Origin: Fibrobacter sp. UWT2
Lineage (GTDB): Bacteria > Fibrobacterota > Fibrobacteria > Fibrobacterales > Fibrobacteraceae
Assembly: GCF_900142545.1 (NCBI RefSeq)
Contig: NZ_FRBF01000024.1
Coordinates: 1 to 36,876 of the forward strand
DNA: 36,876 bases
Direction of reading: 5' to 3'
Part shown: positions 1 through 36,876 of the stretch, one piece after another
Position numbering within the stretch: position 1 is the stretch's first letter
How the letters are laid out: each line of letters starts with the position of its first letter
Made by a program: the position numbers and the translations under genes
Notes under the pieces: generated by a model
Databases searched by the model: none
The model's input: the letters and a program-made list of their open reading frames with translations, nothing else
Told to the model about the DNA's origin: nothing

Positions 1-52
1 TGTGCAGGTCTAGGACCCTCTGCCATTCCTCTTCTGTGTGTATTTTTGTCAT
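1..52 (-). CDS. Start of an IS3-like transposase OrfA (partial, runs off the window)
   Basis: A minus-strand ATG at 52-50 opens a frame that stays open to the window edge. The 17 visible residues begin MTKIHTEEEW and end QRVLDLH. A short acidic/Trp-containing N-terminus directly behind a transposon end fits the helix-turn-helix OrfA of IS3-family elements. The assignment rests mainly on the adjacent terminal repeat, since too little protein is visible for a family match. The frame would continue to the left of the window. Confidence 0.45.
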   Translation of the reverse strand, partial: MTKIHTEEEWQRVLDLH

Positions 53-89
53 GCAAACCTCTAAAGTTGTGTCCAACTTTTGGGGTTTA
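1..89 (-). mobile_element. End of an IS3-family-like insertion sequence
   Basis: Read on the minus strand, 89-64 gives TAAACCCCAAAAGTTGGACA followed by CAACTTT. This closely matches the terminal inverted repeats typical of many IS3-family elements (ACCCCAAAAGTTGGACA core). A short start codon-led frame begins 12 nt inside it. Only one end lies in the window, so the second repeat, target duplication and full transposase cannot be checked. The outer end coincides with the stop codon of the neighbouring gene. Confidence 0.55.
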
Positions 90-419
90 CGTCACCTTTA
101 GCTTCTCGTAGGCTTCTATTCCCGCAGCATCGCTTACCTTGTAAAAAACGTTCACCGGAGAATCACAAGTCAGCGCGTACTGACGCCCTACCGCTTCTTG
201 CGGATAAATTTCAAGACCGCTTGCAGACTCTTCTACAGAAGAAATGTAGACAGGGACCATCTTTCCACCCATGGCGAACGGGTTCAAGATGTAGTTGCCA
301 TTCGGTATGTCGACACCATTCGTATCTTTTGCGATCGCATTGGCATAGACCACATCCAGTTCTCCAGCAAAGCTATACCCAGCAAGGGCAACTGCCAGTG
401 TACAAAGTATTTTGTTCAT
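87..419 (-). CDS. Small secreted protein of unknown function, possibly cut by the IS
   Basis: A 110-residue protein with a clear signal peptide: MNKILC, a hydrophobic stretch, then a SFAG cleavage region near residue 18. A purine-rich ribosome binding site (GAGGTAAGGA) directly precedes the ATG at 419. The mature part is about 90 residues, with one cysteine in the mature chain and no motif I recognise. Its stop TAA (89-87) is the first triplet of the IS terminal repeat, so the original C-terminus may have been longer and replaced by insertion of the element. It is preceded on this strand by two terminators after gdhA, so it probably has its own promoter in 420-480. Function unknown. Confidence 0.7.
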   Translation of the reverse strand: MNKILCTLAVALAGYSFAGELDVVYANAIAKDTNGVDIPNGNYILNPFAMGGKMVPVYISSVEESASGLEIYPQEAVGRQYALTCDSPVNVFYKVSDAAGIEAYEKLKVT

Positions 420-481
420 TCCTTACCTCTCAAAAAAAGCACAACACATGTTGCACATACATAATCTATAATTTTTTTAAC

Positions 482-518
482 AAAAAAAGCCCCCGGCTTT
501 TGACCGGGAGACTTTTTT
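482..518 (-). terminator. Second tandem terminator behind gdhA
   Basis: On the minus strand CTCCCGG (510-504) pairs with CCGGGGG (496-490 region), with a 7-nt loop, and is followed by TTTTTTT. A run of A precedes it, so it can also work on the plus strand. It separates gdhA from the small secreted gene. Confidence 0.75.
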
Positions 519-550
519 AAGTGAATTCTTTTTAAGAATTTTTCCGTGAG

Positions 551-578
551 CAAAAAGCGACCGGTATTAACCGGTCGC
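551..578 (-). terminator. gdhA terminator
   Basis: A perfect 9-bp stem GCGACCGGT / ACCGGTCGC (557-565 with 570-578) closes an ATTA loop. On the minus strand it is followed by TTTTTG. It lies 60 bp downstream of the gdhA stop. Confidence 0.8.
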
Positions 579-589
579 GATTGCGAGAG

Positions 590-630
590 AATCGGCTCCA
601 GAGTAAGGATTCTGGAGAATTTAGCCGATT
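590..630. other. Nested inverted repeat just after gdhA
   Basis: AATCGGCT (590-597) pairs with AGCCGATT (623-630), and inside it CCAGA (598-602) pairs with TCTGG (611-615). There is no T-run, so it is not a terminator by itself. It may stabilise the 3' end of the gdhA mRNA. Confidence 0.5.
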
Positions 631-637
631 CGGTCTG

Positions 638-2249
<1,612 letters not shown>

Positions 2250-2277
2250 AAAAACAAAACCCCGCCGAACGGCGGGG
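2250..2277 (-). terminator. Terminator of the GH9 cellulase gene
   Basis: A perfect 8-bp stem CCCCGCCG / CGGCGGGG (2260-2267 with 2270-2277) has a 2-base loop. It is followed on the minus strand by TTTTGTTTTT. It lies 30 bp past the cellulase stop. Confidence 0.85.
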
Positions 2278-2307
2278 CCTCATTAAATGGGGCTATTTAC
2301 GGAAATA

Positions 2308-4122
2308 TTAGTAAGACTTCACCGTAAACATTTCACTGACTCGGGCAGACATCACGCGGACGCGGAACACACCCTTGCTCTGGATCTTGAACTGAAGGTC
2401 GCTACCTTCGCTCTTGAGTTCCTGAACAAGCTTACCCGTGAGGTCGAACACCTGCACCTTGAAGGGCTTGCGTGCAACCTGGGAAACACTCACCAAGGAA
2501 CCGTTAGAAGTCAGGTTGAAACTCTTGGCCAAGGCAAGACGTGGAACGATAGCTTCGATGGTATCCTTCTTCGTCGTATCCTTGACAACCGTATCCTTCT
2601 TCGTCGTGTCCTTCTTGACAATAGACTTGATGCCGAGATCTTCGTCGGTCTTCGGAGCCTTCTTGCTCAAGATATAGCCGAGAGCGCCAACGAGCGGAGC
2701 GTTCAAGTCAACGCAAACTTCGTTCGTCTGCCAGTTGGACGTATTGCCGTCATGGTTTCCGCTAGTAAAGTCGCCAGCAATCATACCGCCCAAGAGCTTG
2801 TTCTTTTCGGGAGGATTCGGAGCACCGCCGACTTCGACGCCAGCGTTTTCGTTAGCATAGTAGCCACGATGGTGCGGTCTAGACGGAGCATTTGCGCCGT
2901 TCTTGGAGAAACCGACCACGTAAGACTTCTTGCTGCCGTTATCGCCAAGCAAGTAGCTCACGTTCTTTTCGATCATTTCCATGTGTTCGTTCGTGTTATT
3001 GAACTTGTCAGACAAGGCGTACAAGAAAGCACCACCCGACGGAACACGTACCGGGAACTTACCCGAACCCATGCCATTGGGATTCTGGAAAATCTTGTCC
3101 TTGGCCTTTTCTTCGTAGATCAAGTCCAACACGCCGATGGCTTCCTTACGCATGCCATGCGGAGTTTCTTCGAACACGGCTTCGGCCATCACGGCAGACA
3201 GCGGCACCACGTTACTGTACATAAAGTGCGTGCCTTCGCCCAGGCTGAACTTCAAGTTATCATAACGGTCAATAGCGGCTGTCTTGTAAGAATTTTCACC
3301 GGTAGTGCGGTAAAGTTCAAGTTCAGCAAGGAACGGGCCGTCTTCCCAACGACCATCCCACCAACTGGATTCATAGAAGCCCTGAGAGTTCGTAACGCCC
3401 TTGTGAGACTTGGCGTAAGAATAGGCAGTCTTTGCAGCCTTCAGGTACTTAGCCTGATTTGCCGTATCAGGGTCAACACGAGCCATCACGGCAAGCATAG
3501 CGGCGGCAAGGCCCGAAGTAAAGCCATCGTTTGCGTTACCCGTAATTGAACGCGGTTCACCACCTTCGCCCGAGCCGAGCTTGCTCATGGCACCGGCAGT
3601 CACCCATTTCTGGTGGTCTGCATTACCATCGCCCTTGACCGTCACAAAGTTGTTTCCATCGATGGCAGCCTTTACCCAGAAATCTGCTTCGTAGCGGAGT
3701 TCTTCGAGCAGGTCACGTACCTTGTTGGGCTTACCGCTCTTCATGGTATAGTTGTTGGCTTCCTTGTAGTCGGTGTAGTCACCGGTATAAAGGTCGTAGA
3801 AACCTTCGGTAAATTCGGCATAAGCCAAGGCGAGCACATAAGAGGCGTAACCCTGGGACTGACCATACATCACGTGGTCACCGCAGTCAAACCAACCGCC
3901 GCTCACGTCTTTACCGTTATAACTATCCTTGGTAAAGCTAGTCGGGTTGCTCGTGCCATCCAAAATCCAGTTGGGGCCCTGGCCAGAACGCTGCGCACCG
4001 AAGAATCGGGTTGTCATCCACGCAGCTTCCACATAGTCGTCGGTGCTAAGTGCTGCAACAGCACTCGTCGCAGCCAAACCAAAAACGGCAAGGCCCGACA
4101 AAAGGTATTTTCTACAATTCAT
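2308..4122 (-). CDS. Secreted GH9 endoglucanase
   Basis: A 604-residue glycoside hydrolase family 9 protein that hydrolyses internal beta-1,4 bonds of cellulose by inversion. The start at 4122 was chosen over 4146 because a GGAG site sits 6 nt before it and the protein then begins with a clean signal peptide (residues 1-23). The catalytic aspartate motif is DCGD at 79-82 (usually DAGD). The PHHR motif is present, and NEVCVDLNAPL places the acid/base glutamate at residue 468. A Lys/Asp/Thr repeat linker (KKDTTKKDT, about 503-522) leads to a C-terminal beta domain ending FRVRVMSARVSEMFTVKSY. That domain resembles the sorting or basic terminal domains of Fibrobacter and Bacteroidetes surface enzymes. 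No separate carbohydrate-binding module is visible. It is monocistronic with its own terminator. Confidence 0.93.
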   Translation of the reverse strand: MNCRKYLLSGLAVFGLAATSAVAALSTDDYVEAAWMTTRFFGAQRSGQGPNWILDGTSNPTSFTKDSYNGKDVSGGWFDCGDHVMYGQSQGYASYVLALAYAEFTEGFYDLYTGDYTDYKEANNYTMKSGKPNKVRDLLEELRYEADFWVKAAIDGNNFVTVKGDGNADHQKWVTAGAMSKLGSGEGGEPRSITGNANDGFTSGLAAAMLAVMARVDPDTANQAKYLKAAKTAYSYAKSHKGVTNSQGFYESSWWDGRWEDGPFLAELELYRTTGENSYKTAAIDRYDNLKFSLGEGTHFMYSNVVPLSAVMAEAVFEETPHGMRKEAIGVLDLIYEEKAKDKIFQNPNGMGSGKFPVRVPSGGAFLYALSDKFNNTNEHMEMIEKNVSYLLGDNGSKKSYVVGFSKNGANAPSRPHHRGYYANENAGVEVGGAPNPPEKNKLLGGMIAGDFTSGNHDGNTSNWQTNEVCVDLNAPLVGALGYILSKKAPKTDEDLGIKSIVKKDTTKKDTVVKDTTKKDTIEAIVPRLALAKSFNLTSNGSLVSVSQVARKPFKVQVFDLTGKLVQELKSEGSDLQFKIQSKGVFRVRVMSARVSEMFTVKSY

Positions 4123-4202
4123 GACTTTCTCCAAAAATGACCACACCGCAAACCCAATGCCAATATAGCTTATTTTGGAGATTTTTCACACGAAAAGAAA
4201 GT

Positions 4203-4988
4203 TTACAAGATAGTATCTATCAACGTTTTATGTAAAATTCCGTTACTAAAAATAACCTGTTCGGCATCTACGAACTGCATGGGAGTTCCGTCAATATGGG
4301 TCGACTTGCCGCCAGCTTCTTCGACAATCAAGGCTATGGCTGCAATATCCCAGGGGTAGCTCATGGTCATCACGAAGCAGTCCAGGCGCCCACAGGCGGT
4401 AAAACAGCCCTCGATAACGGCCGAGCCAAAGCATTTGACGCGTTCGAAGGTTTCGGCTTCTCGGGCAAAATTCTTGGAATTCTGGGCGTTGATTTTGGCC
4501 ACCTCGCCCACGTTAAAGTCACCGTTGCTCACAATCGCATGCACAGGATCCGATTCATCACTCACATGGATTGGCTTGCCGTTCATGAACGCTCCCCCGC
4601 CCTTTACGGCCGTAAAGAGTTCACCCAGCTTAGGCAAGTTCACCACCGCGACAAGCGGCTTGCCTTCAAAGTGGAGCGCAATCGAAATCCCCCAGAACGG
4701 GATTCCACGGCTAAAATTCACCGTACCATCGACCGGGTCGATAATCCAGCGGTAACGCGGATCCGTGCCCTCGATAATTCCCGCTTCTTCAGTGCGGATC
4801 GAATGTTCGGGAAACGCCTTGCGCAGGCCTTCTACAATCAGTTTCTCGCTTGCAATGTCGGCACGCGTCACCACGTCCTTCTTGGACTTGTACTTAATAT
4901 CGCCCAGATCCTGCTGGATTTCTAGACAAAGAGCCCCCGCCTGTTTAGCGAGAGCTTCTGCGACTTTCAAAAAATCATCATTATTCAT
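4203..4988 (-). CDS. suhB: Inositol-monophosphatase-family phosphatase
   Basis: A 261-residue Mg-dependent phosphatase of the IMPase fold. The metal-site motifs are all present: TEEAG, DPVDGTVNF (D-P-V-D-G-T) and, near the C-terminus, YPWDIAAIALIVEEAGG. The length is normal for SuhB/IMPase. The ATG at 4988 overlaps the stop of the upstream lipoprotein gene (TAATG), which indicates translational coupling; an in-frame start 24 nt earlier is less likely. Substrate cannot be settled from sequence: myo-inositol phosphate, histidinol phosphate, PAP and fructose bisphosphate enzymes share these motifs. No terminator is obvious before the cellulase start region at 4122. Confidence 0.85.
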   Translation of the reverse strand: MNNDDFLKVAEALAKQAGALCLEIQQDLGDIKYKSKKDVVTRADIASEKLIVEGLRKAFPEHSIRTEEAGIIEGTDPRYRWIIDPVDGTVNFSRGIPFWGISIALHFEGKPLVAVVNLPKLGELFTAVKGGGAFMNGKPIHVSDESDPVHAIVSNGDFNVGEVAKINAQNSKNFAREAETFERVKCFGSAVIEGCFTACGRLDCFVMTMSYPWDIAAIALIVEEAGGKSTHIDGTPMQFVDAEQVIFSNGILHKTLIDTIL

Positions 4989-7309
4989 TATTCGTTCTTG
5001 TATGCACAGCAACGGAAACCGATGCTGGGAGACTTATAGAAATTCGCCACCCCGCGGTAAGAAACATGTTCTCCCGTAAGGAATACGACTTCAACGTGGT
5101 CAGGCACATACTTCATGCCGTTGCCAATCTTTTCGAGCCATTCGTCGCCACCCTTCTTGTATTCGGAATAGGGGGCGTAGTCCGTGCCCACAGAATTACC
5201 GTTGGAATCCTGCACATCAAAGAACTGCAGGCTGTCCGTGAAATCTTTCTGCGTAAGCACCTTATACAAAGTCCTCGAGGTGTCCGCTGCAAAAACCGTA
5301 TCCACCTTGGTACCTTCGCGGTAAAGGTAAACAGAATCCGTCGTGTAGGCAAGACGCGTAAAGACAGGGAAACTGCGTCTAACGCACTGCGCCTGCATTT
5401 CGCGCTCTATGCCGCCCAGAATCTTGTACGAGCCACCCTTGAGCACGGCCAGCGTATCTTCGGAGCGGCCATTCACCCATTCCTGCAACTGGCCCGGCAA
5501 ATCACGCACGCCCATGGAATTCATGCAGCGAGAAGTTCTCTTCGACACATCCATCGCAGTGATAGAATCGTTGGTAGACACGTTGCAATCCGTAATCAAG
5601 AATTGCAGCACATCCAGCGTATCTTCCTGGACAACGCCGTAAGCAAGCTTTCCACCCGAAAGGCAAACCAGTTCCCAGTCGCGTTCATTGCAAAGGCTTA
5701 CGTTGAAACCATCTGCTGAGATCGCTTCGCAGGTCGCCAAGGCTTCGGAATGAAGCACGTTAGTCATAAAGGCGCCGGAATCGTTCTGATGCTCCAAGCG
5801 TTCCATGCAGAACAACGCCGTCGTATCGGAAGCCTTCACCGGAACAAAACCTTCGGGACATTCAATTTCGTTCGCAAGCGCCCCTGGCGACACCACAATA
5901 GTATCTACCAGAGCCACCGAATAGTAACCCGACATATCGATGGAGCGGATTCGGATAATCAACGTATCTCCCGGAGAAACCCAGCGAATGGTGTCCGTCA
6001 CGAAGTTTCCCGTCGAAGAAACCTTCATCGTATCATCAGAAAGCTTGTACAGCTTGCTGTAGCGGTTCGAGCCGCCCGCATAGGCAATGGAATCCCACGT
6101 TCCGCTGCAAGGGTTCAAGCGTTCAATCCTGTAGGTCTGCACCGTATCGTAGCATACCTGGAAAAGGCAAGTATCCGGAATAGTCAATACGGAATCCACA
6201 CCGATCCCATGATCCCTCTTGTACGGATCGACACTTCTGTTCCAGAAAATAGCCAAACGGTTATTGCTATCCAACCGTGCCGTTTCAGGGAACAAGGAAT
6301 CCTTAATCGTAAACAGCTTTGTTGGCATCAAGGGCGCGACAGAATCCGTCGTCATGAAGTTCTTCCAGAACTTGTCGGATTCGTTCTTCGAGACATCCCA
6401 CGAAGAAATCGTAACGGAATACCTGGATTCAGCCTTCAGGCCTTCGACAATGAGACGGAACACGTTGGAATCCAAGCTTTCCTGATTATAGCCCTTGCCG
6501 TCCGTGACCATAATGCGCAGGTAGTTCTTCACCCTGTCGCCATGGGACACCGTATCGACCCACATAGAATCGTTGTTGGCCGTGATTCGATAATGGATCT
6601 TGAAGGTTTCGCCCGTGGAATCAATTCCGTCCGGCGTTTCAAGCTTTACCTTGAGATTCCGGATATCTTCGTCCTTGTCCTCGGTATAGAATTCAATGTT
6701 GTAGCCGTAAATGGGCCCCGAAAGTTCATTGGGTTCGTAGTAATTCGTCTGGTCGGTAGACCTGGACCATTCCATCAAGTAACCCGTCGTCCACATGGAA
6801 TCGGTAATGGTCACTACGGACGGATCGATCTTGTCTCCAAAATGCAAATAGACTCGCTGCACCGTACCGGGTCTTCCGCTGGAATAGTCACAGTAGATCG
6901 CCACCAAAAGGCTATCGCGGCCAGCCTTCACGAAATCCTGAATATAAGAGGTCACGTCAATGGTATCGAACAGGGATTCCGTTCCAGAAGGGAACTTGAA
7001 ACTGTCGGTAGCCTTCGCAATCTTGTCGTCGTTGACAGTCTTTGCCGTGTCGCCCACCACCGTGGAATCCACCCACAGGTAAATCGTTTCGAGGTTTTCC
7101 GTATCGATCGGATAACGGAAGCGCACCTTAAAGCAATAGGATCCGCTGTCGGCGTCTTTTGCACATTCCTGCAACACCGAGACATCCGATATTTCACGGT
7201 CAAACAAAAATTCTATGGAACTGTCGTCATCGGAGCAGCCCGCAAAAAAGGCGGACAAAGCAACAAACAAAGCAAAAAGCGCCACACGCAGTGTATAAAG
7301 TCTAGACAT
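4988..7309 (-). CDS. Large lipoprotein with FN3-like repeats and a C-terminal FGE-like domain
   Basis: A 773-residue predicted outer-surface lipoprotein. The start at 7309 gives a signal sequence (MSRLYTLRVALFALF) with lipobox AFFAGC followed by acidic CSDDD; the longer frame to 7432 lacks this logic. The middle is made of beta-rich segments with repeated motifs such as SRYSVTISSWD, resembling fibronectin type III modules. From about residue 495 a formylglycine-generating-enzyme/SUMF1-like fold is recognisable: ECPEGFVPV at its start, NERDWELVC, LKGGSYKI and the ending IGFRCC. It is cysteine-rich. The usual WEW core reads LQEWVNG. It probably acts as a binding or structural domain, not an enzyme. 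It overlaps the phosphatase gene by one base. No strong ribosome binding site is visible. Confidence 0.75.
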   Translation of the reverse strand: MSRLYTLRVALFALFVALSAFFAGCSDDDSSIEFLFDREISDVSVLQECAKDADSGSYCFKVRFRYPIDTENLETIYLWVDSTVVGDTAKTVNDDKIAKATDSFKFPSGTESLFDTIDVTSYIQDFVKAGRDSLLVAIYCDYSSGRPGTVQRVYLHFGDKIDPSVVTITDSMWTTGYLMEWSRSTDQTNYYEPNELSGPIYGYNIEFYTEDKDEDIRNLKVKLETPDGIDSTGETFKIHYRITANNDSMWVDTVSHGDRVKNYLRIMVTDGKGYNQESLDSNVFRLIVEGLKAESRYSVTISSWDVSKNESDKFWKNFMTTDSVAPLMPTKLFTIKDSLFPETARLDSNNRLAIFWNRSVDPYKRDHGIGVDSVLTIPDTCLFQVCYDTVQTYRIERLNPCSGTWDSIAYAGGSNRYSKLYKLSDDTMKVSSTGNFVTDTIRWVSPGDTLIIRIRSIDMSGYYSVALVDTIVVSPGALANEIECPEGFVPVKASDTTALFCMERLEHQNDSGAFMTNVLHSEALATCEAISADGFNVSLCNERDWELVCLSGGKLAYGVVQEDTLDVLQFLITDCNVSTNDSITAMDVSKRTSRCMNSMGVRDLPGQLQEWVNGRSEDTLAVLKGGSYKILGGIEREMQAQCVRRSFPVFTRLAYTTDSVYLYREGTKVDTVFAADTSRTLYKVLTQKDFTDSLQFFDVQDSNGNSVGTDYAPYSEYKKGGDEWLEKIGNGMKYVPDHVEVVFLTGEHVSYRGVANFYKSPSIGFRCCAYKNE

Positions 7310-7333
7310 CGGCCATAAAATAGCAAAAAATAA

Positions 7334-7376
7334 TAGTAGGAAGTAGACTGTAGGCAGTAGGAAGTGGTTAGTTAAT
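7334..7376. repeat. Degenerate GTAGGAAGTAGAC tract
   Basis: A run built on a roughly 7-base unit (GTAGGAA, GTAGACT, GTAGGCA, GTAGGAA, GTGGTTA). The 15 bases TAGTAGGAAGTAGAC at 7334-7348 recur exactly at 19568-19582. It sits in the leader region of the lipoprotein gene, between it and the rpmA terminator. Confidence 0.65.
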
Positions 7377-7384
7377 AGCAAATA

Positions 7385-7417
7385 CAAAAAAACCGACGGT
7401 ACTTGTGGTACCGCCGG
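7385..7417 (-). terminator. rplU-rpmA terminator
   Basis: CCGACGGTAC (7393-7402) pairs with GTACCGCCGG (7408-7417), one G-U pair on the minus strand, with a 5-nt loop. It is followed on the minus strand by eight T. Confidence 0.85.
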
Positions 7418-7438
7418 CTCTAAACGATTCAAAACCGA

Positions 7439-7699
7439 TTAGTTTTCTTCCGGGTAGACAGAAACTTTCTGACGCTTTGCATCGAGGCGTTCGAACTTCA
7501 CCTTGCCATCGACGAGAGAGAACAGAGTAAAGTCTCTGCCCATACCAACGTTGGTGCCCTTGTGGAAGTGAGAACCGCGCTGACGAACGATGATGTTGCC
7601 AGCCTTGACGACTTCGCCCGCATACTTCTTCACACCAAGATATTTGGCGTTACTGTCGCGGCCGTTACGTACTGAACCTTGACCTTTCTTATGAGCCAT
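7439..7699 (-). CDS. rpmA: 50S ribosomal protein L27
   Basis: An 86-residue L27 with the family start [17 protein letters not shown] and the conserved block [21 protein letters not shown]. The N-terminal arm reaches toward the peptidyl-transferase centre. There is no N-terminal Firmicutes-type propeptide. It lies 3 bp after rplU in the usual L21-L27 pair and ends at a strong terminator. The obgE gene that often follows is not here. Confidence 0.98.
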
Positions 7700-7702
7700 G
7701 GA

Positions 7703-8188
7703 TTATACCTCCTTAGCCTTACGCAGAGAGTTCTTCTTAACCTTGGCGGGCTTCGGGAGACCCTGGGCAATCTTTTCCTTGCGAGTCAGAGGCACATTCT
7801 GCACCTTCTGCTTGGCGAGGGCAGCCACGCGAGCGCGGTTGCGATCGATAACCTTGGAGTCGACCTTTGCGGATTCTGCGCCGGAGCGAAGTTCCGTAAC
7901 CAGCACCTCGGTATAGCCCTGACGATGACCGTTACGACGTTCGTAACGGGTACGGCGCTTCTTCTTGTAAACGATGACGGTGTCATACTTGCCGTGGGCA
8001 AGAATTTCAACCTTCACGGAGGCGTCGTTCAGGACAGGGGTGCCGATTTGCACTTCTTTTCCTGCGAAAAGAAGAACGGACTTGAGCTCCAGTTCGGAAC
8101 CAACAGCGGCATCGAGCGTGGGGACCTTGTAAGCCTTGCCCAGCTCAACTTTATACTGGAAACCACCTGTTTCAACAATAGAATACAT
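7703..8188 (-). CDS. rplU: 50S ribosomal protein L21 with a long C-terminal extension
   Basis: The L21 core runs from MYSIVETGGFQYKV through the IVYKKKRRTRYERRNGHRQ block, ending near residue 102. It binds 23S rRNA. The start at 8188 was chosen over 8257 because MYSIVETGG is the family start and AGGA lies just upstream. L21 is usually about 100-105 residues; this one is 161. The extra ~58 residues are strongly basic and Lys/Ala/Val-rich (ending KVKKNSLRKAKEV) and could make additional rRNA contacts. First gene of the L21-L27 operon. Confidence 0.96.
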   Translation of the reverse strand: MYSIVETGGFQYKVELGKAYKVPTLDAAVGSELELKSVLLFAGKEVQIGTPVLNDASVKVEILAHGKYDTVIVYKKKRRTRYERRNGHRQGYTEVLVTELRSGAESAKVDSKVIDRNRARVAALAKQKVQNVPLTRKEKIAQGLPKPAKVKKNSLRKAKEV

Positions 8189-8224
8189 TTTTGTAATCCT
8201 TTTTTGGTTGCTATTGGGACCCCA

Positions 8225-8252
8225 AATGTAGCAAAATTTGGAAAAATGTAAA
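8225..8252 (-). promoter_or_regulatory. rplU promoter
   Basis: On the minus strand TTTACA (8252-8247) and TACATT (8230-8225) are separated by 16 bases. A start near 8218 would give a 30-nt leader. No extended L21 leader structure is evident. Confidence 0.5.
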
Positions 8253-8308
8253 GACAAAAGCCCATTTTTTTCTAAATTTCACCTCAAAATTTCATAAAGG
8301 AACCTCGA

Positions 8309-11158
8309 ATGAGCAAGATTTTGAGCCTTGATGGCGACTGGCAGATGATTTGGGACACCGAAGATGCCGGTATTTCTAATCGTTGGTACGCTACTTACCC
8401 CAAAGACACCCAGGAAGTGCAAGTCCCCCACATTTGGGAAAGGGCTTTTGACAAGCTCTTGATGTCGCACGACTGCGCCTTCTACTTCAAGCGTTTTACC
8501 ATCGATGACGAAAAGCAGGTCGCAAAGCGCATTTTCTTGCGTTTTGAACGCATTGCAAGCCACGCCACCGTCTGGCTGAACGGCAAGCTCCTGGGCACCC
8601 ACTTTGGCGCCTACACTCCTTTTATTATTGAACTCCAGAAGGCCTTGAAACTCGGCGAAGAAAACGTGCTCTGCGTACGCGTCGCCAACATGGGCGCCCT
8701 CAACAGCCGTATCGACTTCGGCCGCGAAAGTGCCGACGGCGCCGACGACCGCTTTGTCCACCCGGGCGAACTCCCGGTCGGCCTCCCCTGGACCCAGTAC
8801 CCGTTTGGTGGTATCTTTGGCCATGTGGACCTGATTCTCGGTACCGCAGCCTTTATTTCTGACGTGAAGCTCGAACCCGATGCCGACACCCAGCGCATCG
8901 CCTGCGAAATCAGCTTCAACAACCCCCGCGGCTTCCAGACCAGGCTCCGCGTGCTCATGCGCAACCCCGATGGCGACGTTTACGAGCAGTTCGTGAACAA
9001 CCTGAAGCTCGACAAGGAAAACATGACCCAGCGTTTTGTTTTCGAAGTCAAGGAACAGCAGCGCCACAAGTTCCAGTGGAGCCCCGAACACCCCAATGTC
9101 TACGCCATTGAATTCCAGATGGAAATCAAAGCCGGCAAGGAAAAGGACGGCAAGGAAATCAAGCGCGCCGAATACGCGTTCCCCGTGGTGCGCACCTTCG
9201 GTTTCCGCAAGTTCGACTGTCTTAAGGGCGACTACTACCTGAACGACCAGATTTTGAAAATCCAGGGCATCTCCTACAACCAGCAGTGGAGCGAAGGTGG
9301 CCTTTGGACATTCGACAACCCAAAGCTGGAAAAGGACCTGCAGGCTGTGAAGGCCGCCGGTTACAACGCTATCCGCAGCTGCGGTGCCCCGCTTTCGAAC
9401 CAGGCCCTCGACATTTGCGACAAGCTGGGCCTTATCGTGTTCCAGGAATTCCCGATCCACACCATGAGGTCTACCGCCCAGGGTCTTGAAATCGTCAAGA
9501 AACTAATCAACGACATCGTGGCCGAACAGCACAACCACCCCTGCATTGGCGCATGGGTCATGGGTGCCGAAAACGGAACGCTCCTATTGCAGAACGGAAA
9601 CAAGCTGTTGAACGCTATCAGCCCGGTGGACATGACTCGCCCGGTCATTAGCAACCTGAACAGTATCTACATCGATAACGAAGGCAACTTCCGCAAGGAT
9701 ACCGGCAAGCTCTTGCCCGTGTCTGTCGACAAGATTTCGACCTACGCCACGCTCCGCATGAACCCGCGTATGACGCCGAATGCCGCCTACACGCACTTCT
9801 TGGCTCACAGCTTCGACCGCGACGCCGAAGAAATTTCCGTGCCGGATACGGGCCTTGGCGATAGCCACTTCCAGGACGAAGAGGAAAATGTAGTCAGCGA
9901 CATCAACAACAAGATGCTGGTGACGCTCAAGAACCACACGCTCCTCCCGGAAACGGCAACCAACATCAAGGGACCGCGCAGCTCCAAGAACCAGAAGGCC
10001 ATCAAGAACGCCATCAAGGCAATCGAAACCTTCGTGGAAAGCGACATGTCCATTTGGAAGGACTACAAGAGCTTTGTGGCCGACGCCAACCGCATCGCCA
10101 TCAAGAGTAAGCTCGACCAGATTACCGCTCTCCAGAGCAACCCGCAGATTGCAGGTTTCTTCCTGGACCAGTGGGCCGACTGCGGTACCGAATTTGACGG
10201 TCTGTGCGACGAAAACCGCGTGAGCAAGGGCTTCGAAGATTTCTCCAAGGAAATCACGACTCCGAGCCGTGCTCTCATCAGCGAACTGGAACACGTGGTT
10301 GCCCCGCAATCCGAAATCAGCTTCCAGGTGACGCTCTTGAACAACAGCCGTTACGAAGACGTTTCTGTTGAAGTCAAGCTGGTAGACGACAAGGGCAAGG
10401 AACTTGCCACCGACAAGATTTCCCCTGAAGAACCCGCCGGCAAGACGAGCCTTACGCAGATGGGCATTTGCACCATGATGGCTCCGCGTGCCGAAGGTAG
10501 CTACAAGTTGCAGGTCACGCTCATTAACGACGGCAACAAGATTCATACGACCGAAGAAGACTTGATCGTAATCGCCGAAGCCGACGTGAAGAGCGCCATG
10601 AAGAAGGTCTGCTTCTTGGACAACAGTGAAGAATCCAGCGACGCTCTCGCCGCACTCACTGGCCCGGAACAGGTGATCTTTACCGCCAACTTGAGCTCCT
10701 GGCCCGACGAAATCCTGGACAAGATTGTAGACGTGGTGAAGAACGGCGGCAAGACTCTCTTGCTCTCCGACCTCACTCAAGAAGATATCGACTACATGAA
10801 CCAGAGCCACCAGTTCGACTGCAACATCGAATCTCACTGGAGCACGGGCGCAAACGAACTCAGCTTGCACTACCTGCCCAAGGGTTCTGAACTTGCACCG
10901 GTATTCGGCGAAGCCTCTGTTCTCGACAGCAACGCCGCCGCCATCATGCCGAGCATTTCGTTGAACGAACTGCCGGGCGCCAAGGTGTTCGCACGCTCTG
11001 TGACCCTGAAGGACGGCGAAGTCAAGACCGGTTCTGACCTGCAGCTCTACCCGTTCGGTAACGGCAAGATCATGTTCAACCAGTTCAACGTATTCGAAGG
11101 TCTGGAAACGAACGTGCTCGCCGACAAGCTGTTTGCGACGATCGTGAACTTGCTGTAA
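8309..11158 (+). CDS. GH2-like cytoplasmic protein with doubtful catalytic residues
   Basis: A 949-residue protein with the architecture of glycoside hydrolase family 2. It has an N-terminal jelly-roll sugar-binding domain (ATVWLNGKLLGTHFGAYTPF at 86-105), an immunoglobulin-like domain to about 300 and a TIM-barrel-like domain from GDYYLNDQILKIQGISY. A further beta domain and a C-terminal domain follow. There is no signal peptide, so it should be cytoplasmic. The acid/base motif, usually WxxGNE, reads WVMGAENG at 417-424: the glutamate (E421) is kept but the preceding asparagine is alanine. I cannot find a convincing nucleophile glutamate (SEFG or EYG type). It may be a divergent enzyme or a non-catalytic homologue. 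AAGGAA precedes the ATG. Transcribed divergently from rplU. Confidence 0.75.
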   Translation: MSKILSLDGDWQMIWDTEDAGISNRWYATYPKDTQEVQVPHIWERAFDKLLMSHDCAFYFKRFTIDDEKQVAKRIFLRFERIASHATVWLNGKLLGTHFGAYTPFIIELQKALKLGEENVLCVRVANMGALNSRIDFGRESADGADDRFVHPGELPVGLPWTQYPFGGIFGHVDLILGTAAFISDVKLEPDADTQRIACEISFNNPRGFQTRLRVLMRNPDGDVYEQFVNNLKLDKENMTQRFVFEVKEQQRHKFQWSPEHPNVYAIEFQMEIKAGKEKDGKEIKRAEYAFPVVRTFGFRKFDCLKGDYYLNDQILKIQGISYNQQWSEGGLWTFDNPKLEKDLQAVKAAGYNAIRSCGAPLSNQALDICDKLGLIVFQEFPIHTMRSTAQGLEIVKKLINDIVAEQHNHPCIGAWVMGAENGTLLLQNGNKLLNAISPVDMTRPVISNLNSIYIDNEGNFRKDTGKLLPVSVDKISTYATLRMNPRMTPNAAYTHFLAHSFDRDAEEISVPDTGLGDSHFQDEEENVVSDINNKMLVTLKNHTLLPETATNIKGPRSSKNQKAIKNAIKAIETFVESDMSIWKDYKSFVADANRIAIKSKLDQITALQSNPQIAGFFLDQWADCGTEFDGLCDENRVSKGFEDFSKEITTPSRALISELEHVVAPQSEISFQVTLLNNSRYEDVSVEVKLVDDKGKELATDKISPEEPAGKTSLTQMGICTMMAPRAEGSYKLQVTLINDGNKIHTTEEDLIVIAEADVKSAMKKVCFLDNSEESSDALAALTGPEQVIFTANLSSWPDEILDKIVDVVKNGGKTLLLSDLTQEDIDYMNQSHQFDCNIESHWSTGANELSLHYLPKGSELAPVFGEASVLDSNAAAIMPSISLNELPGAKVFARSVTLKDGEVKTGSDLQLYPFGNGKIMFNQFNVFEGLETNVLADKLFATIVNLL

Positions 11159-11171
11159 TCGCTTAGAACAA

Positions 11172-11285
11172 AATAAAAAGGACTCGGCGCTCCCCGAGAG
11201 AGAAGGAATGCGCCGAGTCTAAACACCCAAGTCCGATACCTTGCGACTATAAACCCACGTCGCGGGTAAAAACAAACCTGTACGT
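11172..11285 (-). ncRNA. Candidate small RNA, minus strand
   Basis: The minus strand carries a perfect 10-bp hairpin GACTCGGCGC / GCGCCGAGTC (11219-11210 with 11190-11181) followed by CTTTTTATTTTG, a good intrinsic terminator. No minus-strand protein gene precedes it. Upstream are a nested structure (ACCC 11267-11264 with GGGT 11228-11225 around GCGAC 11263-11259 / GTCGC 11247-11243) and a TATAAG -10-like box (11297-11292) with a TTGATT about 15 bases before it. This would give a transcript of about 110 nt. No Rfam-type family is recognised. The plus strand shows no T-run here, so it is a poor terminator for the GH2 gene. Confidence 0.4.
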
Positions 11286-11318
11286 TACTAACTTATACTC
11301 CAATGTGATGAAAATCAA

Positions 11319-11357
11319 GTTTTACATTGTAAAACAATTGAAACAATCACGTAGAAT
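11319..11357 (+). promoter_or_regulatory. Palindrome and -10 element upstream of proA
   Basis: A perfect palindrome GTTTTACA-T-TGTAAAAC occupies 11319-11335. A -10-like TAGAAT is at 11352-11357, so the palindrome overlaps the expected -35 position and is a candidate operator. Its half-site TTACA is shared with the gdhA palindromes, but the spacer is 1 base here and 4 bases there. Confidence 0.45.
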
Positions 11358-11382
11358 ACACAAAAAAGGATAAAAACGGCTT

Positions 11383-12663
11383 ATGACTTGCTCCAACTTG
11401 AAATATTCCAACTTGGAAGAATACTCCGACCTTCTGGCCAGAAACGCCCAGAAGGCAAGCAAGACGCTCCGTACCCTGCCGGGAGAAAAGCGTAGCGCCG
11501 TGCTGAATCGCGTTGCCCAGATTTTGCGCGATCGTAAGCCAGAAATCCTTGCCGCAAACAAGATTGACCTTGAAGCAGCCGCCGGAAAGCTCGACGACTC
11601 GAAGATGGACCGCCTGACTTTGAACGACGCCCGCATCGAGGCCATGGCCAAGGGTGCCGAAGAAATTGCATCCTTTGCAGATCCGCTGAACAAAGTGCTC
11701 GAAAGCCGCGAACTCAAGAACGGCATCAAGATTAGCCGCGTGGCAGTGCCTATCGGTTCCGTATTCTTTATTTTTGAAAGCCGCCCGAACGTAACGATCG
11801 ATGGCGCTTGCCTCTGCTTTAAGGCGGGCAATGCCGTAATTTTGCGTGGCGGTAAGGAATCTCTGAATTCTGCCAAGTGCCTCGCCGGAATCTTCCACGA
11901 AGCCCTCGCCGAAGCAGGCATCGACCAAGACGCCGTACAGCTCGTGACCGAAACGAGCCACGACCTGGTGGGCATGCTCCTGCAGCGCAACGATTGCCTC
12001 GACCTCGTGATTCCTCGCGGTGGCGAACGCCTGATCCGCGCGGTCGTGGAACAGAGCAAGATTCCCGTGATCAAGCACTTCAACGGCATTTGCCACGTGT
12101 ACGTGGACAAGTCCGCCGACATGGACAAGGCGGTGAACATTCTGATCAACGCCAAGACGCAGCGCACCGGCGTGTGCAACGCCATGGAATGCGTGATTAT
12201 CGACCGCCATATCGATGATGCCACTACCAAGAAGTTGATCGATTGCCTCGCCGACCGCGGCGTAGAACTCTTTGGCAACAAGGACGCCCAGAACCACGAC
12301 AGTCGTATCAAGGACATTGGCGACGACAGCAATTACCACCACGAATACCTGGCCCTCAAGGCAAGCGTCAAGTTCGTCGATAACGTAGCCGAAGCCTGCG
12401 ACCATATCGAAAAGAACAGCAGCCGCCACACCGAAGCTGTGGTCGCCGAAGACACTAGCGTCCAAGACTACTTTGTCGCGAACGTGGACAGCAGCAGCGT
12501 GATGGTGAACGCCAGTACGCGCTTTGCCGACGGTGGCGAATACGGCCTCGGCGCTGAGGTGGGTATTTCGACCGACAAGTTGCATGCCCGCGGCCCCATG
12601 GGCGTGGAAAGCCTCTGCAGCTACAAGTGGATTCTCCGCGGCAATGGCCAGGTGAGAGGTTAA
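11383..12663 (+). CDS. proA: Gamma-glutamyl phosphate reductase
   Basis: A 426-residue ProA, which reduces gamma-glutamyl phosphate to glutamate semialdehyde with NADPH in proline synthesis. The cofactor-binding block [20 protein letters not shown] is at 123-142 and the catalytic cysteine is C265 in [35 protein letters not shown] is conserved near the C-terminus (residues ~387-411). The length is normal. The ribosome binding site (AGGA) is rather far from the ATG. The partner kinase gene proB is not in the window. hisI follows after 2 bp, so the two amino-acid genes are cotranscribed. Confidence 0.95.
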
Positions 12664-12665
12664 TC

Positions 12666-13016
12666 ATGAAATTTGATGAACTGATTAAAGAGATTAAATT
12701 CGAAGTCGTTGTGGACGGCGTTGCACTTGCCCCCGCAATCGTTCAAGATGCAGATAAGGGCGATGTTCTCATGATGGCATGGATGAACGAAGAAGCACTC
12801 CGCCGCACACACGAATGTGGCGAAATGGTGTTCTGGAGCCGTAGCCGCAAGGAATACTGGCACAAGGGCGACACCAGCGGAAACGTGATGACCGTCGTGG
12901 AATGGGCCGCCGACTGCGACAGCGACGCTTTACTCTTTAAGGTTCGCATGCAGGGTCCGCAGGTGGCTTGCCACACGGGTGCCCGCAGCTGCTTCTTTAA
13001 AAAATGTGAAAAATAA
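12666..13016 (+). CDS. hisI: Phosphoribosyl-AMP cyclohydrolase
   Basis: A 116-residue HisI that opens the purine ring of PR-AMP in histidine synthesis. The family motifs are present: [31 protein letters not shown], the aspartate set DCDSDALL for Mg, and the zinc ligands in [10 protein letters not shown]. The start at 12666 has GAGAGG upstream; the longer frame from 12627 only overlaps proA. It is a stand-alone cyclohydrolase without a fused HisE pyrophosphohydrolase. Confidence 0.95.
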
Positions 13017-13031
13017 AATGAGAAATGTGAG

Positions 13032-14321
13032 ATGAAAAAAATTCTCGCACTATTGCTCACGATGGCGATTTCGGGATTTGCCCAGGACCGTCACCAGATG
13101 GGTAGCAACTACTACGCCTACCCCACTCCGACCGCCAAGTATACCAAGGCTCCCGCCGGCTACAAGCCGTTTTACCTGAGCCATTACGGCAGACACGGCA
13201 GCCGCTTTCACCAGCCTGCCGACCATTACCATGCTCTGTACAACACGCTCGCCAAGGCCGATTCCTTAGGCAAGCTCACCGATTTGGGTAAAAGCCTGCT
13301 TGAACGCGCCAAGTACCTGGACGAATACGCCGCCCCGCGCGCAGGCGATTTGACCCAGCTCGGCGTGGCCCAGCACCAGGGAATCGCAAAGCGCATGGTC
13401 AAGAACTTCCCCGAAGTGTTCAAGAACGATGCCTACGTTGAAGCCTACGCTAGCACTAGCGTGCGCTGCGTCGTTAGCATGGCCGCATTCCTCGAAGAAC
13501 TGCATGCACAAAAGCCCAAGGTCGAGATTCACCAGGAATCGGGCAAATACTTGATGAGTTTTATCAGCCCGCTTGATTTCGGCAAAATTATCAACGAATC
13601 GAACACGCCCGCATGGCAAAAGGAAAACGAAAAGCTATACAGCCATGTGAATCCGACACGCATGATGCGCGCCATATTCAACGATTCCAACTACATCAAG
13701 AAGAATGTAGACGGAGGCGATCTTTTAAGCAAGATTTATGAAATCGGAAACAGCCTGCAAGGCAGCCCCGAAATCGAATTCAATTTTGACGATTTGTGGA
13801 CCGACGAAGAACTCACCGCTCGCTGGCACGCGCAAAATGCCTGGTGGTATAGCGTTCTCGGCAACAATTCCTTCGCCAAAAAGCAGGGCCTCGAAAACGC
13901 ACGCCCGCTCCTGAAAAACGTTCTGGACGAAGCCGACAAGGTGATTGCCGCCGACACGACAAAGGCCGACAAGACTGCCAAAAAGACAACGGCCACACTC
14001 CGCTTCGGACACGATACTGTAATCATTCCGTTCGCCGTATTGCTGCAATTAGAAAACGGTTCGATGAATACCGGAATTGAAACCGCCGACATGGAAAACC
14101 TGCACAAAGTCTGGCGCGACTACGAAATCACCCCGATGGCCGCGAACGTGCAATTTATCTTCTACAAGTCCGCCAAGAAAGGCTCCCCCATTTTGGTAAA
14201 GGTGATGCTCAACGAAATCGAGCAAAAACTGCCCGTGACATGCGATACAGCAACAGTAAAGAACTGCCCCGCCGCGCCATATTACCGCTGGGACGACGTA
14301 AGAGAGTTCTATAGAAAGTAA
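13032..14321 (+). CDS. Secreted histidine phosphatase, MINPP/acid-phosphatase type
   Basis: A 429-residue protein of the branch-2 histidine phosphatase superfamily. A signal peptide (MKKILALLLTMAISGFAQ) sends it across the inner membrane. The phosphoryl-accepting motif RHGSRF is in HYGRHGSRFH near residue 56, and the C-terminal catalytic motif is FGHDT. This is the set of phytases, acid phosphatases and multiple inositol-polyphosphate phosphatases; RHGSR and the overall length favour the MINPP-like bacterial group, but substrate is not provable here. It begins 15 bp after hisI without a strong ribosome binding site. Its 3' end is overlapped by the convergent ArfA-like frame and shares a terminator with it. 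Confidence 0.82.
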   Translation: MKKILALLLTMAISGFAQDRHQMGSNYYAYPTPTAKYTKAPAGYKPFYLSHYGRHGSRFHQPADHYHALYNTLAKADSLGKLTDLGKSLLERAKYLDEYAAPRAGDLTQLGVAQHQGIAKRMVKNFPEVFKNDAYVEAYASTSVRCVVSMAAFLEELHAQKPKVEIHQESGKYLMSFISPLDFGKIINESNTPAWQKENEKLYSHVNPTRMMRAIFNDSNYIKKNVDGGDLLSKIYEIGNSLQGSPEIEFNFDDLWTDEELTARWHAQNAWWYSVLGNNSFAKKQGLENARPLLKNVLDEADKVIAADTTKADKTAKKTTATLRFGHDTVIIPFAVLLQLENGSMNTGIETADMENLHKVWRDYEITPMAANVQFIFYKSAKKGSPILVKVMLNEIEQKLPVTCDTATVKNCPAAPYYRWDDVREFYRK

Positions 14322-14514
14322 AAGAAAAATCCCCCGCATCCGCGAGGGACTTTTTGTGTTTAAGGGTTCTCGAGTACTTGGTTTTGTCGCGGACGATTCT
14401 AGTCCGTAGCGTTGCTCCGTTCTGGGAGCCGTCTATGCGGAGCGTTCGCATTCTTGCACTTTCCGTTGCGGCATCGGCAACCTTGCCCGCCGCTTTCGCT
14501 CTGTTTTTAGCCAT
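14209..14514 (-). CDS. ArfA-like small basic protein encoded on a nonstop transcript
   Basis: The ATG at 14514 has a near-perfect ribosome binding site AAGGAGG five bases upstream and a promoter TTTACT-N17-TATATT (14563-14535), so this is a real gene. It encodes a lysine/arginine-rich protein starting MAKNRAKAAGKVADAATESA. Residues 36-55 (LRTRIVRDKTKYSRTLKHKK) resemble the ribosome-binding core of ArfA ([21 protein letters not shown] in E. coli, from memory). Immediately after codon 55 the sequence folds into an intrinsic terminator, with T-run at codons 62-65, and there is no stop before it. Most mRNAs should therefore end near 14322 inside the frame and lack a stop, as known for E. coli arfA and Bacillus brfA. 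The open frame past the terminator to 14209 is antisense to the phosphatase gene and is probably rarely translated. Confidence 0.65.
   Translation of the reverse strand: MAKNRAKAAGKVADAATESARMRTLRIDGSQNGATLRTRIVRDKTKYSRTLKHKKSLADAGDFSFTFYRTLLRRPSGNMARRGSSLLLLYRMSRAVFARFR
14320..14351 (-). terminator. Terminator inside the ArfA-like frame; also serves the phosphatase gene
   Basis: On the minus strand TCCCTCGC (14349-14342) pairs fully with GCGGGGGA (14337-14330), with one G-U, around a 4-base loop, and runs into TTTTTCTTTTACTTT. On the plus strand the same hairpin has a C-A mismatch and a shorter T-run (TTTTT at 14351-14355). It is thus better built for the minus-strand transcript. Confidence 0.8.
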
Positions 14515-14534
14515 AACGGCCTCCTTGAGGGGCA

Positions 14535-14563
14535 AATATAAATTATTATCTTTAGGCAGTAAA
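14535..14563 (-). promoter_or_regulatory. Promoter of the ArfA-like gene
   Basis: Minus-strand TTTACT (14563-14558) and TATATT (14540-14535) are exactly 17 bases apart. The predicted start near 14528 lies two bases before the AAGGAGG site, so the leader is very short. Confidence 0.6.
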
Positions 14564-14579
14564 GGGTTTAAGGCTTCTT

Positions 14580-15713
14580 TTGAAAGATTCCATTGCAGAT
14601 AGTATTCGACGTCATGGGTTCAAGCGCCTGTTGCTTGCGGTTTCGGGCGGTCTAGATTCTATTTGTCTGGCGCATTATTTCATCAAGAATCGCGAAGCGC
14701 TCGGGATTGAATGGCTGGGAATTGCGCATGTACATCATGGACTGCGGGTCGGAACAGCCGACCGCGATGCCGCATTTGTTGAAGCTTTCGCGAAAAAACA
14801 TAACATTCCATTTTTCTTGAAAAAGCTAGATGGCGAAGCGCTAAAAAATGCCGAAGGGTCACTCGAAGAAAACGCGAGAGAAGCCAGGTACAAAGCATTA
14901 GCAGAAATCACTCAGGATGACTCATTTCTCCCGCATAAAACCTCATACCTCAAAGGGAGCGTAGCGACCGACCTCATTCCTCATACCTCATTAGTCATTG
15001 TAACGGCGCATCATGCGGGCGACCAAGCGGAAACCATGTACATGCGACTCCGCCGAGGAACAACGCTAGCAGGCCTCAAGGGAATTCAAGAAGTACGAGG
15101 CAACATTTACCGTCCTTTTCTGAATGTGACTCGAGCGGAACTTCTTGCGTATGCTCGTGAAAATAATCTTGAGTGGTGCGAAGACGAAAGCAATTCCGAT
15201 GTAAAATTCGCACGAAACAAGGTGCGGCACGAATTTCTCCCGCAGCTGGAAAAAGAATGCCCAGGCGCTGCGACGCAATTGTGCAGAATTGCCCAGTTGG
15301 CAGACAAGGCGTATGCGAAAGTAATTGAAGAATGCGACGCGATGTTTCAAGAGACCCTTCCCCTGAAACAAGTTCAGGGTCAGGGTGACACGGCTCCATT
15401 CTCACACCTCAAAGGGAGCGAAGCGACCGACCTCACACCTCATACCATCATCGCTTTGAACAAGAAGGCTCTCCGCAAAATTCTGCGGGAGCATGCCTGT
15501 ACGGACTTATCGGAAATGTTCCGTTTGTGGCTTTCGGAGCAGGGTTTCCGCTTCCCGATTGGGTTCTTCTACGACCAAAAAGAGCCCGCACATCTTAAAA
15601 TTCCCGTACGCGCCGCTTACCGCAAGCGTTCTATCGTCAAAAACGGCTCAACCGTCTTCATTTGCGAATTTGAAAGCGTCGAGGCAGCCCTAAAATTTGT
15701 ATCTTGCAAGTGA
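14580..15713 (+). CDS. tilS: tRNA(Ile)-lysidine synthase carrying two in-frame repeat insertions
   Basis: A 377-residue TilS, which converts C34 of the AUA-reading tRNA-Ile to lysidine using ATP. The PP-loop motif SGGLDS is at 22-27. TAHHAGDQAETMYMRLRRG (142-160) and EDESNSDVKFARNKVRHEFLP (201-221) are classic TilS blocks. The start is a TTG at 14580. Residues about 112-137 and 259-289 are not TilS-like. Each contains a copy of the same 10-residue unit (YLKGSVATDL and HLKGSEATDL), encoded by a near-identical 30-base DNA repeat kept in frame. The second is preceded by a long hairpin. Core motifs lie outside the inserts, so the enzyme is probably active. First gene of the tilS-ftsH-folP-cdaA run. 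Confidence 0.92.
   Translation: MKDSIADSIRRHGFKRLLLAVSGGLDSICLAHYFIKNREALGIEWLGIAHVHHGLRVGTADRDAAFVEAFAKKHNIPFFLKKLDGEALKNAEGSLEENAREARYKALAEITQDDSFLPHKTSYLKGSVATDLIPHTSLVIVTAHHAGDQAETMYMRLRRGTTLAGLKGIQEVRGNIYRPFLNVTRAELLAYARENNLEWCEDESNSDVKFARNKVRHEFLPQLEKECPGAATQLCRIAQLADKAYAKVIEECDAMFQETLPLKQVQGQGDTAPFSHLKGSEATDLTPHTIIALNKKALRKILREHACTDLSEMFRLWLSEQGFRFPIGFFYDQKEPAHLKIPVRAAYRKRSIVKNGSTVFICEFESVEAALKFVSCK
14941..14990 (+). repeat. Repeat copy 1 inside tilS
   Basis: The 30 bases at 14947-14976 (ACCTCAAAGGGAGCG then TAGCGACCGACCTCA) match the copy at 15406-15435 at 29 of 30 positions. The flanks contain further CCTCATACCTCA units. Located between the conserved ARYKALAEI and TAHHA parts of TilS. 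Confidence 0.8.
15351..15446 (+). repeat. Repeat copy 2 inside tilS with an adjoining REP-like hairpin
   Basis: The hairpin at 15354-15386 pairs ACCCT-tc-CCCTGAA with TTCAGGG-tc-AGGGT around ACAAG. This resembles the CCTGAA-ACAAG-TTCAGG palindromes dispersed in many bacterial genomes. The 30-base unit shared with copy 1 follows at 15406-15435. All of it is translated. Confidence 0.8.
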
Positions 15714-15730
15714 ACGTATAAAAGGAATTT

Positions 15731-17863
15731 ATGAGTCAAGGAAAACCTACTCCCCCCTACCGTAGCAAGAACTTTATCATTTTGTTGGTGATGATTCTTT
15801 TGTTGTTCGTCATGTTCCCGCTTGCAGGGAAAGACGGCGAAAACAACATTACGCGCACCGAATTTTTGGCCATGATGGGCGACTCCACCAAGGTCATTAC
15901 CGAACTTTCGCTCCAGAAGACCCCCGATGGCGTGATTATCGAAGGTAAACGCGAAATGAGTGCCGAAGAAAAGGCTGAAGCGAAAAAGAGCCAGAGCGCT
16001 CTCGCCCGTTTCACCAAATCAGCCGACAACGGCAACACGAAAGCCTTCCGTAGCCACATGCTCGAAGTGAGCAACGACCAAATTACCGCCTGGGAAATGT
16101 TCAAAGGCGTCAAAGTCAAGGTCATTCACGAATCCAGCACCTGGCTCGACACGATTGTCGCATTCTTGCCCGCAATTCTCCTGATCGTATTCTTCTACCT
16201 GATGATGAACCGCCAGATGGGTGGCGGCGGCAAGGGTCCGTTCAGCTTTGGCAAGAGCCAGGCAAAACAGTTGAACGGTAAGCAGAAGACCACCTTTAAT
16301 GATGTGGCCGGTTGCGACGAAGCCAAGCAAGATTTGCAGGAGCTCGTCGAATTCCTGAAGGACCCGAAAAAATTCGATTCCCTCGGCGGACGTATTCCGA
16401 AGGGAGCTTTGCTCGTTGGCCCTCCGGGTACCGGTAAGACGCTCCTTGCCCGCGCTGTTGCAGGCGAAGCAGGTGTACCGTTCTTTAGCATGTCCGGTTC
16501 TGACTTTGTGGAAATGTTCGTGGGCGTGGGCGCTAGCCGCGTGCGCGACCTCTTCGAAACCGGCAAGAAGAACGCTCCGTGCATTCTGTTCATCGATGAA
16601 ATTGACGCCGTAGGTCGCCAGCGTGGCGCTGGTCTCGGTGGCGGTCACGATGAACGCGAACAGACTTTGAACCAGTTGCTGGTGGAAATGGACGGCTTTA
16701 CCGCCAACGAAGGCGTGATTTTGATTGCAGCAACCAACCGCCCCGACGTGCTCGACAAGGCTTTGTTGCGCCCCGGCCGCTTTGACCGCCAGATTGTGGT
16801 GGGACTCCCCGACCTGAAAGGCCGCGAAGAAATCTTGAAGGTTCACCTGAAAAAGCGTAAGGTTCCTCTGGCCGACGACGTGGATGTAAAGGCTGTCGCA
16901 AAGGGAACTCCTGGTCTTGCAGGTGCAGACCTCGAAAACTTGGTGAACGAAGCCGCCCTCTTGGCCGCTCGTTTCAACAACAAGAAAGTCACGATGCTCG
17001 ACTTCGAAGAAGCCCGCGACAAGCTCAGCATGGGTGCCGAGCGCCGCACGCTCCTGATGACCGACGAAGAAAAGCGCCACACCGCTTACCACGAAGCAGG
17101 CCACGCTTTGATGACGCTCTTGTGCAAGCATTCCGACCCGCTCCACAAGATTACGATTATTCCGCGTGGACGCGCCCTCGGCGTGACCATGAGTCTGCCC
17201 GAACGCGACCAGGTAAGCTACAGCCGCGAATACGCCGAAGAACGCATCATGATTATGATGTCTGGCCGCCTCGCCGAACTCATCTTCTTCAACCACCAGA
17301 GCACGGGCGCCAGCAACGACATTCAGCGCGCTACTGAACTTGCCCGCAAGATGGTGACGGAATGGGGCTTCGATGACGAAATCGGACCGGTATGCTACAG
17401 CCGCACCGACGGCGAAGTGTTCCTCGGCCGCGAAATTAGCAAGCCGAAAGAAATGTCTGAAATGATGGCCGAAAAGATCGACAACGCAGTGAACAATCTC
17501 ATCAAGCGTTTAGACTTGGCCGCCAAGAAACTCATCGAAGAAAACAAGGACAAGCTCATCGACCTTGCCGAAGCACTATTCGAATTCGAAGTGCTTGACC
17601 GCGAAGAAATTGACCGCGTGATGGCCGGCGAAAAACTGACCGGCACCAAGAAGAGCCGCCAGTACAAGGCGCTCGAAGAAATGGAAGAAAAGAAGAAGCG
17701 CGAAAACACGCCGCCTCCTGATCCGGGCAAGCAACCGCCGGTAGCACCGGTCACTGATGCACCCGTAGCAGAAATCAAGCCCGCACCCGCCGCAGGAACC
17801 ACTCCTGCAAAAGACGGCGATGCCCAATCATCTACTGTAGAATCTCATCAGGAAAATTCGTAA
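15731..17863 (+). CDS. ftsH: ATP-dependent zinc metalloprotease FtsH
   Basis: A 710-residue membrane AAA+ protease that degrades damaged membrane proteins and some soluble regulators. Two membrane segments (about 14-31 and 141-158) flank a periplasmic domain that is longer than in E. coli. Walker A GPPGTGKT is at 230-237, Walker B ILFIDEID at 285-292, the arginine-finger region RPGRFDR at 347-353, and the zinc motif HEAGH at 454-458, with D530 as third ligand. A Pro/Ala-rich tail (about 660-710) follows the protease domain and is probably disordered. An AAAGGA site precedes the ATG. The stop overlaps the folP start (TAATG). Confidence 0.98.
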
Positions 17864-18744
17864 TGTTCAAAGAAGTTCTGGATCATAGTCGCTCTCTCCC
17901 TTGGAAAATCGGCAACAAGGTTCTGCCTTGCAAGACCCCGCTGATCATGGGTATTGTGAATGTGACTCCGGACAGTTTTTTTGACGGCGGCAAGCACAAC
18001 AAGCCTGACGCCGCTTACGAACATGCCATGATGCTTTTGGACCAGGGCGCCGAAATTCTAGACATCGGTGGCGAAAGCAGCCGTCCGGGAAGCGCCCCTG
18101 TCAACCTGCAAGAAGAACTGGACCGAGTCTGCCCCGTGGTAGAACGCCTGGCCAAGCTCGCCAAAGAACGCGAATTCTACATCTCGGTCGATACGGTCAA
18201 AGCCAAGGTCGCCGAAGAAACCATGAAGCTCGGCGCGCACATCATCAACGACATTAGCGCCTGCGCCATGGACCCGAACATGCTCCAGACCGTCGCAGAC
18301 ACCAAGGCAGCCGTTGTGCTGAACCACATTCGCGGAAATTTTGGCACCATGCAACAGGACTTCAAGCCGTACACGAACGTAGTACAGGAAGTCCGCGAAG
18401 AACTCTTGTCGCAGGTAAAAAAGCTTTTGGACCTCGGCGTCGAACGCGAAAAGATTTGCATCGATCCGGGTATTGGATTCGGAAAAACGGCGCAGGACAA
18501 CATCGATTTGATGAAATCCACCGAAGAATTCCTGAAAGACGGCTACCCCGTTCTCATCGGGACCTCGCGCAAGTCCTATATTGGTAAAATGCCCGGCCTC
18601 GAAAACAGCGACCGCCTGATTCCGACCGTTACGGCAGGAATCGTTGCCGTACTCGGTGGCGCCAGCTGCATTCGCGTGCATGACGTGAAAGAGGCCAAGG
18701 AATCCTTGTTGTATTTGGAGGCGTTAAGAAATGATTCTGTTTAA
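17863..18744 (+). CDS. folP: Dihydropteroate synthase
   Basis: A 293-residue DHPS, the sulfonamide target, which joins p-aminobenzoate to dihydropterin pyrophosphate in folate synthesis. The motifs IMGIVNVTPDSFFDGG, ILDIGGESSRPG, DPGIGFGKT and GTSRKSYIG are all present in order. The length is normal. The ATG overlaps the ftsH stop by one base and the 3' end overlaps cdaA by 14 bases, so the three genes are translationally coupled. Confidence 0.97.
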   Translation: MFKEVLDHSRSLPWKIGNKVLPCKTPLIMGIVNVTPDSFFDGGKHNKPDAAYEHAMMLLDQGAEILDIGGESSRPGSAPVNLQEELDRVCPVVERLAKLAKEREFYISVDTVKAKVAEETMKLGAHIINDISACAMDPNMLQTVADTKAAVVLNHIRGNFGTMQQDFKPYTNVVQEVREELLSQVKKLLDLGVEREKICIDPGIGFGKTAQDNIDLMKSTEEFLKDGYPVLIGTSRKSYIGKMPGLENSDRLIPTVTAGIVAVLGGASCIRVHDVKEAKESLLYLEALRNDSV

Positions 18745-19570
18745 GCTATTCGGGATTATCGATGTGCGTCCAGCAGATATTCTGGACGTGCTCCTGATTT
18801 CGATTATCATTTACTACATCTTCTTGCTGTTCCGCGGTACGCGTGCCGCCCAGATGATTTTCGGTGGATTGCTCTTGATTCTTGCCTGGATTATTGCGCA
18901 ATGGTGGGAACTCCATACCGTCGTGTGGCTTATCAGTAACCTTGCAACCCTCGGTATTATCGCTCTCGTGATTCTTTTCCAGCCCGAAATTCGAAGCGCC
19001 CTCACCCGTATCGGTCAGGCCGCAAGTAAACTCGATTTTCACAACCTGTTTTTCCATTCCAGCGGTCTCGACGAAATCACCAAGACCATCGCAAGCGCCT
19101 GCCAAGACCTGGCAAAGACACACACCGGTGCGCTGATTGTGCTTGAAAAGCGCGTAGGCCTGCGTAACTACGCCGACACCGGTGAAATCTTGGACGCCCG
19201 AATCAGCTCTAGACTTTTACGTGCCCTCTTCTTCCCGAATTCCGCCTTGCACGATGGCGCAGTCATCATGAACACCAAGCGCATTATTGCCGCCGGCTGT
19301 ATCTTGCCCATGCCCACGGGTAACGCCGAAAAAGAAGCGGGCTACGGCATGCGTCACCGCGCCGCCAAGGCATTGGCCGCCGAATGCGACGCCCTTGTGA
19401 TTGTAGTGTCCGAAGAAACTGGCTACATCTCTATCGCCTACCGCAACACGCTGCGCAGAAACATCAGCGTCGCCGAACTCAAGCAAGAAATCATTCGCCA
19501 CTGGGGCGAACTCTTTAACGACGTCCGCGAATCGGCAAAGTCCGAAACCGCCGAAGAAAAGGCAGGGTAG
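18731..19570 (+). CDS. cdaA: Membrane diadenylate cyclase CdaA
   Basis: A 279-residue c-di-AMP synthase. Three membrane helices (about 16-35, 41-58 and 63-83) precede the DisA_N catalytic domain, which carries LHDGAVIM (DGA at 175-177) and GMRHRAAKAL (RHRAA at 208-212). The order folP-cdaA is seen in several phyla. The regulator cdaR often found next to it is absent; the following gene is a different type. The stop codon TAG is part of a GTAG-type repeat tract. Confidence 0.96.
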   Translation: MILFKLFGIIDVRPADILDVLLISIIIYYIFLLFRGTRAAQMIFGGLLLILAWIIAQWWELHTVVWLISNLATLGIIALVILFQPEIRSALTRIGQAASKLDFHNLFFHSSGLDEITKTIASACQDLAKTHTGALIVLEKRVGLRNYADTGEILDARISSRLLRALFFPNSALHDGAVIMNTKRIIAAGCILPMPTGNAEKEAGYGMRHRAAKALAAECDALVIVVSEETGYISIAYRNTLRRNISVAELKQEIIRHWGELFNDVRESAKSETAEEKAG

Positions 19571-19632
19571 TAGGAAGTAGACAGTAGACGGTTGACGGTA
19601 GACGGAAGACTGTAGGAAGTTGGTAGCAGGTA
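19568..19632. repeat. Degenerate GTAGAC tract between cdaA and the next gene
   Basis: Successive units GTAGGAA, GTAGACA, GTAGACG, GTTGACG, GTAGACG, GAAGACT and GTAGGAA fill most of the 81-bp spacer. The first 15 bases equal those at 7334-7348. Its start coincides with the cdaA stop codon. Confidence 0.7.
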
Positions 19633-19651
19633 ATTGGATTAAAGGATTTTT

Positions 19652-20854
19652 ATGAGTAATAACGAAACAGAAGATCAGGTAAAATCTCGCCGCAAAAAGA
19701 AGAACATCGCAATTCTCGTATTGATGTTCCTCTTGCTGGTGACCCTTTTTATTGTGCAATGCCACTTGGACCAGATTAAGCAAGATGCCCTGGCCAAGGA
19801 ACAAGAGACCGCTCTTGAGATGCAGCGTCGCCACACACTCGATAGCCTGCGTGCTCTGGAACAAGCCCGTGCCGACAGCTCTCGCATTGCCGATAGCCTA
19901 CGCATTGCAGATTCCTTGGCTGCCCTCCAGAATAACGTGAACCGCGACAGCATTCGCCATGTACGCGACAGCCTGAATCGCATCAAGGACAGCCTTGCCG
20001 CTATCGACAAGGCCCGCGCCGACAGCCTGCAGCGCATCGCCGATTCTTTGGCCGTTATCGAAAAAGCCAAGGCCGACTCGCTCGAAAAGAAGCGCATTCA
20101 AGACAGCATCCGTGCTGCCGACCAGGTGCCACCGGTCGCTGAAATCGCACCGCCTGCAGGCCGCTACTACGATCCCATCAAGCTCAAAGTCAAGTGCGAA
20201 GAAATCAAGTGCAAGACATTCCTTTCGATTGGCGACACGCTCCACGCTCAAGAAGCAGGCAAAGCCATTGAATATAACAAGACTGGTTCTGTATTCTTCT
20301 ACGCCGAAGACTCCGTGGGTAACCGCTCTGCCTGGGAAGAAGCCAAATACGACATGGCTAGCGACAACATTTGCGGCAAGAACGCCTACCCCGTTCCGCT
20401 CGGCGGCAAGACCGTTTGCGTAGACGCTTACGAATACCCGAACAAAGCCGACGAACTCCCCCGCGACATGGTGAGTCAGGAACAGGCCGCAAGCCTTTGC
20501 CAGCAAGAAGGCAAGCACCTTTGCAGCCTCGCCGAATGGCAAGCCGCTTGCAAGAGCAAGGACAATACTCGCTACAGCTACGGCGACAGCTACAAGCAGA
20601 ACAAGTGCAACACCAACACGAAGGCTGCCAAGCGCAGTGGCCGTAAGGAACAGTGCCGCAGCTGGTACGGTATGTACGACATGAACGGAAACCTTTGGGA
20701 ATGGACATCAACCACGAGCAAGGATCACCCGAACATGTACTTAGTCGCCGGCGGCGCCTGGAACACCAACAACGAAAGCAAATGCACCGACAACAAGTTC
20801 AGCTTCTATCCGCAGAACCAATACCCCAACGTCGGCTTCCGCTGCTGCAAATAA
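19652..20854 (+). CDS. Membrane-anchored coiled-coil protein with a C-terminal FGE-like domain
   Basis: A 400-residue protein with a short basic cytoplasmic N-terminus (KSRRKKKN) and one membrane helix at about 19-36. A long Ala/Asp/Ser/Leu-rich coiled coil (45-155) follows, with repeated RADSLRRIADSL-like heptads. After a proline stretch comes a small beta domain, then from about 245 a SUMF1/FGE-like domain: VCVDAYEYPN, HLCSLAEWQAAC, YDMNGNLWEWTS, VAGGAWN and the end VGFRCC. The WEW core is intact. The FGE catalytic cysteine pair cannot be assigned, so a structural or ligand-binding role is as likely as catalysis. The coiled coil could span the periplasm. AAAGGA lies upstream of the ATG. Confidence 0.75.
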   Translation: MSNNETEDQVKSRRKKKNIAILVLMFLLLVTLFIVQCHLDQIKQDALAKEQETALEMQRRHTLDSLRALEQARADSSRIADSLRIADSLAALQNNVNRDSIRHVRDSLNRIKDSLAAIDKARADSLQRIADSLAVIEKAKADSLEKKRIQDSIRAADQVPPVAEIAPPAGRYYDPIKLKVKCEEIKCKTFLSIGDTLHAQEAGKAIEYNKTGSVFFYAEDSVGNRSAWEEAKYDMASDNICGKNAYPVPLGGKTVCVDAYEYPNKADELPRDMVSQEQAASLCQQEGKHLCSLAEWQAACKSKDNTRYSYGDSYKQNKCNTNTKAAKRSGRKEQCRSWYGMYDMNGNLWEWTSTTSKDHPNMYLVAGGAWNTNNESKCTDNKFSFYPQNQYPNVGFRCCK

Positions 20855-20874
20855 GATTTTCAATTTGATAAAAC

Positions 20875-20907
20875 AAAAAGGAATCACAAATGTGATTCCT
20901 TTTTTTT
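20875..20907. terminator. Bidirectional terminator between convergent genes
   Basis: GGAATCACA (20880-20888) pairs perfectly with TGTGATTCC (20891-20899) and is followed by eight T on the plus strand. Five A lie on the other side, so it can serve both the FGE-like gene and the TraB-family gene. Confidence 0.85.
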
Positions 20908-20908
20908 A

Positions 20909-21826
20909 TTACAGTTTCTCAACCATAAAGCCCTTGACGCGGAGGATGTCAATGACATTTTCGTGATCGCCAGCCAGGTGCCCCGCACCTACAATCATAA
21001 AAATCTTGCGATCTTTTGCTAAAAAGTCTGCAATGCTCTCCGCCATTTTGCGATTACGAGAAAAGTAAATGCGCTCGTTTATTTCATTCTTGAACAGGGA
21101 ATCTGTATGGTTCAACTGAACCGTATCCAAATTCATGTAGGCACAAAAAAGGGAATCATTTCCTGTTTTCCACGCACGCATCAAACCCCTGGTGGCTGAA
21201 TCAAGAAAGGATGTTTCCCGAAGGATCGTTTCCAAATAAAAAATTCCTAACGAGTCTGAATCGTCGCCTCCCGTAAGTACAAAAGCTTGTTCCTCTGCCG
21301 TTTCCAGCGAGATAATATTTTTCCCTGAATCACGAGCTCTTTTTAGAAAATGGACATCAGTTCCCAATTTTGCGTCATAGCCCAAGCGCATAATTCCAAC
21401 AGCAGTCACGGTCATCCCAGCCGACATAGGCCTGTAGCGGGAAAAGGAACCTAGCGGCAGATTCCACGCCAGGCAAAGGCTGTCAAGAGATGCCGAAACA
21501 TTTGCTGGAATAACGCTATCGAGACTCCTTCCGTCGTGAAAAAAGCCATACTGTTCCGACATCAAGGCGAGATGCTGCGAAATGGAATCATTGCTTACGT
21601 CTATTTCCACCGCCAATTCTTCCGACCGGTCAAAAGCATTTTCAATGACCGAATCAAGTGGATAGAACGAGGAATCTGCAAAATGGAGACTCCCTAGAAG
21701 ATACACTGTAGAATTGGAATCGGAAACCTTCCAGAAGAGATGCTTTTTCGGAGAACCATCACCCAATGCAGAGCATCCTGTCAAGAATAACAAGGTACAC
21801 AGAGTGGCAACAAGTAATCTGAGCAT
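20909..21826 (-). CDS. TraB/GumN-family lipoprotein
   Basis: About 305 residues. The N-terminus MLRLLVATLCTLLFLTGC is a lipoprotein signal with lipobox LTGC. The family's two glycine-histidine motifs are present: VYLLGSLHFA near the start and IVGAGHLAG near the end, with conserved hydrophobic and acidic blocks between (LAVEIDVS, LGTDVHFL). Members of the TraB/PrgY/GumN group are proposed metal-dependent peptidases of the Tiki type. Neither start has a clear ribosome binding site. A GTG at 21853 would add nine residues, but 21826 gives the better signal. TATATT 10 bases before it may be a -10, which would leave almost no leader. Confidence 0.8.
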   Translation of the reverse strand: MLRLLVATLCTLLFLTGCSALGDGSPKKHLFWKVSDSNSTVYLLGSLHFADSSFYPLDSVIENAFDRSEELAVEIDVSNDSISQHLALMSEQYGFFHDGRSLDSVIPANVSASLDSLCLAWNLPLGSFSRYRPMSAGMTVTAVGIMRLGYDAKLGTDVHFLKRARDSGKNIISLETAEEQAFVLTGGDDSDSLGIFYLETILRETSFLDSATRGLMRAWKTGNDSLFCAYMNLDTVQLNHTDSLFKNEINERIYFSRNRKMAESIADFLAKDRKIFMIVGAGHLAGDHENVIDILRVKGFMVEKL

Positions 21827-21857
21827 GTGTACAATATAATTTTTACGATTCACTCAA

Positions 21858-21892
21858 TAAAAACAAGAGGACCGCTTTAGCGGTCCTCTTGT
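21858..21892 (-). terminator. Terminator after the V-ATPase genes
   Basis: A perfect 14-bp inverted repeat, ACAAGAGGACCGCT with AGCGGTCCTCTTGT (21863-21876 / 21879-21892), has a 2-base loop. It is followed on the minus strand by TTTTTATTG. Confidence 0.85.
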
Positions 21893-21900
21893 GTAAAGGA

Positions 21901-21940
21901 GATCCTTCGACTCCACGCCTCACGGCGTTTCGCTCAGGAT
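21901..21940. repeat. REP-like palindromic element
   Basis: ATCCT (21902-21906) and AGGAT (21936-21940) bracket ACGCC-TCAC-GGCGT (21915-21928). The outer sequence ATCCTTCGACTC...CGCTCAGGAT is a type of dispersed repeat common in bacterial intergenic regions. It lies directly behind the V-ATPase K gene. Confidence 0.6.
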
Positions 21941-21951
21941 AACACCTTATT

Positions 21952-22407
21952 TTACGACACGAGCATCATCGAGAACACCATGACGAACAGCGCGACGGTT
22001 TCGCCGACGCCAAGCACCATCAGGTAGTTCACCAGGCCCTTGCCGGTTTCGCCGAGGGCGTTGCAGGCGTCCGCAGCGGACTTGCCCACGTACCAGGCAG
22101 AAGCCATCATGCCGATGCCACCGAAGATGCCCACACCCAGGTATGCAGCCCAGTTGGCCGGAGCCGTCTGGGACTTGTTCAGGATGTACATCATCAGCAA
22201 CATGCCGTAGATTGTCTGCGCAATCGGCGCGCCCACGAAGATGAGCAGCGTAAACAGCGCGTTCTTACCCTTGAGATACGCCTTCTTCCAGGCCCCGATG
22301 GCCGCCATGCCGGCAGTCCCGCAGCCCAGCGCAGAACCCACCGCGGCAAGGCCCAGGGCCGCCACCGCGCCGAGTTTCGCGAGCGTTAAAAGTTGAGCTT
22401 GATCCAT
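21952..22407 (-). CDS. atpK: V-type ATPase proteolipid subunit K (intact copy)
   Basis: A 151-residue proteolipid with four membrane helices in two hairpins, as in bacterial V/A-type rotary ATPases. The rotor ring carries H+ or Na+ past subunit I. The ion-binding glutamate lies in LGVGETVALFVMVF (about residue 136). The first hairpin has Q in the matching place (APIAQTIYG), as in 16-kDa K subunits with one carboxylate. A GAGGTAA site precedes the ATG. It lies 18 bp after a near-duplicate K gene. With I truncated and A, B and D absent here, this copy may have no partners unless they are encoded elsewhere. Confidence 0.92.
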   Translation of the reverse strand: MDQAQLLTLAKLGAVAALGLAAVGSALGCGTAGMAAIGAWKKAYLKGKNALFTLLIFVGAPIAQTIYGMLLMMYILNKSQTAPANWAAYLGVGIFGGIGMMASAWYVGKSAADACNALGETGKGLVNYLMVLGVGETVALFVMVFSMMLVS

Positions 22408-22425
22408 ACGTGTTACCTCGCTGGA

Positions 22426-22954
22426 TTAAAGCACCATCATGGAGAACACGAGAACGAACAGGGCCACGGTTTCCACGATACCGAGCACCATCAGGTAGTT
22501 CACCATGCCCTTGCCGGTTTCACCGAGAGCATCGCAAGCCACAGCCGCGGACTTGCCCTGGTACCAGGCAGAAGCCATCATGCCGAGACCGCCGAAGATA
22601 CCGGCGCCGAGGCAGCCGCCCCAGTTGGTAAAGCCGGATTCAGCAGCCTTGCTCAAGATGAAGTTCATCAAGAGCATGCCGTAAATCGTTTGGGAAATCG
22701 GGGCACCCACGAACACCAGGAGCGTGAAGAGAGCGCTCTTGCCCTGGGCATAAGCCTTCTTCCACATGGTGATGGCGGACATACCAGCCGTTCCGCAACC
22801 AAGGGCGGAGCCCATTGCCGCAATGCCAAGCGCAGCTGCAGCACCCCTATAATGACCGAACAACCTTTGGTTGTTCTCTCGCCAGCACGACTCGCTCCCG
22901 CTGAGTCGCTTTCTGGCTCACGGTAGCGAGAGTCACCATTGTATTCGGTTCCAT
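22426..22954 (-). pseudogene. atpK: Second V-type ATPase subunit K copy, broken by a repeat insertion
   Basis: The original start appears to be ATG 22954 (GAGG site upstream), reading MEPNTMVTLA. That matches the N-terminus of the intact copy (MDQAQLLTLA). The match resumes with GAAAALGIAAMGSALGCGTAGM at about 22845 and continues to the end, including the ion-binding glutamate in LGIVETVALFVLVF. Between them lies a palindromic insert. The region from start to stop is 529 bases, against 456 expected from the paralogue, a net gain of 73 bases. This shifts the frame and creates a TAG just before the resumed match. A TTG at 22863 could only restart without a properly spaced ribosome binding site. 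Confidence 0.82.
22858..22932. repeat. Nested palindromic insertion in the K copy
   Basis: GAACAACC-TTT-GGTTGTTC (22858-22876) adjoins a large hairpin: CTCTCGC (22876-22882) pairs with GCGAGAG (22926-22932), and inside it CGACTC (22888-22893) pairs with GAGTCG (22903-22908). Size and structure are those of a REP/MITE-like element. It fills the place of about two codons of the K gene. Confidence 0.75.
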
Positions 22955-22993
22955 TGTTTTTTCCTCATTAAGTAGCGGGAATTATCCCTTGGT

Positions 22994-23788
22994 TTAATTT
23001 TTCTGCTTGGCGAAGGGCGCGAACGCGAATCCGCTCCATTCCTGGCCAAGTCCATTTGAAAATTCGAGTGTGTTAAGACGTACGGCGTGGACGGCGACGC
23101 CCATGACCGCAAGCGCGATGTTCAGGCCGTGCACAAAGAGCAGCAGGAATGCCGCACCGGCGATACCGACAGCGGAGCCGAACAGCGGCGAGAGCATGTC
23201 GTTGAACGCCTCGGCGATGGCCGCACCGGACATGCCCACAGCGAACAGACGGATGTAACTGATCACGTCGGTAAAGCTATTCACCACGTCGAGCACGAGC
23301 ATCGGGATGCTGATGAAGTCCTGCTTGAGCCTCTTGGGCGGCACGGTAAAGAGCACCAGGAGAACGGCTTCCACGATGAACATCGGGATGACGAACTTCG
23401 GCATGTCGATACCGAGCACCATCTGGCACGCAAGGAAGAACATCACCCAGCAGCCGATAAGCCAGCCCACCTGCGCCATGAACGTGGAGTCCTTGCGCTT
23501 GATGCGCACGCACACGTTCCACACGTGAGCGATACTCAAGTGGACCACGGCGATGCAGAAGCAGAACAGCTGGATATGCTGCATCTGGGAGGCACCTGCA
23601 GCCTTCGGCACGAAGCTTTCGGGCAAGATCGTGATCGACTGGGCGAAGGCCTTGTAGGCTTCGAACTTCGCAGGGTCTGTCGGGGCACTAGTGCGGATCC
23701 AGAGCATCGCGTTCTTCAGCGGTTCAGGCAACCAGCCGTAATTGGTGATGTCCAGGTAATACGTCTTCTTTATTTGGGCGTTCCCCAC
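22994..23788 (-). pseudogene. atpI: V-type ATPase subunit I, C-terminal part only
   Basis: 264 codons match the membrane half of subunit I, the stator that works with the K ring. DVISYIRLFAVGMSGAAIAEAFNDM contains the essential arginine, and HAVRLNTLEFSNG near the end is also conserved. Family members are about 600-650 residues, so the N-terminal cytoplasmic half and first helices are missing. Similarity stops at about 23775, exactly where a repeat element begins. Upstream in the same frame is a TAG within the repeat. The first candidate start is a GTG inside the repeat at 23788 with no ribosome binding site. No ATPase genes A, B or D are found beyond. Confidence 0.85.
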
Positions 23789-23910
23789 ACTGTCGTGTGG
23801 GTCGGGCTATATTCTGGGGGCAATCGGCTTCGCTTACGCTTGCCGCTCACCTCCCAGAACCAAGCCCCGCTGCGCGGGTCTTGTCCCCAAGGGGTCACTA
23901 TCCCTAACGC
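23776..23910. mobile_element. MITE/REP-like element truncating atpI
   Basis: Begins GGGCGTT and ends CTAACGC, so the ends GCGTT/AACGC are inverted repeats about 133 bp apart. Internal hairpins are CCCACAC-TGTC-GTGTGGG (23784-23801), CCCGC-TGC-GCGGG and CCCC-AA-GGGG. Its last 61 bases (23850-23910) recur without change at 30716-30776. It contains no gene and is probably a non-autonomous element. Confidence 0.7.
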
Positions 23911-23967
23911 GATTGCAACAGTTAACAACATATTTAAAGGAATGATACAAAATATTTACTTAATGCA

Positions 23968-23996
23968 TTGACAACATGTTAAAATATTGCTACGTT
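23968..23996 (+). promoter_or_regulatory. Promoter of the three-gene surface operon
   Basis: A consensus TTGACA (23968-23973) is followed after 17 bases by TACGTT (23991-23996). The transcript would start near 24003, about 25 bases before the first start codon. Confidence 0.55.
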
Positions 23997-24027
23997 GTCG
24001 CTTCCTTGAAAACAACAAGAGGAAAAC

Positions 24028-27000
24028 TTGAAACAGTTACATTCTTATATTTTTGCCATTCTTTGTCTATTAGGGCTAGATAGCGCTTTCGCCCTTGATT
24101 TTCCGTATTCTGAATGGAGTCTTGCAAATTACGAAGGGGCGTATGCGACCTTTAACGAGGGTTTTGTTTCTGTTGCCGATGGCGGCTCTGATTACTGGCA
24201 TGTTCAGCTGACCCGCAGCAATATCGAATTACAGGCTGGCAAGACATACGAAGTCAAGTTTTACCTACAGGGTGTTAGTGCCCGCCGCTATGTAGAAGTT
24301 CGCATCGGGCGTGACGGCTTCCCTTATGATGCTTTCGCCGAATTCGGTGAAGTTGCAGCGACCGTAAACGGACGAACTGTAACAAAGACTTTTACGATGC
24401 AGTCGGGCAATGTAAGCAACGCCCGATTTGAATTCAATCTTGGTAAAAATTCCGGGACGGTTTATCTTTCCGATGTCAGCCTGAATTGCCTTGACTGCGG
24501 TTCAAGCCAAAATATAGGCGGAAATAATTCTTATGCAACATCGGCAGGCGATTGGGGTTATGTGGTTGTTGCCGACATGGTCGATTTCCGTGACAATTCC
24601 ATGTCCTTGGGCGATGTATTCGGTCAAAATCTTGAACTAGGGGTGGATTCCAAGATTTACGGTAATGTTGATGCTTCGAACCATTGTTTCTTGCGTGAAC
24701 GGGCGAATATCAGCGGTGATTTGCGTTATACTAGCCAATGCGAGGAACAGAACGGAGTTGTCGCCAAAACAAAGAGCGAAGCGACGCTTTCAAAACCTGT
24801 TGTCGGCATTCCGAACATCGTTGCAGGGGTGACTCCAGTCTCTGTTGGACTTGACCAAAACGTTACAGTATCGCCGAATAATTACGGTGCGTTCTATGCC
24901 AATGCAAGATCCAAGGTCCATTTGTCATCGGGTTCTTACACTTTCCAGAACATCTTTACGGAACCTGACGCCGAGTTTGCATTTGACTTGACTTCCGGCC
25001 CGATTACAATAAATGTCTTGGGAAATGTCCGCTTTGGCGACCGAAACACGTTCTCCATTACGGGCGGAAACCCCAGCGAAATTTTGTGGAATGTCGCCGG
25101 TGAGAATGTCGATATGGGAACGGACGGTTTGTATTTTGGAAAGTTTGTCGCTCCGTCCGCATTCGTTCGTATTCCGTCGCGTTCGCATCTTGTCGGTGCC
25201 GTGTATGCCAACAAATTCCAGATAGAACCGCAATCGACCGTTTCGCAGGAACCCCGTGCGACCGAAATCTCGCACAGCGAGGAACATTTCGGACCTTTCT
25301 TTGAACCTGGAGTATTCCGCTATGTTTCACAGTTGCCGCTTTCCGCGTCTGCTATCGAAATGTTTGTCTATGCGGATAACGCCCAATTCAAGGTGAACGG
25401 CGAAACATCGACAATAGTCGAATTGCCGTCTTCTAATGTAACCGCAAACATATCGCTTATCAGGAATATGATTTCGGGCTTCCCCGCCGAAGCGTTCAGT
25501 AGCAGTTATGTATTCAGCTTTACCAAGAGTGCAAACTACCGTATCTACTGGAATCCGCAGACCCAGTGCAAGCAGGGTTGCGACGGCACAACTGCAGCGA
25601 CTGCCGTTGGCGACTTTGTGACCGTTCTCGAAACGGCCAAGACGACAGGTCGCGAAATCAACATGGCGGGTGGCGTTTGGAATGTGACCGAAAACTTTAC
25701 AGACGGAGTAGTTCCTTGGAAAGTCGGTTTCGAACTGGTCGGATACAAGGGTGACATTTGGGATTTGAATTCTGAAAAAGAGCTCCCGCTTTTGAATATG
25801 GGCGGAAACACTCATGTGGAAATCGAAGGCCGTTCTCCACGCAGCATTGTCGGTCTTCGCCTTGAAAATGGATTTAATGCCGAAAACGGTGGAACAATCC
25901 ATTCCGACAACCAGAAACTGCTTTTGAAAAACATCGTTATCGCAAAGTCTGAATCAAACAAAAACGGCGGAGCCTTGGCAACAAGTGATTCCTTGTATCT
26001 CGAAACAGTTCACTTTACACAGAATACATCGAAAGGAAATGGCGGTGCAATTTCTGCTCAAGGTGAAATCAGTATGCTTAATGTAATCTATTTGAGCAAT
26101 ACGACTGCTCTTAACGGTGGAGCCGTAAATCTTTTAGGTGGCAACACCTACATCGGCAATGCAATTTTCTATGACAACCATGCTGCGGACAATGGCGGTG
26201 CAATCAACAATGATGGCGCAACCCTAAACCTTTGGAATGCAACATTCTTCGCAAACGGTGCTACGACAAAAAATGGAGCAATATCAGGCAAGGCTAAAGG
26301 CTCTATAGGCAACAGCATTTTCTGGAAGAATACAACGGCAACATGCACAGGAGAGTGTGCAGAAGAAGTTGTCGTCGGCTATAGCGCAACAAATTCATCT
26401 TTCTCGAAAAACTACATAGGAACAAATATTTACATCGGCGACCCCAAACTCGCAAACGAAAATAATCCAGCCGGCGAAAATGAATATATGAATTACGATG
26501 CAGGAATCAATCTTGATCAAAAGTCAAATCTATTGAAAGCTGGCGTAAAGAACAATTTCGCTCCACAATACGACATATTGGACATGGAGCGTGAAGAAAA
26601 CGCTATCGCTTTGGGCCCTTACGCAAACGCAATGCCGTCAAAGAACGCGACATTTGGTGTATTGGACGAAGACGGCAATGTGGTATCAAAGAAACCAACA
26701 GTTCCTTTGATAAATGCCATATTAGGGCAAAGCCATAGGGAGTATCTTTTGCATTCACCTTATGCTAGAGTATGGAAAGCAACAATTGACAGGAATAAGA
26801 AAACAAAAAAATTAAAAAAAGCACATGTTAAATTATGGGTAAAAGACAAGGATGGAAACAAACGAACCAAAGACCCCGTTGTCGAATTTGACGTATTCCG
26901 CAATGGTGATGAAAACGGTCAATGCGTTTTCCAGACCATGACAAAAAATGAAGGCAAGCCAATATTATTTTCCAAGCGTTTGAAGGATGCCGGCGAGTAT

Positions 27001-27069
27001 GACGAGGCTATTGTAATTTACATGGGCGCAGTTACAGATTACTTCTATTACGAAGCAAAGGAGAAGTAG
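24028..27069 (+). CDS. Secreted CBM / beta-helix surface protein
   Basis: 1013 residues starting at a TTG with AGAGGA upstream. A signal peptide (1-22) is followed by a beta-sandwich resembling carbohydrate-binding module families 4/9 (about 24-155): WHVQLTRSNIELQAGKTYEVKFYLQG and FEFNLGKNSGTVYLSDV. Next is a region of about 250 residues with repeated GNV/KVHL turns resembling polymer-forming or bactofilin-like anchors. Residues about 600-770 form a right-handed beta-helix with the Chlamydia-type GGAI/L repeat (NKNGGALA, GNGGAISA, LNGGAVNL, DNGGAINN). The C-terminal ~100 residues are lysine-rich beta sequence. No autotransporter barrel or catalytic motif is visible. I infer a carbohydrate-binding adhesin. 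First gene of an operon with the next two. Confidence 0.75.
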   Translation: MKQLHSYIFAILCLLGLDSAFALDFPYSEWSLANYEGAYATFNEGFVSVADGGSDYWHVQLTRSNIELQAGKTYEVKFYLQGVSARRYVEVRIGRDGFPYDAFAEFGEVAATVNGRTVTKTFTMQSGNVSNARFEFNLGKNSGTVYLSDVSLNCLDCGSSQNIGGNNSYATSAGDWGYVVVADMVDFRDNSMSLGDVFGQNLELGVDSKIYGNVDASNHCFLRERANISGDLRYTSQCEEQNGVVAKTKSEATLSKPVVGIPNIVAGVTPVSVGLDQNVTVSPNNYGAFYANARSKVHLSSGSYTFQNIFTEPDAEFAFDLTSGPITINVLGNVRFGDRNTFSITGGNPSEILWNVAGENVDMGTDGLYFGKFVAPSAFVRIPSRSHLVGAVYANKFQIEPQSTVSQEPRATEISHSEEHFGPFFEPGVFRYVSQLPLSASAIEMFVYADNAQFKVNGETSTIVELPSSNVTANISLIRNMISGFPAEAFSSSYVFSFTKSANYRIYWNPQTQCKQGCDGTTAATAVGDFVTVLETAKTTGREINMAGGVWNVTENFTDGVVPWKVGFELVGYKGDIWDLNSEKELPLLNMGGNTHVEIEGRSPRSIVGLRLENGFNAENGGTIHSDNQKLLLKNIVIAKSESNKNGGALATSDSLYLETVHFTQNTSKGNGGAISAQGEISMLNVIYLSNTTALNGGAVNLLGGNTYIGNAIFYDNHAADNGGAINNDGATLNLWNATFFANGATTKNGAISGKAKGSIGNSIFWKNTTATCTGECAEEVVVGYSATNSSFSKNYIGTNIYIGDPKLANENNPAGENEYMNYDAGINLDQKSNLLKAGVKNNFAPQYDILDMEREENAIALGPYANAMPSKNATFGVLDEDGNVVSKKPTVPLINAILGQSHREYLLHSPYARVWKATIDRNKKTKKLKKAHVKLWVKDKDGNKRTKDPVVEFDVFRNGDENGQCVFQTMTKNEGKPILFSKRLKDAGEYDEAIVIYMGAVTDYFYYEAKEK

Positions 27070-27075
27070 ATTATT

Positions 27076-29070
27076 ATGATGATGAATGTCTTGAAAGTTT
27101 TTATTACATCACTCTGCGCTTTTATTTTACAAGCTTGCGACGATGACGGTTCTGCAAGCGATAACGTAAATCCAACCCCTCGATGCGAAGAGAACGATCC
27201 AAACTGTGAAATTCACGGCACAAGAAGTACTCCAATAATACACGATTATTCATTTGAAGAATATGCTGATGGACAGGTTGTTGAATTTCATTGGACTCAA
27301 ACTTTAGACTGGTTTCTTCCGCATGAAGAGCATAAATGGGGATTTGACATGGACCCATATGCGTTGTTTAGTGAGGACGCTGTTTTTCATGGACGAGATG
27401 TGTACATGTCTGTTAGTGACGGAGAATTCGCTCAAATAAACATCCTTGTAAACTGTGACGCTAAAGATCGTTTTTCTTTACGCAAAATAGACAAAGACAA
27501 CAGCACTGTTCTTACGGGAAAAGAAGCTTGCTCGGAAGGTAAAGATGGGATGATAAAAAAATCTTTATCTGCAGGAGATTACGCCATTTACTATGGTGAT
27601 GAGGAACAAAAAAGGTATCTACATATTAAATCCTATCGTCCAGATTTGAACAGAGAAATATTTTTCGTAAAATTCGGCAATGAAAAAGATCCAGACTGTA
27701 TAGGAGGTGATGGCAAGACTGGATGCTACACAAAAGATATTGTCGAAAAATATTTTGACAAGGTTATGGCACAGGTTGTTGTAGGCGGCGATTTCAAATC
27801 CGTTGAGCCAAGCGAAGTTGGATTTGATGAAGGTCCGCTCCTTGTAGATTTAACGAATAGCTTATCTGAAGTATATAGCTTTATTACGACAAGCGGTTAT
27901 GCAGCGCCGATTGTTGCAAAAATAAAAACAGATGTTCTTCTAAATTCAAATTTCGGAATCAAGGATAAAAAGGAAAAGTTAACAACGGAAACACAAAAAA
28001 TAATCGATAAAGAATGTTCTATAATGGCGGACAAAGAGCAAAAAGAAAACCTAAAAAATTCAATTTCGAACAAAAAAAGTGATTGCGAACGCATTGAGCG
28101 TAGCACAAACTGTCAATTATCAGACGAAGGAGATTCATTTACAATTTCATGTCCACAAGATGTCTCGTCAGAAGATTTTCAAGAATATAAATCTAAATGT
28201 GGAGATTGGCTGTCATATAAAAAATATTATGACGATGAAGAAAAAAGGTGTAACAATGATGTAAGCGACTACAACTCTGCAAAAAATGATTACGATTCCG
28301 CTTTGGAAAAAGCAAAGGAAAAGCATCTTGTTTTTGGCATTAATGAAATGCGCGTAAATTGGAACTTTGATGGTAATGGAGGAAATAGTGTTATTCTTAA
28401 AAATTACAGTTCATTTGTCACTTCATGTAAATATGCCGATGATTGTTCATCATCCTCAAACGAAATGACAATGAAAATGAAAAATTCCTGTAGCGGAGGG
28501 GAAACTTCCATTCGATTAAAGGTTATTGACGTTCTGACGGACGATTCCTTTAAGGCGTCTATTTCAGGACACAAAAAAGGGTGCAAATATTCTATTTATA
28601 AAGATGTATATCCGCATGTCCCCGGTCTCGAAAGAGCCGCACAACTTACATTGCCAAGTACGAAATCTGAAAGCGACAAAACAGTCATCGGAGGCTTTGT
28701 GTGGGGGTGCCGTTTAACAGGAGAAGCCTCAATGAATACTATTGTTCATGAAATTGGACATTCCTTCGGTCTTACTGATTTATACATATGGCCAGATGAT
28801 CCAACAAATCCGAGAAATTATGAAGGCTATTGTGAAGAAATTGATGAATCAGGAATATGCCTCACCAAATATGCTGATTTTGCTTTTGATGAAGCTAATT
28901 TAATGAATTATAGTTCACCGAACGGCATGAGATTACGATATCGTCCTCTAGCTGTTGCTAAAACAATTGACGGGGAACTAATTGATAAAAAAGGGTCATC
29001 AGGTTTCGAAACAGAGAAACAATGGGATTGCATCCGTTCTAGTGTTGATTGTTTCAAAGAAAAGAATTAG
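27076..29070 (+). CDS. Metzincin-type zinc metallopeptidase lipoprotein
   Basis: 664 residues, 6 bp after the previous gene. The start is one of three successive ATGs. The N-terminus ends in lipobox LQAC followed by DDDG, so it should be lipid-anchored and exported. The catalytic motif HEIGHSFGLTD (from residue 558) is the HExxHxxGxxD of metzincins, and NLMNYSS about 50 residues later supplies the Met-turn. The N-terminal 500 residues are cysteine-rich with a Lys/Glu-rich helical stretch (about 300-440) and match no family I know. The coding sequence is clearly more AT-rich than housekeeping genes in the window, which suggests transfer. A role in processing surface proteins or host/plant protein is inference. 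Confidence 0.8.
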   Translation: MMMNVLKVFITSLCAFILQACDDDGSASDNVNPTPRCEENDPNCEIHGTRSTPIIHDYSFEEYADGQVVEFHWTQTLDWFLPHEEHKWGFDMDPYALFSEDAVFHGRDVYMSVSDGEFAQINILVNCDAKDRFSLRKIDKDNSTVLTGKEACSEGKDGMIKKSLSAGDYAIYYGDEEQKRYLHIKSYRPDLNREIFFVKFGNEKDPDCIGGDGKTGCYTKDIVEKYFDKVMAQVVVGGDFKSVEPSEVGFDEGPLLVDLTNSLSEVYSFITTSGYAAPIVAKIKTDVLLNSNFGIKDKKEKLTTETQKIIDKECSIMADKEQKENLKNSISNKKSDCERIERSTNCQLSDEGDSFTISCPQDVSSEDFQEYKSKCGDWLSYKKYYDDEEKRCNNDVSDYNSAKNDYDSALEKAKEKHLVFGINEMRVNWNFDGNGGNSVILKNYSSFVTSCKYADDCSSSSNEMTMKMKNSCSGGETSIRLKVIDVLTDDSFKASISGHKKGCKYSIYKDVYPHVPGLERAAQLTLPSTKSESDKTVIGGFVWGCRLTGEASMNTIVHEIGHSFGLTDLYIWPDDPTNPRNYEGYCEEIDESGICLTKYADFAFDEANLMNYSSPNGMRLRYRPLAVAKTIDGELIDKKGSSGFETEKQWDCIRSSVDCFKEKN

Positions 29071-29077
29071 GTACAAC

Positions 29078-30493
29078 ATGAAATTATACAAATTATGCGT
29101 AATCGCAATTATCTTTGCAGAAACCCTTGTGTTCGCGAAGGAATCTCTATATGAAGTAGATGGTGCAAAAGTCGGAAACAAAACAAATGGGCCCAAAGCA
29201 TTGATTCACGTATTTAGTGAAAAAACACCTAGCCGCTCTATTTCGGATCGGTCAAAATCTGATATATATGCCGAACAAGACACTTTCTTCATATCCCCAA
29301 AAGCTTCTGAATTATGGCTCGAAATGGAGAAAAATTCCAATTACACCATTTGCTTAGAAAACGAAGAAAATGGAATATGGAAAGGAAATGATTTTCCGTA
29401 CGAAAAAGATTGTTCGTGTATTAAATTGAATTCCGGAAATTATGTGAAGAATGGAAAGATTCAGCATATAACCCAGATGGGCAATGTACAAACATTCAAT
29501 TTACTTGTAGGTATGAAATACATCGACCTTTCAACACAAGAACATTTGTTAGGATTCAATAGCAGCAAGGATACCTATTTAACGGGGAAACATTTAAGCA
29601 TTTCGTATATGGATTCTGCAAGATATGAGAAATTATATGAAGTCCTACTAGTTGACAAATATAAAATTACAGAATGTGAATTCGTGCATGCTTTATGGGA
29701 TTCCATTCCACCTTACACACAGGAAAACAATTATGAAAACATTAATTTCTGGATAGAAAAAAAGAAAAATATGACCAAAAATGGGCTGTGCGACACTCAC
29801 GACTCTGCAGCAACGCGAATTTATTTATACCAAGCTTTAATTTACGCAAACATTCGCAGTCTGCGCGATGGCTTTAAGCCTGTATATTCGTTCGAGAAAT
29901 CAAAAAATTTCAGCACTACATTCAAAGAGTACAATGATGGTAGTTTCAATATTAACGGAGCAAGTTTTTTCCGAAATCGTTCAGACGAAGAAAACTTTAT
30001 TCATGTGAAGATTGATAAGAAAGCCAACGGATATCGATTGCCATACTACAATGAATGGGTTGCTCTTGCAAGAGGAGGTGAGGGCCATAAAAATTATTTT
30101 AATATTTGGGGCGGAATAAATGATTCAATAAAAGCCTCTCAATATGCCTGGTTTGGTCAAACGGATTCAGAGGATCCTTATTTAAAAATGAGTGAAAAAG
30201 ATCCCTTTGAAAGATCATGGCTCAAAATGTCTTGTGGAGAATGGAAACAGAAATCCCGACCTGTGGGGATGTTGAAGCCGAATGCTTACGGTCTTTATGA
30301 TATGTTTGGCCTTGTTTGTGAAAATGTATTAATGTCAGAAAAAAGTTTATTTAGTGTTGAGACATATTCTTGCAAAGGTGGTTTTTTAACAACATCTCTT
30401 AAAGATTTAAATTTTGGAAACCATTGCGACAATAGCCGCGGTTATTTCTATACCACATTCCAAGGACTACGGCTTGTTCGTCAAATTAAGTAG
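29078..30493 (+). CDS. Secreted protein with a divergent FGE-like domain
   Basis: 471 residues; the start at 29078 gives a signal peptide (MKLYKLCVIAIIFAETLVFA), whereas the longer frame overlaps the metallopeptidase gene. After a beta-rich N-terminal part (to about 165), an FGE/SUMF1-like fold is visible: VDKYKITECEFVHALW, GYRLPYYNEWVALARGG, SRPVGMLKPNAYGLYDMFG and a final GLRLVR. The usual NVWEW core reads LVCENV, so the domain is divergent and probably not a formylglycine synthase. AT-rich like its neighbour. Third gene of the operon, which ends at a very strong terminator. Confidence 0.75.
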   Translation: MKLYKLCVIAIIFAETLVFAKESLYEVDGAKVGNKTNGPKALIHVFSEKTPSRSISDRSKSDIYAEQDTFFISPKASELWLEMEKNSNYTICLENEENGIWKGNDFPYEKDCSCIKLNSGNYVKNGKIQHITQMGNVQTFNLLVGMKYIDLSTQEHLLGFNSSKDTYLTGKHLSISYMDSARYEKLYEVLLVDKYKITECEFVHALWDSIPPYTQENNYENINFWIEKKKNMTKNGLCDTHDSAATRIYLYQALIYANIRSLRDGFKPVYSFEKSKNFSTTFKEYNDGSFNINGASFFRNRSDEENFIHVKIDKKANGYRLPYYNEWVALARGGEGHKNYFNIWGGINDSIKASQYAWFGQTDSEDPYLKMSEKDPFERSWLKMSCGEWKQKSRPVGMLKPNAYGLYDMFGLVCENVLMSEKSLFSVETYSCKGGFLTTSLKDLNFGNHCDNSRGYFYTTFQGLRLVRQIK

Positions 30494-30538
30494 TTCTAGA
30501 AAGGTTACAACAAGTCAATATAGTTTTCCCTAAATTTC

Positions 30539-30580
30539 AAAAGTTCCGCAGTTTTGGCAAAACTGCGGAACTTTTGTTTT
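30539..30580 (+). terminator. Terminator of the surface operon
   Basis: A perfect 17-bp inverted repeat spans 30539-30555 and 30559-30575 (core AGTTCCGCAG / CTGCGGAACT) with a 3-base loop. It ends TTTTGTTTTC. Symmetrical A and T runs allow termination in both directions. Confidence 0.88.
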
Positions 30581-30590
30581 CTAACAAACC

Positions 30591-30715
30591 CTACCTATTC
30601 CCTTTGGCTCTTTTATGCGACTTGCAGAGCATTTCGCAGTTGGCACGGTCGGTTGCTCCGCCCATGCTCCAGGCAGTCACGTGATCGGCATCCATTTCAG
30701 CGAGTTTCCAGATCG
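30591..30715 (-). pseudogene. Fragment of an HNH endonuclease gene
   Basis: About 41 codons ending at TAG 30593-30591 encode AEMDADHVTAWSMGGATD followed by RANCEMLCKSHKRAKGNR. This is the DH...N...H part of an HNH nuclease fold (catalytic DH, conserved Asn, then CKSHKRxKGN). The matching N-terminal part is missing: upstream in this frame the sequence is the 61-base repeat and GC-rich hairpins. I read it as a nuclease gene truncated by the repeat. Confidence 0.7.
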
Positions 30716-30839
30716 CCTCCCAGAACCAAGCCCCGCTGCGCGGGTCTTGTCCCCAAGGGGTCACTATCCCTAACGCTGCGGGGGGTTCCCCCCGCTCCCC
30801 CTCGCAACACAGGGCACGGCCTACTCGGCCTCGCCCTGT
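30716..30839. repeat. Second copy of the 61-base repeat plus GC-rich hairpins
   Basis: 30716-30776 equals 23850-23910 base for base. It is followed by GCGGGGGG-TT-CCCCCCGC (30778-30795) and by ACAGGGC (30809-30815) pairing with GCCCTGT (30833-30839). The left part of the element seen at 23776 is missing here, so this copy is truncated or mosaic. Confidence 0.8.
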
Positions 30840-30844
30840 AAAAC

Positions 30845-30878
30845 AAAAACTCCTGCCTGATTTTTTATCAGGCAGGAG
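30845..30878 (-). terminator. Terminator of the DUF6261-like gene
   Basis: CTCCTGCCTGAT (30850-30861) pairs perfectly with ATCAGGCAGGAG (30867-30878) around TTTTT. On the minus strand it is followed by TTTTTGTTT. Confidence 0.88.
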
Positions 30879-30907
30879 CAATGTTATTCAAGTTATGTCG
30901 TTTACAG

Positions 30908-31681
30908 CTATGCGGCATTTTCCTCTTCCTTCGTTTCGGTGGGGAAATCTACCACGGTCGTCTCGGGAGACTCGGTCGTATTCTTCCCTTTTCCCTTGCG
31001 AAGTTTCAGGTGCACCTTCTTCTGGTCGATGTGGCTGTTCACGGCGTTGATGAACTGGATGCAGCCTTCGTCCTTGTCGAGGGTGGCCTTGCCGATAGCA
31101 AGCGTCGTCACGATTCCGAATCCTTCGAGGCAGCGTTCGCGATACACCTTGTTGGCGTCGGCGACCTTCGAGGAATTCACCTTGTTGCGGTTCTGCACCG
31201 CCGTCAGGTATTCGTTGTGCTTGCTTTCGAGGTTTTCGAGCCAGGGCTTGAATCCGCAGGCGCTCAACTTGTCATCACCAACTTCCTTGAGGGTATTGAT
31301 GATGTTCGTAAACGTACCGGTGGACTGGTCCTGATTCAGCCTCGTCGGGTCGGCGTTCTCGGCAAAGATCTTGCGGAGGCGTTCTCCCGTTGCAACCACG
31401 CCGCTGTCCGAAAGCGACTTGAGGCTCTTGGCGAAGTTCCTGCAAGAGGAGTAGGCGGCATTGCGTTCGGAATCAAGGCGGCTGACGGCCCTTGCGGCAG
31501 ATTCGTCGACAGACACTTCAATGAGGTTAGCGTATTCGGTTACAGAGGTGCGGTAGGCTTCGATGGACTTGCGAATCTCTTCGCTGGTGATGCTTGCAGT
31601 CTGCTCAACGAAGTACTTGTGGAGTCCCAGGAATTCTTCGTTGCGGAGTGTTCTGTAGTTGAGAGCGTGAATCTTCATCAT
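30908..31681 (-). CDS. Helical protein resembling the DUF6261 family
   Basis: 257 residues, soluble, without a signal peptide, mostly alpha-helical with a Lys/Glu-rich tail. The start MMKIHALNYRTLRNEEFLGLH and the overall length are reminiscent of the DUF6261 proteins of Bacteroidetes and Fibrobacter, whose function is unknown; that attribution is from memory. A GAGG site lies 8 bases before the first ATG (31681). It is monocistronic with a strong terminator. Nothing links it to the SecA-like operon upstream beyond orientation. Confidence 0.65.
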   Translation of the reverse strand: MMKIHALNYRTLRNEEFLGLHKYFVEQTASITSEEIRKSIEAYRTSVTEYANLIEVSVDESAARAVSRLDSERNAAYSSCRNFAKSLKSLSDSGVVATGERLRKIFAENADPTRLNQDQSTGTFTNIINTLKEVGDDKLSACGFKPWLENLESKHNEYLTAVQNRNKVNSSKVADANKVYRERCLEGFGIVTTLAIGKATLDKDEGCIQFINAVNSHIDQKKVHLKLRKGKGKNTTESPETTVVDFPTETKEEENAA

Positions 31682-31818
31682 GATTCTATCCTCGTTCTTG
31701 AAGGTTGTCGGTTTTTGTCTCAGGAACTCTTGCGTTCCCTTGTCTTCAAAGATACCGCCAAAATTTCAAAAGCGTATCACCCAAAATGCCCGTTTCCGAC
31801 GAAAAAACAAAAATTAAG

Positions 31819-31859
31819 GACAAAGTGTAATTGAATACAAACTAACTAAAAACTTTGTC
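31819..31859. other. Inverted repeat in the spacer between the SecA-like and DUF6261-like genes
   Basis: GACAAAGT (31819-31826) pairs with ACTTTGTC (31852-31859) over a 25-base AT-rich gap. The spacer 31682-31918 otherwise shows only AT-rich sequence and a weak stem GTGTAG/CTACAC at the SecA-like stop. No strong terminator is visible. Confidence 0.35.
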
Positions 31860-31918
31860 TGGGTTGCATTATTTTTTGTAAAAGTTGTGTCACGGCGATG
31901 TGTAGATTCTGCACAGTC

Positions 31919-33862
31919 CTACACGCCGTTCCCACTGAAGCCGAGAGAATCTTCCAGCCAGGTGTCTGTCCGCTGCACCGAAAGGCGACTTTTCATCGCT
32001 TTTCTGCCCGCCGAATACTGCGCCCACCTCACGGCGAGCGCAGAGAGCCGTCCGAGATGCCGCATAAGGGTCCACAGCGGTCCCGGCAGGTTCCGGCGCA
32101 GCACATCATCCTCGAAACTTGCGTAGTGGCTTGCGCTGCCGGGGTCGCCCTGCCTTGCGGCGCGCCCGAACAACTGCCGGTCGATTCTGGACGACGGGTT
32201 ACATTCCGTGGCAATCACGTGCAGTCCACCAAGTTTTTTTACCTTGTCCGGTATCTTGATATCCGTGCCACGCCCGGCCATGTTTGTCGCGACCGTTATC
32301 GCGCCCAGGCGTCCGGCACGCTCGATAATCGCGGCCTCGTCGTCGCTACGCACGGCATTTATCACGCGGCATTCAAGCCCGAGAGCCGTAATCATTTCGG
32401 CCAGCGTTTCGCTTTCGTCAATATCCTTCGTCCCAATAAGCACGGGGCGGCCCGTCGCATGAACATTCATCACTTCACGGACTATGGCGACACGCTTGCT
32501 TTCCTTTGTAGAGAAAATCCTGAGCATGGATATCTTGCGAAGACAGCGGCGATGGTTCGGGACGCAGAGGACCGGGGACCCGTAAATAGTCCAGAATTCA
32601 CCGAGGGCCTCCTTACCGGTCCCCGTCATGCCCGAGAAATTCTTATACAGCCTGAAGAATCGCTGGAAACTCATTCGGGCCTCAGTTTCCTTGAGCCCCG
32701 AAAGTTCCAGCCCTTCCTTCAGTTCTATCATCTGGTGAAGCCCGCCGTTCCAGGAACGCATGGGCATCTTGCGGCCCGTGGACTCGTCCACGATTACGAC
32801 CTTGCCCTCTTCCACCACATACTGGCGTCCGGCAATAAACAGATACCGCGCCGTCAGGGCCTGCCGAATCAGGTCCTTCAGGAACGCCGCCTTTGAAAAG
32901 CCGCTCGACGCGGGGCCTTCGAGCCATTCGTCCATGTCCGTCAAGAAATGGATTGTGCGCAACTTGCCATCGACAAGGAAATCGATTCCTTCCTGCAACT
33001 TTCCCGAAAGTTCGTAGGCCTGCCTACAGCTTTCGTTAAAGCCCTCGTTCTTGTTCTCCCTAGAAATAATCAGCGGCGTCACGGCCTCGTCAATCAATAC
33101 ATTGTCCGCCTCATCGACAATGGCGGTGCATAGCCCCCGCTGCACCACTCCCCTGCCGAACTCCCCGCCCTGCAGGCTGAAGCGGTCCAGGAGCCGCTTC
33201 GAAAAGTTCTGCATCTTCCCCATGGCAATGCGGTCCCGCAAGAAGTCGGCCAGCACTTCCTTCGCCGTAGAGTAGGTAATCGCGGCGGCATAGCCCGCCC
33301 TCCGTTCTTCCGGCTTCATCGCTCCGGTCACGGCTCCCACAGTAAGGCCACAATAGTCAAACAGCGGCTTCATTATCTGCGCGTCGCGGCTTGCCAGGTA
33401 GTCATTGGCGGTTATCACATGGCACGGCATACCCGACAAGCCGCGCACCGCTGCACACATGGCCGCCGTAATCGTCTTGCCCTCGCCGGTGGACATCTCG
33501 GCGATATAGCCACGATAAAGGCAAAGGGCTCCCGCAATCTGCTCCACATAGGGCCTATACCCCATCGTCCGGAAAGCGGCCTCCTGCATCAACGCGAATG
33601 CCTCGCAAAGGGTCGAGTCATTGACAGGACGCTTGAGCAGGGCGGCAAGCCCTTCTATTCGCCCTTTCAGCTCGGCGTCAGACTTTTCCGAAAGACTGCG
33701 GCCAAGGCTGTCTATTTTCCGTGCGGTCCGCAGAATACGCCTGATAACGGAACGACGACTCTTGAAACGGCCGACCAGCCTGAAAACAAAGGCGTCGATA
33801 CCCACGGGAATCTTCTCCACGCGTTTCAACGAAGTAAGCCTGTAGTCGCCAGTCAAGTCCAT
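31919..33862 (-). CDS. Shortened SecA-like export ATPase
   Basis: 647 residues from ATG 33862, which overlaps the stop of the upstream gene (TGATG). The SecA motor motifs are all present: MSTGEGKT (123-130), VDEADNVLIDEAVTPLIIS (249-267), NFSGMTGTG (408-416), TNMAGRGTDIKI (526-537) and RIDRQLFGRAARQGDPGS (559-576). Between them a preprotein-crosslinking-like domain is recognisable (GRQYVVEEGKVVIVDESTGR). Housekeeping SecA has 830-900 residues; this one ends about 70 residues after the last motor motif, lacking most of the helical wing/scaffold and the zinc-binding tail. It is thus a paralogue, not the general SecA. Coupling to the M50-HlyD fusion and the RTX-type gene implies a dedicated secretion role. 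Confidence 0.88.
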   Translation of the reverse strand: MDLTGDYRLTSLKRVEKIPVGIDAFVFRLVGRFKSRRSVIRRILRTARKIDSLGRSLSEKSDAELKGRIEGLAALLKRPVNDSTLCEAFALMQEAAFRTMGYRPYVEQIAGALCLYRGYIAEMSTGEGKTITAAMCAAVRGLSGMPCHVITANDYLASRDAQIMKPLFDYCGLTVGAVTGAMKPEERRAGYAAAITYSTAKEVLADFLRDRIAMGKMQNFSKRLLDRFSLQGGEFGRGVVQRGLCTAIVDEADNVLIDEAVTPLIISRENKNEGFNESCRQAYELSGKLQEGIDFLVDGKLRTIHFLTDMDEWLEGPASSGFSKAAFLKDLIRQALTARYLFIAGRQYVVEEGKVVIVDESTGRKMPMRSWNGGLHQMIELKEGLELSGLKETEARMSFQRFFRLYKNFSGMTGTGKEALGEFWTIYGSPVLCVPNHRRCLRKISMLRIFSTKESKRVAIVREVMNVHATGRPVLIGTKDIDESETLAEMITALGLECRVINAVRSDDEAAIIERAGRLGAITVATNMAGRGTDIKIPDKVKKLGGLHVIATECNPSSRIDRQLFGRAARQGDPGSASHYASFEDDVLRRNLPGPLWTLMRHLGRLSALAVRWAQYSAGRKAMKSRLSVQRTDTWLEDSLGFSGNGV

Positions 33863-36021
33863 CACATCTTGTAGTATTTTTGCAACGCCTGCCGTACCTT
33901 GCGTATCCCCTGGACGGCCAAGGGAGCATAGCCAAGCTGAATACGAATCTTGCCCGTCCTTCCGTGCAGACGGCGAACATCCATCGAATCGGGCATCTCG
34001 GCCCTTACAAGGTAAACGGGTTCCGCCGTCTGTTCCGAATACCCGTCGCTCTTCGTCTCGACTTCCCCACCCCCGAGCCAACCCAGCGCATTCGAGGGCA
34101 AGCGGTCTTGCGCACTGGGGATAGCCATGGCAGAGACAACCTTCAATTCCTTAAATACATCGCCGTGCAAGCGCACCGACGCGCGAACGGGCTTGTCCGT
34201 AAACAACCTTGCGCCATCTTCCTGGTTTACCACTGCCAAAAAATCGAACGCGGTCGTATCCAGCAAGATGCCCAGCGAATCGCCCTTGCCTACCCAGCGC
34301 CCCTGATAGTCCTCGATGCCGGGCGCACTCCAGATTCCGTCCATCCCCGCGACAAGTGCAAGTTCGCTCTCGCTCTTTTCGAGTTCTTCGAGTTCCTGCT
34401 TCAATACCGAAAGCCGCTTTTCGAGCGGATGCATGTCTTCGGGGGCCTCGTTCAGTGCACGGTAATACATCTGCCGCGCTTCCTGTATTTCGGAGCGCTT
34501 GGCCTCGGCGGCATACTTGATTTCCAGATTCTCCAGGAGCACTAGCGTGTCGCCCTTGTTGACTGCGCTAAAGCTCCCTCGATAGAGCTTGGCCGCAAAG
34601 CCGCCCTCGTTTGCTATGGTGTTCTCGTAATGGCGGGCTTCCAGTACGCCCGGGGCCGTAAACGTATCGGGAACGGGCAAGTAGAACAGCGCCGCAAACA
34701 GCAGGGCAAAAAAGGCGACCGTAAGGGCGGAGGCCCGGTTGCGGACTTGCGAAAGCCCCGGCCCCCAGAAAACATACCTGAAAAACTTGCCTACCGGAAT
34801 AACCACCATGGTAAGGCAAAGCAGCACTCCCATGACAAACGAGAGAATCAGGTAGTGGGCCGATATGGCGACAATGAACCCCGCAAAAAGGAAGAACCTG
34901 TAGACAGCGCTGGATATCCCGTAAACCGTGTATATCAGCTTCTCGCTCGCCCTGAAGGCGACCGGTTCCGCGTCGCGCTTACGGAAGGCATATCGTTCCA
35001 GAAGGTACTGCAGGTGCCGTACGGAATGCTGTTGCAGGTTCGGCATGTCCAGCAGGTCGGTCAATATGTAGTAGCCGTCAAAGCGCATGAGCGGGTTCAC
35101 GTTGAACAGCACCGTAGAGACCGAGCAGATGATGAACACGTTGTAGCAGAGCGCGCGGGCCGTGCCGCCGCCCAGGTTCGCCCAGAGTATGAGCGCCACC
35201 GAGGCTATAAAGAACTCGAAGAGCATTCCCGCGGCCCCCACAAAGGCGCGGTGCCGCTTCTTGCGGAAAGACCAGCTCGCCGTGGCATCCACATACGGCA
35301 GCGGCGCAAGGAGCATGAACATCACGCCCAGCGTATGGACCTCGCCGCCATATTTCTTGACGACGCTCGCATGCCCGAACTCGTGGAACAGCTTCACGAA
35401 CACGGTACACACGTACACCCACCCAATGTTCGACGGAGCCAGGAACCCCGCGCTCTGGTCCTTGAGTGCGTCGAAGTTCTCGACACCGTACTTGACGGCG
35501 ACAATGACCGTCGCAAGCCACACCAGCATCATCGGCGTACTGAGCAGAATGCGGATCAGCCACCGTAAACGGTTCAGGAGCGGGTCGGGGTCGAATACCG
35601 GTATTCGCAGGAAAAAGATGTTCAGCAGGGTGGACTTGACCTTCTTGCGGGTCTTTTTCTTGTCGCGGTCGAAAAGTTTCGTGCCATCTTCCACGCCGTC
35701 ATAAAGCAGCATATTGGCCTGGTAAAGCTGCGCAAGCATCTCGATGACTTCGCCCTGGCCGGGGATGTCGCCCTCGCCGCTTTCCAGCATGCTGTTCCAA
35801 ATCTCGCCCACGGTCCTACTCACGGAAAGTCGAGAAACAAAGGAATAGGCCCCCTGCGGCAGGCGGAAATACTGGTTCGTGAACGGCTCGTAGAGCACAT
35901 ACCACAACACGCCCCGATATATCTGGCGGTGAATGCGGACGCTCGAACGGAGAGCTATACGGCTCCCCGCGAGACGGTACCACGACTCGTGGAAAATCTT
36001 GCGCTGACGGTCCTGTATCAC
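33862..36021 (-). CDS. PqqD-like / M50 zinc protease / HlyD-type adaptor fusion
   Basis: 719 residues starting at a GTG four bases after the previous stop. Residues ~35-110 resemble a PqqD/RRE peptide-binding domain (YVLYEPFTNQYFRLPQGAYS ... VGEIWNSML). Several membrane helices follow, with HEFGH at 213-217 and NPLMRFDG at 309-316, the metal-binding pair of site-2-type M50 proteases. Residues ~440-450 form a last helix. After it comes a periplasmic part with HlyD/biotinyl-lipoyl halves (GGFAAKLYRGSFSAVNKGDTL; GMDGIWSAPGIEDYQGRWVGKGD) around a coiled-coil hairpin (505-555). Comparable M50-HlyD fusions are known next to large secreted proteins and peptides. I infer that it recognises, cleaves or threads the RTX-type protein encoded upstream. 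Confidence 0.82.
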   Translation of the reverse strand: MIQDRQRKIFHESWYRLAGSRIALRSSVRIHRQIYRGVLWYVLYEPFTNQYFRLPQGAYSFVSRLSVSRTVGEIWNSMLESGEGDIPGQGEVIEMLAQLYQANMLLYDGVEDGTKLFDRDKKKTRKKVKSTLLNIFFLRIPVFDPDPLLNRLRWLIRILLSTPMMLVWLATVIVAVKYGVENFDALKDQSAGFLAPSNIGWVYVCTVFVKLFHEFGHASVVKKYGGEVHTLGVMFMLLAPLPYVDATASWSFRKKRHRAFVGAAGMLFEFFIASVALILWANLGGGTARALCYNVFIICSVSTVLFNVNPLMRFDGYYILTDLLDMPNLQQHSVRHLQYLLERYAFRKRDAEPVAFRASEKLIYTVYGISSAVYRFFLFAGFIVAISAHYLILSFVMGVLLCLTMVVIPVGKFFRYVFWGPGLSQVRNRASALTVAFFALLFAALFYLPVPDTFTAPGVLEARHYENTIANEGGFAAKLYRGSFSAVNKGDTLVLLENLEIKYAAEAKRSEIQEARQMYYRALNEAPEDMHPLEKRLSVLKQELEELEKSESELALVAGMDGIWSAPGIEDYQGRWVGKGDSLGILLDTTAFDFLAVVNQEDGARLFTDKPVRASVRLHGDVFKELKVVSAMAIPSAQDRLPSNALGWLGGGEVETKSDGYSEQTAEPVYLVRAEMPDSMDVRRLHGRTGKIRIQLGYAPLAVQGIRKVRQALQKYYKM

Positions 36022-36024
36022 TTC

Positions 36025-36876
36025 TTAGGCCCCGATAGAAATCACGGCGGTGCCTGCGGTGAGTGCAGTCACGCGGATTTCGTAGCGGTTGTCTCCGTTC
36101 GGGGTGTCGGGTATATCTACGGTGAAGTAGTAACCCGGCTGCGTGGTAGCCGTCATGGTAGTGCCGTTCACGTCCCATTCCCACTCGAGAGCGGGAACGC
36201 TATGGCCCTGACCGTCGGCGACCATCACGATATTCGGGTGCCACCACTGGTTGCCGGGCCAGGTGTCGCTTACCAGCAACACCGTCTCGCCCTCGGCAAA
36301 GTTTACCACTTGGGCACCAGAAGAAATGTCAATCGTCTGCGAAATCGTGCCCGGAGTCACTTCCTGCTGTATGGTCCAGTCCTTGTCGGTCGTGTCCGTA
36401 AAGGTGTCGGTCGCCCCGTTCTCGGAGGTTTCCGGGGTGACTCCCGGCACTCCCCCGTTCTCGAACTTGTCCTGGATATCATCGGCGTCGGCATCGTTGT
36501 TGCCCAGGAAAACCTCGGGCGTCGATGTCGTCACCGTATGCTGTTCCAGCATGATTTCCACGCTCGGCGCGAACACGCCCACGGGGTTGTTGTGTTCGAG
36601 GATCAACGAGGCATTGTCGCCAAGGGTCACATCGTCGCCGTCGCCCATGGTAATCGTATCGCCGAAGTCGCCGCCGACAATCACGTCGCGGTCCTTGCCC
36701 GTCAAGATGGTGTCGCCCATCTCGACAGGTTCGTCGTTCTCGTCCAGCGGGATTTCCACGGCTGCGCCGTCGAAATGCATACTCTCGGCCTCGATGGCGC
36801 GGTTCGCGTAGTCGGCCAGGTTCTCGTTGCGGGCGAACGGCGTGTCTATATCGAAAGTCACGCGGGCGTCGTCACC
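36025..36876 (-). CDS. C-terminal end of a probably giant RTX-type surface protein (partial)
   Basis: The frame is open from the window edge to TAA 36027-36025, giving at least 283 residues. It has RTX/hemolysin-type calcium-binding repeats: ILTGKDRDVIVGGDFGDTI followed by TMGDGDDVTLGDNASL. The composition is very acidic (many Asp and Glu), with Thr-rich segments and a beta-sandwich-like end (NRYEIRVTALTAGTAVISIG). There is no cysteine. The true start lies beyond the window, so total size is unknown; such proteins often exceed 1000 residues. Four bases separate it from the protease-adaptor gene, so they form one operon. Confidence 0.75.
   Translation of the reverse strand, partial: GDDARVTFDIDTPFARNENLADYANRAIEAESMHFDGAAVEIPLDENDEPVEMGDTILTGKDRDVIVGGDFGDTITMGDGDDVTLGDNASLILEHNNPVGVFAPSVEIMLEQHTVTTSTPEVFLGNNDADADDIQDKFENGGVPGVTPETSENGATDTFTDTTDKDWTIQQEVTPGTISQTIDISSGAQVVNFAEGETVLLVSDTWPGNQWWHPNIVMVADGQGHSVPALEWEWDVNGTTMTATTQPGYYFTVDIPDTPNGDNRYEIRVTALTAGTAVISIGA

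Follow-up and report, generated by a model that had tools for sequence, protein, structure and literature searches.

In-frame structured repeats in three loops of the tRNA(Ile)-lysidine synthetase of Fibrobacter

Three surface loops of TilS, the tRNA(Ile)-lysidine synthetase of Fibrobacter, appear to act as landing sites for structured repeats that are usually found between genes, including REP-type palindromes ending in ATGACA, a unit encoding KGSEATD, heptamer tracts, and a covarying hairpin of about 51 bp. Our data are very probably explained by recurrent insertion of such repeats, resembling the RPEs of Rickettsia and probably directed into replicating single-stranded DNA, followed by a filter for open frames and tolerated loops and by reshuffling through recombination. 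Selection would retain the events that keep the frame open in loops tolerating extra disordered residues, and homologous recombination between strains would carry ready-made loops around. For TilS itself, the resulting linkers would probably be of no consequence or slightly deleterious.

The tilS gene of the window and its three loops

The window, a 36,876-nucleotide stretch of Fibrobacter sp. UWT2 DNA from contig C24 of its genome, carries tilS at 14580..15713 on the forward strand, encoding a protein of 377 aa with two repeat-filled loops. Its identity was established through relatives, the Pfam family ATP_bind_3 (PP-loop ATPase domain; E 3.7e-51), and Foldseek, in which the best solved matches were the TilS structures 2e21 (E 1.8e-19), 1wy5, 1ni5, and 3a2k. 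The gene is present in a single copy in this genome (G000), and ftsH starts 17 bp downstream. Core dN/dS ranged from 0.06 to 0.25 in 13 pairs that included the most decorated proteins, and from 0.09 to 0.15 in six pairs involving G000; judged by these ratios, the TilS core is under purifying selection, the inserts notwithstanding. With regard to the C-terminal part (window 15500-15713), most Fibrobacter TilS proteins end in ...FVSC and lack the C-terminal domain kept in L105, L109, L111, L113, and others. One genome bin (G001) holds two differing tilS alleles of 428 and 551 aa (contigs C76 and C17; loci L069 and L114), reflecting either a duplicate or a mixed bin.

As the original prediction had stated, a 30-bp unit, ACCTCAAAGGGAGCG[T/A]AGCGACCGACCTCA, occurs twice in this gene in the same direction, at 14947..14976 in the first loop and at 15406..15435 in the third (both forward strand), with 29 of 30 bases identical. 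The copies lie 459 nt, or 153 codons, apart and are therefore read in one frame, and the predicted translations were confirmed as YLKGSVATDL (codons 14946-14975) and HLKGSEATDL (15405-15434), which differ by two bases. A longer direct repeat of 46 nt surrounds the unit (14942-14987 versus 15401-15446, 91% identical), and the core pattern of the unit, allowing up to two mismatches, was found twice in the window against 0.01 occurrences expected by chance. The second copy begins 15 nt downstream of a nested 35-bp REP, CCTTCCCCTGAAACAAGTTCAGGGTCAGGGTGACA (15356..15390, forward strand), within which the predicted CCCTGAA-N5-TTCAGGG hairpin was read at 15361..15379 of the forward strand, a second determination placing it at 15362-15378; this REP recurs at two places between genes of the same genome (C5:146622 and C9:39971). 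The first loop also contains a remnant of a REP tail, CTCAGGATGAC (14911..14921, forward strand), recognized by its sequence and tail family. The two unit copies of the window stem either from two insertions or from a single one that was copied from one loop to the other. Elsewhere in the window, positions 21840-22015 gave a sub-threshold Rfam match to the Yersinia sRNA Ysr251 (26 bits, cut-off 100) that is probably due to chance.

Searching relatives with TilS by tblastn produced alignments that broke at the same three points, in open frames of 346 to 604 aa. Among 71 distinct Fibrobacter TilS proteins, many of which derive from metagenome assemblies, site 1 (between ARYKAL and TAHH) spans 11-96 aa, site 2 (flanked by GIQ and an RP(F/L)L motif) 8-113 aa, and site 3 (between a YxKV helix and FRLW) 37-106 aa. 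On the forward strand of the window, the alignment places a site 1 loop of 34 aa at 14901..15002, compared with 11 aa in insert-free relatives; a site 2 loop of 8 aa at 15087..15110, insert-free here and up to 113 aa in relatives; and a site 3 region of 65 aa, from the YAKV helix to FRLW, at 15324..15518. AlphaFold2, which also informed the delineation of sites 1 and 3, modeled a confident core for the window protein with pLDDT below 50 in the first insert (residues 120-134), and long insert stretches of the 604-aa protein likewise fell below 50, so that the insert segments are predicted to be disordered. In the nearest relatives (G003, G005, and L070) the loops are short, QEAAENCDAIV being an example, with TilS wholly insert-free in the complete genomes G003 and G005, and site 1 is also short (11-17 aa) in other divergent Fibrobacter TilS proteins. 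The unit copies thus lie in non-conserved loops, as had been proposed, and the same segments were not seen as ordinary conserved sequence in distant TilS proteins.

Repeat families and their distribution

The long loops are mosaics of DPSTSLRSAQDD, DPRLRGDDN, EIPASAGMT, KGSEATD, the heptamer tracts SSLVSRLSS and SSIINHQSS, and LASEAPLEG, the last of which is restricted to site 2 and always read in one frame. The heptamer tracts (CTTTCGT/CTCTCGT, AATCATC, ACCTCAT, AGCAGTG) flank palindromes in the tilS loops, and each unit shifts the frame. A total of 247 12-mers are each shared by three or more inserts and found in at least two frames or strands, 12-mers also recur at different sites, and REP tails within tilS are read as GAT GAC 60 times, as ATG ACA 24 times, and as TGA never. 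That identical letters are read in different frames shows that the repeats entered as DNA and not as peptide.

The description of the 30-bp unit as an intergenic-type repeat held for the genus but less well for the genome of the window. An exact 21-mer search of that genome returned the two tilS copies only, and the resulting reading that the unit is not of intergenic type was overturned by a shorter pattern and a genus-wide search: the 20-mer AAAGGGAGCGNAGCGACCGA is found at three places in the genome of the window, two in tilS and one intergenic (C15:24471-24490), and a set of 61 Fibrobacter genomes yielded 34 copies distributed over 17 of them. Where the surroundings of copies outside tilS were read, nearly all proved intergenic, with a few in marginal or edge-of-locus ORF calls, which justifies the label at genus scale; an intergenic copy at L148, in a different genome, matches the site 3 sequence of the window without a difference over 44 bp. 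The unit is thus rare within G000 and becomes a repeat when the whole genus is considered.

A census of REP tails in one relative, G004, yielded 263 places against 5 with a reversed control. Of 81 tails examined, 30 fell within ORFs, a share of them being chance or gene-edge matches, and the other 51 did not. In the tilS loci, tilS itself (67.9 kb) held 72 tails, the intergenic DNA flanking it (74.8 kb) 22, and the flanking genes (755 kb, longest-ORF calls) 5, a density in tilS about 160-fold above that of flanking genes and also above that of flanking intergenic DNA. Matches to tilS inserts covered 2.37% of flanking intergenic bases versus 0.071% of gene bases, with equal-length pieces of the TilS core as a control covering 0.18% and 0.024%, respectively. 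The original prediction had regarded in-frame inserts of this kind as rare; instead they occur throughout the genus, draw on numerous repeat families across the three sites, and extend to other genes. Pfam-supported genes of G004 with in-frame inserts encode TruB, an FAD-dependent protein, LysE, a HAD hydrolase, and CobA-HemD, as well as a CbiX/NAD-binding protein and a deaminase, and the CobA-HemD fusion constitutes a second in-frame hotspot (L257-L286; G004 C1:861689-863434).

The elevated density in tilS and the proximity of ftsH could suggest that selection favours the inserts because of their peptides or mRNA hairpins, for instance by tuning the level or activity of TilS or of the downstream ftsH. 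The site 3 patch of the window points in the same direction, being 100% identical to that of G029 and of L069 over about 120 bp despite more divergent flanks (upstream core mostly 72-90%). However, peptide, frame, repeat family, and length are all unconserved, and the complete genomes G003 and G005 do without any insert, which makes selection of this kind unlikely. The patch itself suggests that the site 3 loop of the window was probably acquired by recent exchange through recombination.

Repeat orientation and replication strand

The REP tails in tilS lie almost exclusively in one orientation, 84 being sense and 1 antisense; copies sharing descent inflate such counts and also the P values, in which related copies are treated as independent. 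Among distinct 27-mers the ratio is 51:1, against the 38% sense expected from open frames alone. The opposite bias was observed in CobA-HemD, with 37 antisense tails and 1 sense, the antisense peptides including VIPAKAGIS and CHPERSE. Genome-wide, the tail lay on the C-rich strand at 79 of the 100 places listed in G013 and 69 of the 92 listed in G004, and repeat orientation flipped with GC skew along the chromosome (contigs C1 and C2 of G013 and C1 of G004; hand-picked G004 stretches were used for GC skew only and not for repeat density). The tilS gene is on the C-rich strand, with negative skew on the tilS strand, in 39 of 39 long loci, and CobA-HemD is on the opposite strand in the two genomes checked; the third-position skew of the two genes themselves was uninformative. 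Because the opposite biases of the two genes coincide with the genome-wide match to GC skew, replication direction fits both genes and protein does not, and it seems to be replication direction that sets repeat orientation. Intergenic repeats near tilS showed a weak strand bias (13:9), below that inside the gene, and repeats between co-directional genes of G004 leaned antisense to those genes (13:5), implying that transcription may also matter.

An alternative source of the orientation bias, in place of the replication strand, might be selection at the protein level that favours hydrophilic peptides, given that sense translations have a GRAVY of -1.0 and antisense ones are neutral and richer in cysteine. 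This is improbable, since CobA-HemD carries almost only antisense peptides and orientation tracks GC skew across the genome.

The dependence of orientation on GC skew, and not on the coding strand, leads us to infer that insertion would take place at the replication fork into single-stranded DNA, for which IS200/IS605 elements offer a precedent (PMC6006769). As with REP/RAYT and IS200/IS605 elements, the Fibrobacter repeats are hairpin elements with a strand bias relative to replication; unlike the GTAG REP/RAYT and IS200/IS605 systems, Y1_Tnp is missing from the genome of the window and from most of the genus. A search for Y1_Tnp (the RAYT family) found none in G000 and recovered it in 12 of 41 Fibrobacter genomes; its carriers include G005, whose tilS is free of inserts, but not G006, whose TilS is the longest. 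A bolder reading, which we offer tentatively and consider possible rather than likely, is that single strands exposed during replication actively and strand-specifically receive hairpin DNA although no dedicated RAYT takes part, with tilS and CobA-HemD as standing safe harbours. If this were true, the two genes would record insertion events together with replication direction.

Insertion history and relation to known systems

Comparison among relatives shows repeats of many families that are nested, are gained and lost between close relatives, and were inserted as DNA. On the TilS core tree, a quick tree with many weak forks, changes between insert and no insert number at least 10 at site 1 and at least 12 at site 2, and for KGSEATD at site 1, which 9 rows carry, 9 changes are required. 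Clean events separate close pairs: two are tandem duplications, one of 15 nt and one of 24 nt, and in another the arm of a palindrome has received a 51-bp element that a sister sequence lacks. The element of about 51 bp, CCACCTTGGTGGCCATGCGCACTAA-hairpin-TAAGTGCTGTCCGCC, occurs in 29 of 41 Fibrobacter genomes and is often nested in the arms of other palindromes (examples are L036, which is site 1 of G029; L110 at site 3; L114 and L078 at site 2; and L307-L336). Its arms vary yet stay complementary, with stems of at least 4 bp in 25 of 29 distinct copies versus 9.1 expected when arms were re-dealt, and no matching Rfam family was found for it.

Rickettsiales provide the best-known translated palindromic repeats, for which the choice between a hotspot and one old, diverged insertion, where different repeats share a site, was left open (PMC3767692). 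A single ancient insertion per site with later divergence, as proposed for Rickettsia eRPE-4, would account for the constancy of the three sites through the genus and for the confinement of LASEAPLEG to site 2 in one frame. Nevertheless, it is very improbable in Fibrobacter, where insert-free alleles occur among the closest relatives, unrelated families share one site, one repeat is found in different frames and sites, and clean nested insertions exist alongside near-identical intergenic copies. An assembly or gene-calling artefact is scarcely credible: most named loci are from MAGs and repeats provoke misassembly, but reading frames are open in almost all 71 proteins, the cores align over their full length, and the same alleles recur in independent assemblies.

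Recurrent insertion resembles what is described for RPE-4/6/7, eRPE-4, and WPE in Rickettsia and Wolbachia, in which palindromes lie in frame within protein genes, at solvent-exposed sites, with different families at one site and tRNA-processing genes among the targets (PMC3767692). The ATGAC motif is shared with the Fibrobacter REPs, the comparison being one of motif and features (PMC3767692), and in both cases insertion is in frame into ORFs that apparently remain functional, to judge in Fibrobacter from open frames and core dN/dS of 0.06-0.25. In contrast to the RPEs, the Fibrobacter repeats belong to a distant phylum with much larger genomes, stack many unrelated families in three loops of one enzyme, reveal recurrent insertion directly through insert-free sisters and nested insertions, and follow the replication strand in their orientation.

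CGTC-REPs, which have an 8-bp stem, a 5-nt loop, and a CGTC or TGTC tag, are mostly intergenic with some intragenic cases such as truB, and have no dedicated or consistent transposase (PMC3733652). The Fibrobacter repeats are similarly multicopy, mainly intergenic, and without a dedicated transposase; truB is also a target in Fibrobacter, a likeness to the intragenic CGTC/GTAG REPs (PMC3733652); and the intergenic G000 copies of ATCCTGAA-CTTGT-TTCAGGAT fit a stem of 8-9 bp with a loop of 4-5 nt. Among 15 REP copies listed in G000 and read by eye, about 7 have CGTCA and 2-3 TGTCA, whereas TGTC is found in the copy within tilS. Their stem and loop place the palindromes in the CGTC-REP class, the tag being a mixture of CGTC and TGTC. 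Points of difference are that repeat density in tilS exceeds that of intergenic DNA and that neither the heptamer tracts nor the KGSEATD unit belong to the REPs; neither Fibrobacter nor TilS appears in the main text of the CGTC-REP report (PMC3733652).

Searches of the open-access literature turned up no earlier description of such repeats for either Fibrobacter or TilS, although absence there is not proof; what is new is the phylum, the target enzyme, the three loops of many families, the insert-free sisters with nested events, and the strand rule. Repeated insertion is favoured by the dozens of natural alleles that Fibrobacter TilS provides, insert-free sisters and nested insertions among them. 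A replication-linked insertion mechanism becomes testable through the opposite orientation in tilS and CobA-HemD together with the match to GC skew. In rumen metagenomes, TilS length and loop content should not be taken as phylogenetic signal.

What the first reader, a model, noticed from the sequence alone, without database searches (positions are those of the whole stretch)
24028..30493. Three-gene surface operon: CBM/beta-helix adhesin, metzincin lipoprotein, FGE-like protein
The combination of a carbohydrate-binding beta-helix protein, a lipid-anchored metallopeptidase and a secreted FGE-like domain under one promoter and terminator suggests a working set, for example an adhesin with a processing protease. 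The 500-residue region before the peptidase motif matches nothing I know.
Basis: inference. Interest (0 to 1): 0.5.

Follow-up and report, generated by a model that had tools for sequence, protein, structure and literature searches.

The report
Swappable three-gene surface cassette in Fibrobacter
Fibrobacter bacteria carry a three-gene set for a sugar-binding surface stalk, a membrane-anchored protease and a partner protein, and different strains keep the stalk's base but repeatedly swap its tip and the two partners, as if changing what the stalk recognises.

Summary
The three genes are real. Gene 1 (24028-27069): CBM4, ice-binding-fold solenoid, right-handed beta-helix, and a C-terminal domain (CTD) without a recognised family. 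Gene 2 (27076-29070): lipoprotein with HExxHxxGLxD. Gene 3 (29078-30493): secreted FGE-fold protein lacking FGE's cysteine pair.

The larger finding is that the locus is mosaic. In four pairs of loci with shared flanks and 76-96% identical gene-1 N-termini, proteins 2 and 3 are only 17-28% and 23-51% identical. Among 17 loci, distances of CTD, gene 2 and gene 3 correlate (rho 0.82-0.87), but not with the gene-1 base (0.01-0.11). Carrier and cassette trees conflict (six AU tests, p 1.1e-5 or less). The window unit lies between 61-bp direct repeats; a close relative has the empty site with one copy.

Best reading: a constant stalk with an exchangeable recognition head (CTD + FGE-fold protein; six CTD-FGE fusions elsewhere) and its own maturation protease. 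A toxin/immunity reading is not excluded. Function is inferred, not shown.

The parts
23775..23910 (.). Dispersed repeat, left copy; its last 61 bases (23850-23910) recur exactly at 30716-30776
   Evidence: 71-nt family, 94%; two copies of the 61-mer in G000 with up to 3 mismatches; further copies or partial copies in G025 and G008
24028..27069 (+). Gene 1, constant stalk with variable tip: signal peptide (by eye), CBM4 (aa 22-158), ice-binding-fold solenoid (171-402), right-handed beta-helix (505-879), CTD (880-1013)
   Evidence: Pfam CBM_4_9; AlphaFold model and VIA-align: CBM4 2y64 Z 13.7, ice-binding protein 8x1l Z 19.2, Rhombotarget A 9cdv Z 29.4
26665..27066 (+). CTD of gene 1, no recognised family; stands alone or is fused to FGE domains in other Fibrobacter genomes
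   Evidence: 32 copies in 23 of 80 genomes; no Pfam match better than E 0.013 in 17 members; no PDB sequence match better than E 0.34; fusions
27076..29070 (+). Gene 2, lipoprotein metallopeptidase
   Evidence: W429, H558, E559, H562, D568, N608, M610, Q649, C652 and C659 invariant in 18 of 18 sequences and, with others, in 12 of 12
28747..28779 (+). Zinc motif HEIGHSFGLTD
29078..30493 (+). Gene 3, secreted FGE/C-type-lectin-fold protein, 471 aa
   Evidence: Pfam PF03781 E 7.5e-10; best PDB profile hits 5aoh and TvpA 2y3c
30538..30576 (+). Rho-independent terminator-like hairpin
   Evidence: 18 pairs, loop 3, T-rich tail
30594..30720 (-). HNH endonuclease remnant, inside the unit and absent from the empty site of G005
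   Evidence: PF01844 E 2.3e-5 in the ORF 30594-30881; translation; empty site
30716..30776 (.). Direct repeat, right copy (61 of 61 identical to 23850-23910)
25898..25898 (.). Approximate left end of the exchanged segment between the window and L115 (same flanks), gene-1 residue about 623
   Evidence: the 91% DNA match ends here; protein identity already falls from about residue 540
27208..27208 (.). Approximate left end of the exchanged segment between the window and L023 (gene 2 codon 44)
   Evidence: protein and DNA alignment

Best explanation
The locus encodes a polymorphic surface recognition complex. Gene 1 is a constant, glycan-binding stalk (CBM4, ice-binding-fold solenoid, beta-helix). 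Its C-terminal domain docks the FGE-fold protein (gene 3), a catalytically dead lectin-like head. The lipoprotein peptidase (gene 2) is the dedicated processing enzyme of that head/tip set. Strains keep the stalk and exchange the 3' cassette (helix end, CTD, gene 2, gene 3; sometimes only genes 2 and 3) by recombination, and so change what the stalk recognises. Shown here: gene order, fold matches of gene 1, co-inheritance of CTD, gene 2 and gene 3, cassette exchange behind a constant carrier, an empty site, an invariant zinc site. Inferred: CTD-FGE contact (from gene fusions), location at the surface, cleavage by gene 2, selection for changed recognition.
For: Conserved triplet in 17 of 17. 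Four pairs with shared flanks: gene-1 aa 1-540 is 76-96% identical, but protein 2 is 17-28% and protein 3 is 23-51%. Distances among 17 loci: CTD-gene 2 rho 0.86, CTD-gene 3 0.87, gene 2-gene 3 0.82 (0 of 2000 permutations each); gene-1 base (181-415) against CTD, gene 2 and gene 3 0.01, 0.11 and 0.07 (p 0.39, 0.19, 0.27). AU tests reject three carrier pairs or trios in the cassette tree and three cassette classes in the carrier tree, p from 1.1e-5 to 1.5e-69. Gene 2 and gene 3 have lower GC than the first 1.5 kb of gene 1 in 17 of 17 loci, the CTD end in 16 of 17. Of 15 CTD copies outside gene 1, 6 are fused to an FGE domain and 4 more lie in a gene cluster with FGE genes, without the peptidase in the stretches fetched. 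Presence/absence at the repeat.
Against: No ligand, cleavage or localisation data. In the window/L023 exchange the CTD stayed 91% identical while protein 2 dropped to 41% and protein 3 to 55%, so a strict CTD-peptidase lock is not needed. Correlated distances also follow from plain linkage of neighbouring genes, and the first part of the helix (416-600) correlates weakly with the cassette (rho 0.29-0.33, p 0.0075-0.011). The groups of the AU tests were chosen after seeing the distances, and the cassette tree has a long-branch warning (L121). 5 of 15 CTD copies outside gene 1 have no FGE gene in the stretch fetched. Three of six class II cassettes add an esterase, which a pure recognition head does not need. 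No anchor that holds gene 1 to the cell was identified.
Confidence: 0.42

Rival explanations
1. A polymorphic antagonism or kin-recognition system: the lipoprotein peptidase (with or without the gene-1 tip) is the effector, and the secreted FGE-fold protein protects its owner; the stalk presents or delivers it.
For: Constant N-terminus with an exchanged 3' cassette and displaced modules, the anatomy of polymorphic toxin loci. Loss is asymmetric: the 21 distinct full-length peptidase genes seen are each followed by an FGE gene, whereas long FGE reading frames remain where the peptidase is a fragment (L026, L027, upstream module of L118) or not found (L106, L107); in L107 the frame is shortened but kept. 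L031, L098 and L119 hold extra peptidase-FGE or FGE genes; FGE arrays exist. Zincin-type toxins are known in polymorphic toxins (PMC3482391, passages seen).
Against: The alleles seen are homologous, unlike the unrelated toxins of classical systems. The peptidase is a separate lipoprotein, not the gene-1 C-terminus. CTD-FGE fusions are odd for toxin plus immunity. No PADLOC match up to E 1. One FGE orphan is only a fragment (L109).
Confidence: 0.25
2. A nutritional enzyme set: a CBM-targeted scaffold with a glycoprotein-directed peptidase (M66/M6-like) and, in some class II cassettes, an esterase acting on plant or host glycoconjugates; cassettes differ by diet.
For: CBM4 fold; the fourth gene of L119 is a BD-FAE-type esterase with homologues at the same place in L120 and L124; StcE mucinase appears as a multi-domain match of gene 2, Z 6.9 over 246 residues; Pfam M66 in 2 of 18 members, best E 0.094.
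Against: StcE Z is below 8 and tied with an unrelated row above it (MacA-type, Z 7.4). The esterase was seen next to gene 3 in 3 of 6 class II loci and in none of the class I loci listed. Strong exchange with conserved carrier and flanks is not typical of housekeeping degradation (my judgement).
Confidence: 0.18
3. Ordinary accessory surface genes that happen to sit in a low-GC recombination hotspot beside repeats; the mosaic reflects neutral gene flow.
For: Repeat-flanked site with variable content in G000, G005 and G008; low GC.
Against: An invariant zinc site and conserved gene order despite low identity show purifying selection on the set; exchange is seen at four genomic places, and among the 134 loci held the exact 61-base repeat was found only in loci of the window site and its near relatives.
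Confidence: 0.15

Closest known systems
Polymorphic toxin systems (CDI, Rhs and others; PMC3482391, passages seen)
   Same: Constant N-terminal carrier, exchanged 3' cassette, displaced modules, variable content at conserved sites
   Different: The cassettes seen are homologous families; separate lipoprotein peptidase; no recognised toxin or immunity domain
Rhombotarget A (9cdv), beta-helix surface protein of Acinetobacter baumannii (PMC12643943, passages seen)
   Same: Beta-helix fold of gene 1, VIA Z 29.4 over 322 residues
   Different: 15% identity; gene 1 adds CBM4, ice-binding-fold and CTD parts and shows no hydrophobic C-terminal tail (by eye)
FGE-fold variable proteins (TvpA 2y3c) and PorK/GldK
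   Same: Gene 3 family profile matches TvpA at E 2.7e-13 and PorK at about 5e-5
   Different: No reverse transcriptase found in G000 or G025, so not a diversity-generating retroelement target there
M6/M66/M12-type zinc peptidases
   Same: HExxHxxGLxD motif and a later N-x-M resembling a Met-turn
   Different: The window protein scores below the curated cut-offs; Ig-like and variable helical parts in front of the zinc domain
Surface loci with constant and hypervariable parts, such as flagellins (recalled; only the listing of PMC7018530 seen)
   Same: Conserved part plus region of extreme diversity
   Different: Here two whole downstream genes vary with the tip

Membership tests
CBM family 4 | Sequence and fold match | tested here: met
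   Pfam CBM_4_9 44.8 bits against cut-off 25.9; CBM4 structures Foldseek E 3.8e-8, Z up to 13.7
Formylglycine-generating enzyme | Fold domain PF03781 | tested here: met
   E 7.5e-10, 39.3 bits against 23.3
Formylglycine-generating enzyme | Catalytic cysteine pair after the KGGS motif (position recalled for human FGE) | tested here: not met
   The cysteine before KGG is invariant; no cysteine after KGG is conserved in the 16 sequences (read by eye)
Diversity-generating retroelement target | Reverse transcriptase in the genome | tested here: not met
   No RVT_1 match in G000 or G025 at E 1e-5; 3 of the 8 genomes searched have one, on other contigs than the loci studied
Metallopeptidase M6 | NCBIfam M6 domain cut-off | tested here: not met
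   22.9 bits against 110.8
Metallopeptidase M66 (StcE) | Fold and family match | tested here: inconclusive
   StcE 3ujz Z 6.9, 246 residues, rmsd 6.9; Pfam M66 in 2 of 18 members, best E 0.094
Type IX secretion cargo | Por-secretion C-terminal domain (TIGR04183, recalled) | tested here: not met
   Not among the two NCBIfam matches of gene 1 up to E 1
Rhombosortase substrate (GlyGly-CTERM, recalled) | C-terminal hydrophobic helix | tested here: not met
   Gene-1 C-terminus TDYFYYEAKEK without a hydrophobic stretch (by eye)
Polymorphic toxin system | Constant N-terminus and exchanged C-terminal cassette | tested here: met
Polymorphic toxin system | Toxic activity of the variable part and cognate immunity | not testable with these tools
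   No domain identified; asymmetric retention of FGE genes is only suggestive

The most novel reading that the evidence does not exclude
A new class of polymorphic conflict or kin-recognition system of fibre-degrading bacteria: a cellulose-binding beta-helix stalk presents a variable tip, a lipid-anchored metallopeptidase is the effector, and a secreted FGE-fold protein is its cognate protector, retained alone or in arrays when the rest is lost.
Probability: 0.22. Interest if true: 0.85.

Novelty: new variant of a known kind. Interest (0 to 1): 0.6.

Why it matters
Fibrobacter are major cellulose degraders of the rumen, and how strains attach to fibre, tell each other apart or resist phage is poorly known (my background knowledge). 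A locus that keeps a cellulose-type stalk but exchanges its tip, protease and FGE-fold partner gives a concrete, testable candidate for strain-specific recognition, and adds a domain (CTD) and a peptidase architecture without a family name in the libraries searched. The locus is present in a named strain, F. intestinalis ATCC 43854 (L121).

Tried and rejected
DGR hypothesis (gene 3 resembles TvpA): rejected for this genome, no reverse transcriptase in G000 or G025. Defence system: no PADLOC match up to E 1. The first scan of genome contigs with gene 2 found no relative; the scan with the gene-1 alignment gave 15 loci. Foldseek of the gene-2 model gave no match at E 0.001 or better, and none of the 50 rows shown is named as a zinc peptidase; VIA-align rows are all below Z 8, so no fold is claimed for the whole protein, and the weak rank of zincins is not taken as absence. 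The CTD was not folded alone (both prediction jobs used) and none of the 50 VIA rows shown extends past residue 879, so no new fold is claimed. The viral structure library gave no row that helps (50 shown, low TM-scores). Literature: the listings of five searches (two of them empty, one search listed 10 of 20 papers) showed no description of this triplet; two searches were background. Only passages of PMC3482391 and PMC12643943 were seen.

Limits. By equal contig lengths and gene layout, L094, L095, L097, L024, L029, L030, L032 and L033 are the same places as L119, L120, L122, L123, L128, L116, L117 and L127; each was counted once. Dropped from the 17-locus set: L118 (contig ends inside gene 1, CTD split between frames), L033, L099, L100 and L125 (gene 1 or gene 3 cut by contig ends), L101/L126 (gene 1 cut), the second peptidase-FGE module of L031, and L097/L122 (gene 1 broken near its start; L124 with the same layout used instead). 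Further gene-1 pieces at G102:C81, G102:C16 and G026:C131 were not examined for what follows. For the window, gene 3 entered with 32 extra N-terminal residues (the TTG ORF). Lipobox calls (20 of 21 distinct full-length peptidases, L098 lacking one) and signal peptides are by eye.
Full report
Observation. The three ORFs exist where stated, all on the + strand with gaps of 6 and 7 bases after the stop codons. Gene 1 carries a CBM_4_9 domain above cut-off, DUF7305 just below and bactofilin well below cut-off, and a POMP repeat above its NCBIfam cut-off. Gene 2 has a lipobox by eye and the zinc motif. Gene 3 has the FGE-sulfatase domain. A strong terminator-like hairpin follows; no consensus promoter was found by the scan.

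Structure. A model of gene 1 from 12 aligned sequences (mean pLDDT 73.8) shows CBM4 at 22-158 (Z 13.7), an ice-binding-protein solenoid at 171-402 (Z 19.2) and a right-handed beta-helix at 505-879 whose best match is Rhombotarget A (Z 29.4, 322 residues, rmsd 4.0 A). [quoted passage not shown] Residues 880-1013 (CTD) are covered by none of the 50 rows shown; a profile of the CTD family found no PDB sequence better than E 0.34, and no Pfam match better than E 0.013 in 17 members. The gene 2 model (mean pLDDT 66.2) has an Ig-like sandwich at about 76-190, a helical, very variable stretch at about 263-413 (parts of it under pLDDT 50) and a C-terminal zinc domain; no PDB fold stands out.

Distribution. 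Of 80 genomes searched in the genus, 25 have some match to gene 1 at E 1e-10 and 15 have one at E below 1e-180; the others match only the CTD or the middle domain. The CTD profile finds 32 copies in 23 of 80 genomes, 17 of them in gene 1. In all 17 the next gene encodes an HExxH peptidase and the one after it an FGE-like protein; in the four most diverged (L094-L097) gene 3 is detected by BLAST at 22-28% identity, and Pfam was run on one of them (L119 = L094, E 8.4e-8) and on L115 and L121. Gene 2 was found in 11 of 100 genomes, all in the genus, and in none of the 39 genomes outside it (gene 1 was not searched there). A scan of the GTDB contig collection with two gene-1 patterns gave 15 loci, 12 of them titled Fibrobacter, Fibrobacteraceae or uncultured Fibrobacter, one being F. 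intestinalis ATCC 43854; three carry Bacteroidales, Bacteroidetes or archaeon titles, and two of these look mis-binned (L115 matches the window at 94-96% DNA identity in both flanks; L124 has the gene layout of Fibrobacter contig L122).

Mosaic structure. The window and L115 share both flanks (94-96% DNA) and the first 1.9 kb of gene 1 (91%), but protein identity falls from about residue 540 and the DNA match ends at residue 623; from there to the end of gene 3 they are far apart (CTD 31%, gene 2 22%, gene 3 24% amino-acid identity). Three more pairs with shared flanking genes on both sides behave alike: L028/L032, L025/L097 (L124, same layout, used for the cassette) and L031/L098. The window and L023 share gene 1 and the gene 2 signal/linker to codon 44, then diverge abruptly (gene 2 41%, gene 3 55%). 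Across 17 loci, pairwise distances of CTD, gene 2 and gene 3 correlate (0.82-0.87) while the gene-1 base (181-415) is unrelated to all three (0.01-0.11); the first part of the helix (416-600) sits between, 0.29-0.33, as varying breakpoints would give. Maximum-likelihood trees of carrier (aa 30-540) and cassette (genes 2 + 3) conflict, and the AU tests reject the alternative in each of the six tests made (p 1.1e-5 to 1.5e-69); the groups were chosen after seeing the distances, and the tool warns of a long branch (L121) in the cassette tree. Genes 2 and 3 are A+T-richer than the start of gene 1 in 17 of 17 loci, the CTD end in 16 of 17. Linkage alone would make neighbours correlate, so these results show breakpoints and co-inheritance, not contact.

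Mobility. The 61-bp sequence at 23850-23910 recurs exactly at 30716-30776 and nowhere else in the 3.49-Mb assembly with up to 3 mismatches. G005 holds the same left flank (96.6% DNA) and 0.4 kb of the right flank up to its contig end (98.9%) with a single repeat copy and nothing of the operon between. Whether G005 lost the 6,866-bp unit or G000 gained it cannot be told. In G025 the operon also follows a diverged copy of this repeat, but the 0.77 kb before it in the window finds no match in that contig; G008 has other content at the site.

Function. Two observations bear on it. First, of 15 CTD copies outside gene 1, six are fused to an FGE domain and four are encoded in clusters with FGE genes, without the peptidase in the stretches fetched; five have no FGE gene nearby. 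This points to CTD-FGE contact. Second, losses are asymmetric: the 21 distinct full-length peptidase genes seen each have an FGE gene downstream, while long FGE frames remain where the peptidase is a fragment (L026, L027, L118) or not found (L106, L107); one orphan is itself a fragment (L109). The first supports a recognition head on a stalk, the second would also fit an effector with a protector. Gene 3 lacks a conserved cysteine after KGG, so formylglycine generation is unlikely (by eye). I put the recognition-complex reading first, with antagonism as the main rival.

Novelty. Constant/variable cassette exchange is a known kind of organisation. This set of families, with a lipoprotein peptidase and an FGE-fold partner that vary together with the tip of a CBM/ice-binding-fold/beta-helix stalk, did not appear in the listings of the literature searches made.

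Noticed in passing
window 21952-23788 (-): Partial second copy of V-type ATPase genes; the subunit I-like gene (name by recall; no Pfam match) is cut to 264 aa, and 256 aa of it are 98.8% identical to the C-terminal part of a longer frame at G000:C6.
   Followed up: partly
window 31919-34081 (-) and 33862-36021 (-): A SecA-like protein of 720 aa overlaps the end of a 719-aa ORF with no Pfam match at E 0.001; possibly an accessory secretion locus.
   Followed up: no
L104, L108, L111, L112, L147: Clusters of several tandem FGE-fold genes, many with signal-peptide-like starts, in some Fibrobacter genomes; function unknown.
   Followed up: partly
L028:11729-12964, L032:4929-6131, L033:5175-6416: A second, separate lipoprotein-like peptidase with HExxHxxG(L/V)xH follows gene 3 at one genomic place (Pfam run on two of the three).
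   Followed up: partly
L024:4870-5727, L026:3584-4510, L107:2186-3058: A Fib_succ_major-type gene lies 87-98 bases downstream of the FGE gene in three loci (Pfam run on L024 only).
   Followed up: partly
L119:14984-16012, L120:14063-15100, L124:8720-9757: Three of six class II cassettes carry a fourth gene, a BD-FAE-like esterase with a signal-peptide-like start (Pfam run on L119 only).
   Followed up: partly
L115:6560-6711: The right end of the L115 cassette reads by eye like a transposase (OrfA) remnant instead of the repeat.
   Followed up: no
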